Part shown: positions 1 to 64,000 of the stretch, piece by piece
Numbering within the stretch: the stretch's first letter is position 1
Layout of the letters: the number at the start of each line of letters is the position of its first letter
Assembly (NCBI RefSeq): GCF_004000215.1
Contig: NZ_RBVY01000003.1
Coordinates: 416,970-480,969 of the forward strand
Direction of reading: 5' to 3'
Length of the DNA stretch: 64,000 bases
Source: Nitratireductor alexandrii
GTDB lineage: Bacteria > Pseudomonadota > Alphaproteobacteria > Rhizobiales > Rhizobiaceae
Translations under genes and position numbers: made by a program
The notes under the pieces: model-generated
What the model was told of the DNA's origin: nothing
The model's input: only the letters and a program-made list of their open reading frames with translations
Database searches by the model: none

Positions 1-314
1 CCCTCAAGCTCGGTCCGCGCATGGACGATATTTTCGAGACCATGATCGAGCTCTACGAGCAGGAGCGTATCGACATGATCTGGCCGCTGTTCAAGGCGGT
101 GCTCCCGGCGGGCGACGACGGCGACGAAACCGGCTATGCCGCCTTCGAGGAAGCGATGATCACCACCCGCAACCGCACCATGGCCGACAACGCTGTCGCC
201 TATCTCGACGAGGGCAGCGCCTTCATTGCCGTCGGCGCGCTCCACCTGCCGGGAGAAAAGGGGCTGGTGGCGCTGCTGCGCGCGCGCGGCTACCGCATGA
301 CGCAAATACCCTGA
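1..314 (+). CDS. TraB/GumN family protein, C-terminal part (5' end outside window)
   Basis: The reading frame is open from the first base and stops at 312-314, so only the last ~104 residues are present. The end carries the pattern of the TraB/PrgY/GumN family: a segment near AFIAVGALHLPGEKGL followed by a short helix and a terminal strand. The family is thought to be Tiki-like metalloproteases in the envelope, and some members sit next to pheromone or polysaccharide genes; the substrate here is unknown. No start, signal peptide or upstream partner can be seen. A short hairpin (ATCACG/CGTGAT at 375-391, then TTT) lies downstream and could be a weak terminator. Confidence 0.75.
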   Translation, partial: LKLGPRMDDIFETMIELYEQERIDMIWPLFKAVLPAGDDGDETGYAAFEEAMITTRNRTMADNAVAYLDEGSAFIAVGALHLPGEKGLVALLRARGYRMTQIP

Positions 315-455
315 GAGGCCCGGCGCCGACGCCGTTCAAGGCGCGCCGGACAAGACGGCGCACTGCAAGGATCGATCACGAAAAGCGTGATTTGGCGCGG
401 TGGCCGCATCTTGGTACCGTATCCTCGTCCGATTTGACGATCAGGGAGACTTTGC

Positions 456-677
456 ATGAAAACCGCTCTCCTCCTCGCTGCCGTGCTGGGTTTTTCGACC
501 GCCGTCGCGCAAGCCTGCCCGGCGCACAACGATCACAAATCGGCCAGCGCCGGAAAGATGACGGTTGCCAGCATCGAGGCCGAGAAGGCGCCGATGACGA
601 CGATCGATGAGGGCGCCAAGACCGCCGCGATCGAAAAACCGACGGAAAAAGCCGCCACGGTCGACCTGGCCGAATAA
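456..677 (+). CDS. small secreted hypothetical protein (73 aa)
   Basis: A 73-residue product with a clear Sec signal peptide: Lys at position 2, a hydrophobic core to about residue 16, and a likely cut near AVAQA before CPAH. The mature part is about 50 residues, rich in Lys, Glu, Ala and Thr, with one Cys and two His near the new N terminus. A purine-rich ribosome site (CAGGGAGA) lies upstream of the ATG. It is not a good lipoprotein because the residue three before Cys is Ala. No family is recognised; such small periplasmic proteins are common in rhizobia. The gene stands alone, same direction as its neighbours. Confidence 0.6.
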   Translation: MKTALLLAAVLGFSTAVAQACPAHNDHKSASAGKMTVASIEAEKAPMTTIDEGAKTAAIEKPTEKAATVDLAE

Positions 678-938
678 ACCCGCCAAAAGATCGGCCGACG
701 TTGTACCGACGCCCGCCGGCGGAATCGCGCGCGACCATGCGACGGCATTCCGTAACGTTCCTGTCTGTGGCCTTGCCGCTCGTCACGGGAAAGCGGCGTC
801 CACGGCGAAAGAGTGCTCATTTCGACAAGTCTGTGAACCGCGCCTTTCACGATCTGTGATCGCGCGCGCCTCTTCGTGATGAAACCGCTCGGATCGGGAT
901 TCGTTGACCCGCAGAGCAATGCACGAAGGAGGTGTGTC

Positions 939-1313
939 ATGAACGCTCCAGGCAGACGCCCCGAAGATCATTCCCTCGATCCGTACGGTCCCGGCGGCAT
1001 CGACCGCGATATTGCCGATCCGTCTCGGCCTTACGACCCGCGCCTGCAGCGCGAGATCAACCCCGGCCCACGCGGTCTGATGGCGGCAACCATCGCCGTC
1101 GTCGTGGTTCTTCTGGCCATCGTGGCCTACAGCCTTGTCGGAGGCGGCACCGAACGGCAGACCGCCGACACGATCGGCAGCACGCCGGCGGCCGAGCGCG
1201 TCGATGACACGACGACCAGCGCGGTCGGCACCGAGGCCGAGCAGCCGCGCGAGGAGATACCGCCGATCGAACCGCGGGACGGCGCGCCGGTCGAGACCGC
1301 ACCGGCCGACTGA
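939..1313 (+). CDS. single-pass membrane protein of unknown function (124 aa)
   Basis: The start at 939 is chosen because GAAGGAGG lies just before it (925-932); an in-frame ATG at 876 has no such site. The protein has a charged cytoplasmic N terminus of about 45 residues rich in Pro, Arg and Asp, one transmembrane helix (about residues 47-70, Ala/Val/Ile rich) and a 55-residue acidic, Thr/Pro-rich tail predicted outside the membrane. No family is recognised. It is followed by a strong intrinsic terminator, so it is probably transcribed as a single gene. Confidence 0.65.
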   Translation: MNAPGRRPEDHSLDPYGPGGIDRDIADPSRPYDPRLQREINPGPRGLMAATIAVVVVLLAIVAYSLVGGGTERQTADTIGSTPAAERVDDTTTSAVGTEAEQPREEIPPIEPRDGAPVETAPAD

Positions 1314-1353
1314 TCTTTTCTCCGATACCCTGCCGGTCGGCCTGTTTGCCGGC

Positions 1354-1386
1354 AAACCCCGCCGTCGCCTCGGCGGGGTTTCTTTT
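1354..1386 (+). terminator. intrinsic terminator after the membrane-protein gene
   Basis: Perfect 11-bp stem AAACCCCGCCG / CGGCGGGGTTT with a 6-base loop, followed by CTTTT. It closes the gene ending at 1313. Confidence 0.8.
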
Positions 1387-1653
1387 GTGTTGCGATGGGC
1401 CGCATTCGGGCCGCCGTCAAGGCGGCGTACGGCGGCCAGGGTGCGCGGGTATTTTCCGCCCGAGACCGGGACGCGATCCCGCTTGTTCCGATGCGGTCCA
1501 ACGAACCGCCGATCGACGCCGTCCTGGACGACAGGGCCGGCGCGGATCGGCCCATCCCGCCAGCACGGCCGTGAAGACGGTTATTTGCACTGCAGCATTT
1601 TCCCGTTATGGATGGCGCGACCTTCTGCCGCTTCGAATATAGGGGTTCCCGCA

Positions 1654-4600
1654 TTGCCGATATCCAAGATCCTCGTTGCCAACCGGTCCGAAATCGCCAT
1701 TCGGGTCTTTCGCGCCGCCAACGAACTCGGTCTGCGCACCGTCGCGATCTGGGCCGAGGAGGACAAATATTCGCTCCATCGCTTCAAGGCCGATGAATCC
1801 TACCAGGTCGGCCGCGGCCCCCATCTGGCCAAGGATCTCGGTCCGATCGAAAGCTATCTGTCGGTCGACGAGGTCATCCGCGTGGCCAAGCTGTCGGGCG
1901 CCGACGCCATTCATCCCGGCTACGGCCTGTTGTCGGAAAGTCCCGAATTCGCCGAGGCCTGCGCCGAAAACGGCATCATCTTCATCGGGCCGAAACCCGA
2001 AACCATGCGTCGGCTCGGCAACAAGGTCGCCGCGCGCAATCTGGCCATCGAGGTCGGCGTGCCGGTCGTGCCCGCCACCGAACCGCTGCCCGACGATATG
2101 GACGAGGTCGCCCGGATGGCCGAGGCGATCGGCTACCCGGTCATGCTCAAGGCTTCGTGGGGCGGCGGCGGCCGCGGCATGCGCGCCATCCGCGCGCCCG
2201 AGGACCTCGCCCGCGAGGTGACGGAAGCCAAGCGCGAGGCCCGCGCCGCTTTCGGCAAGGACGAGGTCTATCTGGAAAAGCTGGTCGAGCGCGCGCGCCA
2301 TGTCGAGGTCCAGGTGCTGGGCGACACGCATGGCAATGTCGTGCACCTGTTCGAGCGCGATTGCTCCATCCAGCGCCGCAACCAGAAGGTCGTGGAGCGC
2401 GCGCCCGCACCCTATCTCGACGCCGCGCAACGCCGGGAACTGGCCGACCACGCGCTCAAGATCGCGCGGGCCACCGACTATATTGGCGCCGGAACGGTCG
2501 AATTCCTGATGGATGCCGATACCGGCGCGTTTTATTTCATCGAGGTCAACCCGCGCATCCAGGTCGAGCACACCGTCACCGAGGAGGTGACGGGCATCGA
2601 CATCGTCAAGGCCCAGGTCCACATTCTCGACGGCGCGGCGATCGGCACGCCGGCCTCCGGCGTGCCGGCGCAGGACCAGATTCGCCTCAACGGCCACGCC
2701 ATGCAGTGCCGGATCACCACCGAGGATCCCGAGCAGAACTTCATTCCCGACTACGGCCGCATCACCGCCTATCGCGGCGCCACCGGCTTCGGCATCCGGC
2801 TCGACGGCGGCACCGCCTATTCGGGCGCCGTCATCACCCGCTTCTACGATCCGCTTCTGGAGAAGGTGACGGCGTGGGCGCCGTCGGCGGAAGAGGCGAT
2901 CCTGCGCATGGACCGGGCGCTGCGCGAATTCCGTATTCGCGGCGTGGCGACCAACCTGACCTTCCTCGAGGCGATCGTCGCGCATCCGCGCTTCCGCGAC
3001 AACTCCTACACGACCCGTTTCATCGACGAGACGCCGGAGCTGTTCGCCCAGGTCAAGCGGCGCGACCGGGCGACCAAGCTTCTCAACTACATCGCCGACG
3101 TGTCGGTCAACGGCCACCCCGAAACGCGCGGCCGGCCGCGGCCGTCGGCGGAAGCCGCCGCGCCGGTCCTGCCCTTTGTCGGCGGCGACGTGCCCGACGG
3201 CGCCAAGCAGCATTTCGATCGGCTCGGGCCGGAGAAATTCGCGCGCTGGATGCGCGACCAGACCCGCGTGCTTGTCACCGACACCACCATGCGCGACGGC
3301 CATCAATCGCTGCTGGCGACCCGCATGCGCACGCACGACATCGCCCGCATTGCCGGCGCCTATGCCCGCGCCCTGCCGCAATTGCTGTCGCTCGAATGCT
3401 GGGGCGGGGCCACGTTCGACGTTGCCATGCGCTTCTTGACCGAAGATCCCTGGGAGCGGCTCGACCTGGTGCGCAACGGCGCGCCGAACCTGCTTTTGCA
3501 GATGCTGCTCAGGGGCGCCAACGGCGTCGGCTACACCAATTATCCCGACAATGTCGTCAGGCATTTCGTCAAGCAGGCCGCCGCCGGCGGCATCGACCTG
3601 TTCCGTGTCTTCGACTGCCTGAACTGGGTCGAGAATATGCGCGTGGCGATGGACGCGGTCGGCGCCGAAGGCAAATTGTGCGAGGCGGCGATCTGCTATA
3701 CCGGCGACATTCTCGACCCCGACCGCGCCAAGTACGATCTGAACTATTATGTCGGCCTGACCCGTGAACTGGAAGCCGCGGGTGCGCACATCATCGCCGT
3801 CAAGGACATGGCCGGCCTGCTCAAGCCCGGCGCCGCCCGGGTTCTGTTCAAGGCGTTGCGCGAGGCGACGGATCTGCCGATCCATTTCCACACCCACGAC
3901 ACCTCCGGCATCGCGGCGGCCACCGTGCTCGCCGCCGTGGAGACCGGCGTCGATGCGGTCGACGCCGCCATGGACGCGCTGTCGGGCAACACCTCGCAGC
4001 CCTGTCTCGGCTCGATCGTCGAGGCGCTGAAGGGCTCCGAGCGCGACCCCGGCCTCGATCCCGAATGGATCCGGCGCATTTCCTTCTACTGGGAAGCGGT
4101 ACGCAATCAGTACGCGGCCTTCGAAAGCGACCTGAAGGGGCCCGCCTCCGAGGTCTATCTGCACGAAATGCCCGGCGGGCAGTTCACCAATTTGAAGGAG
4201 CAGGCCCGCTCGCTGGGGCTGGAGACGCGCTGGCACGAGGTCGCGCAGGCCTACCACGACGTCAATTTGATGTTCGGCGACATCGTCAAGGTCACGCCGT
4301 CGTCGAAGGTGGTCGGCGACATGGCGCTGATGATGGTCAGCCAGGACATGACGGTCGCCGAGGTCGAGGATCCCGCGCGCGACATCGCCTTTCCCGACTC
4401 GGTCGTCTCCATGCTGCGCGGCGATCTCGGCCAGCCTCCGAGCGGCTGGCCGGCTGCGCTGCAGGCCAAGGTGCTGAAAGGGGAAAAACCGGTCACCGCG
4501 CGGCCGGGCGCACTGCTCGAGGAGGCCGACCTGCCCGCGCGGCGCCGGGAGCTGGAAGAGCAGCTCGGCCGCGACGTCAGCGAGTTCGAGTTCGCTTCAT

Positions 4601-5118
4601 GGCTGATGTATCCGAAAGTGTTTTCCGACTTCGCCGCCGTCACGGACGATTACGGACCCGTCAGCGTGCTGCCGACGCCGACCTATTTTTACGGCATGCA
4701 GCCGGAGGACGAGATTTTCGTCGAGATCGAGCGCGGCAAGACGCTGGTCGTGCGTTGCCTGGCGATCGGCGAGACCAACGAAAAGGGCATGGTCACCGTC
4801 TTCTTCGAGCTCAACGGCCAGCCGCGCCGGGTCAAGGTGCCGGACCGCGCCCATGGCGCCGCCAACGGCAAGGCGCGGCGCAAGGCCGATCCCGGCAATG
4901 ACAACCACGTCGCCGCGCCGATGCCGGGCGTCGTCTCGACGCTCGCCGTTTCGGCCGGCCAGGCGATCAAGGCCGGCGACGTGTTGCTGTCGATCGAGGC
5001 GATGAAGATGGAAACCGCGCTGCATGCCGAGCGCGACGGTGTGATCGCCGAGGTGCTGGTCGCCGCCGGCGACCAGATCGACGCCAAGGATCTGCTCGTC
5101 ACCTATGGCGAGCCGTAA
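1654..5118 (+). CDS. pyc: pyruvate carboxylase
   Basis: ATP- and biotin-dependent carboxylation of pyruvate to oxaloacetate, the main anaplerotic entry to the TCA cycle in rhizobia. The product is 1154 residues, the length I recall for Rhizobium etli Pyc. Domains in order: biotin carboxylase (1 to ~450; Gly-rich ATP-grasp loop after Trp169), carboxyltransferase (~530-830; metal ligands Asp548, Lys717, His746 and His748), allosteric linker, and a C-terminal biotinyl domain with the EAMKMET motif (biotin lysine Lys118 of the last segment, i.e. residue 1118). The start is TTG at 1654: it gives the family N terminus MPISKILVANR, and AGGGG lies 8 bases upstream. An in-frame ATG at 1612 would add 14 non-conserved residues. 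It is transcribed alone. Confidence 0.97.
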   Translation: MPISKILVANRSEIAIRVFRAANELGLRTVAIWAEEDKYSLHRFKADESYQVGRGPHLAKDLGPIESYLSVDEVIRVAKLSGADAIHPGYGLLSESPEFAEACAENGIIFIGPKPETMRRLGNKVAARNLAIEVGVPVVPATEPLPDDMDEVARMAEAIGYPVMLKASWGGGGRGMRAIRAPEDLAREVTEAKREARAAFGKDEVYLEKLVERARHVEVQVLGDTHGNVVHLFERDCSIQRRNQKVVERAPAPYLDAAQRRELADHALKIARATDYIGAGTVEFLMDADTGAFYFIEVNPRIQVEHTVTEEVTGIDIVKAQVHILDGAAIGTPASGVPAQDQIRLNGHAMQCRITTEDPEQNFIPDYGRITAYRGATGFGIRLDGGTAYSGAVITRFYDPLLEKVTAWAPSAEEAILRMDRALREFRIRGVATNLTFLEAIVAHPRFRDNSYTTRFIDETPELFAQVKRRDRATKLLNYIADVSVNGHPETRGRPRPSAEAAAPVLPFVGGDVPDGAKQHFDRLGPEKFARWMRDQTRVLVTDTTMRDGHQSLLATRMRTHDIARIAGAYARALPQLLSLECWGGATFDVAMRFLTEDPWERLDLVRNGAPNLLLQMLLRGANGVGYTNYPDNVVRHFVKQAAAGGIDLFRVFDCLNWVENMRVAMDAVGAEGKLCEAAICYTGDILDPDRAKYDLNYYVGLTRELEAAGAHIIAVKDMAGLLKPGAARVLFKALREATDLPIHFHTHDTSGIAAATVLAAVETGVDAVDAAMDALSGNTSQPCLGSIVEALKGSERDPGLDPEWIRRISFYWEAVRNQYAAFESDLKGPASEVYLHEMPGGQFTNLKEQARSLGLETRWHEVAQAYHDVNLMFGDIVKVTPSSKVVGDMALMMVSQDMTVAEVEDPARDIAFPDSVVSMLRGDLGQPPSGWPAALQAKVLKGEKPVTARPGALLEEADLPARRRELEEQLGRDVSEFEFASWLMYPKVFSDFAAVTDDYGPVSVLPTPTYFYGMQPEDEIFVEIERGKTLVVRCLAIGETNEKGMVTVFFELNGQPRRVKVPDRAHGAANGKARRKADPGNDNHVAAPMPGVVSTLAVSAGQAIKAGDVLLSIEAMKMETALHAERDGVIAEVLVAAGDQIDAKDLLVTYGEP

Positions 5119-5175
5119 CCCACGATCCGGCCACGGGCGCGGCCGAAAGACCACGCCCGTCGGCCAAGGCATCGC

Positions 5176-5994
5176 TCAGCCGTCGATCTGCGCGGCGATG
5201 ATCGCGATCGCCTGCTGGTAGACGCTCGCCGCGTTCCAGCCCTTGATGGCACGGAAATTGGGCTGACCGGGCTGATAGCCCGCGCCGGGACGCCAGCCAT
5301 GCGCGCGCAGGAAATTTGCCGTGGAGGCCAAAGCGTCGGCGCGCGAACGCACCAGGTCGAGCCGGCCATTGCCGTCGCCATCGGCGCCGTAGCGCAGGAT
5401 GCTGCCCGGCAGGAACTGCGTCTGGCCGAGCTCGCCATGCTTGGCGCCGACGCTGGAACTGGAAACCACGCCGCGATCGACCAGGGTCAGGGCTGCGAGA
5501 AGGTGGCCGGTGAAGAATTCCGAACGTCGGCAATCATAGGCGAGCGTGGCCGTCGCCGACAAAAGGTTGGAATTGCCCATGAACCTGCCGAAGCCGGTCT
5601 CCATGCCCCAGATCGCGATCAGCGGACCGGGCGGCACGCCGTAACGCCGTTCCAGATTGGCGAACAGCTTGGCGTGCTGTTTCTTCAGCCGCTTGCCCTG
5701 GCTGGCGATGGTGCTGGCGCCGCGCACCTGCATGAATTTCTTCAGCGAGTATTTAAAGCTTTTCTGTCCGCGGTCGGCGCGGATGGTCGCGGTCGCATAG
5801 CGCGTTTGCTGCAGCGCCTTGAGGCCGCGATTGCCGATGCCCTTGGCCCGGGCCTCGGCCGTCATCTGCTGTTTCCAGGCCTCGAATCCGCCGGCATTGT
5901 TGCCGCACTGGGCCGCCCAGCCCGCACCGCTGCCCGCCAATGTCGCGACGGCCAGCGCCGCCGCCATCACCATGCCCTTGGACCTGACTGTCAT
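5176..5994 (-). CDS. lytic murein transglycosylase, MltB-like
   Basis: Cleaves the glycan strands of peptidoglycan to 1,6-anhydromuropeptides in the periplasm. The 272-residue product begins with a signal peptide (hydrophobic stretch about residues 8-25, ending GWAAQ) and has the family-3 (MltB/COG2951) core: the catalytic Glu in IWGMETGFG, the GHLLAAL segment, and the downstream GELGQTQFLPGSILRYGADGDG region with its calcium-loop-like Asp/Gly run. It lacks the C-terminal peptidoglycan-binding domain found in longer paralogues. The ATG at 5994 has GGGAGAA upstream. It converges on pyc with a 57-base gap, so the two genes probably share that end region. Confidence 0.9.
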   Translation of the reverse strand: MTVRSKGMVMAAALAVATLAGSGAGWAAQCGNNAGGFEAWKQQMTAEARAKGIGNRGLKALQQTRYATATIRADRGQKSFKYSLKKFMQVRGASTIASQGKRLKKQHAKLFANLERRYGVPPGPLIAIWGMETGFGRFMGNSNLLSATATLAYDCRRSEFFTGHLLAALTLVDRGVVSSSSVGAKHGELGQTQFLPGSILRYGADGDGNGRLDLVRSRADALASTANFLRAHGWRPGAGYQPGQPNFRAIKGWNAASVYQQAIAIIAAQIDG

Positions 5995-6237
5995 TCCGTT
6001 CTCCCGCTGCCTGGACCGGTCGCCACATGCCCGCCTTGACCACAAACAAGCAACGTTCGGTCCGGCACGCACATCGCGTCGAAAGTATGGAGCTAGTTTC
6101 GAAACAAGTCTATTCTTGGGCCGGTTAATGGCGGGTTGCGGCTATGTCCGACGTCGAAGGGATGATCGACGGCGCGGCGGCCCCGGCCGGCCTGACGGGT
6201 TGTCCGTCGCTCGGGCGCGCATCTGCCCTGCTTTTGC

Positions 6238-6266
6238 TTGACTTTCGCGGTCAAATCCTGTCTATC
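6238..6266 (+). promoter_or_regulatory. candidate promoter of the ffh transcript
   Basis: TTGACT at 6238-6243, 17 bases, then TCTATC at 6261-6266. This matches the alphaproteobacterial CTTGAC-N17-CTATAT pattern well (a C precedes TTGAC; four of five positions of TATAT agree). Predicted transcription start is near 6273, about 185 bases before the ffh start. Confidence 0.6.
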
Positions 6267-6272
6267 CGGCCC

Positions 6273-6384
6273 CAATTCCGCGACGAGTGATCACTCCGAG
6301 CAGCCGACCGGGACCCTTTCTTGAAGGTCTAAAGCGATCCCGGAGGTCAACACCCGGCAGCGCGATGCGCCCCCGGGTGCTTTT
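6273..6384 (+). ncRNA. structured leader RNA upstream of ffh
   Basis: The ~110 bases between the candidate promoter and a terminator hairpin hold no reading frame but several pairing segments, including GACCGGGACC against AAAGCGATCCCGGAGGTC. An alphaproteobacterial RNA motif upstream of ffh has been described (an Rfam family named ffh, as I recall); the position fits it. Whether this is a free small RNA or an attenuated leader is not settled by sequence. It is not the 4.5S/SRP RNA: the conserved GGAAGGAAGCAGCC-type loop is missing. Confidence 0.5.
6351..6384 (+). terminator. terminator or attenuator between the ffh leader and ffh
   Basis: CACCCGG (6351-6357) pairs with CCGGGTG (6372-6378). 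Inside, GCGC-GAT-GCGC forms a second short stem. CTTTTT follows. It stands 74 bases before the ffh start, so it would end a short leader RNA unless read through. Confidence 0.7.
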
Positions 6385-6457
6385 TGGCTTTGGCCGTTGG
6401 TCGATCGGGACGGACGCATTACCTCTGGTCGAGAACGATCGGAGCAAAGGACGAACG

Positions 6458-8014
6458 ATGTTTGAATCGCTGCAGGAACGCCTTGGATCGATCCTCAACG
6501 GCCTGACCGGTCGCGGGGCGCTGTCGGAAGCCGACGTGTCCGCGGCGCTGCGCGAGGTGCGCCGGGCTCTCATCGAGGCCGATGTCGCGCTCGAGGTCGT
6601 GCGCTCCTTCACCGATCGCGTGCGCGAGAAGGCCGTCGGCGCGGAAGTCCTGAAATCGATCAAGCCCGGCCAGATGGTCGTCAAGATCGTCCACGACGAG
6701 CTGGTCGCCATGCTCGGCTCGGACGGCGAGGTGATCGACCTCAACGCCCCGGCGCCGGTCGTCATCATGATGGTCGGCCTGCAGGGCTCGGGCAAGACGA
6801 CGACCTCCGGCAAGATCGCCAAGCGGCTCGCCGAGCGCCAGGGCAAGAAGGTCATGATGGCCTCGCTCGACACCCGCCGCCCGGCCGCCCAGGAGCAGCT
6901 CAAGCAGATCGGCGAGCAGACCGGCATCGCCACCCTGCCCATCGTGGCCGGGCAGTCGCCGGTCGACATCGCCAAGCGCGCCGTCCAGGCCGGCAGGCTC
7001 GGCGGCCACGACGTCGTGATCCTCGACACGGCCGGCCGCACCCATATCGACGAGCCGCTGATGATCGAGATGGCCGACATCCGCAAGGTGTCGGACCCGC
7101 ACGAGATCCTGCTCGTCGCGGATTCGCTCACCGGCCAGGACGCCGTCAACCTCGCGCGCTCCTTCGACGAGCGGGTCGGCGTCACCGGCCTTGTGCTTAC
7201 CCGTATGGACGGCGACGGCCGCGGCGGCGCCGCGCTGTCGATGCGCGCCGTCACCGGCAAGCCGGTCAAGCTGATCGGCACCGGCGAGAAGATGGACGCG
7301 CTGGAGGAATTTCATCCCAAGCGCATCGCCGACCGCATTCTCGGCATGGGCGACATCGTCTCCCTCGTGGAGAAGGCCGCCGAAACCATCGATGCGGAAA
7401 AGGCCGCGGCGATGGCCAAGAAGATGCAGTCGGGCAAGTTCGACCTGAACGATCTCGCCGATCAGTTGCGCCAGATGCAGAAAATGGGCGGCATGGGCGG
7501 CATCATGGGCATGATGCCCGGCATGGGCAAGATGAAGGACCAGATCGCGGCCGCCGGCCTCGACGACAAGATGTTCGGCCGCCAGCTCGCCATCATTTCC
7601 TCGATGACGAAAAAGGAACGCGCCAATCCCGACATCCTCAAGCACAGCCGCAAAAAACGCATCGCGGCCGGGTCGGGGACCAACGCCGCCGAGATCAACA
7701 AGCTCTTGAAGATGCACCGCCAGATGGCCGACATGATGAAGGCCATGGGCGGCAAGGGTAAGGGCGGCGGCGCCATGCGCGGCCTGATGGGCGGCATGGC
7801 CCAGAAGATGGGCCTTGGTGGCTTGGGCGGCGGCATGGGCGGCATGCCGGACCTGTCGAAGATGGATCCCAAGCAGCTCGAGCAACTGCAGAAACAGGCC
7901 GAGGCGGCCGGTCTCGGAGGCGGCCTGCCCGGCGGTGGCCTGCCGGGTCTGCCCGGCGCGCCGAAGCTGCCCGGACTTGGCACCGGCCTGCCCGGCCTGC
8001 CGAAAAAGAAATGA
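6458..8014 (+). CDS. ffh: signal recognition particle protein Ffh
   Basis: GTPase that binds signal sequences of nascent membrane proteins together with SRP RNA and delivers them to FtsY. The product has 518 residues: N domain (1-~90), G domain with P-loop GLQGSGKTTT (Lys113), DTRRPAAQ, DTAGRT and TRMDGDGRGG motifs, then a methionine-rich M domain (~300-440). The last ~75 residues are an extension rich in Gly, Met, Leu and Pro, longer than in E. coli Ffh. The start at 6458 gives the family N terminus MFESLQERL, with GGAGCAAAGG upstream; earlier in-frame codons lie in the leader. The stop overlaps the next gene by ATGA, so the two are translationally coupled. Confidence 0.97.
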   Translation: MFESLQERLGSILNGLTGRGALSEADVSAALREVRRALIEADVALEVVRSFTDRVREKAVGAEVLKSIKPGQMVVKIVHDELVAMLGSDGEVIDLNAPAPVVIMMVGLQGSGKTTTSGKIAKRLAERQGKKVMMASLDTRRPAAQEQLKQIGEQTGIATLPIVAGQSPVDIAKRAVQAGRLGGHDVVILDTAGRTHIDEPLMIEMADIRKVSDPHEILLVADSLTGQDAVNLARSFDERVGVTGLVLTRMDGDGRGGAALSMRAVTGKPVKLIGTGEKMDALEEFHPKRIADRILGMGDIVSLVEKAAETIDAEKAAAMAKKMQSGKFDLNDLADQLRQMQKMGGMGGIMGMMPGMGKMKDQIAAAGLDDKMFGRQLAIISSMTKKERANPDILKHSRKKRIAAGSGTNAAEINKLLKMHRQMADMMKAMGGKGKGGGAMRGLMGGMAQKMGLGGLGGGMGGMPDLSKMDPKQLEQLQKQAEAAGLGGGLPGGGLPGLPGAPKLPGLGTGLPGLPKKK

Positions 8015-8373
8015 GCGGAGGAACGGCTTTGGCGGACACGTCCGACACCGAGAAGGCCCGCGCGATCCTGGCCGGCTACCGCGCCTCGATCGACAATATC
8101 GACGCCGCGCTCGTGCACATGCTGGCCGAGCGGTTTCGGTGCACCAAGGCCGTCGGCCATTTGAAAGCGACGCACGACTTGCCGCCGGCCGACCCCGCGC
8201 GCGAGGAGCGCCAGATCGCGCGCCTGCGCCAGCTCGCCGTCGACTCCCATCTCGACCCGGATTTCGCGGAGAAATTCCTCAATTTCATCATCCGCGAGGT
8301 GATCCGGCACCACGAAATGATTGCCCGTGAAAACGGTGCCGGGGATGCGCCCCGCGCCGGCGCGGACGGTTGA
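8011..8373 (+). CDS. chorismate mutase, AroQ type
   Basis: Converts chorismate to prephenate for phenylalanine and tyrosine synthesis. The 120-residue product is an all-helical AroQ-fold monofunctional mutase: an opening helix with YRASIDNIDAALVHML, the basic ERFRCTKAVGHLK segment that carries active-site Arg and Lys, the REERQIARL helix, and a closing helix with FLNFIIREVI. Length is usual for the stand-alone enzyme. ATG at 8011 overlaps the ffh stop by four bases; ffh-chorismate mutase-rpsP is a known rhizobial order. The last ~12 residues are a low-complexity tail. Confidence 0.9.
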   Translation: MSGGTALADTSDTEKARAILAGYRASIDNIDAALVHMLAERFRCTKAVGHLKATHDLPPADPAREERQIARLRQLAVDSHLDPDFAEKFLNFIIREVIRHHEMIARENGAGDAPRAGADG

Positions 8374-8410
8374 CCCCAAATCCCGATCAGTGAGACCCTA
8401 GGAGACAAAA

Positions 8411-8824
8411 ATGGCACTGAAGATCAGACTGGCCCGGGCGGGCTCGAAAAAGCGCCCCTACTATCATGTCGTCGTCGCCGACGTCCGCAGCCCGCGCGAC
8501 GGCCGCTTCATCGAGGCGATCGGCTCGTGGAACCCGACGCTGCCCAAGGACGCCGAGCGCGTCAAGATCGACGAAGAGCGCGTCAAGCACTGGATCGCCC
8601 AGGGCGCCAAGCCGACCGATCGCGTGCTGCGCTTTCTCGACCAGGCTGGTCTTGCCAAGCGTCCGGCGCGCTCCAATCCCAAGAAGGCCGAACCGGGCAA
8701 AAAGGCCCAGGAGCGCCTGGCGCTGATCAAGCAGGCCGAGGAAGAGCTCGCCGCCAAGCTCGAGGAAGAAAAGGCCGCTGTGGCCGAGGCTGCCGAAGCG
8801 CCGGCAGAGGAAGCAGCGTCCTGA
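8411..8824 (+). CDS. rpsP: 30S ribosomal protein S16
   Basis: Small-subunit protein that helps 16S rRNA fold. Residues 1-~85 are the S16 core (start [50 protein letters not shown]). The remaining ~50 residues form an Ala/Glu/Lys-rich tail predicted helical, as in other alphaproteobacteria; total length is 137. TAGGAGAC precedes the ATG. In most relatives rimM, trmD and rplS follow directly; here a terminator follows instead, so those genes must lie elsewhere. Confidence 0.97.
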
Positions 8825-8852
8825 TCGTTTCCGACCCGAAATGAAATGATCG

Positions 8853-8883
8853 ACGGCGGGCCACGGTCCGCCGTTTTCTTTTT
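8853..8883 (+). terminator. intrinsic terminator after rpsP
   Basis: ACGGCGGG / TCCGCCGT stem of 8 bp (one G-T pair), 6-base loop, then TTTCTTTTT. It ends the ffh-chorismate mutase-rpsP unit. Confidence 0.85.
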
Positions 8884-8983
8884 GAAGGCCCCAAAGCGCG
8901 GGCTTCTCACTCTTGGAGCGGGCCTGATCCCGCTCGCCAAGCCGGGTGCGGCAATTTTCCGCTGGACCGAAGACGGGTCGATA

Positions 8984-9010
8984 GGGCAATCTGGTAGGAC
9001 CAGATTGCCC
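8984..9010. promoter_or_regulatory. FadR/GntR-type operator (12-bp perfect inverted repeat)
   Basis: Arms GGGCAATCTGGT and ACCAGATTGCCC are perfect inverted repeats around AGG. The core TGGT-N3-ACCA is the classic recognition pattern of FadR-subfamily GntR regulators. The inner ATCTGGTAGGACCAGAT differs by one base from the E. coli fadB FadR site as I recall it. It ends 40 bases before the GTG of the M24 peptidase gene, where it would cover the promoter. No GntR regulator gene is in this window. Confidence 0.7.
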
Positions 9011-9050
9011 GGCACCGTTCGGGTCGAACCCGTAGGCGGAGGAGCACACG

Positions 9051-10238
9051 GTGAATATCCAATCGACCGCGGCCGGAGACGCCGCCACGCCAATTGATCA
9101 CGCACGGCTCGACTGCCTGATGGAGGAAGCCGGCATCGACGTGCTCCTGGCCACCTCCAAGCACAATGTCCAATATCTGCTCGGCGGCTATCGCTACATC
9201 TTCTTCCATGCCATGGACGCGATCGGCCACAGCCGGTACCTGCCGGTCCTCGTCTACGAAAAGGGCCGGCCCGACCGCGCCGCCTATATCGGCAACAAGA
9301 TGGAGGGCATGGAACAGCAGGTGAACCCGTTCTGGACGCCCACGGTCAAGACGACCTGCTGGGGCAGCGTCGATGCCGCGCATGAGGCGATCGCCCAGAT
9401 CAAGGCGATCGGCCGTCATGGCGCCCGGGTCGGCATCGAACCGTCATTCCTGCCGTCCGACGCCTGGCTGGCGCTGACCGCCGGGCTCGAGGATGCGAGT
9501 TTCGTCGACGCGACGGGCATGCTGGAGCGCCTGCGCGCGGTCAAGACAGCGGCCGAACTCGACCTCTTGCGTACGGCGTCCGAACTGATCACCGATTCCA
9601 TGCTGGCGGTGTTTTCCGGCCATGGCGAAGGGGCCGGCAAGGCCGAACTGGTCGATGCGCTGCGCCGCGAGGAGACCGCTCGCGGCCTCCAGTTCGAATA
9701 TTGTCTGATCACCATCGGCTCCAGCCACAATCGCGCCGTGTCGCCGCAAAGCTGGCAGTCGGGCGAGGTGCTGTCGCTCGATTCAGGCGGCAATTATCGC
9801 GGTTATATCGGCGATCTGTGCCGCATGGGCGTTCTCGGTGACCCGGATGCGGAGCTGGAAGACCTGCTGGCCGAGGTCGACGCCGTCCAGCAGGCCGCGT
9901 TTTCGAAGATCAAGGCGGGCGCGACCGGAGCGGAGATGATCGCCCATGCCGAAAAGACGCTCAAAGCGCTGCCCAATGCCGCCTGCAACGACTTCTTCGC
10001 CCACGGCATGGGGCTGATCAGCCACGAGGCGCCGTTCCTGATGACCAACCATCCCGTCGCCTATGACGGCGTCGACGCCGACAGGCCGCTGGAAGCCGGC
10101 ATGGTGATCTCGGTCGAGACCACCATGCTTCATCCGCGCCGTGGTTTCGTCAAGCTGGAAGACACGGTGGCCGTGACCGACAACGGCCACGAGCTGATCG
10201 GCGATCGCGGCCGCGGCTGGAATCGCGGACAGGCATAG
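9051..10238 (+). CDS. M24 family metallopeptidase (Xaa-Pro aminopeptidase/creatinase-like)
   Basis: Pita-bread-fold hydrolase that uses two metal ions to cut Xaa-Pro peptides or, in some members, small amides such as creatine or ectoine. The 395-residue product has an N-terminal creatinase-like domain (to ~165) and a catalytic domain with all five metal ligands: Asp244, Asp255, His318, Glu356 and Glu370. The GTG start at 9051 follows GGCGGAGGA. Neighbours do not reveal the substrate. The strong GntR-type operator just upstream suggests substrate-induced expression, so a catabolic role is more likely than housekeeping peptide trimming. This last point is inference. Confidence 0.88.
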   Translation: MNIQSTAAGDAATPIDHARLDCLMEEAGIDVLLATSKHNVQYLLGGYRYIFFHAMDAIGHSRYLPVLVYEKGRPDRAAYIGNKMEGMEQQVNPFWTPTVKTTCWGSVDAAHEAIAQIKAIGRHGARVGIEPSFLPSDAWLALTAGLEDASFVDATGMLERLRAVKTAAELDLLRTASELITDSMLAVFSGHGEGAGKAELVDALRREETARGLQFEYCLITIGSSHNRAVSPQSWQSGEVLSLDSGGNYRGYIGDLCRMGVLGDPDAELEDLLAEVDAVQQAAFSKIKAGATGAEMIAHAEKTLKALPNAACNDFFAHGMGLISHEAPFLMTNHPVAYDGVDADRPLEAGMVISVETTMLHPRRGFVKLEDTVAVTDNGHELIGDRGRGWNRGQA

Positions 10239-10307
10239 GCCAGGCGATCAAAGCCGGATCATAGGCATTTGCACGCAATTTTGCCGGCAAAAAAATTTAT
10301 CGCGAGC

Positions 10308-10338
10308 CCCGCCCTTCTCATCCGCGGAGAGGGGCGGG
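10308..10338 (-). terminator. candidate terminator of asd
   Basis: On the minus strand CCCGCCC...GGGCGGG (7 bp), one mismatch, then TCTC/GAGA (4 bp) form a long hairpin. A TTTTTTT run occurs about 15 bases further on, not immediately after, so the call is tentative. Confidence 0.4.
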
Positions 10339-10365
10339 CGAGAAGAGCGGCTGCCCGACGACCAA

Positions 10366-11400
10366 CTACGCCGCCTGCTTTTTCGGCTTGATCAGACCGC
10401 GCGCCACAAGCATCTCGGCGATCTGGACTGTGTTGAGCGCTGCGCCCTTGCGCAGATTGTCGGAGACGACCCACAGATTGAGGCCGTTGTCCAAGGTCGA
10501 ATCCTCGCGGATGCGGGAAATATAGGCCGCGTCCTCGCCGGCTGATTCCAGCGGCGTGACGTAGCCGCCGTCCTCGCGCTTGTCGACGACCAGGCACCCC
10601 GGCGCCTCGCGCAGGATCTCGCGCGCCTCGTCGGCGGTGATCGGCTTTTCGAACTCGATATTGACCGCCTCCGAATGGCCGATGAAGACCGGCACGCGCA
10701 CGCAGGTCGCCGTCAGCTTGATCTTCGCATCGAGCATCTTCTTGGTTTCGGCCACCATCTTCCATTCTTCCTTAGTGGAGCCGTCCTCCATGAAGACGTC
10801 GATATGCGGAATGACATTGAAGGCGATGCGCTTGGTGAACTTCTTCGCCTCGATCGGGTCGGCGACGAAGACGGCGCGCGTCTGCTCGAAGAGCTCGTCC
10901 ATGCCTTCCTTGCCCGCGCCCGACACCGATTGGTAGGTCGATATCACCACGCGGCGGATGGTGGCCGCGTCGTGCAGCGGCTTCAGCGCGACGACGAGCT
11001 GGGCGGTCGAGCAATTGGGATTGGCGATGATGTTCTTCTTGGTGAAGCCTTCGATCGCATCGGCGTTCACCTCCGGCACGATCAGCGGCACGTCGGCGTC
11101 GTAGCGCCAGGCCGAGGAGTTGTCGATCACCACGCAACCCTGCTTGCCGATGCGCGGCGACCATTCCTTCGACACGCTGCCGCCGGCCGACATCAGGCAG
11201 ATATCGGTGCCGGAAAAATCATAGCTGTCGAGCGCCTTCACCTTCAGCGTGCGGTCGCCGTAGGAAACCTCGGTGCCGACGGAGCGCCGCGAGGCGAGGG
11301 GCACGACCTCCTCGGCCGGAAAGCCGCGCTCCTCCAGAATATTGAGCATTTCGCGGCCGACATTGCCGGTGGCGCCGGCGACTGCAATCTTGAAACCCAT
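10366..11400 (-). CDS. asd: aspartate-semialdehyde dehydrogenase
   Basis: NADPH-dependent reduction of aspartyl phosphate to aspartate semialdehyde, feeding lysine/diaminopimelate, threonine and methionine synthesis. The 344-residue product shows the NADP loop GATGNVG near residue 10, the active-site Cys130 in NPNCSTAQL, and the acid-base His in VFIGHSEAVN. The ATG at 11400 is preferred: AGGAG ends 9 bases before it, whereas an ATG at 11409 would sit directly against the AGGAG; homologues begin MGFKVAVAG. It is monocistronic and convergent with the M24 peptidase gene, with a promoter predicted ~245 bases upstream. Confidence 0.96.
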   Translation of the reverse strand: MGFKIAVAGATGNVGREMLNILEERGFPAEEVVPLASRRSVGTEVSYGDRTLKVKALDSYDFSGTDICLMSAGGSVSKEWSPRIGKQGCVVIDNSSAWRYDADVPLIVPEVNADAIEGFTKKNIIANPNCSTAQLVVALKPLHDAATIRRVVISTYQSVSGAGKEGMDELFEQTRAVFVADPIEAKKFTKRIAFNVIPHIDVFMEDGSTKEEWKMVAETKKMLDAKIKLTATCVRVPVFIGHSEAVNIEFEKPITADEAREILREAPGCLVVDKREDGGYVTPLESAGEDAAYISRIREDSTLDNGLNLWVVSDNLRKGAALNTVQIAEMLVARGLIKPKKQAA

Positions 11401-11649
11401 TTCGGTCATCTCCTGTCACTCCCCTTTTCCTGGAATGTCCGCCGGCGGGCCAGGCGGCTTTCCCCGGCCGGACCCGGGGAGAGGGGGAGTAAGGCCGAGA
11501 AAATCAGACCGTTTTTGCGGTCGTTTTGGCTCGGGTTTTGAGGGTGGCGCAGCGCGCGCGCATGCCGCCGCCGGAGACAAATCCGGACGGATACCGACGA
11601 GACACTGCGAAAACACAGGCGGGCATGGTCTGCTCCACGAAACGCACCG

Positions 11650-11677
11650 CTTCTAGCGGTTCTGCGTAAAGAGTCAA
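11650..11677 (-). promoter_or_regulatory. candidate asd promoter
   Basis: On the minus strand TTGACT (11677-11672), 16 bases, TAGAAG (11655-11650). It predicts a leader of ~240 bases containing a GC-rich hairpin at 11461-11480 (TCCCCGG/CCGGGGA) and a small GACCG/CGGTC hairpin at 11507-11522 followed by TGATTTTCTC. Confidence 0.4.
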
Positions 11678-11804
11678 TTGCCTGCCGCTCGGACCGATCA
11701 TGCGCAATGTGGTTCATCGCCTTCCTGTGAAAGGGCGCCGCCGTTGACTTCTTCCCTCCGGCACGGAAACTTGCACGGTGGATGAAAACGCCGGAAGGGC
11801 CGTC

Positions 11805-12464
11805 ATGCGCGGCGAAGTTCTTTATTTCGATGACCAGCGCGGCATCGGTTTCATCAACGGCGATGACGGCAACCGCTATCATTTCGCCGGCCCGGACCTG
11901 GTCTCGGCGGCGGCACCGGGCAAGGGCGCCAAGGTCGAGTTCCTGACCGAGGGCAACCGCGCCCGCGACGTGATGGCTCTCGGCGGCGCGCGCCAAAAAC
12001 CTGCCGGGACCGAGACGGAGCCTTCCGCCACCGCGCCGTCGCGGCTTGCCGGAAGCAAAACGCACGGCCGGCGCTCGCTTTTCGGCCATTTCCTCGATTG
12101 CGTGACGGTCTCCTATGCCAGACTGGGGGCACGCGCGCCGCGTCGGGAGTTTTGGGGATTTTTCCTGTTCGGCTTCATCGTCATGGTGGCGGCGATTTTT
12201 GCCGGCCTGATCGCCGATGGCGTGGCCGGCAATCTCGATCGCGAGGAACCGGTGCTCGCGCTCGGCCTGACCGGCATTCTGGTGCTGGCGCTGGCGCTGC
12301 CCTCGATCGCGGTCACGATCCGCCGGCTGCACGATATCGGCCTGTCGGGATGGTTCATCCTGCTCGGTTTCGTGCCCACGGTGGGCAATCTGATCATCCT
12401 CGTCTTCGCGCTGATCCCGTCGCAGAAATCCGAAAACAAATGGGGACCGCCCCCGTTTGGGTGA
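11805..12464 (+). CDS. cold-shock-like N terminus fused to DUF805 membrane domain
   Basis: The first ~45 residues (MRGEVLYFDDQRGIGFINGDDG...) resemble a cold-shock/OB-fold RNA- or DNA-binding segment, with the GxGFI pattern of RNP1. After a linker of about 35 residues comes a DUF805 domain: the SYARLGARAPRREFWGFFLF entry, three or four transmembrane helices, and the TIRRLHDIGLSGWF motif. The ATG at 11805 is chosen because GGAAGGG lies 6 bases before it; a GTG at 11778 has no site. Total 219 residues. The function is unknown; the combination is seen in other rhizobia. It is divergent from asd across ~400 bases. Confidence 0.8.
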   Translation: MRGEVLYFDDQRGIGFINGDDGNRYHFAGPDLVSAAAPGKGAKVEFLTEGNRARDVMALGGARQKPAGTETEPSATAPSRLAGSKTHGRRSLFGHFLDCVTVSYARLGARAPRREFWGFFLFGFIVMVAAIFAGLIADGVAGNLDREEPVLALGLTGILVLALALPSIAVTIRRLHDIGLSGWFILLGFVPTVGNLIILVFALIPSQKSENKWGPPPFG

Positions 12465-12491
12465 CGGTCCCGCACCGGCAAACGATCGGAC

Positions 12492-13604
12492 TCAGGCCGA
12501 CAGGGCCAGATATTTGGCCGTGATCGCGTCGCCCATCTCCGCGGTGGAGAGCTGGGTCTTGCCGTCCGACATGATGTCGGCGGTGCGCATCCCGTCCTCC
12601 AAAACACCGGCGATCGCCGCTTCGAGCCGATCCGCTTCGGCGACCATGTTGAAGGAATAGCGCAGGCACATCGCGAACGAGGCGATCATCGCGATCGGGT
12701 TGGCGAGCCCCTTGCCGGCGATGTCGGGCGCGGAGCCGTGTACCGGCTCGTACAGCGCCTTGCGCGCGCCGGACTTGGGATCGGGGGCGCCGAGCGAGGC
12801 CGACGGCAACATGCCGAGCGATCCCGTCAGCATCGCCGCGACATCCGACAGCATGTCGCCGAACAGGTTGTCGGTGACGATCACGTCGAACTGCTTGGGC
12901 CAGCGCACCAGCTGCATGCCGCCGGCATCGGCCAGCATATGGGTCAGCTCGACATCGGCGTAGTTTGCCTTGTGGGTCGCCGCCACGACCTCCTTCCACA
13001 GCACGCCGGATTTCATCACATTGTGCTTTTCCATCGAGCACACCTTGTTGGCGCGGGTGCGCGCCAGCTCGAAGGCGACGCCGGAAATGCGCTCGATCTC
13101 GAACGTATCGTACACCTGGGTGTCGATGCCGCGCTTCTGGCCGTTGCCGAGGTCGATGATCTCCTTGGGTTCGCCGAAATAGACGCCGCCGGTCAGCTCG
13201 CGCACGATCAGAATATCGAGCCCTTCGACAACCTCCTGCTTGAGCGAGGAGGAGGCGGCCAGCGCCGGATAGCAGATCGCCGGACGCAGATTGGCGAACA
13301 GCTCCATCTCCTTTCTGAGCCGCAGCAGGCCGGCCTCCGGCCGCACCTCGTAGGCGACGCCGTCCCATTTCGGTCCGCCGACCGCGCCGAACAGCACCGC
13401 GTCGGCGGCCAGGGCCTTTTGCATATCCTCATCCGAGATCGCCTGGCCGTGCGCGTCGTAGGCCGCGCCGCCGACCAGCCCCTCCTGAACCGTGAAACCG
13501 GCGGACTGGGTGTCGTTCAACACCGCAATCAGCTTGCGCACCTCCGCCATCGCCTCGGGGCCGATACCGTCGCCGGGAAGAAGCAGAAGGTTGCGCGTCA
13601 CCAT
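12492..13604 (-). CDS. leuB: 3-isopropylmalate dehydrogenase
   Basis: Oxidative decarboxylation of 3-isopropylmalate to 2-ketoisocaproate, third step of leucine synthesis. The 370-residue product starts [17 protein letters not shown] (nucleotide-binding edge) and has [11 protein letters not shown], the catalytic Tyr/Lys region, and the NAD-selecting [14 protein letters not shown] stretch near the end. AAAGGA lies 6 bases before the ATG. leuD lies 2 kb away on the same strand, separated by unrelated genes; leuC and leuA are not in the window. Confidence 0.97.
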
Positions 13605-13725
13605 GGAAAATCCTTTCGAAAAAGGCGGGAATCCGCCGCCGAGTGAGGTGGAAATGAGGTCGATTTCGGAGTCGCGACACTAGCTATCCGTCAGACGCCG
13701 ATTGCGCAAGTCGCGCGCCGGCGGG

Positions 13726-14118
13726 TCAGCCCGCAGTCCCGCGCCGCAAGGCCGTCACCTCGATCTCGATTTTCATCTCCGGCTCGTTGAGCTGACACAC
13801 GACCATGGTCGCCGCCGGCCTTATTGCGCCGAAGACTTCCCCGAGGATCGGAAACACCGTTGGCACGAAGGCGCGGTCGGTCACATAATAATGCGCCCGC
13901 ACCACGTCGGCGAGGTCGAAGCCGGCTTCGGCCAGCGCGGCGGCGATCGTGGCGAGGCAGTTGCGCGTCTGCGCCTCGATCGTCTCCGGCATCGTCATGG
14001 TGGCGTAATCGTAGCCGGTCGTGCCGGACACGAAGCACCAGTCGCCCTGGACGACCGCGCGCGAATAGCCGGCAATTTTCTCGAAGGGGGAACCGGTGGA
14101 GATAAGGCGTCTCGTCAT
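13726..14118 (-). CDS. RidA family protein
   Basis: A 130-residue YjgF/YER057c/UK114 trimer-forming protein. The family includes true enamine/imine deaminases (RidA) and many clades of unknown substrate. Visible markers are SRAVVQGDWCFVSGTTGYD at the N terminus, the VRAHYYVTD strand and the KIEIEVTALR end. In classical RidA an Arg sits near residue 105; here the equivalent stretch reads PAATMVVCQLNEPEMKIEIEV and I cannot place that Arg, so this may be one of the other Rid clades. It follows a zinc-ribbon gene with an ATGA overlap, suggesting coupled translation. Confidence 0.85.
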   Translation of the reverse strand: MTRRLISTGSPFEKIAGYSRAVVQGDWCFVSGTTGYDYATMTMPETIEAQTRNCLATIAAALAEAGFDLADVVRAHYYVTDRAFVPTVFPILGEVFGAIRPAATMVVCQLNEPEMKIEIEVTALRRGTAG

Positions 14119-14507
14119 ATCGTGCCTCCTGCCTTCTTCAGCCGTTCCAGCACCGCCGGGTCGGGCTGCGAGCTGGAAAGGTCGACATGATGTTTCGCAT
14201 CGCGCGGCGGCAACACGACGCTGTTGAAGGGTTCGGCCACCACGCCGCCGAAACGCGCTTCATGCACCACGACCCGGCGTTTGCGGATAAGGCAGATCAC
14301 CAGGATCGCGCGATCGTCGTAGCGGGACGGATCGTCGGCGAAACCCCAGGTCAGGCCGCCGGACAGAGACGCATTGCCGAAGACGAGGCGCCGGCCGGTC
14401 CCGTCTTCGGCTGTGGCCAGGCAATCCCGGCAGAAATACCAGGGATAGCGCGCGAAAGCCCGCTGGACCTTTCCGCAACCGGGACAGAAATGATCGTCCA
14501 TGCTCAT
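14115..14507 (-). CDS. conserved zinc-ribbon protein of unknown function (130 aa)
   Basis: The N terminus carries two CxxC knuckles (Cys8, Cys11, Cys26, Cys29), a treble-clef or zinc-ribbon pattern. The rest is a small beta-rich domain with the segments FGNASLSGGLTWGFAD and GVVAEPFNSVVLPPRDA. I do not recognise a named family. Two starts are possible (14507, MSMDD, and 14501, MDDHF); neither has a good ribosome site. Its stop overlaps the start of the RidA-family gene by four bases, so the two probably work or at least are made together. No signal peptide is seen, so it acts in the cytoplasm. Confidence 0.65.
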   Translation of the reverse strand: MSMDDHFCPGCGKVQRAFARYPWYFCRDCLATAEDGTGRRLVFGNASLSGGLTWGFADDPSRYDDRAILVICLIRKRRVVVHEARFGGVVAEPFNSVVLPPRDAKHHVDLSSSQPDPAVLERLKKAGGTI

Positions 14508-14544
14508 CGGGCGCGACCCGGCCGGATATCGGCTCGATCGACAC

Positions 14545-15366
14545 TCACAGATCGTCCGGCACCAAAGCGGCGATCGCGGCCGGCCACTGATCGCGCGCCG
14601 GCCAGAAGCGCGGCGTCGGTTCGGCCTGCTGCTGGGCGAAATACAGGGCGCGGTTTTCGACGTCGACGACAACGAACGTGTCCTGGGCACCGCAGGCATG
14701 CGGCACGCAGCCGCGCGCCGTCAAAACACCGCCATCGGTGATTTCGGGCTCGCTCGCGGTGCCGAGCCCGGCCGCGACTGAAAACAGCTCGTCCCCGAGC
14801 AGCGCCTGCGCCGTCTCGTAGAGCCCGGCATTGCGGAAAAGCTCGATCGGATGGCTGACCGTCGCCGGATCGAAGCTCGACCAGTCGCTGCCCTGCTGCG
14901 GCGCGTAGGACAGCACACCCGCCGTCTCGAACCCGCCATCGGGAACCCAGGAGCGGATCGTGGTCTGCTCGCCGGGCCTCAGATAGGGCATGAAATAGAT
15001 ACGCTCGTCCGTCACCGCCGGCGGCGGCGCGCCGCATTCCTCGCCGACGATCTCAGTTTCCAAGGCGCCGGTCTCGGCCTTCCACACCATGATCGTGTAG
15101 GGGCCGCAGGCATTGCCGCCATTGCCCGCCGACAGCAACGCGATCTCGACGCCGCGCACGGTGACGACCCGGTCGAAGCCGATAAAATAGTCGCGATGCA
15201 GCTCGCGCCCCTCGTAAGCCACCACCCGCTCGTAATCCTGGCGGGCGATCGTCAGGTCACCGCCCTGGAAGGAATAGCGCTGGACCTCTTCGTCCTCGGC
15301 CCGCGCCGCGCCGGCGGCGAGGAGAGCGACGAGGACGAAAACGGGAATGCGGGACAAAATCGACAT
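14545..15366 (-). CDS. secreted hypothetical protein (273 aa)
   Basis: A signal peptide is clear (hydrophobic residues ~7-20, cut after AARA before EDEEV). The mature protein is beta-rich and has four Cys visible in two pairs (GNACGPYT/GEECGAP and RGCVPHACG), likely disulfides in the periplasm. No enzyme motif is seen. GGAG precedes the ATG by five bases. It lies 37 bases upstream of the zinc-ribbon/RidA pair in the same direction and may share its transcript. No family is recognised. Confidence 0.65.
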   Translation of the reverse strand: MSILSRIPVFVLVALLAAGAARAEDEEVQRYSFQGGDLTIARQDYERVVAYEGRELHRDYFIGFDRVVTVRGVEIALLSAGNGGNACGPYTIMVWKAETGALETEIVGEECGAPPPAVTDERIYFMPYLRPGEQTTIRSWVPDGGFETAGVLSYAPQQGSDWSSFDPATVSHPIELFRNAGLYETAQALLGDELFSVAAGLGTASEPEITDGGVLTARGCVPHACGAQDTFVVVDVENRALYFAQQQAEPTPRFWPARDQWPAAIAALVPDDL

Positions 15367-15511
15367 GGTCGCTCCGGATCGCTTGGGCCGGAGCGCGGAT
15401 ACAAGGCGCGGTCGGCCGGTCTGCGATGCAGACTAACGGCAAAACCGCTTGGCGCGAAACCGTCACGGCGGCCCGGCCGGAAATTTTTCCGCGCCTGCCG
15501 GGCGCGGCCGG

Positions 15512-15742
15512 TCAGACCACGATGCGCCCGACGATGCGGCGCACGATCGGAGCCACCACCAGCACCGCGGGAAAGGCCAGCGCCCAGGACGGCAGCCAAG
15601 CCGAAAGCCAGTAGAAAAGGAACGCAGCGTCGACGCCGCGCGCGATCGCCGTCGACAGGCCCGAGACGATGAATGACATCAGGCCCGACAAAAGCAGACC
15701 GAACACGATCGGCTCCAGCCGCCGAGGCACGAAGGGACGCAT
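15512..15742 (-). CDS. DUF2798 family small membrane protein
   Basis: A 76-residue protein with two hydrophobic helices (about 12-33 and 45-66) and the family marks GLLLSGLMSFIVSG and WALAFPAVLVVAPIVRRIV. DUF2798 members are two-helix inner-membrane proteins of unknown function. It ends 17 bases after the leuD stop in the same direction, so it may be read from... the leuD transcript; note that leuD lies upstream on this strand. Confidence 0.8.
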   Translation of the reverse strand: MRPFVPRRLEPIVFGLLLSGLMSFIVSGLSTAIARGVDAAFLFYWLSAWLPSWALAFPAVLVVAPIVRRIVGRIVV

Positions 15743-15760
15743 GAAACCCGCTTCGGCCGC

Positions 15761-16366
15761 TCAGGCCCAGGGGCGGGCGGTGGCGGCCTTTTCTTCGTAG
15801 GCGGCGATCGCCGGCGCCTTTTCCATGGTCAGGCCGATATCGTCGAGCCCGTTGAGCAGGCAATGGCGGCGGAATTCGTCGAGATCGAAGGCGATCACAC
15901 CGCCATCCGGGCCGCGGATCTCCTTGGCTTCCAGATCGACGGTGACGGTCGCGTTGGCGCCGCGGCTGGCATCGTCCATCAGCTTGTCGAGCTCTTGCTG
16001 GCTGACCTTGATCGGCAAGACGCCGTTCTTGAAGCAGTTATTGTAGAAAATATCGGCGAACGAGGTCGAGATCACGCAGCGAATACCGAAATCCAGCAGC
16101 GCCCAGGGCGCATGCTCGCGGCTCGATCCGCAGCCGAAATTGTCTCCCGCCACCAGGATCTGCGCCTTGCGGTAGGCCGGCTTGTTGAGCACGAAATCCG
16201 GATTTTCCGACCCGTCCTCGTTGTAGCGCATCTCCGCGAACAGGCCGGTGCCGAGACCGGTGCGCTTGATCGTCTTGAGATAGTCCTTGGGGATGATCAT
16301 GTCGGTGTCGACATTGACGATCGGCAAGGGGGCTGCGACGCCGGTTAAGGTGGTGAACTTGTCCAT
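15761..16366 (-). CDS. leuD: 3-isopropylmalate dehydratase small subunit
   Basis: Swivelling small subunit of the LeuCD isomerase that converts 2- to 3-isopropylmalate; LeuC brings the iron-sulfur cluster. The 201-residue product begins [27 protein letters not shown] and contains [17 protein letters not shown], the loop that shapes substrate specificity, plus [13 protein letters not shown]. The start at 16366 is the family start; an upstream ATG at 16486 would add 40 residues of junk. The ribosome site is weak. leuC is not adjacent. Confidence 0.96.
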
Positions 16367-16452
16367 TCCGCGGGCCTGTCGGTTGATCGGAAATTCTGTC
16401 GGCTCCGCTTTATACGGATCGCGCGCGCAAATCAAAGGGCGACCGGGCGCGA

Positions 16453-16476
16453 CGGCGGGGCCTTGCGGTCCCGCCG
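16453..16476 (-). terminator. GC-rich hairpin between the PF20066-type gene and leuD
   Basis: On the minus strand CGGCGGGACC-GCAA-GGCCCCGCCG forms a 10-position stem with one mismatch and a GNRA tetraloop, just after the gene ending at 16491. No T run follows, so it may be an RNA-stability element rather than an intrinsic terminator. Confidence 0.35.
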
Positions 16477-16490
16477 CTCCTTGCACGCAG

Positions 16491-16934
16491 CTAGGCCTGG
16501 GTCGTGCGGCGCAGCGCCATGACGCCGGTTTCCGTGCCGGTCAGCCGGCGCGAACGGCCATCCTCGCCGACGATCATGGTGATCCGGCGCCGCTCCGAGG
16601 AGAACAGCTCCGACGTCACCACGTCGACCGGCGGGTCGAAGGCGATGGTGGCCCGCCACAGGCCAGGTTTGATGGTCTCCGAAAGTCCGAAGACCCGCCC
16701 CTGCGCGGGCTTGCCGTTGAAATGGCCCTCGACCCGGTCGCCGACGGCGAAGGGGGCGCCGGCGGCAGCGCTGGCCGGCGCGGACGCGGTGGCGGCAAGC
16801 GTGTTCCAGTCGCGCGCGCCGTTCTGGCGGGCGACGAGCTCGAGCGCCTTGCCGTGCGAGACGGCGATGCCGTCTGCCGCCAGCGCCGCGCGTAACCGCT
16901 TGGCATGGGTCTTGTAGTCGGTGGATGGTGTCAT
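16491..16934 (-). CDS. glyoxalase-related (PF20066-like) domain protein
   Basis: A 147-residue protein. Its first ~50 residues ([38 protein letters not shown]) match the short helical domain found at the N terminus of some glyoxalase-superfamily and plasmid proteins. The second half is a beta-rich SH3-like segment ([21 protein letters not shown]). No metal-binding glyoxalase residues are seen, so enzymatic activity should not be assumed. The ATG at 16934 has AGGAG nine bases upstream; the GTG one codon earlier is possible. Confidence 0.65.
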
Positions 16935-17172
16935 CACCGTTCGCTCCTATCGCTTTGCGAGCGGCATTCTGCTCACGGGAGCCCGCATTGCCGTTTCGGC
17001 CGCCACATCGACAGGGAAACGATAAGATCGTCGGAAGCTTCACCATGGCTTGCGCCGCGGGCGGCAGGGGCTTCCGGCCCTTGCGAGCCGCTCAGATAGG
17101 CATGCGGACCGGCCGCGTCAATATGCAGCATGCCGCGCACCGGAACTGGAGCGCCGGACAGCGACCGGACCG

Positions 17173-18342
17173 TCAGATCACGTTGAGTTCGCGGAACGGC
17201 CGGCCGGCGGCGATGCGTTCGTAGCCGAAGGCGGAACAATCGACCGTGCGGTAGCCGCCGTGAACCAGGAATTCCGCCAGCGCCTTGCCGACGGCCGGCG
17301 CCTGCTGCAGGCCATGGCCGGAAAAGCCGTTGGCGAACACGAAATTGCCGACCTCGGGATGCGGGCCGATGACGGCGTTCTGGTCGAGCGTGTTGTAGTC
17401 GTAGTGCCCGGCCCAGGCGCGCTGCAGCTTGATCGCCTCGAAGGCGGGGATGCGGGTGGCGAGTGCCGGCCAGATCGCCGCCTCGAACAGCGTCCAGTCG
17501 GGATCGAAATCGGCCGGATCGGCAGGTCCGTCATTGGCCGCATCCTCGGCGCCGCCGGTGATGAAGACCGAGCCTTCCGGCCGGACATATATACCGCAGG
17601 GATCGACGATCAGCGGCATGTCGTCGAAACGTTCGCGCGCCTCGAACACGAACACCGTGCGCTTGCGCGGCTCGACCGGCAGCGCCAGCCCGGCCATGGC
17701 CGCCACCGCGCCGGCATTGGGCCCGGCCGCGTTGATCACGGCGCCCGCGCCGATCCGTTCGCCCGTGTCGAGCGTAACGGTTTCGACCCGGTTGCCGGTG
17801 CGCTCCAGCCCGGTCGCCGACACGGGCAGAAAATCGACCGCGCGCCCGCGCAATGCCTTGCGAAACAGCATCAAAAGCGCATGCGCGTCGAACCAGCCCT
17901 CGCCCGTTTGCCCATAGGCGCCGGCCGCGACACCTTCGGTCGACAGCCAGGCGAAACGCCGCTTCAGGGCAGCCGCGTCCTCGAGCAGGATGTCGCCGCC
18001 CTCGGCCCGTTGCACCGCATGGTTGGCGGCAAGGATCGGCCGCCCCGCCTCCGAGGCCAGGATCAGGTAGCCTTTTTCGCGCAGGCCGATATCGGCCTGC
18101 GGCCCGAACACGTCCGTCAGCCGGCGGAACAGCTCGAGGGTGAAGCGCGACAGGCGGATATTTTCGGGGATCGAGAATTGCTGGCGGATCGAGGCGCAGG
18201 ACAGGGTGGTCGCGGCGGTGGCGAATTGCGGATCGCGCTCGAGGAGCGCGATCGAACCCGAAAACCCTTCCTCGCGCAGATACCAGGCGATCGAACTGCC
18301 GACGATCGCGCCGCCGATGATGACGATGTCGTAGGTCTTCAC
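17173..18342 (-). CDS. FAD-dependent oxidoreductase, DadA/sarcosine oxidase-like
   Basis: A 389-residue member of the D-amino-acid oxidase (DAO, PF01266) family, which oxidises secondary or primary amines of amino acids such as sarcosine, glycine, proline or D-amino acids. The FAD-binding loop is GGAIVGSSIAWYL at residues 10-22; the acidic strand end is LLERD; the C-terminal FAD segment reads GHYDYNTLDQNAVIGPHPEV and FANGFSGHGLQQAPAVG. The Gly-rich loop has Ala-Ile where GGGxxG would have Gly, which is common in the family. The substrate is not evident. It is divergent from a CitE-like lyase gene 110 bases away. Confidence 0.85.
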   Translation of the reverse strand: MKTYDIVIIGGAIVGSSIAWYLREEGFSGSIALLERDPQFATAATTLSCASIRQQFSIPENIRLSRFTLELFRRLTDVFGPQADIGLREKGYLILASEAGRPILAANHAVQRAEGGDILLEDAAALKRRFAWLSTEGVAAGAYGQTGEGWFDAHALLMLFRKALRGRAVDFLPVSATGLERTGNRVETVTLDTGERIGAGAVINAAGPNAGAVAAMAGLALPVEPRKRTVFVFEARERFDDMPLIVDPCGIYVRPEGSVFITGGAEDAANDGPADPADFDPDWTLFEAAIWPALATRIPAFEAIKLQRAWAGHYDYNTLDQNAVIGPHPEVGNFVFANGFSGHGLQQAPAVGKALAEFLVHGGYRTVDCSAFGYERIAAGRPFRELNVI

Positions 18343-18452
18343 CCTGTCCTCCCCGGCTTGGACCCGGTGCGCCGCCTGACGGCGCGCCGTCCCGCATCAG
18401 ACAGATTCCGCGCCCACTTGCAAGCCGGCCGTCGCGGCGGCATGAAGGAGTC

Positions 18453-19346
18453 ATGCACACAGCCACGCCGCCGCCGCTTCGCTCCGTCCTCTATGTTCCC
18501 GCCGCCAACGACAAGGCGCTCGCCAAGGTCGCCGGGCTTGCCTGCGACGCGGTGATCGTCGACCTCGAGGACGCCGTCGCGCCGGAGGAAAAGACCGTCG
18601 CGCGCGAACGCATGGTGCGGTTTTTCGCCGGCCGCGCGCGCGGCGGTCGGCCGGTCGCGGTGCGGATCAACGCGCTCGCCAGCGAATGGGGCGCCGACGA
18701 TCTGGAGGCCGCGCGCGCTTGCCGGCCGGATGCGATCCTGTTACCGAAGGTCGAGACGCCGCGCGACGTGCTGGAGGCCAATGACCGTCTCGACCGGGCC
18801 GAGGCCGCGCCCGACCTGGCATTGTGGGCAATGGTGGAAACGCCGCGCGCGATTCTCAATCTCGGCGCCATCGCCGAGCTCGGCCGCGACCGCGGCGCCC
18901 GGCTTGCCTGTCTGGTCGCCGGCACCAACGACCTCGTCAAGGAAACCGGCGTCGCCATGACCGCCGACCGGCAATGGCTGCTCGCCTGGCTGCAGCAGAT
19001 CGTGCTCGCCGCGCGCGCCGGCGGCCTTGTTGCGCTGGACGGGGTCAGCAACGATTTCCGCGATCTCGACGCCCTGGCGCACGAATGCCGTCAGGGCGCG
19101 GCGATGGGCTTCGACGGCAAGACGCTGATCCATCCGGCCCAGATCGGGCCGGCCGAGATCGCCTTTTCGCCTTCGGCGCAAGAAATCGCCCAGGCCGAAC
19201 GGATCGTCGCCGCCTTCGCCGCGCCTGGCAACGAGAACAAGGGCGTGCTGTCGATCGACGGCCGCATGACCGAGCGGCTGCATCTCGACCAGGCCAGACG
19301 GCTTCTGGCCAAGGCGGGCCGGCGGACCGGAGAGGAAACCGCATGA
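18453..19346 (+). CDS. CitE-like CoA ester lyase (HpcH/HpaI aldolase family)
   Basis: A 297-residue TIM-barrel protein of the citrate lyase beta / malyl-CoA lyase group: opening RSVLYVPAANDKALAKV, the Mg-binding VIVDLEDAVAP, PVAVRINAL, ILLPKVETP, AMVETPRAILNL, and GFDGKTLIHPAQI near the end. These enzymes cleave or form (S)-citramalyl-CoA, malyl-CoA or similar esters; the exact substrate cannot be read here. Citrate lyase alpha and gamma genes are absent, so it is not a citrate lyase subunit. GAAGGAG precedes the ATG. Its stop overlaps the next gene by ATGA. Confidence 0.88.
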   Translation: MHTATPPPLRSVLYVPAANDKALAKVAGLACDAVIVDLEDAVAPEEKTVARERMVRFFAGRARGGRPVAVRINALASEWGADDLEAARACRPDAILLPKVETPRDVLEANDRLDRAEAAPDLALWAMVETPRAILNLGAIAELGRDRGARLACLVAGTNDLVKETGVAMTADRQWLLAWLQQIVLAARAGGLVALDGVSNDFRDLDALAHECRQGAAMGFDGKTLIHPAQIGPAEIAFSPSAQEIAQAERIVAAFAAPGNENKGVLSIDGRMTERLHLDQARRLLAKAGRRTGEETA

Positions 19347-19549
19347 AACTCTATCGCTATCTCACCGGGCCGGACGACGCCGCCTTCTGCCACAAGGTGA
19401 CGGCGGCGCTGAACAAGGGCTGGCGGCTGCACGGCTCGCCCGCTTACGCCTTCGACGCCGCCAGCGGAACGATGCGCTGCGGCCAGGCGGTGGTGAAGGA
19501 GGTCGACGGCCTCGACTACGAGCCCGGCATCAAGCTCGGGGAGTATTGA
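19343..19549 (+). CDS. DUF1737 domain protein
   Basis: A 68-residue protein (start MKLYRYLTGPDD, then AFCHKVTAALNKGWRLHGSPAYAFD) with the DUF1737 pattern: a strand, a helix and a loop ending in GWxLHGSP. The function is unknown. It is coupled to the CitE-like gene by a four-base overlap, which is the best hint to its role. It converges on the metallopeptidase gene with 27 bases between stops. Confidence 0.85.
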   Translation: MKLYRYLTGPDDAAFCHKVTAALNKGWRLHGSPAYAFDAASGTMRCGQAVVKEVDGLDYEPGIKLGEY

Positions 19550-19576
19550 ACGGGCGCCCGTGGGCCATGGACCGCG

Positions 19577-19999
19577 TCACGCCACGCTTTCCTCGATCTT
19601 TTCCATGTCCTCATCGGACAGGCCGAAATGGTGGCCGAGCTCGTGGATCAGCACATGGGTGACGATGTCGCCCAGCGTTTCCTCGTTTTCGGCCCAATAA
19701 TCGAGAATGGCGCGCCGGTAGAGCGTGATGCGGTTCGGGCCTTCGCCGGTTGCCGGGTTCCAGCGCTCGGCGATGCCGCGGCCCTCGAACAGGCCGAGCA
19801 GGTCGAACGGGGTTTCCAGCGACAAATCGTCCATGATCTCCTCGGTCGGAAACTCGGCGATCTGAATGACGATCTCGCCGGTCAGCGCGCGAAAGTCCGC
19901 CGGCAGATGCGCATAGGCTTCCAGCGCCAGGATTTCCATCTCGTCCATCGACGGGGAGAGTTGATCGTGCCAGGCGCGGGTCTGGTAGATGCGGGCCAT
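19577..19999 (-). CDS. zinc metallopeptidase family protein (minigluzincin type, PF06262)
   Basis: A 140-residue cytoplasmic protein with one zincin motif, HELGHHFGLSDEDM, close to the C terminus: His-Glu-x-x-His plus the downstream Asp typical of the short PF06262 proteins. The N-terminal half is ALEAYAHLPADFRALTGEIVIQIAEFP. Peptidase activity of this family is predicted from the fold, and the physiological substrate is not known. The ATG at 19999 has AAAGGA seven bases upstream; the open frame continues further without support. It is divergent from the SOS cassette. Confidence 0.85.
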   Translation of the reverse strand: MARIYQTRAWHDQLSPSMDEMEILALEAYAHLPADFRALTGEIVIQIAEFPTEEIMDDLSLETPFDLLGLFEGRGIAERWNPATGEGPNRITLYRRAILDYWAENEETLGDIVTHVLIHELGHHFGLSDEDMEKIEESVA

Positions 20000-20157
20000 G
20001 CTTTTGTCCTTTGGCCGCCATATAGCCTTTTGTTTCCGGCCTTGCGAGGGGCGCCGTGGCGCGGGATCGGCGGAGGCGGGCCCCGATCGGCGGCCCGACG
20101 CGGAATAAATTCTTATCGGCCCTGCTTGACTCTTGGGGCAGGCTCTGGAATCCATAA

Positions 20158-20172
20158 GAACATAACAGGAAC
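20158..20172 (+). promoter_or_regulatory. LexA box (SOS operator) of imuA-imuB-dnaE2
   Basis: GAAC-ATAACAG-GAAC is a perfect match to the alphaproteobacterial direct-repeat LexA site GTTC-N7-GTTC (read on the other strand, the arms are the same). It ends 23 bases before the imuA start, so LexA bound here would block the cassette. Confidence 0.88.
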
Positions 20173-20195
20173 AAAATAGTTTTGGAGCGACTGTC

Positions 20196-21191
20196 ATGGC
20201 CAAGCCCGCCATGGCGCGGGAGACTGTTGTCGCTTTGCGTCGGCAAATCGCGCGGATCGAGGGCAGCCTGCCCGAAAGGCTGGCGCAAGCCGGCGGCGAC
20301 GATGGTCTGGTTCTTCGTCACGGCCCCGCCGCCAGACGTGAACCCGGTTTCGGAACCGGTTTTTTGCCGACCGGCGCCGCGAGCTTCGATGCCGCCCTGG
20401 GCGCCGGCCTGCCGCCAGCCGCCCTTGTCGAGATCCACGGCCGGCAGACCCGCGATGCCGGCGCGGTGGCGGGGTTTGCCCTGTGTCTTGCCGCGCTGGT
20501 GCGCAGGAGCGCACCGGCGCGGCCGGACAATGCTTTGTGCTGGATCGGCACGGCCGAGATTTTTCGCGAGGCCGGGCTTCCCTATGCGCCCGGCCTGAGC
20601 CGGTTTTGCGGCCTGCCGGCCGGCGCTCTCTTCCTGTGCGCGCCGAACGAGACCGGGGACGCGCTGTGGATCGCCGAGCAGGCCGCCCGCCAGCGGGCTT
20701 TTGCCGCGGTCGTGCTGGAACTGCGCGGCAATCCGGCCCGCCTCGATCTGACCGCCACCCGGCGCCTGCACCGCCGGGCCCAGGAGGCGGGGCGGTCGGT
20801 TTTCCTGATCCGCGAGGCCGGAACCGCCGAGCCGACGGCCGCCCCGGTCCGGATCGCGGTCTCGCCCGCCCCCGCCGCCCGGCGCTCGACCGTTTCCGGC
20901 CCCGTGGCGGCCTCGATCGGCCATCCCGCCTTCGCCGTCACCGTCACCAAAAGCCGCGCCGCCCCGGCCGGGCGGCTCGTTCTGGAGTGGAACCCCGATG
21001 CATCCAGCTTCTGCGAAATCCGGCCAGAGGATTCTGGCGCTCTGGTTGCCGCATCTGGCCACCGACCGGATTCTTCGGCAGCGCGAGGGGCGGTCGTGGC
21101 GTTGCGGCCCGCCGTCGCGGCGCCCGCCGCTCCTGGTCAGCCGTCGCGAGAACAACGCCCAGCGCATCGCCGCGCTCGACGAGCGCGCTGA
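20196..21191 (+). CDS. imuA: ImuA, mutagenesis-cassette RecA-like protein
   Basis: First gene of the imuA-imuB-dnaE2 translesion cassette. ImuA is a RecA/SulA-like protein that assists the ImuB-DnaE2 mutasome. Visible segments: ETVVALRRQIARIEG at the start, FGTGFLPTGAASFDAALGAGLPPAALVEIHG (the Walker-like area, without a classical GKT), FAAVVLELRGNPARLDLTATRRLHRRAQ, and a C-terminal RLVLEWNPDASSFCEI. Homology to the family seems to end near residue ~272. The frame then runs on for ~60 Arg/Ala-rich residues across the first 194 bases of imuB. Either this is a true long overlap or a base change removed an earlier stop. Start: TTGGAGCG upstream. Confidence 0.85.
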   Translation: MAKPAMARETVVALRRQIARIEGSLPERLAQAGGDDGLVLRHGPAARREPGFGTGFLPTGAASFDAALGAGLPPAALVEIHGRQTRDAGAVAGFALCLAALVRRSAPARPDNALCWIGTAEIFREAGLPYAPGLSRFCGLPAGALFLCAPNETGDALWIAEQAARQRAFAAVVLELRGNPARLDLTATRRLHRRAQEAGRSVFLIREAGTAEPTAAPVRIAVSPAPAARRSTVSGPVAASIGHPAFAVTVTKSRAAPAGRLVLEWNPDASSFCEIRPEDSGALVAASGHRPDSSAARGAVVALRPAVAAPAAPGQPSREQRPAHRRARRAR

Positions 21192-22602
21192 GGCGCTTGG
21201 CCTGAAACCCGGCCTCGGCATCGCCGACGCGCGCGCCATGCATCCCGATGTCGAGATCGTCGACGCCCAGCCGCAAGCCGACCGCCGCCTGCTGGAAAGC
21301 CTCGCCGACTGGTGCGACCGCTACACGCCGCTCGTCGCCCTGGACGGAAGCGACGGGCTGTTTCTCGACATCACCGGCTGTGCTCATCTTTTCGGCAATG
21401 AAAAACGCATGCTGGATGACATTCTGTCCCGGCTTTTCCATCAGGGATTCGACGCCCGCGCCGGGCTCGGCGCCAGCCCCGGCATCGCCTGGGCGGCGGC
21501 GCGGTTCCTGAGCCCGGCGATCGTCCCGCCGGGTGAGGAGGGCGAAACCCTGGCGCCGCTGCCGCTCGCCGCGCTGCGCATCGCGCCGGCCGTCCGCGCC
21601 GGCCTGGAAAGCGTCGGGCTGAAGACGGCGGGCGCGATCATGGCGGCCCCGCGGGCGCCGCTGGCGCGCCGTTTCGGCGCCGCACTGCTGACCCGGCTCG
21701 ACCAGGCGCTGGACCGGGCCGAGGAAGCGATCACGCCGCGCCTGCCCGTGCCGCCGCTGTCGGTCGAGCGGCACCTGGCCGAACCGGTCGTGCTGGCCGA
21801 CGATATCGAGCGGCTCGTCGGCTTGCTCGCCGCATCGCTGCGCGCCGAGCTCGAACGGCGCGGGGAGGGCGCGCATGTGCTGCAGCTTGCCCTGTTCCGG
21901 GTCGACGGCGCCATGCAGCGTCTCGCCGTCGGCGCCGCGCGACCGCTGCGCGATCCGGCCCTGATCGAGCGCCTGTTCCGCGAAAGGCTCGCCGCGTTCG
22001 AGGATCGGCTCGATGCCGGCTGCGGCTTCGAGCTGGTCCGGCTTTCGGTCTTGAAGGCCGCGCCCTTCGCGCTCGAGCAGACCGACCTTGCCGGCGCGAG
22101 CACGGCGGCCGGGGAGGATCTGGCGCTTTTTACCGACCGGGTCCGCGCCCGGCTCGGCGAAACGGCGCTGCTGCGGCCGGTTCTCGTCGAAAGCCACCGT
22201 CCCGAACGCGCCGCCGCCTTTGTCGCCGCCGAAATGCCGGAAGGTCGGGACGGCAGGGCGCGGCCCGACAACTCCGCTCCCGATCCGGCCGGGACGGTGG
22301 ACATGGCGGACCGGCCGATCCGGCTTTTTCGGCATCCCGAGCCGGTCGATGTGGTCGCCGCCGAGGTACCCGAAGGGCCGCCGCTGCGGTTTCGCTGGCG
22401 CCGCGCCGTCCACCGTGTCGCCCGGGCCGAAGGGCCCGAGCGGATCGCCGCCGAATGGTGGCGCGACCCGCAAGATATGCCCACGCGCGACTATTTTCGT
22501 GTCGAGGACGATGACGGGCGCCGCTACTGGCTTTTCCGGCAGGGTTTTTACGGTGCCGCCGAGACCATGCCGCGTTGGTTCGTACACGGGGTTTTTGCAT
22601 GA
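20998..22602 (+). CDS. imuB: ImuB, Y-family polymerase-like protein
   Basis: Non-catalytic Y-family (DinB-like) protein of 534 residues that links DnaE2 to the beta clamp. The N terminus ILALWLPHLATDRIL is the family start. ALDGSDGLFLDITGCAHLFG occupies the place of the polymerase metal site, but the acidic pair of active Y-family enzymes is not conserved, as expected for ImuB. A helix-hairpin-helix region follows (AGLESVGLKTAGAIMAAP) and then a little-finger-like part. The C terminus ends YWLFRQGFYGAAETMPRWFVHGVFA. It overlaps imuA by 194 bases and dnaE2 by four (ATGA). Confidence 0.92.
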   Translation: MHPASAKSGQRILALWLPHLATDRILRQREGRSWRCGPPSRRPPLLVSRRENNAQRIAALDERAEALGLKPGLGIADARAMHPDVEIVDAQPQADRRLLESLADWCDRYTPLVALDGSDGLFLDITGCAHLFGNEKRMLDDILSRLFHQGFDARAGLGASPGIAWAAARFLSPAIVPPGEEGETLAPLPLAALRIAPAVRAGLESVGLKTAGAIMAAPRAPLARRFGAALLTRLDQALDRAEEAITPRLPVPPLSVERHLAEPVVLADDIERLVGLLAASLRAELERRGEGAHVLQLALFRVDGAMQRLAVGAARPLRDPALIERLFRERLAAFEDRLDAGCGFELVRLSVLKAAPFALEQTDLAGASTAAGEDLALFTDRVRARLGETALLRPVLVESHRPERAAAFVAAEMPEGRDGRARPDNSAPDPAGTVDMADRPIRLFRHPEPVDVVAAEVPEGPPLRFRWRRAVHRVARAEGPERIAAEWWRDPQDMPTRDYFRVEDDDGRRYWLFRQGFYGAAETMPRWFVHGVFA

Positions 22603-25600
22603 AATCCACCGCCCCGGCCTATGCCGAATTCGCCGTGCAATCGAATTTCTCCTTCCTGCGCGGCGCCTCGAAGCCGGAGGAACTGGTGGTGACGGCGAAG
22701 CATCTCGGCCATGACGCCATCGGGCTTGCCGACCGCAACACGGTGGCCGGCGTCGTGCGCGCCTGGAGCCAGTCGAAACATATCAAGCAAACGGCGACGA
22801 CCGGGCCGGGTAAACTTGCCTACCATCCCGGGTGCCGGCTGGTGTTCGCCGACACGACGCCGGATGTGCTTGCCTATCCGCAGGACCGCCGCGGCTGGGG
22901 CCATCTGTGCCGCCTGCTGAGCGAGGCCAATATGCGCGCCGAAAGCGAAAAGGGGGCGCCGCGGATCTATCGCGACGACTTGCTTTGCTGGGGCGAGCGC
23001 ATCTCGCTCGCCCTGATACCAAGGCTCGCCGGCGGCGAAACGGACGAGCTGGAGCTCCTGCGCTGTCTGCGCGACCGGTTCGGGACCGCCGTCCGGCTCG
23101 CCGTCGCGCCGACCTATGGCGGCAATGACCGGTTCCGCATCGAGCAGGCGGCGGCGCTGGCCGCCGCGGCCGGCGTGCCGCTGATGGCGATCAACGACGT
23201 GCTGTATCATATCCCCGACCGGCGGCCGCTGCAGGACGTGCTGACGGCGATCCGCCTCAACACGACGGTGGCGGAGGCCGGCTACGCGCTCGCCGCCCAT
23301 GCCGAGCGTCATCTGAAGCCGGCGGCGGAAATGGCGCGGCTGTTCCGGGGTTTTCCCGAAGCGCTCGCCGAAACCGTCAACTTCGCCGAAGGCCTCGCCT
23401 TCTCGCTCGGTGAGCTGAGCCACAACTATCCCGAGGAGACCACGACACCCGGCCTCGACCCCCAGGCCGAACTGGAAAGCCTCACCTGGCAGGGCGCGCG
23501 CAACCGCTACCCGCAGGGCCTTCCCGACGGGGTGGCGCAAAAAATCCGCCACGAATTGGAGATCGTCGCGCAGAAGGATTATGCGCGCTACTTCCTCACC
23601 GTGCGCGACATCGTCGCGCATGCCCGCGCCGAAAAGGGCATTTTGTGCCAGGGGCGGGGTTCGGCGGCCAATTCCGTCATCTGTTTCTGCCTGGGCATCA
23701 CCGAGGTCGACCCGGTTTTGATGATGGACGGTCTTTTCGAGCGCTTCATCTCCACCGAACGGGACGAACCGCCCGACATCGACGTCGATTTCGAACATGA
23801 GCGGCGTGACGAGGTCATCGCCTATATCTACCGGAAATACAGCCACACCCGCACCGCGCTCGCCGCCTCGGTCGTGACCTATCGCGGCCGTTCGGCGATG
23901 CGCGAGGTCGCCAGGGCGATGGGCCTGTCCGACGATGTGCAGTCGGCCCTTTCCGGTTCGATCTGGGGCTGGTCGTCCTCCCGGCTCAGCGCGCGCGAGG
24001 CCAGGGCCGGCGGACTGGCGGAAGGCGATCCGACGACGCGCCATGTCATGCAGCGCGCCAATGAGATCATCGGGTTCCCGCGCCACCTCTCCCAGCATGT
24101 CGGCGGTTTTGTCATCACCCGCGACCGGCTCGACGAGATCGTGCCGATCGTCAAGACGGCGATGGAGGAGCGCAAGATGGTCGAATGGGACAAGGACGAC
24201 CTCGACGCCGTCGGGCTGATCAAGGTCGACATTCTGGCGCTCGGCATGCTGTCGTGCCTGCGCCGCGCCTTCGACCTGCTCGAGGACCATTATCGCGAAC
24301 GCGACCGGTTCGGCCGCAGGCTGACGCTGGCGACGCTGCCAAAGGAGGATGCGCGCGTCTACGACATGATCTGCCGGGCCGACACGCTCGGCGTTTTCCA
24401 GATCGAGAGCCGCGCCCAGATGTCGATGCTGCCGCGGCTCAAGCCGCGCGAGTTCTACGACCTGGTGATCGAGGTGGCGATCGTGCGCCCCGGCCCGATC
24501 CAGGGCGACATGGTGCATCCTTATCTGCGCCGCCGCGAGGGTAAGGAGCCGGTCGACTATCCGAGCCCGCAAATGCGCCGCATCCTGAAAAAAACGCTCG
24601 GCGTGCCGCTGTTTCAGGAACAGGCGATGAAGATCGCCATCGACGCCGGCGGGTTTTCGCCCAGCGAGGCCGACCGGCTGCGCCGCGCCATGGCGACCTT
24701 CCGGCGCAATGGCACCATCCACGATTACAAGGACAGGCTGATTTCGGGCATGGTCAGCCGGGGCTACCGGCAGGATTTTGCCGAACGCTGTTTCAAACAG
24801 ATCGAGGGCTTCGGCGATTACGGTTTTCCCGAAAGCCACGCCGCCGCCTTCGCGCTGCTGGTCTATGCCTCGTGCTGGTTCAAGACCTTCTACCCGGACG
24901 TCTTTTGCGCCGCGATCCTGAATTCGCAGCCGATGGGATTTTACGCCCCGGCCCAGCTCGTGCACGACGCGCGCGAACACGGCATCGAGATCCGGCCGGT
25001 CGACATCAATGCCTCCGACTGGGAGTCGACCCTGGAAAAGGCGCCCTTCGATCCCGCCCTGATCGCCGCCCGGCATACGGAAATGGCCGGCGTCATCAAG
25101 AGCCGCCACGCGGTGCGGCTCGGTTTCAGCCGCGTCAAGGGGCTGGCCGAGGCGGCGATGCGGCAACTGGTGGACAAGCGGGGGGCGGGTTACGATTCCG
25201 TGCGCGACCTCTGGCTGCGGTCCGGCCTGCCCGCCGGCGTGATCGCCCGGCTGGCCGAGGCCGACGCCTTCGGCTCGCTCGGCCTTACCCGCCGCGATGC
25301 GCTGTGGGCGGCCAAGGCGCTCGACGACAAGAGCGCCGCCGAGCGCCTGCCGCTGTTCGACCGGTCCGTGCCGCGACTGCGCGACCGGGAGCCCGACATC
25401 GCGCTGCCGCCGATGCCGCCCGGCCAGCATATCGTGCACGACTACCGCACCCTAAGCCTGTCTTTAAAGGGGCACCCGCTCCAGTTCCTGCGCGCGCGCC
25501 TTGCGGCCGAGGGCGGCCTGCCCGCCATTCGACTTTCCACCGTGGCGAACGGAGCGCGCGTCAGCGTGGCCGGCCTCGCCTTGGTGCGCCAGCGCCCGGG

Positions 25601-25952
25601 CAAGGGCAACGTCATCTTCATCACCCTGGAGGACGAAGGCGCGATCGCCAATATCATCGTCTGGCCAAGGGTTTTTGAGCGTTACCGCCCGGTGGTGCTC
25701 AGCGCCCGGTTGATGCGGGTGCGCGGACGGCTGCAAGCGGCCTCCGGCGTCATTCACGTGGTCGCGGAAACCCTGGAGGACCTGACACCGTGGCTGGGCG
25801 CGCTGATGGCGGACGAGGCGCCCACGACATCGCATGGCAATGGCCCGCGAGCCCTGCCGCTGCCGGACCGCGCCCCTGCCGCCATCCTCAACGACAAGGA
25901 TCTGGCCGAACGGACCGGCAAGGTGATGCCGAAAGGCCGCAACTTTCATTAA
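22599..25952 (+). CDS. dnaE2: error-prone DNA polymerase DnaE2 (ImuC)
   Basis: C-family polymerase for lesion bypass, SOS-induced with imuA and imuB. The 1117-residue product starts with a PHP domain (AYAEFAVQSNFSFLRGASKPEEL, GLADRNTVAG), then the polymerase palm with the catalytic Asp pair in PDIDVDFEHERRDEV, fingers with LAASVVTYRGRSAMREV, VRPGPIQGDMVHPYL, and a late OB-fold (ISVAGL-type segment, LRVRGRLQAASGVIHVVAE). The length is usual for DnaE2 and shorter than replicative DnaE. ATG at 22599 overlaps the imuB stop. Nothing of note follows for ~160 bases. Confidence 0.96.
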   Translation: MKSTAPAYAEFAVQSNFSFLRGASKPEELVVTAKHLGHDAIGLADRNTVAGVVRAWSQSKHIKQTATTGPGKLAYHPGCRLVFADTTPDVLAYPQDRRGWGHLCRLLSEANMRAESEKGAPRIYRDDLLCWGERISLALIPRLAGGETDELELLRCLRDRFGTAVRLAVAPTYGGNDRFRIEQAAALAAAAGVPLMAINDVLYHIPDRRPLQDVLTAIRLNTTVAEAGYALAAHAERHLKPAAEMARLFRGFPEALAETVNFAEGLAFSLGELSHNYPEETTTPGLDPQAELESLTWQGARNRYPQGLPDGVAQKIRHELEIVAQKDYARYFLTVRDIVAHARAEKGILCQGRGSAANSVICFCLGITEVDPVLMMDGLFERFISTERDEPPDIDVDFEHERRDEVIAYIYRKYSHTRTALAASVVTYRGRSAMREVARAMGLSDDVQSALSGSIWGWSSSRLSAREARAGGLAEGDPTTRHVMQRANEIIGFPRHLSQHVGGFVITRDRLDEIVPIVKTAMEERKMVEWDKDDLDAVGLIKVDILALGMLSCLRRAFDLLEDHYRERDRFGRRLTLATLPKEDARVYDMICRADTLGVFQIESRAQMSMLPRLKPREFYDLVIEVAIVRPGPIQGDMVHPYLRRREGKEPVDYPSPQMRRILKKTLGVPLFQEQAMKIAIDAGGFSPSEADRLRRAMATFRRNGTIHDYKDRLISGMVSRGYRQDFAERCFKQIEGFGDYGFPESHAAAFALLVYASCWFKTFYPDVFCAAILNSQPMGFYAPAQLVHDAREHGIEIRPVDINASDWESTLEKAPFDPALIAARHTEMAGVIKSRHAVRLGFSRVKGLAEAAMRQLVDKRGAGYDSVRDLWLRSGLPAGVIARLAEADAFGSLGLTRRDALWAAKALDDKSAAERLPLFDRSVPRLRDREPDIALPPMPPGQHIVHDYRTLSLSLKGHPLQFLRARLAAEGGLPAIRLSTVANGARVSVAGLALVRQRPGKGNVIFITLEDEGAIANIIVWPRVFERYRPVVLSARLMRVRGRLQAASGVIHVVAETLEDLTPWLGALMADEAPTTSHGNGPRALPLPDRAPAAILNDKDLAERTGKVMPKGRNFH

Positions 25953-26115
25953 AGCGGTTGCAGGCGAGGTGGAAGCCGGGTCGCCGTTCGCAAACCCGCC
26001 AAAACAATGAATTGGAGCCGATCTGCGATTTCGTGAAAGGCCGAACGGCTCTGAAGCCGCACAACCCGCATCGCGACCGCGCCATCGCTATCCAGGCCGG
26101 CAGCTCCGGCCGGAC

Positions 26116-26376
26116 CTATTTCCGCCGTGCCGGCGGCCGCGGTCGCGCGCCGTCATCCCCGATCCGGCGCGCCTCCGACGGCAGCATGATCGGAATGCCG
26201 TCACGCACCGGATAGGCGAGCTCGGCCGCCTTGGAGACCAGTTCGCACCGCTCCGCGTCGAAGGTCAGCGGCCCCTTCGTCAGGGGGCAGGCCAGAAGCT
26301 CGAGAAGCTTGCGGTCGATGGTCGCGGACGATTGTCGCGACCCGATCGGGTTTTCGTCCTCGCCCGCCATCGTCAT
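26116..26376 (-). CDS. Trm112 family protein
   Basis: An 86-residue Trm112/YcaR (UPF0434) zinc-ribbon-fold protein: [50 protein letters not shown]. In eukaryotes Trm112 activates methyltransferases; the bacterial role is unclear. Only two Cys remain, so zinc binding may be partial or lost. It has a 25-residue N-terminal and a 15-residue basic C-terminal extension. ATG at 26376 overlaps the preceding Lon-N-domain gene by ATGA. Confidence 0.88.
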
Positions 26377-27044
26377 TGCAGTCCCGTGCCGGCGTCGTCA
26401 TTGTTGCGGGCCAGAAGCATTTCGGTGATCGCGACCAGCGTCTCCGCCCGTGTCCTCAGGTCGGGGGCTTCAAGAAGCGCCTGTTTCTCGCTCGCCCCGT
26501 AAGGCGACATCATCGACAGCGCGTTCACCAGCGTCGCGTTTTCGGCCCGGCTGACGCTGTCCCAGTCCGCCTCGAGCCCGTTGGCGTCGAGATAGGCCTT
26601 GAAGGTCTTCAGCAATGCCTTGCGGTCGACCTCCTCGGTTCCCGAGGCCTCGTCGAGATCGCCGCCGAAAGGCGTGATACGGCAACTGCGGAACGCGCCC
26701 GAACCGGCGATCTCCTGCAAAACGCGAAAGCGCGCCACGCCCTGCAGCGACACCAGATAACGCCCGTCGCCGGTCTCCGCGAACGAGGTGATCCGCCCGA
26801 GACAGCCCACCTGGCACAGTTCGGGCTCGCCATCGGTTCGCAAGGAACCGTCCAGCCGCGGCTGGATCATCCCGATCACGCGGTCCCCGGCCAGCACCGC
26901 GTCCACCATTTGCAGATAGCGCGGCTCGAAAATGTTCAGCGGCAACCGCCCGCCGGGCAAAAGCAACGCGGCGGTCAGCGGAAACACCGGCACCGTGGTC
27001 GGCAGGTCCTCAAGCTTGAGATAATGCGCGTTTCCCGCCTGCAA
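26373..27044 (-). CDS. Lon N-terminal (substrate-binding) domain protein
   Basis: A stand-alone Lon protease N domain (PF02190) without ATPase or peptidase parts; such proteins are presumed to recognise unfolded substrates or partners. Visible: [61 protein letters not shown], then a helical C-terminal half. The start is TTG at 27044, because AGGAGG lies 7 bases upstream (27052-27057) and homologues begin MQAGNARY-like; the open frame extends upstream to 27290 without support. Product 223 residues. It overlaps the Trm112 gene. Confidence 0.9.
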
Positions 27045-27175
27045 TCCGTCGCCTCCTGACAGTCTGATGCCACTCAACATAGGGCAAAAAAGACGCGCCG
27101 CCATGCCCGGCGCCGGGCAGGGCCGGCCCTGGGGTTTGGCGCCGCGCCGGCACGGCGCCCTTTGCCGCGGCGCGG

Positions 27176-28135
27176 TCAGGAAAACAACAGCGAGGAAAGC
27201 TTGCGGCGCGCCGAAAGGGTCGCCTCGTCGGTCGGCCCCCAGGCCTCGAAAAACGTCAGCAATTGCGCGCGCGCGCCATCGTCGCGCCATTCGCGATTGC
27301 GGCGCACGATATGAAGCAGACTGTCGGCCGCCGCCTCGCGCGCGCCGGACGCGTTCTGGATCAAGGCGAGGTCGAAGCGGGCGTCGTGATCGTCGGGATC
27401 GGCTTCGAGCCGGCGCTGCAGCTCCTGCGGGTCGCCGAGCGCGCTGGTCTCCTCGGCCAGCGACAGGCGCGCGCGCACGCCGGCAATCTCGGCATCGTCG
27501 CTGTCGGGCGCAACCTGCTCCAACAGCGCCCGCGCGCCGTCGAGATCGCCGCGATCGAGACTGAGCCCGGCCAGGCCGGCGATCGCGGTCGGATGTCCGG
27601 CCTCCTCAGCCAGCACGGCGCTGTAGATTTGCGCCGCCAGTTCCTGGTCGCCCGCCTCTTTCGCGGCACTGGCCTGCTCCAGCGCCGCCTCCAACGCCGA
27701 CTGTTTCGGATCGCCGCCCAGGCGCTGGATGAAATCCTGCACCTGGCTCTCGGGCACCGCGCCCATGAAACCGTCGACCGGCTGGCCGTCGCGAAACGCG
27801 ATCACCGCCGGAATCGACTGTACCCCGAGCTGGCCGGCGATCGCCGGATGCTCGTCAATATTCATCTTGACCAGCTTGACGGCGCCGCCCGCGGCGCGGA
27901 CCGCCTTTTCCAGGATCGGCGTCAACTGCTTGCACGGGCCGCACCAGGGTGCCCAGAAATCCACCAGCACCGGCTGGTTGCGCGATTCCTGGATGACGTC
28001 CTTGGTAAACTCGGCCGTGCTCGTATCGCGGATCAGCTCGCCGGCCGGGCCTGCGCCCGCATTCGGCGCGCCGAACGAGATCTCGGGGGCGTAGTCGCCC
28101 TGCGATGCGGCAAACGGGTTGTCCTTCACGCTCAT
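27176..28135 (-). CDS. thioredoxin domain-TPR protein (YbbN/CnoX-like co-chaperone)
   Basis: About 319 residues. The thioredoxin fold spans ~40-140 with a WAPWCGPCKQ active site (Cys65, Cys68), NIDEHPAIAGQLGVQSIPAVIAF following. The C-terminal half is TPR-like helices (QELAAQIYSAVLAEEAGHPTAIAGLAGLSL, then the YbbN C-terminal LLHIVRRNREWRDDGARAQLLTFFEAWG). E. coli CnoX/YbbN hands oxidised clients to DnaK and GroEL; this one keeps the CxxC pair that E. coli lacks, so it may be a true redox enzyme. Start at 28135 (MSVKDNPF) follows family form but GAGG abuts it; ATG at 28150 is an alternative. Confidence 0.88.
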   Translation of the reverse strand: MSVKDNPFAASQGDYAPEISFGAPNAGAGPAGELIRDTSTAEFTKDVIQESRNQPVLVDFWAPWCGPCKQLTPILEKAVRAAGGAVKLVKMNIDEHPAIAGQLGVQSIPAVIAFRDGQPVDGFMGAVPESQVQDFIQRLGGDPKQSALEAALEQASAAKEAGDQELAAQIYSAVLAEEAGHPTAIAGLAGLSLDRGDLDGARALLEQVAPDSDDAEIAGVRARLSLAEETSALGDPQELQRRLEADPDDHDARFDLALIQNASGAREAAADSLLHIVRRNREWRDDGARAQLLTFFEAWGPTDEATLSARRKLSSLLFS

Positions 28136-28174
28136 CCTCGTGTCTTTCATTCGCTTCGTTGCCAAATTATGTGG

Positions 28175-28678
28175 CTATTGGCCGGTCACGTTCAAGATCA
28201 CCGGCTGGTGGCCGATCGCGTCGAGAAAGCGCACAAGGTCGTCTTTCGCGATCTGCGTCGTGGCATCATTGGTCAGCGGGTGACAATTGACAAGCTCGTG
28301 GCGCATCAGCCCGGCGTCGAGCACCAGCGTGACCTGGTTGTCGACATCGTTGATGAGCCCGAAAACCGTCACCGAGCCGGGTTCCACGCCCAGCAGCCGC
28401 ATCAGCGCATCGGCGCTGCCGAACGACACCCGGCCGGAGGCGCCGATCAGCCGATGGATCGATTTCAGATCGACCGTCGCCTCCTCCTCGACCGTGACCA
28501 GAAAATAGCGGCCTTTCTTGTCCTTGAGAAAAAGATTCTTGGTATGCCCGCCGTCGATCGTGCCGCGCAGCGCCTGCGACTGGGCCACGGTATAAAGCGG
28601 CGGATGGTCGATCGTCGTCGCCTCGATGGCGAGTTGCTCGAGAAACGCCAACAAATCGGCACGGGTTTTTGCGGCCAT
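28175..28678 (-). CDS. prolyl-tRNA deacylase-like YbaK/EbsC protein (ProXp-ala/PrdX)
   Basis: A trans-editing domain that hydrolyses mischarged aminoacyl-tRNA, in this clade Ala-tRNA(Pro). The 167-residue product has the YbaK fold with the conserved Lys in GGHTKNLFLKDKKGRYFLVTV, SGRVSFGSADALMRLLGVEPGSVTVFGL, and LVNCHPLTNDATTQI. Many alphaproteobacterial ProRS enzymes lack an editing domain, so a free deacylase makes sense. The start at 28678 (MAAKTRADLLAFL) is preferred over 28711. It ends 40 bases before the thioredoxin gene. Confidence 0.9.
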   Translation of the reverse strand: MAAKTRADLLAFLEQLAIEATTIDHPPLYTVAQSQALRGTIDGGHTKNLFLKDKKGRYFLVTVEEEATVDLKSIHRLIGASGRVSFGSADALMRLLGVEPGSVTVFGLINDVDNQVTLVLDAGLMRHELVNCHPLTNDATTQIAKDDLVRFLDAIGHQPVILNVTGQ

Positions 28679-28865
28679 GGTTTCGCTTCGCCTCGGGTCA
28701 TGCGCGGTCATGCGCGGCCATGACTATGACAAAGCGGGCCGGCAGGACAAGCCCGCCGGCCGGCCCGAACGGCGCCAAGGCGGCCGGATTCGGGCCGGCA
28801 TAGCCGTTACATCCTCTCCCGGCGAAGGCACGCGCGCGCCCTCGCCGGCAGCCCGAATTTCCCTG

Positions 28866-28896
28866 TTGCATTCGCATGGCGTTTCCGCCATATAGG
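28866..28896 (+). promoter_or_regulatory. candidate promoter of tRNA-Gly
   Basis: TTGCAT at 28866-28871, then CATATAGG at 28889-28896 (17-19 base spacer). It predicts a start ~20 bases before the tRNA. The -10 fits the alphaproteobacterial TATAT form. Confidence 0.5.
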
Positions 28897-28923
28897 CGCG
28901 GCTTGCGGCGCCACGCCGCGCGA

Positions 28924-28998
28924 GCGGGTGTAGCTCAGGGGTAGAGCACAACCTTGCCAAGGTTGGGGTCGAGGGTTCGAATCCCTTCGCCCGCTCCA
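28924..28998 (+). tRNA. tRNA-Gly (anticodon GCC)
   Basis: Seventy-five bases including the encoded 3' CCA. Acceptor stem GCGGGTG / CGCCCGC (one G-T), D arm TAGCTCAGGGGTAGAGCA, anticodon stem-loop ACCTTGCCAAGGT with GCC anticodon, T arm GAGGGTTCGAATCCCTT. All invariant bases are in place. The 3' side is followed by decayed accessory DNA (see 29120-29302). Confidence 0.97.
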
Positions 28999-29119
28999 AA
29001 AATCCTTAGATTTGAATGGCTTGGGGCTCGGTATATCCGGGCCTTTTTGCTGTTCGCGACCGTCCTGGCGGCGGGAGGAGCGTGCGGGCGCTCGGCCGGA
29101 TCGGCTGCGACCATCCAGC

Positions 29120-29302
29120 TCAGATTCCCGCAAACCATTCCCTTTCGATTTCGACCTGCTCGATCTGACGGGTGGCAAGACCGAGCTCATACTGCTTCAA
29201 AAGCTCGCAAAGCCTGTCGCCGTCGATCAGATCGATGGCGATCGTCCCGTCGCGGGTCGACCCGCACTGGGATTTGGCCGTGGCGAGCCTCGCGGCTTTG
29301 TG
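29120..29302 (-). pseudogene. C-terminal remnant of an Mrr-type restriction endonuclease
   Basis: A 60-codon open stretch on the minus strand reads ...GSTRDGTIAIDLIDGDRLCELLKQYELGLATRQIEQVE... and ends EWFAGI-stop. The IxLIDGxxLxxLLxxxxLG pattern is the end of the Mrr catalytic (Mrr_cat) restriction endonuclease family. An in-frame TAG lies directly upstream (29303-29305), and holA starts at 29316, so the catalytic core is gone. It lies 120 bases past the tRNA-Gly 3' end, a usual island insertion site, and takes the place where lptE and leuS normally precede holA. Family call from pattern recognition only. Confidence 0.6.
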
Positions 29303-29315
29303 CTAGCCGCAGGCC

Positions 29316-30377
29316 ATGGCGCAGAAGAAGGCACACGAGGTCGGCGGCTGGCTGTCGAGGCCCGACCCGAACACGCGGCTGGTCCTGATCTACGGGCCGG
29401 ACCGGGGCATGGTCTCGGAACGGGCCCGTGGGTTTGCCGAACAAACCGGGTTGCCGATGGCCGACCCGTTCGCGGTGGTCAAGTTCGATCTCGCCGACAA
29501 GGACGCCGATTCCGGCCGCCTGTTCGACGAGATCGCGGCCCGGCCGCTTTTCGGAGGTCACCGGCTTTTGTGGATCCGCAATGCCGGCGCTCAAAAATTC
29601 GTCGCCGACGCGTTCAAGGAGATGCTGGCCGCCCCCCCGGACGATCTGACCGTTCTCGTCGAAGCCGGCGAGTTGAAGAAGACGGCGCCGCTGCGCAAGC
29701 TGGTCGAAACGGCGGACCGGGCGATGGCCCTGCCGTGCTATCCCGACGAGGCGCGATCGATCGATGCCCTGATCGACAGCGAGCTGGCCCGCGGCGGTCT
29801 GTCGATCGATCCCGATGCCAAATCCGCGCTGCGGGCGGCCCTCGGCGGCGACCGGCTGGCCAGTCGCGGCGAGCTCGAAAAACTGGTGCTGTATTGCCAG
29901 GGCAGCAAGACCGTCGCGCGCGCCGACGTGCTGGCCTCGACCGGCGACGTGTCGGCGCTGTCGGCCGACGACATCGTCGATTGCGCGATTGCCGGCAGGG
30001 TGGCCGCGCTCGACAGCCGCATGCGGCGATATCTCGCCGGCGGCGCGCCGCCCTTTCTGCTGCTGTCGTCGGCCCTGCGTCAGTTTCAGCTTCTCTCGCT
30101 GCTCAGGCACGAGATCGACGTCAACGGGCAAAGCGCGTCCGCCGCGGTCGCGCGCGCCCGCCCGCCGGTGTTTTTCGCCCGCCGCGCCCTGGTCGAAACC
30201 GCGCTCCGGCAGTGGAGCACCCCGGCCATCGGCCAGGCGCTGGATCGACTGCAGCAGACCGTGCTCCAGACCCGCAAACGCGCCGAGCTCGCCGGCGATC
30301 TGACCTGCCAGGCGCTTCTTGCGCTCGGCGTCTATGCCCAGGCCCGCGCCCGCGGCGGCCAGAACCGGTCGCGTTAG
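29316..30377 (+). CDS. holA: DNA polymerase III subunit delta
   Basis: Clamp-loader subunit that opens the beta clamp. The 353-residue product has the HolA N-terminal part (RLVLIYGPDRGMVSERA, VVKFDLADKDADSGRLFDEIAARPLFGGHRLLWIRNAG) without a functional P-loop, as usual for delta, the ALPCYPDEARSIDALIDSELA region, and the helical collar domain (AAGGAPPFLLLSSALRQFQLLSLL-like) at the C terminus. The common rhizobial order leuS-lptE-holA is broken here: upstream is a restriction-gene remnant and tRNA-Gly. It converges with parB. Confidence 0.93.
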   Translation: MAQKKAHEVGGWLSRPDPNTRLVLIYGPDRGMVSERARGFAEQTGLPMADPFAVVKFDLADKDADSGRLFDEIAARPLFGGHRLLWIRNAGAQKFVADAFKEMLAAPPDDLTVLVEAGELKKTAPLRKLVETADRAMALPCYPDEARSIDALIDSELARGGLSIDPDAKSALRAALGGDRLASRGELEKLVLYCQGSKTVARADVLASTGDVSALSADDIVDCAIAGRVAALDSRMRRYLAGGAPPFLLLSSALRQFQLLSLLRHEIDVNGQSASAAVARARPPVFFARRALVETALRQWSTPAIGQALDRLQQTVLQTRKRAELAGDLTCQALLALGVYAQARARGGQNRSR

Positions 30378-30512
30378 GCCCGACCGCCGCATCGGCATCC
30401 CGTAAAATTCGCCGGCTAATATTTTTTAACCGACCGCCTCGTTTTCCGGATCGGACCGCCAACCAAGCCAATGGCGAGCCGCAATTCTCCTGGCCTGCCC
30501 GCCAGAGCCGTT

Positions 30513-30533
30513 CTGCGCTTCACGCAAGCGCAG
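30513..30533 (+). terminator. candidate terminator after holA
   Basis: CTGCGCTT / AAGCGCAG, an 8-bp perfect stem with loop CACGC, then CTCTCTCT and later TTGTTTT. A second small hairpin (AACCGG-CGAG-CCGGTT, 30567-30582) lies toward parB. The gap 30378-30603 holds no other feature. Confidence 0.4.
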
Positions 30534-30603
30534 CTCTCTCTAACATCTTGTTTTAATACGACCTTGAACCGGCGAGCCGGTTTCCGCTCGGTCGGGGAGC
30601 GCC

Positions 30604-31479
30604 TTAATGGCTTTGCAGGCGGCGGCAAACCTCGTCGAGCTGCTCCAGCGTCTTGTAATCGATCCGGATCTGGCCGCCTGTGTCGCGATGCTGGATCGAG
30701 ACGGAAAGCCCGGTCACGTCCGACAAGAGCTTTTCGAGCGCCTGCGTGTCGGCATCCTTTTGCGGCGGCGTCCGATCGTTTTTCGCGCTCTTCGTTTCCG
30801 GCGCCCGCGGCGCCTGGGCAAGCAGTTCCGCCTGGCGCACGGACAGGCCTTCCTCGACGATTTTCTTGGCCAGGCCCGTCGGATCCTCGGCGGTGACCAG
30901 CGTGCGCCCGTGTCCGGCCGAAAGCGACCCATTAACCAGCATGTCGCGGATCACCGGCGGCAGTTTCAAGAGCCGCAGCGTGTTGGCGACATGGCTGCGG
31001 CTCTTGCCGATGATGCGCGCCAGATCGGCCTGCGTATATTGATGGTCGTCGACGAGCTGCTGATAGCCGGCCGCTTCCTCGACCGGGTTGAGGTCGGCGC
31101 GCTGAACATTCTCGATGATCGCCAATTCCAGCGCGACCCGGTCGTCGACGTCGCGGATAATCACCGGCACCTTGGAAAGGTTGGCGCGCTGCGCCGCGCG
31201 CCAGCGGCGCTCGCCGGCAATGATCTCGAAACGGCCGTCCGCGGCCGGCCGCACGACGATCGGCTGCACGATGCCGTGTTCGCGGATCGACTGCGACAGG
31301 TCGCCGAGCTCCTCCTCCAGGAACTGGCGACGCGGGTTGCGCGGATTGGCGAGCAGGAACTCGATCGGCACGTCCTGGTCCGCGGGCGGGGCGTCCTGCG
31401 CCGCGGCCGGCTTGTCCATGTCGCCGATCAGAGCGGCCAGGCCGCGCCCGAGCCGGCGCCGCGATTGTTCCTCGGTCAT
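30604..31479 (-). CDS. parB: chromosome partitioning protein ParB
   Basis: CTP-dependent DNA clamp that loads at parS sites and partners ParA to move the origin region. The 291-residue product has the N-terminal RLGRGLAALIGD, the CTP-binding parts REHGIVQPIVVRP and GERRWRAAQRA, ENVQRADLNPVEEAAGYQQL, a helix-turn-helix (TQADLARIIGKSRSHVANTLRLLKLP) that reads parS, and a C-terminal dimer domain after an Ala/Pro/Lys linker. It follows parA by 39 bases on the same strand; four parS sites lie 1.4-3.5 kb upstream. Confidence 0.97.
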   Translation of the reverse strand: MTEEQSRRRLGRGLAALIGDMDKPAAAQDAPPADQDVPIEFLLANPRNPRRQFLEEELGDLSQSIREHGIVQPIVVRPAADGRFEIIAGERRWRAAQRANLSKVPVIIRDVDDRVALELAIIENVQRADLNPVEEAAGYQQLVDDHQYTQADLARIIGKSRSHVANTLRLLKLPPVIRDMLVNGSLSAGHGRTLVTAEDPTGLAKKIVEEGLSVRQAELLAQAPRAPETKSAKNDRTPPQKDADTQALEKLLSDVTGLSVSIQHRDTGGQIRIDYKTLEQLDEVCRRLQSH

Positions 31480-31518
31480 CTCACTGTCGTCCCGACATCG
31501 TTTCGCATGTGAATCGGT

Positions 31519-32316
31519 CTACGCGGCCCGCAGGCGCCGTTCGCGTCGGATCACCTCCGACGCAAGCTGCAGATAGGCCTGGCTACCGGTGCATTTGAGA
31601 TCGTAGAGAATCGCCGGCTTGCCATGCGAGGGGGCTTCCGACACCCGCACATTGCGCGGGATCACCGTTTGATAGACCGCCTCGCCCATATAGGCGCGCA
31701 CATCGTCGACCACCTGATTGGCGAGATTGTTGCGCCCGTCGAACATCGTCAGCACGATGCCCTGGATCGTCAGGCCCGGATTGATCCCGGCGCGCACCTG
31801 CTCGACGGTCTCCAAAAGCTGGCTCAGCCCCTCCAGGGCGAAAAACTCGCATTGAAGCGGCACAAGCACCGAATCGGCGGCCGCCATCGCATTGATCGTC
31901 AGGAGGTTGAGCGACGGCGGGCAATCGACCAGCACGTAGGAGAATCGGTTTTCGCCCTCCGACATCGGCCGCAGCGCGTTGCGCAGGCGCAGCGCCCGAT
32001 CCGGCAGGCCGGAAATCTCCATCTCGACGCCGAGCAGGTCCAGCGTCGAGGGCACGATCGACAATTGCGGCACCGCGGTCTGCATCGCAGCCTCGCCGAT
32101 CGAGGCCTCGCCGACAAGCACGTCGTAGGACGACAAGGTCCTGTCGCGGCGCTCGATGCCAAGCCCGGTGCTGGCATTGCCCTGCGGATCGAGATCGACG
32201 ATCAGCACGCTTTCGCCGATCGCCGCCAGGGCGGTCGCCAGATTGATCGCGGTGGTCGTCTTGCCGACGCCGCCCTTTTGGTTGGCGATTGTGATGATGC
32301 GTGTCGCGCTGGTCAT
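31519..32316 (-). CDS. parA: chromosome partitioning ATPase ParA
   Basis: Walker-type ATPase that forms a nucleoid-bound gradient followed by ParB-parS complexes. The 265-residue product carries the deviant Walker A NQKGGVGKTTTAINL (Lys14 and Lys19), the A' motif VLIVDLDPQGNAS, and Walker B YVLVDCPPSLNLLT. It has no N-terminal HTH, so it is the chromosomal Soj type, not a plasmid RepA/ParA. ATG at 32316 is chosen over a TTG four codons upstream. It lies 30 bases after rsmG in a rsmG-parA-parB unit. Confidence 0.97.
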   Translation of the reverse strand: MTSATRIITIANQKGGVGKTTTAINLATALAAIGESVLIVDLDPQGNASTGLGIERRDRTLSSYDVLVGEASIGEAAMQTAVPQLSIVPSTLDLLGVEMEISGLPDRALRLRNALRPMSEGENRFSYVLVDCPPSLNLLTINAMAAADSVLVPLQCEFFALEGLSQLLETVEQVRAGINPGLTIQGIVLTMFDGRNNLANQVVDDVRAYMGEAVYQTVIPRNVRVSEAPSHGKPAILYDLKCTGSQAYLQLASEVIRRERRLRAA

Positions 32317-32346
32317 GTCTGTCCGCAATCCCTGTGCCGCGACATG

Positions 32347-32979
32347 CTATTTCCGCGCGGCTTTGCTGATCTCGAGGACCACACTGTCGTCATCGACAGA
32401 ACTGCGGTGTTGTACCAGATCGAGATTCCAGGTGTCATGCGCTAGTTTGATTTCTTCACCGCTATCGCGGCCTTTCGCAAACAGCGCGCGTGTTCCGGCC
32501 GCCAGCCACGGTTCGGTCAGGGCCAACAGGCGCGGCAGCGGCGCCAGCGCCCGCGCCGTGACGATTTCGGGAACGGACGAGGATTGCACCACATCCTCGA
32601 TTCGGCGCGCCGCGATCACCGCCCGCGGCGCCAGTTCCGAGAGCGCATTTTGCAAGAACGCCGCCTTTTTGCGATTGCTCTCGACCAGTTTCACCGTCGC
32701 TTCGGCCCGGTCGTGAAGGAGAATCGCGATCACGGCGCCGGGAAATCCCCCGCCCGAACCGAGATCGGCCCATTGTCGTGCTGTCGGGGCGAGGCCGAGA
32801 AGTTGCGCGCTGTCGAGAATATGCCGGTGCCACAGGCTGTCGAGGGTCGACGGCGCGACGAGATTGATCCGCCGAGCCCACTTGCCGAAGATCGTTTCGA
32901 ACTGGCGCAGCCGCTCGAATGTTTCACGTGAAACGGGCCCCGCGACGCGGCACAAGGCCTGATAGTTCTCCTCGCTCAC
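32347..32979 (-). CDS. rsmG: 16S rRNA (guanine-527-N7)-methyltransferase RsmG
   Basis: SAM-dependent methylation of G527 in 16S rRNA; its loss gives low-level streptomycin resistance. The 210-residue product has the SAM loop [33 protein letters not shown], and [13 protein letters not shown]. The GTG start at 32979 overlaps the mnmG stop (GTGA), the usual coupling in this cluster. A parS site lies inside the gene near its 5' end, encoding VSRET. Confidence 0.95.
32920..32935. promoter_or_regulatory. parS site 1 (inside rsmG)
   Basis: TGTTTCACGTGAAACG is 15 of 16 bases identical to the palindromic consensus TGTTTCACGTGAAACA. ParB nucleation site embedded in the rsmG reading frame. Confidence 0.93.
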
Positions 32980-34850
32980 GCCGCCGACCGCCCCGTCCGT
33001 TGCGCGCTCGCGCGGATCTGCGCGATGATCAGCGCGATCGCGGCCGGCGTCATGCCTTCCACCCGATAGGCCTCGGCCACGGATTCGGGCCGGCTCTTCT
33101 CCAGTTTCTGGCGCAATTCGTTCGACAGCCCGGAAATGCTCGCATAATCGATCCCGGCTGGGATCGCCAGCTCCGCCTCGCGCGTCATCAGCGCGATATC
33201 GGTCGATTGCCGCTCGAGATAGACGGCATACCGCGCCTCGGTTTCCAGGATCTCGGCGATCCCCGGCTCGATTCGGTCCAGCTCGGGCCAGATCCGCGCC
33301 AGGGCCTGGATCGACTGCCCCGGATAGGCGAGCAAGTCGTAGGCCGAACGGCGCACCCCGTCCTGATTGATCGTAATCCCCGCCCGCGCTGCCTGCGGCG
33401 GCGTCAGCGAGACATCCCGGCATGCGGCGCGGGCCCGATCGAGCATTGCCGATTTCGCGGTGAAGGCCGCCACGCGCTCAGGTCCGGCAATGCCGAGCGC
33501 GATCGCCTTCGGCGTCAGCCGCTGGTCGGCATTGTCCGCCCTCAAGGTCAGCCGGAATTCCGCCCGCGACGTGAACATGCGATAGGGCTCCATCACCCCG
33601 CGCAGGGTCAAATCGTCGATCATCACGCCGATATAGGATTCGCCGCGACCGAACACCGCCGCCGGCAGGCCCGCAACCGAGCGCGCCGCGTTCAGCCCAG
33701 CCACGAGCCCCTGCGCCGCGGCTTCCTCGTAGCCGGTCGTCCCGTTGATCTGCCCGGCAAGGAAAAGCCCCGGCATTTTCCGGGTCTCCAGCGACGCCCG
33801 CAATTCGCGTGGATCGACATGGTCGTATTCGATCGCATAGCCAGGTCGCAGGATCGCCGCCTTTTCCAGACCGGGAATCGTGCGCACCAGCGCGTGCTGG
33901 GCATCTTCCGGCAACGAGGTCGAAATCCCGTTCGGATAGACTGTCGGGTCGTCCAGGCCCTCCGGCTCCAGGAAAACCTGATGGCCGTCGCGATCGCCGA
34001 ACTTGACGATCTTGTCTTCGATCGACGGGCAATAACGCGGTCCGACGCTGTCGATCTGGCCCGAGTACATCGCCGAGCGATGCAAATTCGCCCGAATCAC
34101 CGCGTGGGTTTCATCGGTCGTTCGACTGACGCCGCACTCGATCTGCGGTTGGGTGATCGTCGCGGTAAGAAACGAAAACGGCACCGGATCTTCGTCGCCG
34201 GGCTGCATGTCGAGCCGGGCCCAGTCGATCGTGCGGCCGTCGAGACGCGGCGGCGTCCCGGTTTTCAGCCGGCCGAGCGCCAACCCGGCCTGCCGCAAGG
34301 CCTGCGACAGGCCGTAACTGGCCTTTTCGTTCATCCGCCCGGCCGGAATGCGGCGTTCGCCGATATGGATCAGGCCGCCGAGAAACGTGCCGGTCGTCAG
34401 CACCACCGCCCCGCAGGCGATCCGTTCGCCCGAGGCCAGCGTGATGCCGCTGATCCGCCCATCCGCTCGTTCGAGCCCAACCGCCTCGCCCTCTACGATG
34501 TCGAGTCCGGTCTGCGACGCAAGCGCGTCCTGCATCGCCAGTCGATAAAGCTTGCGGTCGGCCTGGGCGCGGGGGCCGCGTACCGCCGGCCCCTTGCGGC
34601 GGTTGAGCAGACGAAACTGGATGCCGGCCTTGTCGGCGACGCGCCCCATCAGACCGTCCAGCGCATCGATCTCGCGCACGAGATGGCCCTTGCCAAGCCC
34701 GCCAATGGCGGGATTGCACGACATCACGCCGATCTTGTCCCGCGCCAGCGTCAGCAGCGCCGTGCGCGCGCCGGCGCGCGCCGCGGCCGCCGCCGCCTCG
34801 CAGCCGGCATGACCGCCGCCGATCACCACTACATCATATGTCGGTGCCAT
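32976..34850 (-). CDS. mnmG: tRNA uridine-34 modification enzyme MnmG
   Basis: FAD- and folate-dependent partner of MnmE that makes the carboxymethylaminomethyl group at wobble U34. The 624-residue product begins [21 protein letters not shown] (FAD loop), followed by [23 protein letters not shown], then [37 protein letters not shown] and the C-terminal [19 protein letters not shown] helical region that contacts MnmE and tRNA. Length is typical. It lies 167 bases after mnmE; the gap holds two full parS sites. Confidence 0.97.
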
Positions 34851-34919
34851 CGTCGTCTCCGAAATCGGACCGGACAGATGCGCCGCGACATCTGTCTTGT
34901 CAAGAAAACACCGATACGA

Positions 34920-34935
34920 TGTTTCACGTGAAACG
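34920..34935. promoter_or_regulatory. parS site 2 (mnmE-mnmG gap)
   Basis: TGTTTCACGTGAAACG, one base from the parS consensus, 69 bases upstream of the mnmG start. Confidence 0.93.
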
Positions 34936-34957
34936 GTTCGAGGCGGTCGTGTTCGGT

Positions 34958-34973
34958 TGTTTCACGTGAATCA
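34958..34973. promoter_or_regulatory. parS site 3 (mnmE-mnmG gap)
   Basis: TGTTTCACGTGAATCA: perfect left half, one change (A to T) in the right half. It lies 22 bases from site 2. Confidence 0.85.
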
Positions 34974-35004
34974 CCCGGTCGGGCCTGGTTGTCCGCAAGC
35001 CCCG

Positions 35005-35020
35005 TGTTTCACGTGAATCA
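35005..35020. promoter_or_regulatory. parS site 4 (overlaps the mnmE stop)
   Basis: TGTTTCACGTGAATCA, same variant as site 3. Its last three bases, TCA, are the mnmE stop codon on the minus strand. Confidence 0.85.
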
Positions 35021-36376
35021 CTTTCCGATGCAGAAGCGCGAAAAGATTGCGCCCAAAATCTCCTCGACGTCCATCGTGCCCACAACCCGGCCGAGCGCGC
35101 GTGCCGCGATTCGCAGTTCTTCTGCCTGAACCTCCAGCCCCGCCTTAACGTTTGCCGCCGCACGCAAGGCAGCCGCCCCGCGCGTCAGCTCTTCGGCCTG
35201 GCGCGCCGTAAACGGGACAAGCGATGCGTGTCGGGCAACGCTGGCACGGGCCATGGAACTCAGCCGGTTCAGCAATGCGCCCATGCCTTCGCCCGAGCGC
35301 ACCGAAAGTAGCAAATCCGCATCCACGACCGCGCGCGCGCCCGGTTCGACAAGATCGATCTTGCTCGCGACCCGCAAAACGTCATCCGGAACCGCCCCCG
35401 GCACCGCGCCCGGCGCGCCGGCATCGATCAACAAGATAACGCAATCGGCTTCGTCCGCGGCCGCGCGGCTGCGCCGGATCCCCTCCTGTTCCACGGTCCC
35501 GGCAGCTTCGCGAATACCCGCCGTATCGGTTACCCGCACCTTCATCCCATCAAGGTCGAGCTCGACGCTCACCAGATCGCGCGTCGTGCCGGGTTCGTCG
35601 GAAACGATCGCTACGTCCCGCCGCGCAAGGGCGTTGAGCAGGCTCGATTTGCCGGCATTCGGCGCACCGATGATGGCGACCCGGAAGCCGTCGCGAATGA
35701 TTTCCGCCTGGCGGTAGCCGGCGACATGCGCTGCGATCTCTTCGGCGAGCGACGCTATGTCCGGCCACACTTCTTCCGCCATGGCGCCGGGAACGTCGTC
35801 TTCGTCGGCAAAATCGAGTTCGGCTTCGATCAACGCCCGCGCCGTCAGGATCCGGTCCCGCCAACCCTCGTAAAGACTTTGATGCCGCCCGTCCGCATTC
35901 GCCAGTGCGAAGCGGCGCTGCGCTTCGGTATCGGCCTCGATCAGATCGGCAAGCGCCTCCGCGTCCGGCAGATTGATCTTGCCGTGCGCCAGCGCCCTGC
36001 GGGTGAATTCACCGGCCTCCGCCTGACGGAGCCCTGGAAAACCGGACAGGACCGAAAGCAGCCGGCCGACAACCGCCCGCCCGCCATGGATGTGGAATTC
36101 CGCGCAGTCCTCGCCGGTGAAACTCGCCGGCCCGGCAAAAAACACCACCAGTCCGGTATCGATAGTCTCGCCGGTTTCGTCGCGCAGACGCGCGTGGCGC
36201 ATCACACGCGGTTGTGGAAGCGATCCGGCCATTCTGCGCAGCGTCTCGAGCGTCTGCGGTCCCGACAATCGCACGACAGCGACGCCACTCGGCAGTCCGC
36301 CGCTCGACAACGCGAAAATCGTATCCTGGAAAAGCGTTTGCCCCTGCAATCCGACAGCCCTACCCTTTGCCCGCAT
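35018..36376 (-). CDS. mnmE: tRNA modification GTPase MnmE
   Basis: Potassium-activated, folate-binding GTPase that works with MnmG on wobble uridine. About 452 residues: N-terminal folate-binding domain (DTIFALSSGGLPSGVAVVRLSG, ASFTGEDCAEFHIHGG), helical domain, G domain inserted with GAPNAGKSSLLN, DEPGTTRD, DTAGIRE, and the C-terminal FCIGK with the conserved Cys. The 5' end is uncertain: ATG at 36376 has GGAG about ten bases upstream; ATG at 36394 would overlap the divergent gene's start; a TTG at ~36340 also fits homologues. It begins within a few bases of the divergent DUF255 gene. Confidence 0.95.
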   Translation of the reverse strand: MRAKGRAVGLQGQTLFQDTIFALSSGGLPSGVAVVRLSGPQTLETLRRMAGSLPQPRVMRHARLRDETGETIDTGLVVFFAGPASFTGEDCAEFHIHGGRAVVGRLLSVLSGFPGLRQAEAGEFTRRALAHGKINLPDAEALADLIEADTEAQRRFALANADGRHQSLYEGWRDRILTARALIEAELDFADEDDVPGAMAEEVWPDIASLAEEIAAHVAGYRQAEIIRDGFRVAIIGAPNAGKSSLLNALARRDVAIVSDEPGTTRDLVSVELDLDGMKVRVTDTAGIREAAGTVEQEGIRRSRAAADEADCVILLIDAGAPGAVPGAVPDDVLRVASKIDLVEPGARAVVDADLLLSVRSGEGMGALLNRLSSMARASVARHASLVPFTARQAEELTRGAAALRAAANVKAGLEVQAEELRIAARALGRVVGTMDVEEILGAIFSRFCIGK

Positions 36377-36392
36377 AATGAGGAACTCCGAC

Positions 36393-38411
36393 ATGATTTT
36401 GCCGGCCGAAAATCTCCTGTCCGCCGAGACCAGTCCCTATTTGCGCCAGCATGCCGACAATCCCGTCCACTGGCGCGCCTGGTCGAGTGCGGCGCTGGCC
36501 GAGGCGAAAGCGCTCGATCGGCCGATCCTGCTCTCGGTCGGTTATGCGGCGTGCCATTGGTGCCATGTCATGGCGCATGAATCCTTCGAAGACGCCGAAA
36601 CCGCCGCCGTCATGAACCGGCTCTACGTAAACATCAAGGTCGACCGCGAGGAACGCCCCGACATCGACCAGATATTCATGGCCGCGCTGACGGCGACCGG
36701 CGAACAGGGCGGCTGGCCGCTGACCATGTTTCTCACCCCCGATGCCCGCCCGTTCTGGGGCGGTACCTATTTCCCGAAGCAGAACCAGTACGGTCGGCCG
36801 GGTTTCATCGCCGTGCTGAAGGCCGTCCATGCCGCTTGGACCGACAACACGGCCGCCATCGAACAAAACGCCGAAACGCTCTCCGCCCATGTCGCGCGCA
36901 GCCTGGCCCCCGTCGTCGAAACCGGCCAGGACACGCCCGCGCCGCTCGCGGACCTGGCCGCCTCGATCGCCGACATGACCGACCCTTCCCGCGGCGGCCT
37001 GCGCGGCGCCCCCAAATTTCCCAACGCTCCCTTCATGGCCGCGCTTTGGCACGGTTGGCTCGATACAGGCGAAAGCCGCTACCGCGATGCCTTCCTCACC
37101 AGCCTGCGCGGCATGCTCAACGGCGGCATTTACGACCATGTCGGCGGCGGCCTGTGCCGTTACTCGACCGACAGTGACTGGCTCGTACCGCATTTCGAAA
37201 AAATGCTTTACGACAACGCATTGATGATCCGCCATTGTCTCTGGGCACACGCCGAAACCGGCGACGATCTGTTCCGGGACCGAATCGAAACCACGGTCGA
37301 ATGGTTAGCGCGCGAGATGCGGCTCGACGGCGGCGGCTTCGCCTCCAGCCTCGATGCCGACAGCGCCGCCGAGGAGGGACTGTTCTACACATGGACACGG
37401 ACCCGAATCGAATCCGTCCTGGGCGGCGATGCGGATTTTTTCTTTCGTCATTACAAACTCGGCACGGCCCAGCACTGGGAGGGCGATCCCGTGCTGTTCC
37501 TGGCCGACGCTCCCCAGACAGAGAACGAAGCCCGGCGCTTGGCCGACCTTCTGGCATGGCTGCACAACGCACGCGCCGAGCGCATACGGCCCGGGCGCGA
37601 CGACAAGCTTCTCGTCGACTGGAACGGACTCATGATCCGCGCACTGGCCGAGGCCGGCCGCTATTTCGACCGCCCCGCCTGGATCTCCATGGCGGCCGAG
37701 GCTTATCGTTGCGTAACCGAATCGATCGAGGATGCGCGCCTGCCGCACAGCGTTCTCGCCTCCGACCGGCTGTTTCCGGCCATGTCCAGCGACTATGCGG
37801 CGATGATCAATGCCGCGATCGCCTTGGCCGGGACGCCCGGTGAAACGGACTACATCGCCGATGCGCGCGACTGGGCCGCCATGCTGGAAAGCTGGTACGG
37901 TGACGAGGCCTCGGCCCACTACCTGACCGCGCGCGACAGCGCCGACGTCCCGTTCCGTATCCGCGGCGACGCCGACGACGCGGTCCCCTCCGCGACGTCG
38001 CAGATCGTCGAAGCCTTGTCCCGGCTTGCCGCGGCGACCGGCAGCGGCGACCTGACGCTGCGTGCGATGGCTGCTGCGCGCGCCGCCCTGGGCCGCGCCA
38101 CCCAGCAGCGTTTCGGGCAGGCCGGCATTGTTGTTGCCGCCGCGACCGCGTTGGCGCCGCGAAAACTGGTGATCGCCGGCGGATCGGCGTCCGCATTCCT
38201 TTCGGTCGCAAATCGATATCCGGATCCCCGGCGTGTCGACGTCATCGCTCCGGCCTCCGCCGATCTCGGCGCCGCCCTGCCGGACGGCACCGCGATCGAC
38301 ACCGGGCCTGCAGCCTATTTGTGCCAGGGGCAAACCTGCCTGCCGCCGATCAGGACCGCCGAAGACCTCGCCGCGCAGCTGGCAGAAACGCTGCGCCGTC
38401 CGGCAGCCTGA
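36393..38411 (+). CDS. DUF255 thioredoxin-like protein (YyaL/SSP411 family)
   Basis: A 672-residue protein with an N-terminal thioredoxin-like domain (NLLSAETSPYLRQHADNPVHW, GYAACHWCHVMAHESFED with a CHWC motif, DREERPDIDQIFM, GGWPLTMFLTPDARPFWGGTYFP) and a large alpha/alpha-barrel part resembling N-acyl-glucosamine epimerases (GGIYDHVGGGLCRYSTDSDWLVPHFEKMLYDNA, SSLDADS, YTWT). The family is widespread and its function unproven. The ATG at 36393 has AGGA ten bases upstream. It is divergent from mnmE with almost no gap and convergent with rho. Confidence 0.93.
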   Translation: MILPAENLLSAETSPYLRQHADNPVHWRAWSSAALAEAKALDRPILLSVGYAACHWCHVMAHESFEDAETAAVMNRLYVNIKVDREERPDIDQIFMAALTATGEQGGWPLTMFLTPDARPFWGGTYFPKQNQYGRPGFIAVLKAVHAAWTDNTAAIEQNAETLSAHVARSLAPVVETGQDTPAPLADLAASIADMTDPSRGGLRGAPKFPNAPFMAALWHGWLDTGESRYRDAFLTSLRGMLNGGIYDHVGGGLCRYSTDSDWLVPHFEKMLYDNALMIRHCLWAHAETGDDLFRDRIETTVEWLAREMRLDGGGFASSLDADSAAEEGLFYTWTRTRIESVLGGDADFFFRHYKLGTAQHWEGDPVLFLADAPQTENEARRLADLLAWLHNARAERIRPGRDDKLLVDWNGLMIRALAEAGRYFDRPAWISMAAEAYRCVTESIEDARLPHSVLASDRLFPAMSSDYAAMINAAIALAGTPGETDYIADARDWAAMLESWYGDEASAHYLTARDSADVPFRIRGDADDAVPSATSQIVEALSRLAAATGSGDLTLRAMAAARAALGRATQQRFGQAGIVVAAATALAPRKLVIAGGSASAFLSVANRYPDPRRVDVIAPASADLGAALPDGTAIDTGPAAYLCQGQTCLPPIRTAEDLAAQLAETLRRPAA

Positions 38412-38499
38412 ACGACCGGCGCGCGGACCATCGTTCCCGTCCGCCGGACAGATTTTTCAGATGAAAATAATATATCAAAAACAATAGCTTAAGGAGGGA

Positions 38500-38523
38500 G
38501 CGGCGGACTGCCTGGCCCGCCGC
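38500..38523. terminator. hairpin between convergent DUF255 and rho genes
   Basis: GCGGCGG-ACTGCCTGGC-CCGCCGC, a perfect 7-bp stem. On the minus strand a TTGTTTTTGATATA stretch follows at some distance. Possible rho-gene end signal; no tight T run. Confidence 0.35.
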
Positions 38524-38533
38524 CGGCCGGCCG

Positions 38534-39799
38534 TCAGGTATTCATCGAATCGAAGAAATCGGCATTGCTCTTGGTCTGCTTGAGCTTGTCGATCAAGAAT
38601 TCGATCGCATCCGTGGTTCCCATCGGCGACAGGATGCGGCGCAGCACGAAGATCTTCTGCAGGTCCTGGCGCGGGATCAGCAGATCCTCCTTGCGTGTGC
38701 CCGACTTCAAAATGTCGATCGCCGGGAAGATGCGCTTGTCGGCGACCTTGCGGTCGAGCACGATCTCGGAATTGCCGGTACCCTTGAATTCCTCGAAGAT
38801 GACCTCGTCCATCCGGCTGCCCGTGTCGATCAACGCCGTGGCGATGATGGTCAGCGAGCCGCCTTCCTCGATATTGCGCGCCGCGCCGAAAAACCGCTTC
38901 GGTCGCTGCAGGGCGTTGGCGTCGACGCCGCCGGTCAACACCTTGCCCGACGACGGCACCACGGTGTTGTAGGCGCGGCCGAGCCGGGTGATCGAATCGA
39001 GCAGGATCACCACGTCGCGGCCGTGCTCGACCAGGCGCTTGGCCTTCTCGATCACGATTTCGGCGACCTGGACGTGGCGTGCGGCCGGTTCGTCAAAGGT
39101 CGAGGACACCACCTCGCCGTTCACCGAGCGCTGCATGTCGGTCACTTCTTCCGGCCGCTCGTCGATCAGAAGCACGATCAAAAAGCACTCGGGATGGTTG
39201 GTGGTGATCGAATGGGCGATGTTCTGCAAAAGCACCGTCTTGCCGGTGCGCGGCTGGGCCACGATCAGCGCGCGCTGGCCCTTGCCGAGCGGCGCCACCA
39301 GATCGATCACCCGCGACGAGCTGTCCTTGGTCGTCGGATTGTCGATCTCCATCCGCAGCCGCTCATTCGGGTAAAGCGGCGTCAGATTGTCGAAATGGAT
39401 CTTGTGACGGATCTTTTCCGGATCCTCGAAATTGATCGTGCTGACCTTGAGCAGCGCGAAATACCGCTCGCCCTCCTTTGGGCTGCGGATCGGCCCCTCG
39501 ACCGTGTCGCCGGTCTTCAGCGAAAACCGCCGGATCTGCGAGGGCGAAATATAGATGTCGTCCGGACCGGGCAGATAGTTGGCATTGGCCGAACGCAGGA
39601 AGCCGAACCCGTCCTGCAGAACCTCCACCACGCCCTCGCCGATGATCTCGACATCCTGCGCGGCCAGCTTCTTCAGGATCGCGAACATCAGCTCCTGCTT
39701 GCGCATGACGCTGGCGTTTTCGACCTCCAGCGACTCCGCGAAGGCGATCAGGTCGGTGGGTTTCTTGCTCTTGAGGTCTTGGAGTTTCATTTCTTGCAT
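38534..39799 (-). CDS. rho: transcription termination factor Rho
   Basis: Hexameric RNA helicase that ends transcription. The 421-residue product has the N-terminal helix bundle ([21 protein letters not shown]), the cold-shock-like RNA-binding domain ([29 protein letters not shown]), P-loop [29 protein letters not shown] (Walker B), the Q-loop/R-loop region, and [27 protein letters not shown] at 39799 gives MQEMKLQ as in other rhizobia. It is downstream of hemJ-hemE on the same strand, 141 bases apart. Confidence 0.97.
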
Positions 39800-39940
39800 A
39801 TTGCGTGCTCAAAGGCGGAGGGAAAAACAGCGGAAAAGGCGAATGCCCGCGGCAGAGTTGAGAATGCTATGCGGCTGCGCTGTAGGGGAGGGAAGAAATC
39901 CTTAATCCTTCCCGACCGAAAGCGCAAGAACGGTTTTGGA

Positions 39941-40477
39941 TCAGAACGGCTTGACGACAACCAGGATCACGATCGCGATCATCAACACCGTCGGAACTTC
40001 ATTCATCAGCCGCCAGAACCGCGCCGGCCGCTGATTGCGGTCTTCGGCGAAACGGCGAACGGCAGCCGAAAAATAGCCATGCGCCCCCGACATCGCAAGA
40101 ACCAGTGCAATCTTTGCGTGCAGCCAGCCACCCGAAAACCCGAAACCCTGCCAGGCGAGCCAAAGGCCGAGCGCCCAACTCACCATCATCGCCGGGTTGA
40201 TGATCGCCCGCAAAAGCCGGCGTTCCATCACCTTGAACGTCTCCGACTGCGCAGAACCGGGCTCAGCCGCGCAATGATAGACGAACAGCCGCGGCAGGTA
40301 GAGCATGCCCGCCATCCACGATATCACCGCCAGCACGTGGACCGCCTTGATCCACAGATAATAGGCCGACAGGTCGAACGCAAACAGCGCCAGCACCGCG
40401 AGCGCCAGAACGCCCAGCGCGACGATCGCCCTGACGAGCGGGCTCGCCTTTGCCGGCGATGGCGCCCCGACGCTCAT
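39941..40477 (-). CDS. hemJ: protoporphyrinogen oxidase HemJ
   Basis: Membrane enzyme that oxidises protoporphyrinogen IX to protoporphyrin IX in heme synthesis, the usual form in alphaproteobacteria lacking HemG/HemY. The 178-residue product has four to five transmembrane helices and the family marks [30 protein letters not shown] (with the essential His) and [19 protein letters not shown]. About 28 residues precede the first conserved helix pair. Its ATG overlaps the hemE stop by four bases, so HemE and HemJ are made together. Confidence 0.94.
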
Positions 40478-41502
40478 GCCCGCGCCCGAACCCGTGCGAT
40501 CATCGCCTCGACATGGGCGATCGGCGTCTGCGGCGTGATGCCGTGCCCGAGATTGAAGATCAGCGGCCCGTCCGACAAGCGCTCGAGAATGCGGTCGACC
40601 CCCCTGTCGAGCGCGTCTCCGCCGGCCACCAGCCGCAGCGGATCGAGATTGCCCTGCACGGCGCCGTCCGCCTGCAGCCGTCGCGCCTGGGCAAGCGGCA
40701 CCGTCCAGTCCAGGCCCAGCCCGTCGACGCCGGTCGCGGCGCGATAGTCGTCGAAACGGCTGCCCGCGCCCTTCGGAAAGCCGATCACCGGAATGTCGGG
40801 ATAACGTTCCTTGATCGTCGCCACCATCCGCGCCACCGGCTTCACGCAGAACCGGGTAAACTCCTCCTCGCCGAGCACCCCCGCCCAGGAATCGAATATC
40901 TGCACCGTATCGGCGCCGGCCTCGATCTGGCGCAGCAGATAATCGGCCGAGATATCGGCCAACAGGCCGATCAGCCGGTCCATGGCTTCCGGTTCGCTGT
41001 AGGCAAACAACCGCGCCGGCGCCTGGTCGGGCGTGCCGTGACCGGCAATCATATAGGTCGCGACCGTCCATGGCGCGCCGCAAAATCCGATCAGCGCGGT
41101 TTCGGCCGGCAGGGATTGCCGCAGACGCGACACGGTTTCGTAGACCGGCGCCAGCCTGTGGTGAAAATCGGAGACGTCCAGATCGGCGATCTCCGACACG
41201 CCGATCGGCGTCATCAGCGGTCCTCTGCCTTCCTCGAAGCGCAAATCGCGGCCGAGCGCATGCGGGACGACCAAAATGTCGGAAAACAGGATCGATGCGT
41301 CGAAACCGAACCGCCGGATCGGCTGCATCGTCACTTCAACCGCCAGATCGGGATTGTAGCACAGATCGAGAAAGCTCCCGGCTTCCTTCCGCACCTGTCT
41401 GTATTCAGGCAGGTAGCGTCCGGCCTGCCGCATCATCCAGAGCGGCGGCGGGGAGAGGCTTTCGCCTTTCAGGACACGTATCAGCCGTCGGTCACTGCCC
41501 AT
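40474..41502 (-). CDS. hemE: uroporphyrinogen decarboxylase
   Basis: Removes four carboxyl groups from uroporphyrinogen III to give coproporphyrinogen III. The 342-residue product has [17 protein letters not shown] (active-site Arg pair), [14 protein letters not shown], the [14 protein letters not shown] loop, IFDSWAG and [16 protein letters not shown] lies seven bases before the ATG. The gene borders the likely replication origin, as hemE does in Caulobacter and in Sinorhizobium as I recall. Confidence 0.97.
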
Positions 41503-41697
41503 GCGGAATCCTTCCAGTTACGGACTCACTTAAAGAAAGAGATTCGAGAAGGGAACTTTTTGTTCTTCTATGACTCTGTCGAAAACGGGGATTGGCGCCA
41601 GTCCCCAGATTGTCGCGGCATGCGCATGCTCCGGCACGCAAACCGCCTTGTTCCCTAGGCCTTGTTCATTATGGGGAAAATCAAAAATACCGCTTTG

Positions 41698-41715
41698 TTT
41701 TCAATATATTGAAAA
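41698..41715. repeat. 18-bp AT-rich palindrome in the oriC candidate
   Basis: TTTTCAATATATTGAAAA, perfect. Possible unwinding element or protein site (for example IHF- or regulator-bound). Confidence 0.6.
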
Positions 41716-41812
41716 AGAGACGATTTTCTCTCGAATTCAGCCTCGGCTGAAAAACCGGCTTGGCCCACCAAGTTCTCAACAGCCTGGCAAACCTGTCCCG
41801 TCCGCCCTGGAT

Positions 41813-41821
41813 TGTGGATGA
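41813..41821 (-). promoter_or_regulatory. DnaA box 2
   Basis: TGTGGATGA, reading TCATCCACA on the minus strand: eight of nine matches to TTATCCACA. A GANTC site (41820-41824) overlaps its edge. Confidence 0.6.
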
Positions 41822-41870
41822 CTCGACATCTGATACAGTCGCCTCCGCCGGGCCGGTGTCAGGGTCGGGC

Positions 41871-41879
41871 TTATCCACA
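41871..41879 (+). promoter_or_regulatory. DnaA box 1
   Basis: TTATCCACA, perfect consensus, 27 bases before the ppsR start codon. Confidence 0.8.
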
Positions 41880-41905
41880 CTCCCCAACAGGACCGTCGTG
41901 CCCCT

Positions 41906-42727
41906 GTGAACAGACCCCAGAGTTTTTTCCATCTCCATCTGATATCCGACGCGACCGGCGAGACGCTGCTGGCGGCCGGCCGTGCCGCGTCCGCGCAATA
42001 CAAGGATGCCCGCGCCGTCGAGCACATCTATCCGCTGATACGCACCGAACGGCAGCTCCAGGCGGTGCTGGACGAGATCGACGCCGAACCGGGCATCGTC
42101 CTTTATACGGTCGTCGACGAGACGCTGGCGCGCACCATCGACGAACGCTGCGCGGCGATGGGCCTGCCATGCGTGTCCGTGCTCGAGCCGGTCCTGACCG
42201 TGTTCCAGTCCTATCTCGGCGCGCCGGCCGGCCGGCGGGTCGGCGCCCAGCACGCGCTCGACGCGGACTATTTTAGGCGCATCGACGCGCTGAACTTCAC
42301 CATGGATCATGATGACGGCCAGCTTCCCGCCGACATCGAAGAAGCCGATATCGTGCTGGTGGGCATCTCGCGCACCTCCAAGACGCCGACCAGCATCTAT
42401 CTGGCCAATCGTGGCATCAAGACCGCGAATGTCCCGATCGTGCCGGGCGTTCCGGTACCCGAGGCCCTGTCGCAGGCGAAAAAGCCGCTGATCGTCGGCC
42501 TGGTCGCTTCGGCCGAGCGCATATCGCAGGTGCGCCAGCATCGCATTCTGGGGGCGACGGCCGGTTTTGATTCCGAATCTTATGCCGACCGCGCCCATAT
42601 CGTTCAGGAATTGTCCTATGCCCGCCAGATCTGCACCCGCAATGGCTGGCCGACGATCGACGTCAGCCGCCGCTCGATCGAGGAAACCGCCGCCGCCATT
42701 CTTGCGCTGCGCGGCAGAAGCCGTTAG
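41906..42727 (+). CDS. ppsR: pyruvate, water dikinase / PPDK regulatory protein (DUF299)
   Basis: Bifunctional ADP-dependent kinase and Pi-dependent phosphorylase that switches PEP synthetase or pyruvate phosphate dikinase off and on. The 273-residue product starts [15 protein letters not shown], has the nucleotide loop [29 protein letters not shown] and the C-terminal [11 protein letters not shown]. The GTG start at 41906 is imposed by the family start; the AGGA upstream is 13 bases away, so initiation may be weak. It begins at the edge of the oriC candidate and is followed by maf after nine bases. Confidence 0.93.
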
Positions 42728-42736
42728 CCAGCCGAC

Positions 42737-43351
42737 ATGACCCGAAACCAGACACGACCGCCGCTCGTGCTCGCCTCGCGCAGCCCGTTCAGGCTCAAAA
42801 TGCTCGCCGATGCCGGCGTGCCGGTCGAGGCGATCGCCGCCGACATCGACGAGCGCGCCGCCGAGGCGCCGTTGCTTAACAGCGGCGCCGGCGCCGAGGA
42901 TGTCGCCTTGGTGCTTGCCGAGGCCAAGGCCGGCGCCGTCGGCGAAAAAAGGCCGGACGCGCTGGTCATCGGCGCCGACCAGACGCTGTCGCTCGATGGC
43001 GAATTGCTGCACAAGCCCGCCGACATGGCCGAGGCGCGGCGCCGGTTGCTGCACCTGTCGGGCAAGACCCATCAGCTCAACAGCGCCGTGGTGCTCGTGC
43101 GTGGCGGCCAAACCCTGTGGCGGCACGTTGCGGTCGCGCAGATGACGGTGCGCCCGCTGGCGCCCGACTTTGTCGGCTGTCATCTCGCCCGTGTCGGCGA
43201 CGCCGCCTTGGCCAGTGTCGGCGCCTATCAGGTCGAGGGTGAAGGCATTCAGCTTTTCGAGCGCATTGACGGCGATTTCTTCGCCATTATCGGCCTCCCG
43301 CTTTTGCCGCTTCTGGCTGCGCTGCGCGATCTGGGCGCCATCGATGGCTGA
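42737..43351 (+). CDS. maf: Maf family nucleotide pyrophosphatase
   Basis: House-cleaning NTP pyrophosphatase (dTTP/UTP or m7GTP type) also linked to septum control. The 204-residue product has [20 protein letters not shown] (the SxxR motif), AVIGADQTL (GADQ rather than GADT, typical of the YceF-like clade), [23 protein letters not shown], and the ending [29 protein letters not shown]. It overlaps aroE by eight bases. Confidence 0.93.
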
Positions 43352-44186
43352 GCGGGCGCGGCGCGCTTTCGTCTGCGGCTGGCCGGTCGCGCATTCCCGC
43401 TCGCCGCTGATCCACCGCTACTGGCTGGCCGAGCACGATATCGACGGCAGCTACGATGCCGTTGCGGTCGATCCGGCCGGTTTCGACGATTTCGTCGGCG
43501 GCTTGCTCGAGGCCGGATGGGCCGGCGGCAACGTCACCATTCCGCACAAGGAACGTGCCGTCGCGCTGGCCGAGCGTCGCGACGCCGCCGCCGAGAGAAT
43601 CGGTGCGGCCAACACGTTGTGGTTCGAAAACGGCAGGCTGCACGCGGCCAACACCGATTGGTCGGGGTTTGCCGCCAATCTCGATCAGGGCGCGCCGGGC
43701 TGGCGTGACCGCGAGCGGGCGGTCGTGCTCGGCGCCGGCGGCGCGGCGCGGGCGGTGATCCATGCCCTGCAGGTTGCCGGCTATCGGCAGATCGCCATCG
43801 TCAACCGCACGGTGGAAAGGGCGCAGGCCCTCGCCGCGCGTTTCGGCGCCGGCGTTGGCGTCGCGCCGTGGCAGGGCCTGGGCGGCCTGCTTGCGGATTG
43901 CGACCTCCTGGTCAACACGACCTCGCTCGGCATGGACGGCGCGTCCGGCCACGCGTTCGATCTTGACCGCCTCGGCGCGCGCACGATCGTCACCGACATC
44001 GTTTATGTGCCGCTGGTCACGCCGTTGCTCGCGCAGGCTGCGGCACGCGGCTGTGTCACGGTCGACGGGCTCGGCATGCTGTTGCACCAGGCTGTGCCCG
44101 GGTTCGAAGCCTGGTTCGGGGTCCGGCCGCAGGTGACGGACGCGCTGCGCGCCCTCGTCGTTGCCGACATGGAGCGCGCGGGATGA
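43344..44186 (+). CDS. aroE: shikimate dehydrogenase
   Basis: NADPH-dependent reduction of 3-dehydroshikimate. The 280-residue product has [19 protein letters not shown] (shikimate-binding Ser pair), [11 protein letters not shown] (catalytic Lys), AANTLWF, NTDWSGF, the NADP loop [11 protein letters not shown], and [11 protein letters not shown] at 43344 lies inside the maf end; the stop overlaps coaE by ATGA. Confidence 0.96.
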
Positions 44187-44788
44187 TCGTTCTCGGCCTT
44201 ACCGGTTCGATCGGCATGGGCAAATCGACCACGGCGCGGTTTTTCGCCGAATGCGGCGTGCCGGTCCACGATGCCGACGCGGCGGTTCACGCGCTTTACG
44301 AAGGCAAGGCGGTTCCTCTGGTCGGCGCGCGGTTCCCCGAGGCGATCGTCGCCGGCAAGGTCGATCGCGCGCGGCTGGCCGAGCAGGTGCTGGGCAAGCC
44401 CGAGGCGCTCAGGGCGCTGGAGGCGATCGTCCATCCGCTGGTTCGCGCCGCCGAACTGGAATTTCTCGCCGCGCACAGGAAAAAGGGCACGCCGCTGGTC
44501 GTGCTCGACATTCCGCTTCTTTACGAGACCGGCGGCGAACAAAGGGTCGACCGCGTGCTGGTCGTGACCGCGCCGCCAGAGGTGCAGCGCGAACGGGTGC
44601 TCGCCCGGCCGGGCATGACGCCCGAGCGTCTGCAAAACATCCTCGACAAGCAGGTGCCGGATGCCGAGAAGCGCCGCCGCGCCGATTTCGTGCTCGATAC
44701 CGGGCTCGGCATGGATCACGCGCGGCGCCGGGTCGCGGAGATCGTCGACACCTTGACCGGCAAACCGGAAAAGGAACCGCGCGATTAG
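44183..44788 (+). CDS. coaE: dephospho-CoA kinase
   Basis: Last step of CoA synthesis: phosphorylation of the 3' hydroxyl of dephospho-CoA. The 201-residue product starts [23 protein letters not shown] (P-loop), then [35 protein letters not shown] and [15 protein letters not shown]. It is coupled to aroE by a four-base overlap. A 120-base gap precedes dnaQ. Confidence 0.96.
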
Positions 44789-44910
44789 CACCGCCGGTGC
44801 GGTGGGGTCGCCGGTAGCTGTGGTGAAATCGCCTGCCGTGAGACGATGCTGATGCAGTCCTCGGCCATCATGGTCTAGTGTGGAAGCCGAATCAGGGTTT
44901 TGAGGCCGCC

Positions 44911-45633
44911 ATGCGCGAGATCATCTTCGACACCGAAACCACCGGGCTCGACGCCCGCGAGGACCGCGTGATCGAGATCGGAGCGGTCGAGCTGGTCAAC
45001 CGGTTTCCCTCCGGACGGGTCTTTCACGTCTATATTCATCCCGAAAGCCGGGCCATTCATCCCGAAGCGCAGGCCGTGCACGGCATCAGCCTGGCCGATC
45101 TGGAGGGAAAGCCGGTTTTCTCCGAGATCGCCGAGGAGTTTCTGGCTTTTGTGGGCGACGGCAAGCTGGTGGCCCACAATGCCGGCTTCGACATGGGCTT
45201 CATCAATCACGAGCTGGCCCGCTTGAAAATCGATGCGGTGGATCCGGATCGGGTGATCGACACGCTGGCGATCGCGCGGCGCAAACATCCCATGGGGCCG
45301 AACTCGCTCGATGCGCTGTGTCGGCGCTACGGTATCGACAACAGCCGCCGCACCAAGCACGGCGCCTTGCTCGATTCGGAATTGCTGGCCGAAGTCTATA
45401 TCGAACTGGTGGGCGGAAAGCAGGCGGCACTCGGTCTGGAAGTGCGCAGCGCCGACACCGAGGAAACCGGCCGCGACATCGACATGATCGCGATCAGGCC
45501 GCGTGCGCGCGTGCTGCCGTCGCGCTTGACGGATAAAGCACGCGCGGCGCATGCGAAAATGGTCGAAACGCTTGGCGAAAACGCGATCTGGACGCGTATC
45601 GACATTCAGCAGGAAAAAAACACGCCCGGCTGA
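44911..45633 (+). CDS. dnaQ: DNA polymerase III subunit epsilon
   Basis: 3'-5' proofreading exonuclease of the replicase. The 240-residue product has the DEDDh motifs: Asp7 and Glu9 in FDTETTGLD, HNAGFDMGFIN, and HGALLDSELLAEVY with the catalytic His. The C-terminal ~70 residues include the clamp- and alpha-binding tail. ATG at 44911 has GAGG six bases upstream; an ATG at 44878 would add 11 unconserved residues. Confidence 0.96.
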   Translation: MREIIFDTETTGLDAREDRVIEIGAVELVNRFPSGRVFHVYIHPESRAIHPEAQAVHGISLADLEGKPVFSEIAEEFLAFVGDGKLVAHNAGFDMGFINHELARLKIDAVDPDRVIDTLAIARRKHPMGPNSLDALCRRYGIDNSRRTKHGALLDSELLAEVYIELVGGKQAALGLEVRSADTEETGRDIDMIAIRPRARVLPSRLTDKARAAHAKMVETLGENAIWTRIDIQQEKNTPG

Positions 45634-45694
45634 ACGGTCCCGCCCCTGTCGATCGGCCGGGCCCGGCCGCGCGCGGCGCGACCGGGGTTGCCGG

Positions 45695-46210
45695 TCAGCT
45701 TGCCTGGGCTTTGGCCTTGGCCTGATCCTCGGCGACCTTCTTTTGGAAGATCTGCGCGAAGTCGATCGGGTCGAGCATCAGCGGCGGGAAGCCGCCATTG
45801 CGGGTCGCGTCCGCGATGATCTGGCGCGCGAACGGGAAAAGCAGCCGCGGGCATTCGATGAACAGCACCGGCAGCACGTGTTCCTTGGGGAACCCGGCGA
45901 CCCGGAATACGCCGCCATAGGCGAGCTCGACGTTGAACAGCACCGAGTCCTGATGGCTGGCCTTGGCCGTCAGCATCAGATTGACGTCGTACTCGTTTTC
46001 CGAGATCGAGTTGGCGTTGACGTTGACGTTGATATTGATGTTCGGGGCCTGGTCGCGCCCGCGCAGCGAATTCGGCGCGCCGGGGCTTTCGAAGGACAGG
46101 TCCTTGACATATTGCGCCAGAACGTTGAGCGACGGCTGCGTGCCGTTTCCGTTCCCGGTTGCTGCCGCGGCGCCAGCCGCTCCCTTATCCGTCGATTTCT
46201 CGTCAGCCAT
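45695..46210 (-). CDS. secB: protein-export chaperone SecB
   Basis: Tetrameric cytoplasmic chaperone that keeps preproteins unfolded and hands them to SecA. The 171-residue product has a 25-residue Gly/Ala/Asn linker, then [61 protein letters not shown], and [37 protein letters not shown]. Convergent with dnaQ. Confidence 0.96.
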
Positions 46211-46334
46211 TCGATCTTGCCTTTGCCTGGAGGCCGCGCCGCGACCCGAAAATTTGCGCGTTCGCTATCATGGGCGGCTGTTTGAAACAAGCGCGCACAG
46301 CCGCAATCAGCGGCCTTCTGGGCGGCCGAACGCC

Positions 46335-46826
46335 CTATTCGTCGCGATTCGGCTCCTTCCAGGGCGAATCCGAAGGGCGCGAGCGGGTGAAATCCTTCTC
46401 GTCGAGGTCGATGACCGTCTTGTCGCGGGGGGCGAAGTCCGGCTCGGGTCTTCCGCCGACGTCGAAACGCACCTTCAGGCGCGATTTGACCAGCGACCAG
46501 ACCGCGTCGCGGAAGGCGGGTACGAACAGCGCGAAGCCGAGCGCATCGGTGACGAAACCCGGCAGCAGCAAAAGCAGTCCGGCAAACAGGATCATGGCGC
46601 CATGGACGAGTTCGCGCTGAGGAACGCGCCCGGCATCGGTTTCGGCCTGGATGCGGCGCAGTATCCCGAAACCCTGCACGCGCAGCAGCACGGAGCCGAT
46701 CAGGGCGGTCAGAACCACGATCGCCAGGGTCGCGAAAACGCCGATCCGCCCGCCAATCGCGACGAAAGCCGCGATTTCAAGCAGCGGAACGACCAGAAAT
46801 ATCGCAAAAAGGGTTGGAAATCTCAC
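46335..46826 (-). CDS. fxsA: FxsA family membrane protein
   Basis: Small inner-membrane protein; in E. coli overproduction relieves phage T7 exclusion by the F plasmid, otherwise function unknown. Marks: LFAIFLVVPLLEIAAFVAIGGRIGVFATLAIVVLTALIGSVLLRVQGFGILRRIQAE, then LLLLPGFVTDALGFALFVPAFRD. About 163 residues with three helices and a charged tail. The GTG at 46826 (MRFPTLF) agrees with homologues; a GTG at 46835 is also possible, and neither has a strong ribosome site. Divergent from timA. Confidence 0.9.
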   Translation of the reverse strand: MRFPTLFAIFLVVPLLEIAAFVAIGGRIGVFATLAIVVLTALIGSVLLRVQGFGILRRIQAETDAGRVPQRELVHGAMILFAGLLLLLPGFVTDALGFALFVPAFRDAVWSLVKSRLKVRFDVGGRPEPDFAPRDKTVIDLDEKDFTRSRPSDSPWKEPNRDE

Positions 46827-47043
46827 GCGTGTCACTTCGTTTGTCCGCAGATCGGACTGTTGTGATAAAATGGCCGGCAAATTGACGATGCGACCTGCAC
46901 GACCCCAACATAGTCATGCTACGGTCGGATTTGAATGATTGACCGTCGCGTTCTATATGCAGTCGTCAGGGGCCGGCTCCATCGAGCCGGACCGGATGGC
47001 TAACAACAACGGCGACGATTTTCGAGGCGGTTCGGCGGACACG

Positions 47044-47754
47044 ATGGAATTTCTGGATATCGGAACACTGTTTTTCGTTGTCGCCGCGGTGGTGATCTTC
47101 CTGCAGTTGCGCAACGTTCTGGGGCGCCGGACGGGTAACGAGAAGCCGCCTTTCGATCCCTATACCGCCAATCGCACGCGCGAGACCGACACCGACAAGC
47201 CGCAGGACAATGTGGTGTCGTTGCCGCGACGCAAATCGGCCGGCGACGGCGAACAGGAATCGCCTTATGCGGCGATCGACAAATACGCCGCGCCCGGCAC
47301 GGAGCTCAACAAGGGGCTACGCGCCATTCGCGACGCCGACCCCTCCTTCGATCCGCGCGGTTTCACCGAGGGGGCCAAGCTCGCCTACGAGATGATCGTC
47401 ATGGCCTATGCCGATGGCGACCGCAAGACACTGAAAAACCTCCTGTCGCGCGAGGTCTATGACGGGTTCGTCGCCGCGATCTCCGAGCGCGAGAAGCGGT
47501 CGGAAAAGATCCAGTCCTCCTTCGTCGGCATCGACAAGGTCGATATCGTTTCGGCCGAGATGAAAGGATCGGAGGCGCATCTGACCCTGCGCATCGTCAG
47601 CGAGCTGATCTCGGCGACGCGCGACGGCGCCGGGGAGGTGATCGACGGCGATCCCGAAACGGTTGCCGAGGTCAAGGATGTGTGGACCTTCGCCCGCGAC
47701 ACGCGTTCGCGCGATCCGAACTGGAAATTGGTGGCCACGGAAGCCGAAGACTGA
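47044..47754 (+). CDS. Tim44/TimA family adaptor protein
   Basis: A 236-residue inner-membrane-anchored protein with a mitochondrial Tim44-like domain. Residues 1-~25 (MEFLDIGTLFFVVAAVVIFLQL) form the anchor. Then LRNVLGRRTGNEKPPFDPYT, a low-complexity linker, and the Tim44 fold (FDPRGFTEGAKLAYEMIVMAYADGDRKTLKNLLSREVYDGF). Bacterial TimA is thought to help membrane protein or lipoprotein handling. ATG at 47044 follows family form; ATGs at 46939 and 46996 would add unconserved residues. It is divergent from fxsA and followed by mltA after 19 bases. Confidence 0.9.
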   Translation: MEFLDIGTLFFVVAAVVIFLQLRNVLGRRTGNEKPPFDPYTANRTRETDTDKPQDNVVSLPRRKSAGDGEQESPYAAIDKYAAPGTELNKGLRAIRDADPSFDPRGFTEGAKLAYEMIVMAYADGDRKTLKNLLSREVYDGFVAAISEREKRSEKIQSSFVGIDKVDIVSAEMKGSEAHLTLRIVSELISATRDGAGEVIDGDPETVAEVKDVWTFARDTRSRDPNWKLVATEAED

Positions 47755-47773
47755 TCGCCGGCGTGGGCGGCCC

Positions 47774-48883
47774 GTGTCCTTGTCCCCCCTTTTGCGGCGT
47801 GTCGGTTTCGACGCGCTGCCCGGCTGGGACGCCGACGACGGCCGCGCTGCGTTCGCGGCCTATCGGCGCAGCGCTGAGATGGCGGCCACTCGGACCTATC
47901 GCACCGGCAGCCTCGGTATAAGCGCCGCCGCCTTCGCGTCCGCCCATGCCGCCGCCCGCGCCGCGCCGCCACCCGACGGCCGCGCGGCACGAACCTTTTT
48001 CGAAACCCATTTCGTTCCCTTTCGCGTCGTACCGGACGGCCGCGCGCGCGGTTTCGTCACCGGTTATTACGAGCCGGAAGTCGACGCCGCGCCGCAGGCC
48101 TCGCCCGCCTTCAGATATCCGCTTCTTTCGCGCCCGGCCGATCTGGTGGCGGTCGACGACGACAACCGCCCGCCCGGCCTCGACCCCTATTTCGCCTTCG
48201 CCCGCCAATACCCGGACGGTCGCCTGGGCGAATATTTCGACCGCGCCGCGATCGAGGCCGGCGCGCTGTCGGGCCGGGGCCTGGAGATCGCCTGGCTCGC
48301 CGATCCCGTCGACGTGTTTTTCATCCATGTCCAGGGCGCGGCGCGGCTGCGCATGCCCGACGGCACGGTCAGGCGCGTAACCTATGCCGCCAAGAGTGGA
48401 CATCGCTTCACGGGACCCGGCGGAATTCTGGCCGAAATCGGCGAATTGGCGCGCGAAAACGTCACAATGCAGACGATTCGGGCCTGGTTTTGGGAAAATC
48501 CGCAGCGAAAATCCGAGATTTTGTGGCAGAATCGCTCCTTTATCTTCTTTAAGGACGCGCCGGTCGACGATTCCGCGCTTGGCCCGGTCGCGGCGGCCAA
48601 GGTGCCGCTGACGGCCGGCCGCTCGCTTGCGGTCGACCGCCTGCTGCACACGTTCGGCACGCCGGTTTTCGTTCATGCGCCGGATCTTGCGGCGTTCGGC
48701 GAGGCGCCGTTTTCGCGGCTGATGATCGCCCAGGACACCGGCTCCGCCATCACCGGTCCCGCCCGCGGCGATCTGTTTGCCGGCTCCGGCGCGGCGGCCG
48801 GCGACATCGCCGGGGTGGTCCGCCACGATGCCGATTTCTTCGTGCTCGTTCCGCGTGTCCTGGCCGACGGGGCCGGCGCATGA
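47774..48883 (+). CDS. mltA: murein transglycosylase A
   Basis: Peptidoglycan lytic transglycosylase of the MltA double-psi beta-barrel fold. The 369-residue product has FVTGYYEPEVDA, the EYFDRAAIEAGALSGRGLEIAWLADPVDVFFIHVQGAARLRM core, TYAAKSGHRF, and a C-terminal catalytic Asp region (IAQDTGSAITGPARGDLFAGSGAAAGDIAG) of the 3D domain. No signal peptide or lipobox is visible from the GTG at 47774, as in rhizobial homologues I recall; export is therefore unclear. It overlaps the Smr gene by ATGA. Confidence 0.93.
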   Translation: MSLSPLLRRVGFDALPGWDADDGRAAFAAYRRSAEMAATRTYRTGSLGISAAAFASAHAAARAAPPPDGRAARTFFETHFVPFRVVPDGRARGFVTGYYEPEVDAAPQASPAFRYPLLSRPADLVAVDDDNRPPGLDPYFAFARQYPDGRLGEYFDRAAIEAGALSGRGLEIAWLADPVDVFFIHVQGAARLRMPDGTVRRVTYAAKSGHRFTGPGGILAEIGELARENVTMQTIRAWFWENPQRKSEILWQNRSFIFFKDAPVDDSALGPVAAAKVPLTAGRSLAVDRLLHTFGTPVFVHAPDLAAFGEAPFSRLMIAQDTGSAITGPARGDLFAGSGAAAGDIAGVVRHDADFFVLVPRVLADGAGA

Positions 48884-49437
48884 GGACCCGGGCGACAAAG
48901 GGCCTGACCGAGCAGGACCGTGTCCTGTGGGAGCGGGTCGCCCGCACCGCCACGCCGCTTGACGGCCGCCGCCTGCCGCCGGCGGAGATCGCCGCCCCGA
49001 CCGCCCCGCCGGCTTCAAAAGACCCGGCGCGCGCGCGCCCAAAGGCGGGCCCGGCCGCTGCCCGGCCGCCTGCCGACGCCGGATCCGAGCCCAGAGCGGG
49101 TGGCATCGACCGGCCGACCCGGCAGAAACTGGCCAAAGGCCGCGTCGCGCTCGAGGCCAGTGTCGACCTGCACGGTCTCACCCAGAGCCAGGCCCACGGG
49201 CTGCTTTTGTCCTTCCTGCTGCGCGCGCACGCCGCCGGCATCCGCCATGTCCTGGTCATCACCGGCAAGGGCGCCTCGTTCGGCAGCGACGGCGTCTTGC
49301 GCCGCGCCGTACCCGGCTGGCTGGCGACCCCGTCTTTCCGCGCCATCGTCGGCGGCTTCGAACCCGCCGCACGGCACCATGGCGGCAACGGCGCGCTTTA
49401 CATACGTTTGCGCCGGGCCGGCGATCCGAGGCGCTGA
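48880..49437 (+). CDS. Smr domain protein
   Basis: A 185-residue protein with a C-terminal Smr domain (~95-180): VDLHGLTQSQAHGLLLSFLLRAHAAGIRHVLVITGKG and the NGALYIRLRR end. Smr domains have nicking-endonuclease or RNA-cleaving activity in some proteins (MutS2, SmrB). The N terminus is a Pro/Ala-rich, probably disordered linker. Positions fit the mltA-smr-HTH order of rhizobia; overlaps at both ends (ATGA with mltA, TGATG with the next gene) show a coupled operon. Confidence 0.92.
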   Translation: MRTRATKGLTEQDRVLWERVARTATPLDGRRLPPAEIAAPTAPPASKDPARARPKAGPAAARPPADAGSEPRAGGIDRPTRQKLAKGRVALEASVDLHGLTQSQAHGLLLSFLLRAHAAGIRHVLVITGKGASFGSDGVLRRAVPGWLATPSFRAIVGGFEPAARHHGGNGALYIRLRRAGDPRR

Positions 49438-49814
49438 TGACGCCGTTCGGCGAAAAAATGCGCGCCATGCGCCGCGACAAGGGCGTGACCCAGAAGGAGA
49501 TGGCGCAGGCGCTCGGCGTCAGTCCGGCCTATCTGTCGGCGCTCGAACGCGGTCACCGCGGCGTACCGAGCTGGACGTTCCTGCAAAAGGTGCTCGGCTA
49601 TTTCAACATTATCTGGGACGATGCGGAGGAATTGCGCCGGATCGCCGAGCAATCGCGGCCCCGGGTGGTGATCGACACGAGCGGGCTTTCGCCCGCCGCG
49701 ACCCGCCTCGCCAATCTGCTGGCTACCGATATCGCCCGGCTCGACGAGGACGACATCGCCGCGCTGATCGAGCGGATCCGGGCGGTGGGACGGCGTTCGA
49801 AGCGCTTCGACTGA
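49437..49814 (+). CDS. XRE family helix-turn-helix regulator
   Basis: A 125-residue DNA-binding protein. Residues 4-~60 form an HTH_3 domain (FGEKMRAMRRDKGVTQKEMAQALGVSPAYLSALERGHRGVPSW). The C-terminal half is helical with no ligand domain recognised. The A of its ATG is the last base of the Smr stop. Its targets are unknown; conservation of the mltA-smr-HTH order suggests a role in envelope or stress control, which is inference. Confidence 0.9.
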   Translation: MTPFGEKMRAMRRDKGVTQKEMAQALGVSPAYLSALERGHRGVPSWTFLQKVLGYFNIIWDDAEELRRIAEQSRPRVVIDTSGLSPAATRLANLLATDIARLDEDDIAALIERIRAVGRRSKRFD

Positions 49815-49866
49815 TCTTTTTCCGCCGTGTGGCGACGGGCGCCCGCCTTGTCCGCTCGCCCGGCGA

Positions 49867-50835
49867 TCAATTGGCCGCAAACAGCGCCTTGAGTTCGCTC
49901 AGTCGGTCGTTGACCAGCCAGCCATAATAGTTTTCCTCCGGCAGCCGCTTCTCCTCGCCTTTGGCCGCGCGTTCGGCGTTCTCCCGGCGCAGCGCCTGCG
50001 CCCGCTCGCGCGGATTGCCGACATTGTAGAGCGTCGCGGTGATACCGGGATTGCCGGAAATGTCGAAACCGGCGATCTCCGCATAGGCGTCGATCGCGGT
50101 TTTCAGCGTCGCCGCGACATAGGGCAGGGTCAGGTCCGGGTCCATGATGGTGCGATAGACCTGCTGCGGATAGCGGTGATCGAGCTTGGGCAGTCCGGAG
50201 ACCCGGTGCACCGCGTCGCTCATCTGCAGGGCCGTCAGCGGGTTGAGCTGGCCGATGCCGAAGGTCTGGCCCGCGTAAAAGGGCTGAAAGAACACTGCGC
50301 TGAAGCGGTTGTTGGGAAATCCCTTGCCGTCGACGACACGACCGCGAAACTGCGTGTTCCAAACCCTTTCGCGACAGGTCCACAGCGCGTAGCTGCCGGT
50401 TTCGGCATCGCAGGCGGCGAATTGCGGCCGCTTGATGAAGGCGTCGACGTCCTCGCCGTCGAAGGCGAAGGAGAACCGTGTCGTCAGATAGGACACCGCC
50501 TTGACGTAGTAGGTCTGCAGCCGGTCATAGGCATCGACATTGTAGGTATGCTCGCCGACGATGGCGCCGACGATGTGCATCGGATCGATGCGATAGGCGG
50601 CGGCGGCCTCGACGATCTTGGCCCGCAGCTTGCCGTCGCGCTTCAGCAAGGCGTAGACCTTGCGGTATTTGGCCTCGAACGTGGTCTTGAGCGCACGCGT
50701 GCGCGACCCCGAGCCGAACGGGATGTCGGGCTGCTCGGCATGCCGGTTGCCGGCGGGAACCGGACTGGCTGCCAGCGCGGGCGCCGCGAGGACACCCGCC
50801 GCCAGAATCAGGACCCAAAAAATCTGCCTTGCCAT
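49867..50835 (-). CDS. DUF1402 family periplasmic protein
   Basis: A 322-residue protein with a signal peptide (about residues 5-24, ending APALAASP). The mature part has KIVEAAAAYRIDPMHIVGAIVGEHTYNV, which resembles the Glu-bearing helix of lytic transglycosylases, and ETGSYALWTCRERVWNTQFRGRV, QTFGIGQLNPLTALQMSDAVHRVSG (GxGQxNP like the GxxQ motif of such enzymes). DUF1402 is common in rhizobia and unproven; a muramidase-type activity is inference. The ATG at 50835 precedes the signal peptide; earlier in-frame codons lack support. Confidence 0.85.
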   Translation of the reverse strand: MARQIFWVLILAAGVLAAPALAASPVPAGNRHAEQPDIPFGSGSRTRALKTTFEAKYRKVYALLKRDGKLRAKIVEAAAAYRIDPMHIVGAIVGEHTYNVDAYDRLQTYYVKAVSYLTTRFSFAFDGEDVDAFIKRPQFAACDAETGSYALWTCRERVWNTQFRGRVVDGKGFPNNRFSAVFFQPFYAGQTFGIGQLNPLTALQMSDAVHRVSGLPKLDHRYPQQVYRTIMDPDLTLPYVAATLKTAIDAYAEIAGFDISGNPGITATLYNVGNPRERAQALRRENAERAAKGEEKRLPEENYYGWLVNDRLSELKALFAAN

Positions 50836-50973
50836 ATGTCCCAGGCAACCGTGAACATGATTTCGTTTCGGCACGGTAGGAAAAGCGCCGCTGCGAGTCG
50901 AGAGCGCGGCCGGCGAGTTTGCGCTCTTTGGCGTGTCGAAACGGAAAGACTGTTTCGACATCCTTGCCGCTTC

Positions 50974-52275
50974 CTAAAGAATGAATCGGGACAGATCTGT
51001 GTTCTTGGCCAGATCGCCGACATTCTTGGCCACATAGTCGGCATCGATCGTCAGCGTCGTTCCCGACCGGTCGGGCGCCTCGTAGGAGATATCGTCGAGC
51101 ACCCGTTCCATCACCGTCTGCAGCCGGCGCGCGCCGATATTCTCCACCGAGGCGTTGAGGTCGACGGCGATGCCGGCCAGCGAATCGATGGCGTCGTCGG
51201 TGAAGTCGAGCGTCACGCCCTCCGTCTGCATCAAAGCGACATATTGCTTGATCAGGCTCGCCTCGGTTTCGGTCAGGATGCGCCGGAAATCCTCCTTTTC
51301 CAGAGCCCGCAGCTCGACGCGGATCGGCAGCCGGCCCTGCAGCTCGGGTAAAAGGTCCGACGGCTTCGAGACGTGGAAGGCGCCCGAGGCGATGAACAGG
51401 ATATGGTCGGTCTTGACCGGACCGTATTTGGTGGCGACCGTGGTGCCTTCGACCAGCGGCAGCAGGTCGCGCTGCACGCCCTCGCGCGAGACCCCGGCTC
51501 CCACGCCGCTCTCGCGCGTGGCGATCTTGTCGATCTCGTCGAGGAAGACGATCCCGTCATTTTCCGTGATCGACAGCGCCCGGCTCACCACCTCGTCCTG
51601 GTCGAGCAGCTTGTCGGACTCGTCGTTGATGAGGTGCGCGTAAGAGTCCTTGACCGTGGTCTTGCGTGTCTTGGTGCGTCCGCCCATCGCCTTGGACAGC
51701 ATGTCGTTGATGTTGAGCACGCCTATATTGGCGCCCGGCATGCCCGGGATTTCCAGGGACGGGCCGGACGTGTCGGCGACCTCGACCTCGATCTCCTTGT
51801 CGTCGAGCTCGCCGTTTCGCAGTTTCTTGCGAAAGCTGTCGCGCGTCGCCGGGCTGGCGTTCTTGCCCACCAGCGCCTCAAGCACCCGTTCCTCGGCATT
51901 GATGTGGGCGCGCGCCTTGACATCCTCGCGCATCTTGTCGCGCACCAGGCCCATCGCCACCTCGACCAGGTCGCGGATGATCTGTTCGACGTCGCGCCCG
52001 ACATAACCGACTTCGGTGAATTTGGTCGCTTCCACCTTGATGAACGGGGCGCCGGCGAGCCGCGCCAGCCGGCGCGAGATCTCGGTCTTGCCGACGCCGG
52101 TCGGGCCGATCATCAGGATGTTTTTCGGCATCACCTCCTCGCGCATCTGGCCTTCGAGCTGCTGGCGGCGCCAGCGGTTGCGCAGCGCGATCGCCACGGC
52201 GCGCTTGGCGTCCTTCTGGCCGATAATGTAGCGGTCGAGTTCGGAAACGATCTCGCGGGGGGAAAATGTGGTCAT
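50974..52275 (-). CDS. hslU: ATP-dependent protease ATPase subunit HslU
   Basis: AAA+ unfoldase of the HslUV protease. The 433-residue product has [31 protein letters not shown]-loop [15 protein letters not shown] (Lys63), the I domain (~110-240), Walker [37 protein letters not shown] (pore and sensor), and the C-terminal tail ending LSRFIL that docks into HslV. It lies 99 bases after hslV on the same strand. Confidence 0.97.
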
Positions 52276-52374
52276 GACGGGGTCTCGTTTGTGTTTTCGC
52301 CGTGCTGCATCGAAAGCCAGTCGCCGGTGCGCCCCGCAAGCTGCGGGACCGGCCGCAAGGCGATGTGCGGCGTG

Positions 52375-52923
52375 TCAATCGGCATCGAGGGTTTCGATCA
52401 CGATGTTGCGATTCGTGTAGACGCAGATGTCGGCCGCGATCTCCATCGCGGCGCGGGCGATCTCCTCGGCCGATTTGTCGGTCTCGGCCAGGGCACGCGC
52501 GGCGGCGAGCGCGTAATTGCCGCCGGAGCCGATCGCCATGACCCCATGCTCGGGTTCCAGCACGTCGCCAGTGCCGGTAAGCGCCAGGGTCACGCTCTTG
52601 TCGGCGACCAGCATCATCGCCTCGAGCCGGCGCAGATAGCGGTCGGTGCGCCAGTCCTTGGCCAGCTCCACGCAGGCCCGCGTCAACTGGTCGGGATATT
52701 GTTCGAGTTTGGTTTCCAGCCGTTCGAGCAGGGTGAAGGCATCGGCGGTCGCGCCGGCAAAACCGGCGATCACATTGCCCTTGCCCAGGCGGCGGACCTT
52801 GCGGGCATTGCCCTTCATCACCGTCTGCCCCATCGAGACCTGGCCGTCGCCGGCGATCACCACGGTGCCGCCTTTGCGCACGGTGACGATGGTGGTCGCA
52901 TGCATTGCGGGTGCTTCTGACAT
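52375..52923 (-). CDS. hslV: ATP-dependent protease peptidase subunit HslV
   Basis: Proteasome-like threonine protease. The 182-residue precursor starts [19 protein letters not shown]; cleavage before the first Thr of TTIVTV would expose the catalytic residue. [22 protein letters not shown] and [18 protein letters not shown] follow the family. GGAG lies seven bases before the ATG. It is divergent from hisB across 183 bases. A sigma-32-type promoter was looked for and none was convincing. Confidence 0.97.
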
Positions 52924-53106
52924 GAATGGCTCCGATCAGGCGCGGCCAGGGCGCAAAAAACGCGGCGTTTCGACAGGGCCTTATTTATGCAGCCGGGGCC
53001 GGATTGCAAATTCGCCCCCGACAAGCCGCGGCCTATGCCGGCGAACTGGCATTCCCCGCGCGCCGCTGTTAGAAGGCAGCGCCACGCTACTTTCAGGACA
53101 AGCGAG

Positions 53107-53712
53107 ATGGACGCCAGCACCGGTCGCACCGCAACGATCAGCCGCAAGACCAACGAGACCGCCATCGAGGTGACGGTCGATCTCGACGGCGGCGGCAAAT
53201 ACGACATCGCCACCGGCGTCGGTTTCTTCGACCACATGCTCGAGCAGCTCTCGCGCCATTCGCTGATCGACATGACGGTCAGGACAAAGGGCGACCTGCA
53301 CATCGACGACCATCACACGGTCGAGGATACCGGGATAGCGATCGGGCAGGCCATCGCCCGCGCGCTCGGCGAGCGGCGCGGCATCAACCGCTACGCCTCG
53401 CTCGATCTGGCCATGGACGAAACGCTGACGCGCGCCGCCGTCGACGTCTCCGGCCGGCCGTTCCTGGTCTGGAACGTGCCCTTTTCGGCGCCCAAGATCG
53501 GCACGTTCGACACCGAGCTGGTGCGCGAGTTCTTCCAGGCGCTGGCCCAGAACGCCGGTATCACGCTGCACGTGACGACGCTTTACGGCGCCAACAACCA
53601 TCATGTCGCCGAGACCTGCTTCAAGGCGGTGGCGCGGGTTCTGCGCGTCGCGCTCGAGGCCGATCCGCGTCAACGCGACGCCGTGCCCTCGACCAAAGGC
53701 ACGCTTGGCTAG
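53107..53712 (+). CDS. hisB: imidazoleglycerol-phosphate dehydratase
   Basis: Sixth step of histidine synthesis: dehydration of imidazole glycerol phosphate. The 201-residue monofunctional enzyme has the Mn-binding His motifs [32 protein letters not shown], and [30 protein letters not shown] precedes the ATG. It starts the hisB-DUF2628-hisH-hisA-hisF-hisE run. Confidence 0.97.
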
Positions 53713-53722
53713 GAATACGCTG

Positions 53723-54196
53723 ATGGCCAGTTTCGTCGTTTTGGAACCCCCGGGCGAGCGTCCCGCCGATGACATGATCTTCGTGCGGGACGGATTCGCC
53801 TGGCTCGGTCTTTTGTTGCCCTTTTTCTGGCTGCTGTGGCATCGGCTGTGGATCGAGGCATTGCTTTTTCTGGCCGCCTCGATCGGCTTGGCGATGCTGG
53901 TCGAGTTCGCCGGTCTGGGCGTCGTCGCGCCGTTCCTGTCGCTCATTCTGGCGCTTTATGTCGGCATCGAGGGCGCGACGCTGCGGGTGTGGGCGGCGAC
54001 CCGCCGCGGCTGGCGCGAATGGGGCGTCGTGGAGGCCGACACGGGCGAGGATGCCGAGGCGCGCTATGTCGCCGAACGCGGCGAGACGCCGGTTGCCGAC
54101 CGCATCGCCCCGCGTGCCGCTGCACCCGGCGCGGCCCGCACGAGCGCGTCCGGCGAACCCGCGCTCGGCCTTTTCGACTATCCCGCGCGAGGCTGA
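53723..54196 (+). CDS. DUF2628 membrane protein within the his operon
   Basis: A 157-residue protein with about three transmembrane helices ([35 protein letters not shown] and [17 protein letters not shown]). The N terminus ([40 protein letters not shown]) is the DUF2628 signature. The C-terminal third is a charged, Ala-rich tail ending [11 protein letters not shown]. It sits ten bases after hisB and two before hisH, and this placement is common in rhizobia; a link to histidine synthesis is not shown. AGGAA precedes the ATG. Confidence 0.88.
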
Positions 54197-54198
54197 CA

Positions 54199-54849
54199 AT
54201 GCGCGTCGCCATCATCGATTACGGCTCCGGCAATCTGCGCTCGGCCGTCAAGGCCTTCGAGCGCGCCGCGCGCCAGGCCGGCATCGCCGCCGAGATCGAC
54301 CTGACCTCGGATGCCGAACGGGTGCGCTCGGCCGACCGCGTCGTGCTGCCGGGCGTGGGCGCCTATGCCGATTGTCGCGCCGGCCTCGATGCCGTGCCCG
54401 GCATGGTCGAGGCGATCGACGAGGCCGCGATTGCCAGGGGACGGCCTTTCCTGGGCATCTGCGTCGGAATGCAGCTGATGGCGCAGCGCGGCCTGGAAAA
54501 GACGACGACGAAGGGTTTCGGCTGGATCGCCGGCGACGTGGTCCGTATCGAGCCCGTCGCGCCCGCCTTGAAAGTTCCCCAGATCGGCTGGAACACAATC
54601 GCGCTCGTGCGGCCGCACCCGCTGTTCGAGGGCATCGCGACCGGCGAAGGCGGGCTGCACGCCTATTTCGTCCATTCCTATCATCTGCAGACGCGGGTGG
54701 CCGAGGAACTGGTCGCCGTCACCGACTATGGCGGCCGGATCACGGCGGCGGTCGGCCGCGACAACCTCGCCGGCACCCAGTTCCATCCCGAAAAGAGCCA
54801 GGCGCTCGGCCTGGCCCTGATCGCCAATTTCTTGAGGTGGAGGCCATGA
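54199..54849 (+). CDS. hisH: imidazole glycerol phosphate synthase subunit HisH
   Basis: Glutamine amidotransferase subunit that feeds ammonia to HisF. The 216-residue product has the class I triad: nucleophile Cys in [11 protein letters not shown], and His-Glu in TQFHPEKSQ near the end. It starts [19 protein letters not shown]. It lies two bases after the DUF2628 stop, so it is read by coupled translation. Confidence 0.97.
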
Positions 54850-54901
54850 GCCGCAAACGGTGTTGGATCGCAACGGCCGCAAACAGGGCGGGAGCCGAGG
54901 C

Positions 54902-55663
54902 ATGATCCTGTTTCCCGCCATCGATCTCAAGGACGGAGAGTGCGTGCGCCTGAAGCTCGGCGACATGGCGACCGCCACGGTCTATAACGCCGATCCGGCC
55001 GCCCAGGCCGAGGCCTTCGAGGCGCAGGGCTTCGACTGGCTGCACGTCGTCGACCTGAACGGCGCCTTCGCCGGCGAAAGCGTCAACGGCGCCGCCGTCG
55101 AGGCGATCCTGAAGGCAACGCGCAACCCGGTCCAGCTCGGCGGCGGCATTCGCACGCTCGCCGATATCGAGGCCTGGCTCGACAAGGGGCTGGCGCGCGT
55201 CATTTTGGGCACGGTGGCGGTGCGCGATCCCGATCTGGTCAAAGAGGCCTGCCGGCTTTTTCCCGGCAAGATCGCGGTCGGCATCGACGCCAAGGGCGGC
55301 AAGGTCGCCGTGGAAGGCTGGGCCGAGGCCTCCAAGCTCGGCGTGATCGAGCTGGCCGAGCGTTTCGAGGGCGCCGGCGTGGCCGCGATCATCTATACCG
55401 ACATCGACCGCGACGGCGTGCTTTCGGGCATCAACTGGGAGGCGACCATCGATCTGGCCAACGCGGTCTCGATCCCCGTCATCGCCTCGGGCGGGCTTGC
55501 CTCGATCGCCGATATCGTGCGCATGACCATGCCCGACGCGAAGCGGCTCGAAGGCGCGATCTCCGGCCGCGCGCTTTATGACGGACGCATCGACCCGGCC
55601 GCGGCGCTGGCCGTGCTCGGCGGCGCCAAACCGCCGGCCGGGCTGTTCGAGGACCCCGCATGA
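54902..55663 (+). CDS. hisA: ProFAR isomerase HisA
   Basis: Isomerises the formimino-AICAR ribotide intermediate in histidine synthesis. The 253-residue (beta/alpha)8 barrel starts [17 protein letters not shown] (catalytic Asp8), [24 protein letters not shown], and has the second Asp in [14 protein letters not shown] and [16 protein letters not shown] at 54902; an ATG at 54860 would add 14 unconserved residues. It overlaps hisF by ATGA. Confidence 0.97.
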
Positions 55664-56463
55664 CCCTGAAAGCCCGCGTCATCCCTTGTCTCGACGTCAA
55701 CGACGGACGCGTCGTCAAGGGCGTCAATTTCGTCGATCTGATCGATGCCGGCGATCCCGTCGAGGCCGCCAAGGCCTATGACGCGGCCGGCGCCGACGAA
55801 TTGTGCTTTCTCGACATCACCGCCTCGTCCGACAATCGCGAGACGATTTTCGACGTGGTGGCGCGCACGGCCGAGCAGTGCTTCATGCCGCTGACCGTCG
55901 GCGGCGGCGTGCGCGCGGTCGCCGATATCCGCAAGCTGCTGCTGGCCGGCGCCGACAAGGTGTCGATCAACACGGCGGCGGTGAAAAATCCCGATTTCGT
56001 CGCCGAGGCGGCCGACAAGTTCGGCGACCAGTGCATCGTCGTGGCGATCGACGCCAAAAAGGTGTCGGCCCCGGGCGAGGCCGCGCGCTGGGAGATCTTT
56101 ACCCATGGCGGCCGCGAAAAGACCGGCATCGAGGCGATCGGGTTCGCACAAAAAATGGTCGACCGCGGCGCCGGCGAGATCCTGCTGACCTCGATGGATC
56201 GCGACGGCACCAAGGCCGGCTACGACCTGGCGTTGACGCGGGCGGTCGCCGACGCCGTGCGCGTGCCGGTGATCGCGTCGGGCGGCGTCGGCACGCTCGA
56301 CCATCTGGTCGAAGGCATCCGCGACGGCCACGCCGCCGCCGTGCTCGCCGCCTCGATCTTTCATTTCGGCACCCATTCCATCGCCGAGGCCAAGCACCAT
56401 ATGGCAGCGGCCGGCATTGCCGTGCGCCTCGACCCGGCGGCGCCGGCCGGAGCGCGACCATGA
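55660..56463 (+). CDS. hisF: imidazole glycerol phosphate synthase subunit HisF
   Basis: Cyclase subunit of the HisH-HisF complex, giving imidazole glycerol phosphate and AICAR. The 267-residue barrel starts [22 protein letters not shown] (catalytic Asp11), [23 protein letters not shown], and has the second Asp in [16 protein letters not shown]. Coupled to hisA and hisE by four-base overlaps. Confidence 0.97.
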
Positions 56464-56780
56464 GCGGATTTTCCCTGACCGATCTGGAAAAGATCATCGC
56501 CGAGCGCGGCCGCTCCGGCGATCCGCAGTCGTGGACGGCGAAGCTGTTTGCAAGCGGCACCGACAAGGCCGCGCAGAAGCTCGGCGAGGAAGCCGTCGAG
56601 GCGGTGATCGCGGCCGTGCGCGGCGATCGCGACGGTCTGGTTTCTGAAAGCGCCGATCTTGTCTATCATTGGCTGGTGGTGCTGGCGCTCGCCGACGTGC
56701 CGGTCGCCGAGGTGCTGGCCGAGCTCGAGCGCCGCACGGCGCGTTCCGGCATTGCCGAAAAGGCGGCGCGCGACGAGTGA
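56460..56780 (+). CDS. hisE: phosphoribosyl-ATP diphosphatase HisE
   Basis: Hydrolyses PR-ATP to PR-AMP, second step of histidine synthesis. The 106-residue product has the MazG-like all-alpha fold with [36 protein letters not shown], whose Glu/Asp residues bind Mg. It is free of HisI, as in many alphaproteobacteria. ATG overlaps the hisF stop. Confidence 0.96.
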
Positions 56781-56802
56781 GGCCGGCGCGAAAGGGAAGG
56801 CG

Positions 56803-57762
56803 ATGGACCAGCTTGCTCCGGACCTGAAATATTCGCCCTACCGCTTTTTCAGCGCCGAGCGCTGGGCCGGCTTCCGCGCCGACACGCCGCTCACCCTGAC
56901 CGAGGACGAAGTCCGCCGGCTGAGCTCGCTCAACGACCCGGTCGATCTCGACGAGGTGCGCCGCATCTACCTGTCGCTGTCGCGGCTCTTGTCGGCCCAT
57001 GTCGAGGCGAGCCAGCTTCTGTTTCACCAGCGCAAGGTGTTCTTCAACACCGGCGACGTGGTCAAGACGCCCTTCATCATCGGCATTGCCGGTTCGGTCG
57101 CGGTCGGCAAGTCGACGACGGCGCGCATTCTCCAGGAACTTCTGGGGCGCTGGCCGTCGAGCCCCAAGGTCGACCTCGTCACCACCGACGGGTTCCTCTA
57201 CCCCAACGAGGTGCTGCGCGGCGAGAACATCATGGACCGCAAGGGCTTTCCGCAAAGCTACGATGTCGGCCAGCTGTTGCGGTTCCTGTCGGCGATCAAG
57301 TCCGGCGAGCCGGACGTGCGCGCCCCGGTCTATTCCCACCTGACCTATGACGTGGTGCCCGGCGAATACGTGCTGATCGACCGGCCCGACATCCTGATCT
57401 TCGAGGGCATCAACGTCTTGCAGACCCGCGACCTGCCCCCGGACGGGCGCGCGGTGCCGGTGGTGTCGGACTTTTTCGACTTCTCGATCTATATCGACGC
57501 CGACGAAGACCTGATCCACACCTGGTATATCGACCGTTTCATGCGTCTGCGCGAGACCGCCTTCCGCAACCCGCAATCCTTTTTCCACCGCTATTCGCAG
57601 CTTTCCGAGGACGCCGCGCGCGCCATCGGCGAAAGCCTGTGGGCCAATATCAACCTGAAGAACCTGCGCGAGAATATCGTGCCGACCAGGCCGCGCGCCG
57701 ACCTGATCCTGCGCAAGGGCGCCGACCATCTGGTCGAGGAGGTCGCGCTGCGCAAGCTCTAG
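56803..57762 (+). CDS. coaA: type I pantothenate kinase
   Basis: First step of CoA synthesis from pantothenate. The 319-residue product has [18 protein letters not shown], the P-loop [52 protein letters not shown], and SVYIDA-like [20 protein letters not shown]. It lies 22 bases after hisE and is likely cotranscribed; the hisE-coaA link is common in rhizobia. Confidence 0.96.
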
Positions 57763-57940
57763 GCGCCGTGCCGTCTTGACAGGAAAGATGCCGCCGCGCG
57801 GGCCGATCCGGCGCCCGCCGGCGGGCGGTTGCCCTCCGACTGTCATCCGGCGCAGCGGCCGGGCGATCGCGCTTGTGAGGCGGGCGGATGTGGGCTAGGT
57901 CGAGCCCGCGAAAGGGTCCGCGAGCCAAGGAGCAGCGCAG

Positions 57941-58999
57941 ATGACGACGACGACGGTTTTGCCCGCGGGCCCGCGGGAGTTGCGCTATCCGTTTCCCGAC
58001 ACTCCCGAAACCGGCACGGTCGGCGAGGTCGCGCCCGGCATTTTGTGGGCGCGCATCCCGCTGCCCTTCCGTCTCGACCACGTCAACATCTACCTGATCG
58101 AGGACGGCGACGGCTGGGCCGTGCTCGACACCGGCATCGCCAACGACCAGACCCGCGAAATCTGGCGGGCGCTGGTGGCCGGGCCGCTGGCCGGCCGGCG
58201 CCTGACGCGGCTGATCGTCAGCCATTATCACCCCGACCATATCGGGCTCGCCGGCTGGCTGTGCGACCGGTTCGACCTGCCGCTTCTGACCAGCCATTCG
58301 GCCTATCTCGGCTGTCTCAACATCTCGCTCAGCCCGGGCGCGCTCGATGCCGAGCCCTATCGCGACCATTATCGCCGCCACGGCATGGCGGACGACGCGG
58401 CGCGCCTGGTCAGCACCCAGGGCCACAATTACCTGCGCATGGTGGCGCCGCTGCCGCCGGTTTTTTCGCGGCTGGTGGCCGGCGACACGCTGACGCTCGG
58501 CGGGCGCGATTTCGAGGTGCTGGCCGGCGACGGCCACGCGCCGGAGCAATTGATGCTCTACTGGCGCGACGGCAACGTGTTTTTGGCCGCCGACCAGGTG
58601 CTGGCCAGGATATCGCCCAATATCGGCGTGTGGGCGGTCGAACCCGAGGGCGACCCGCTCGGGCTCTACCTGCGCTCGCTCGCCGCGCTGCGCGCCACCA
58701 TTCCGGCCGACGCGCTGGTGCTGCCCGGCCACCAGCTTCCCTTTGTCGGGCTGCACCAGCGCTGCCGCGAGCTGGCCGCCCATCACGACGAGCGCTGCGC
58801 GGCGATCGCCGAGGCCTGCGGCGCAAAGCCGCGTTCGGTGGCCGATCTGCTGCCCTTCGTGTTTCCCCGCGCGCTCGACCCGCACCAGATGGGTTTCGCC
58901 TTCAGCGAGGTCCACGCCCACGTCAACCGCATGAAGCGGCAGGGCACGCTGGTGCGCGACGCAAAAGACGAAGACGTGCACCGCTACCGGCTGGCCTGA
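57941..58999 (+). CDS. metallo-beta-lactamase fold hydrolase
   Basis: A 352-residue protein with an MBL domain and a C-terminal helical winged part. The metal motif HYHPDH (His95, His97, Asp99, His100) is intact, preceded by VNIYLIEDGDGWAVLDTG; later ligands are in VLAGDGHAPEQLMLY, FLAADQVLARISPN and ALVLPGHQLP. The N-terminal PFRLDHVNIYL and long C terminus resemble the glyoxalase II/LACTB2-like group. The substrate is unknown. AAGGAGC precedes the ATG. It follows coaA by 178 bases. Confidence 0.9.
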   Translation: MTTTTVLPAGPRELRYPFPDTPETGTVGEVAPGILWARIPLPFRLDHVNIYLIEDGDGWAVLDTGIANDQTREIWRALVAGPLAGRRLTRLIVSHYHPDHIGLAGWLCDRFDLPLLTSHSAYLGCLNISLSPGALDAEPYRDHYRRHGMADDAARLVSTQGHNYLRMVAPLPPVFSRLVAGDTLTLGGRDFEVLAGDGHAPEQLMLYWRDGNVFLAADQVLARISPNIGVWAVEPEGDPLGLYLRSLAALRATIPADALVLPGHQLPFVGLHQRCRELAAHHDERCAAIAEACGAKPRSVADLLPFVFPRALDPHQMGFAFSEVHAHVNRMKRQGTLVRDAKDEDVHRYRLA

Positions 59000-59403
59000 G
59001 GCCGCAGCCAGCGCCGGACGCGGGCCCGTATCGCCACATATTTCCGAGCGGGACCGTACCGCCGCGCCCGGCGCGGTCGGCCCGACACGCGGGAAGGCGG
59101 AAAGATCAGCGCCGCCGGCGCGATCACGCCCGGAAGGTCGTGGGGCGTTGGCCGGAAGCGGTCATGAAACGGCCTTCTGGGGTTGGGCTCAGAAGGGGTT
59201 TAGGCTCTCCAGTGGCTAGAGGTTCAAGGGGAAAATCGAGTCTGTTTCAAACGCGAAGGTTGGAGATGGGGTGGATTCCTGCCCGGTCGCTTCTGAGTGG
59301 CGGAGTCGAGAAAGCGGCGAGACAGGTGGTCACCGCCCTTTGGCTGCCACGGCTCCAAGGTGATCGTAGAGGCGCGCATTCACGGTACCTGAAGTAGATA
59401 TCG
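59000..59403. other. gap between the metallo-hydrolase and the low-GC gene; no gene recognised
   Basis: No frame here has family marks. One inverted repeat is visible: CCTTCTG...CAGAAGG near 59172-59195 (10-base loop, no T run). Composition falls from the core level toward that of the island gene, so the left boundary of the acquired segment probably lies here. Confidence 0.5.
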
Positions 59404-60480
59404 CTAAGAAGGACGAAATTGAAAATCCATCCATTCTGACAGATCATGAGTCCAAACGTTAAAGAGGCCGCATTTTGAGAGGACTAAAAAGCGGGCCACT
59501 TGCTGGACATTATAGACCTCATAAGGTCCCAAGCGCGGCGTTTCTTTTCCAAAAGCATGTGCTGTTACGAAATTTCGCAGGTAACTGCAGGCGTGAATAG
59601 CGTCGGGAATGGAGAGTTCGATGTCCCGGACTACTTGCCCGTCAGCGTAGGCTGAGAATTGATCGCGTGCCGGCTGGATTGCAAGTTCCGTCTCATCTCC
59701 CCTCGCGATCCAATCAATAGTTCTATTCAGATCAATTCCCATTTTTTCCAGTCGCGAAGTGATGTCCTTTAAGACCCGTGGATTCCACGTGTAATCCTTG
59801 TCCAACCATCGGGGCTTTTCTCGGCTGGAATTGATTTGCAGGTCCAACTCCTCGATTGCGGAGAAGGCAAGGTTGATAGCAATGGAACTGCGGACATGAT
59901 CTGAGAACTCGCCGGAATGTTTCTCAAATATCTGACCATAGCGTGGATGTGCTGACCAAGGTGTAATAGCTTCTGTTTCGTAGCTTTTTGCGAGTTTGTG
60001 GATCGCATAGACAGTGCGCCTATCTGACCAGGCGTTGGCCGCCACTGCAAAGCCCACCGGTCTCTCCATATTGAATGAGAAAAGCTCAAAAAATCCGGTA
60101 GTCCGGAAGAGATCTGCGAAGATACTGGCCCGCACAGCCGAATCATCTGGTATTTCGAAACCTGAAGGATTTGCATATTTTTGATCCGGGAATCCTTCGA
60201 CGATAAGTTCGGCAGCGCGAATGAGTTGAATGATGTTATTGGCTTCGGTTCTCTCAGCCTCCACCATCAACAATTGCCCGTGGTTCTCGCCTTCCCCTAG
60301 AGCGCCAAACTCCGCCAGTGCGTCCGGTTGCGAAACTTCAGAATACCCATTGTTGTAAAACTTAAAGCGCTTGGAAGGATCGGAAATAAAGCTCACCTTC
60401 CAACCAACGCGCCGACAGAGCGACGCCACCATTTCTGTTTGCATCGGCTCAAAGACTAAGAAGCTACAAAAAACTGGCAC
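59404..60480 (-). CDS. low-GC accessory protein with a HEPN-like C terminus (358 aa)
   Basis: Its base composition, about one-half G+C, and codon use with many A/T third positions differ sharply from all neighbours, a sign of transfer. The GTG start at 60480 has GGAG six bases upstream. The N-terminal ~190 residues are mixed alpha/beta with no family I recognise. The C-terminal ~150 residues are helical and contain RNFVTAHAFG (Arg302 to His308), matching the R-N-x4-H signature of HEPN ribonuclease domains, which occur in toxins and abortive-infection proteins. No antitoxin or partner gene is next to it. The HEPN assignment is an inference from one motif and predicted helices. Confidence 0.7.
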   Translation of the reverse strand: MPVFCSFLVFEPMQTEMVASLCRRVGWKVSFISDPSKRFKFYNNGYSEVSQPDALAEFGALGEGENHGQLLMVEAERTEANNIIQLIRAAELIVEGFPDQKYANPSGFEIPDDSAVRASIFADLFRTTGFFELFSFNMERPVGFAVAANAWSDRRTVYAIHKLAKSYETEAITPWSAHPRYGQIFEKHSGEFSDHVRSSIAINLAFSAIEELDLQINSSREKPRWLDKDYTWNPRVLKDITSRLEKMGIDLNRTIDWIARGDETELAIQPARDQFSAYADGQVVRDIELSIPDAIHACSYLRNFVTAHAFGKETPRLGPYEVYNVQQVARFLVLSKCGLFNVWTHDLSEWMDFQFRPS

Positions 60481-60941
60481 AAATTACTCCAATTTTTCTC
60501 CGGGTATCACCATGTGCGCTCCCAAGTCGGGTCAGTGAGGCAAAGTTGTTTATCTCAAACGAAAATAGTTCTGAGTTGCGATTATTTCCTAATTATACGC
60601 CAGTGATTTGAAATTTAGTCTTACATAGTCAGGAAAAAGGGGACGATAGGTTACCCGATGTATTGGAATACTGCATGGAATACGAGCATTCCTACAACCT
60701 AGCAGAGATCGCGGCAAGTCGGGAGCGGAGCCGGAGGCGCACAAGAAAACGGAATACGCGCCCCCGCTCCCCAAAAAATCACGGCAAATGCTGCCTGCGA
60801 TCGGGCATGCGCCCGGCATGGGACGTTTTGCCGGCTGGGCCCGGTCGACGACGCCGGGTCTTTCGCCGCGCGGCGTCAAATACGAGTACCGGCAGGGTCC
60901 AGCGAGGCGGCGCGGCTTTTTGGCCCGCGCCCGCGCGCCCC
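60481..60941. other. gap between the low-GC gene and gyrB; candidate promoter and repeats
   Basis: A perfect TATAAT (minus strand, 60597-60592) lies about 112 bases before the GTG of the low-GC gene; no good -35 stands at the normal distance. A-T richness ends near 60700. At 60664-60684 TGGAATAC occurs twice around GCA, and GTATT-GG-AATAC forms a small palindrome. Nothing coding is supported. Confidence 0.4.
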
Positions 60942-63689
<2,748 letters not shown>

Positions 63690-64000
63690 TTACTGGGGCA
63701 CGATCATGCGCATCTCGTCGCGACGCTCGGCATAGGCCGCTTCCTCATAGGCCGGCTGGGCTTCCAGCTCTTCCTGGGTGAAGGCGGTGTAGAGATAGTG
63801 GTTGCCGTCGCCGTCGCTCATGAACTCGAGATTGTCCATGCCGATGGCGACTTCCTTTTCGCCGATCCCGAGGAACCCGCCGACATCGACGATGATCGCG
63901 TCGACACCGCCATCCTGCGACAGCACGACGTCGCCGATCTCGCCGATATTTTCGTCATCGACGCCGTAGACCGTGGTGCCGATCAGTTCCTCGGCCCTGA
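63690..64000 (-). CDS. PRC-barrel domain protein, C-terminal part (5' end outside window)
   Basis: The frame is open to the window edge and stops at 63690. The visible ~103 residues hold a PRC-barrel: EELIGTTVYGVDDENIGEIGDVVLSQDGGVDAIIVDVGGFLGIGEKEVAI, followed by an acidic tail ending DEMRMIVPQ. Such proteins are common in rhizobia as periplasmic or membrane-linked proteins, often with a signal peptide lying before this part. An internal GTG (63926) is not the true start because the barrel is cut there. Confidence 0.85.
   Translation of the reverse strand, partial: RAEELIGTTVYGVDDENIGEIGDVVLSQDGGVDAIIVDVGGFLGIGEKEVAIGMDNLEFMSDGDGNHYLYTAFTQEELEAQPAYEEAAYAERRDEMRMIVPQ

Follow-up and report, generated by a model that had tools for sequence, protein, structure and literature searches.

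A candidate chromosomal replication origin between hemE and ppsR in Nitratireductor alexandrii and a putative unwinding unit on its hemE side

The hemE-ppsR locus and its neighbors

The window analyzed here is the whole stretch of 64,000 nucleotides at C23:416970-480969 in the genome of Nitratireductor alexandrii (4.87 Mb in 40 contigs), contig C23 itself being 571,573 bases long. The genes rho, hemJ, and hemE are followed in this stretch by a gap of 403 bases (41503-41905; 52.6% GC) and then by ppsR, maf, aroE, coaE, and dnaQ, with hemE on the minus strand and ppsR on the plus strand diverging from the gap, which lies at 458.5 kb on its contig. The first-pass annotation of this DNA had named hemE and ppsR as the borders, on which coordinates and profile matches agree, and had placed parAB and four parS sites 6.5-11 kb away, where they are indeed found (parS at 6.5-8.6 kb and parAB at 9.2-10.9 kb from the gap), with four one-mismatch parS sites in the window vs. 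0.07 expected. The family PF03618, which the ppsR product matches, is the former DUF299.

40474-41502, minus strand: hemE, uroporphyrinogen decarboxylase, left border (TIGR01464, E 3.7e-124)
41503-41905, no strand: candidate oriC, the hemE-ppsR gap (flanking genes, DnaA boxes plus low GC, skew switch)
41906-42727, plus strand: ppsR, kinase/pyrophosphorylase of the COG1806/DUF299 type, right border (NF003742; PF03618, E 1.1e-90)
31519-32328, minus strand: parA (PF13614 AAA_31)
30604-31479, minus strand: parB (PF02195, PF17762, PF23552)
32920-32935, plus strand: parS, one mismatch (site scan)
34920-34935, plus strand: parS, one mismatch (site scan)
34958-34973, plus strand: parS, one mismatch (site scan)
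35005-35020, plus strand: parS, one mismatch (site scan)

Further out, gyrB lies ∼19 kb to the right of the candidate origin (60942-63683), and a DNA polymerase III alpha-type gene (22575-25952; 1125 aa), perhaps dnaE2, lies ∼16 kb to its left. A CcnA-like RNA in the gap was considered and dropped, as an Rfam scan of the gap returned no RNA at gathering score.

DnaA boxes in the gap and in related genomes

The perfect DnaA box and the one-mismatch box on the opposite strand are present exactly as first annotated, as are several inverted repeats, though these are short; the GANTC sites, previously counted as four, number five (at 41506, 41523, 41541, 41572, and 41820).

41871-41879, plus strand: perfect DnaA box TTATCCACA, 35 bases before ppsR (box scan)
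41813-41821, minus strand: DnaA box TCATCCACA, one mismatch, 93 bases before ppsR (box scan)
41773-41781, plus strand: degenerate DnaA box TTCTCAACA, two mismatches (box scan)
41672-41680, minus strand: degenerate DnaA box TTTTCCCCA, two mismatches (box scan)
41678-41727, no strand: AT-rich core, 76% A+T over 50 bases (composition scan)

Within the gap, just two boxes have one mismatch or none, accompanied by three two-mismatch boxes vs. 0.38 expected. The 64-kb window as a whole contains five boxes with at most one mismatch vs. 3.0 expected, a number reached by 19 of 100 shuffles and thus unremarkable in the window alone, so that their clustering in the gap is what stands out. Across C23, where 32 such boxes occur, 0.059% of the 571,171 windows of 403 bases matched the gap in boxes, 0.11% matched it in GANTC sites, and 0.65% had a GC as low as its 0.526, its AT content being above the genome average; the windows combining at least two DnaA boxes with a GC of ≤0.526 merge into a single place on the contig, 458446-458918, which is the gap. 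Perfect boxes are rare, with 4 in the 4.87-Mb genome vs. 24 for the backwards pattern; one is at the candidate origin, and around the other three (L001, L003, and L004; 3 kb each) no further box with one mismatch or none lies within 600 bases. A cluster of four or more DnaA boxes has been described as typical of such origins (PMC1914354), and the boxes in the gap are clustered, yet the strong ones among them are fewer than that.

Conservation was followed in two partly overlapping sets of loci (L009 with L038 and L011 with L039, for example): a 30-locus set, which includes the locus itself and represents 30 of the 49 genomes in which ppsR was matched (61 were searched), and the best 80 of 162 named loci, 76 of which are labeled Mesorhizobium. 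Both genes were found in 110 of 110 loci, and the gap between them is 363-758 bases long (median 403; 390-410 in 89 of 110). In three Mesorhizobium loci (L042, L045, and L081), the gap is ∼750 rather than ∼403 bases, the ppsR-side boxes being kept and the extra length seemingly lying on the hemE side. The gaps of the 30-locus set hold 78 boxes with at most one mismatch vs. 3.0 in shuffled sequence (maximum 6); here, as for conserved blocks and CtrA sites, the shuffles kept base content alone and not dinucleotides. Allowing one mismatch at most, the minus-strand box ∼93 bases before ppsR recurs in 21 of 30 loci and in 77 of the best 80 of 162, and the plus-strand box ∼35 bases before ppsR does so in 10 of 30 and in 78 of 80, respectively. 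Scored by column conservation across 30 rows, the one-mismatch box at 41813-41821 is better conserved than the perfect box, ranking in the top 0.5% of gap 9-mers (rank 0.005), with the perfect box at 41871-41879 in the top 8%. The start of ppsR is overlapped by 11 of the 78 boxes, and an extra minus-strand DnaA-box-like 9-mer lies over the ppsR start codon in 10 of the 30 loci (L010, L016, L017, L021, L024, L025, L027, L028, L029, and L033).

The proven origin of Caulobacter and the Rickettsia origin both lie between hemE and COG1806 (PMC1914354), a border role for hemE that the first-pass annotation had also put forward for Caulobacter. On the basis of its flanking genes, its conserved anatomy, and the skew switch described below, the gap at 41503-41905 is in all likelihood the oriC of the main chromosome, a position that it very probably shares with the origins of related bacteria.

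A candidate unwinding unit on the hemE side of the gap

Apart from the minus-strand box, the highest conservation among 9-mers of the gap is seen for those that begin at 41558-41573 and 41584-41586 (30 rows). Read on the minus strand, this block consists of CAATCCCCG, TTTTCGACA, GAGTCA, and TAG AAG AAC AAA AAG, an order that resembles the basal unwinding system (BUS) of Bacillus subtilis and other bacteria.

41556-41594, minus strand: candidate basal unwinding system, with two tandem degenerate boxes, a GANTC spacer, and five DnaA-trios towards hemE (conservation, phase test)
41586-41594, minus strand: second tandem box-like 9-mer CAATCCCCG, four mismatches (reading; mismatches to a box across 32 loci are fewest at offsets +5 and +14 from GANTC)
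41577-41585, minus strand: degenerate DnaA box TTTTCGACA, two mismatches, adjoining the trio spacer (box scan)
41572-41576, no strand: GANTC (CcrM-type) site within the box-to-trio spacer, 41571-41576 (site scan)
41556-41570, minus strand: five DnaA-trios, 5′-TAG AAG AAC AAA AAG-3′ (sequence reading)

Published criteria for DnaA-trios call for a box with at most three mismatches, a spacer no longer than 16 bases, and a minimum of three NAN trios with the consensus 3′-GAT-5′ (PMC8287927). In the gap, TTTTCGACA has two mismatches, the spacer is six bases long, and five trios follow, although such criteria are loose when applied to one sequence. The phase of the trios was scored locus by locus, using for each the best GANTC that lies 40-110 bases from hemE and counting T at the four trio-middle positions on the plus strand; this phase test is independent of the anchor of an earlier alignment, which forces part of the box and trio pattern. 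Full trio phase was found in 24 of 30 loci, in 66 of the best 80 of 162, and in 8 of 11 genomes without a ppsR match, where 12 of the 80 and 2 of the 11 loci had no GANTC in the 40-110 range and were scored as misses. The corresponding background is 5 of 1506 GANTC placements on C23 (0.33%) and, elsewhere in the same gaps, 1 of 215 (30-locus set), 18 of 626 (80), and 2 of 124 (11), i.e., 0.5-2.9%, the choice of the best GANTC per locus, which the background lacks, being a mild selection in favor of the pattern. The phase has a period of three bases, the mean score being 3.60 in phase vs. 1.00 and 2.57 at shifts of one and two bases. Of 32 loci, 30 have AAG or TAG as the first trio, and the fifth is not conserved. 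Over the same 32 loci, similarity to a DnaA box is best directly after the GANTC (3.59 mismatches) and again nine bases further on (4.34), with all other offsets at 5.25 or more; two minima nine bases apart are as expected of two tandem boxes. The boxes adjoining the trios are weak, averaging 3.6 mismatches across the 32 loci, and in one locus (L160) the adjoining box is perfect.

The motif TTCTTAGANTCNGT, read from this block, is matched exactly at 21 places across 61 whole genomes vs. 4 for the reversed control. The hemE gap contains 17 of them, one per genome and three in genomes without a ppsR match (G017, G023, and G030), and the four outside it are in G000 (C39), G004, and G039 (twice). 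The site of N. alexandrii is two bases off TTCTTAGANTCNGT, and at that tolerance the motif is not special on its own (53 matches with at most two mismatches vs. 65 for the control).

Taken together with its conservation, this arrangement suggests that the block at 41556-41594 is probably a DNA-opening (basal unwinding) unit with a built-in GANTC. A different division of labor, in which the gap is the origin but the AT-rich core (41678-41727) is where melting begins, and some other role, for example that of a CcrM/GcrA-gated hemE promoter, falls to the hemE-side block, is possible but rather unlikely. The AT-rich core that had been annotated is present and is the most AT-rich 50-base spot of the window (only 0.00003 of the window's 50-base positions are as AT-rich), which favors a start of melting there, as does the weakness of the trio-side boxes. 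Its sequence, however, is not conserved in relatives, its column conservation over 30 rows being no better than average (rank 0.77), in contrast to the trio block, which ranks with the best conserved parts of the gap. A coding cause of the 3-base phase is also unlikely, since in each of the six frames 14-25 of the 32 loci have a stop inside the 39-base element. For the hemE-side block itself, a promoter driven by CcrM and GcrA is a serious rival to the reading as an unwinding unit.

Possible promoter function and genomes without a ppsR match

The whole gap could also be an ordinary divergent hemE/ppsR promoter region with promoter or operator elements as its conserved blocks, an explanation that we consider very improbable. 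Divergent genes do need promoters at such a place, and the GANTC of the block, which begins 51-99 bases before hemE in the 32 loci with full trio phase, is of a kind known from CcrM/GcrA-dependent promoters (PMC3667746). A crude scan, however, detected no sigma-70-like promoter in the gap, and promoter function leaves unexplained both the 3-base phase of the trio block and the switch in skew. It also fits poorly with the 12 of 61 genomes that have no ppsR match: hemE was found in 11 of these, maf lies 414-594 bases from hemE in 9 of the 11, and 23 boxes with at most one mismatch occur in the 11 hemE gaps vs. 1.6 in shuffled sequence (maximum 5). Such boxes are absent from 5 of the 11 gaps, and a majority of the conserved blocks were no clearer in the ppsR-less genomes than in shuffled sequence. 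Promoters and an origin are not exclusive, and the region can be both; transcription of hemE matters for replication in Caulobacter (PMC8959179).

Strand asymmetry and the position of dnaA

On C23, the best skew breakpoint is at 460 kb (1-kb bins; block bootstrap 5-95%, 449-471 kb), next to the gap at 458.5 kb, and none of 1000 block permutations came up to its statistic. Over 100 kb to either side of the gap, the skew averages −0.032 on the left and 0.001 on the right, so the skew passes at the gap from negative to flat. The cumulative skew minimum lies away from the gap, both on C23 (531,554) and on the complete congeneric chromosome G002 (last sample, 4.74 Mb), because the arm to the right of the gap is nearly skew-free and the sum keeps falling slightly. 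Of the cumulative minimum at the gap that the first-pass annotation had proposed as a check, the switch itself stood, on C23 at the gap and on G002 with the best edge just after the sample that holds it, but the literal minimum did not. The broader claim that the window is the origin region is supported by position, by the skew switch, and by the conserved anatomy.

The G002 chromosome was sampled in 80 stretches of 20 kb, one every 60 kb (33% covered), with the gap at 3.852 Mb inside the 3.84-Mb sample. The best fit with two changes puts the origin edge between the 3.84- and 3.90-Mb samples (residual 0.607) and the terminus edge at 1.62 Mb, and none of 30 permutations was better than 0.846. 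This fit is not sharp, as edges at 4.02, 4.14, and 0 Mb give 0.611, 0.617, and 0.622, and an edge just before the sample with the gap (0.650) is no better than those next to dnaA. Inside the 3.84-Mb sample, the skew is −0.067 to the left of the gap and −0.015 to the right. On G002, the strand counts of the polar motif GGGNAGGG are 88/14 for the right arm and 11/80 for the left arm (79 of 80 samples, the gap sample excluded), and the lowest values of its running sum (−15) fall in the samples at 3.54-3.66 and 3.84 Mb; on C23, the motif is not polar to the right of the gap (8/6). A further chromosome, G036 (20 samples, half of the chromosome), shows near-zero skew over dnaA and the gap alike.

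An origin beside dnaA, as in many bacteria, is scarcely credible and was rejected on boxes, GGGNAGGG polarity, and skew fit, for although dnaA lies far from the gap (on contig C40 in N. alexandrii and 0.75 Mb away in G002) and the G002 cumulative minimum is nearer to dnaA than to the gap, no 403-base window with two boxes occurs in the 113 kb of C40 around dnaA, the G002 edges next to dnaA (4.56 and 4.62 Mb) fit worse (residuals 0.639 and 0.654 vs. 0.607), and GGGNAGGG between the gap and dnaA is already of the right-arm type (17/4).

Comparison with known origins and control by CtrA and IHF

The gap resembles Cori of Caulobacter crescentus in its flanking genes, its AT-rich stretch, its DnaA boxes, and a linked par operon (PMC1914354, PMC4468827). 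Cori differs in having five CtrA sites, an IHF site, and more DnaA boxes; CtrA TTAA-N7-TTAA sites, strict or loose, are absent from the gap, as are IHF sites by two consensus forms. A CtrA- or IHF-controlled origin of the Cori subtype was accordingly rejected. Strict CtrA sites occur in the gaps of 4 of 30 relatives (L015, L032, L035, and L036) vs. 0.30 expected (shuffle maximum 2), in 0 of the best 80 of 162, and in 2 of 11 ppsR-less gaps, a number that shuffles also reach (maximum 3).

The chromosomal oriC of Sinorhizobium meliloti is a related rhizobial origin reported to be free of CtrA motifs and of CtrA binding, and the action of CtrA on initiation in that group is there called indirect and unknown (PMC4433202). 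According to a review, CtrA sites in origins are not seen outside Caulobacter and possibly Rickettsia (PMC4468827), unlike a list that gives CtrA motifs for Wolbachia origins (PMC1914354). The CtrA-free gap of N. alexandrii agrees with the S. meliloti report and with the review (PMC4433202, PMC4468827). The hemE-adjacent origins of Wolbachia and Rickettsia are alike in having been assigned from hemE, a ∼400-base gap, boxes, and AT content, and they differ in the CtrA and IHF motifs of most strains and, in Wolbachia, in having COG1253 as the other border (PMC1914354).

The block at 41556-41594 shares with the BUS of B. subtilis and other bacteria the DnaA box or boxes, a short spacer, and repeats with a central A and the consensus 3′-GAT-5′ (PMC8287927). 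Its boxes are more degenerate than those of the known BUS, and its spacer holds a GANTC. The excerpt of PMC8287927, whose tree covers proteobacterial classes, describes no alphaproteobacterial example, and a literature search for a DnaA-trio with GANTC, CcrM, or Rhizobiales gave no DnaA-trio among the matches listed, from which absence from print is not claimed. No description of a Nitratireductor origin was found in the literature search, the genome paper on Nitratireductor thuwali showing none in its excerpted part (PMC10185800), and the gap may already be listed in automatic origin databases. The S. meliloti origin, for its part, is reported (Sibley 2006) to lie at hemE and to replicate autonomously.

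Proposed order of events and possible role of methylation

Judging from the layout of the sites, DnaA-ATP would first bind the pair of conserved boxes near ppsR, which point in opposite directions (41813-41821, minus; 41871-41879, plus), as well as the degenerate boxes in between, and DnaA would be handed to the tandem degenerate boxes at 41577-41594. A DnaA filament might then form on the minus-strand DnaA-trios from 41570 down to 41556, and the duplex would open beside hemE, leading to helicase loading, with ParB on the parS sites 6.5-8.6 kb away segregating the new copies. DnaA binding, the start of melting, and any effect of methylation in this scheme are what we infer from the sequence, and the flanking genes, the skew switch, the conserved boxes, and the conserved block of box, GANTC, and trios are observed. 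Placing oriC in this gap fixes the replication start for a Nitratireductor genome and yields a base-level prediction of where such origins open.

The position of the spacer GANTC raises a speculative hypothesis of a methylation gate. By analogy with Dam at the E. coli origin, hemi- or full methylation of a CcrM site between DnaA box and trios could conceivably tune the hand-over to the filament and license initiation in the Rhizobiaceae, whose origin gaps are mostly without CtrA sites, a proposal that we put forward as doubtful. If the GANTC in the spacer works in this manner, DNA methylation would be tied directly to initiation in a group where the action of CtrA is described as indirect and unknown (PMC4433202).

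GANTC sites are depleted in the 64-kb window (97 vs. 331 in shuffles), as if methylated sites were selected against and as expected with a CcrM-type methylase. The genome encodes GcrA and N6/N4 adenine methylases, one of them with an open frame of 387 codons, about the size of CcrM. A GANTC density as high as that of the gap is reached over 403 bases in three places on C23, the gap among them. The densest GANTC cluster of the contig, with up to seven sites in 403 bases, is at C23:353238-354030, outside the window and away from the candidate origin.
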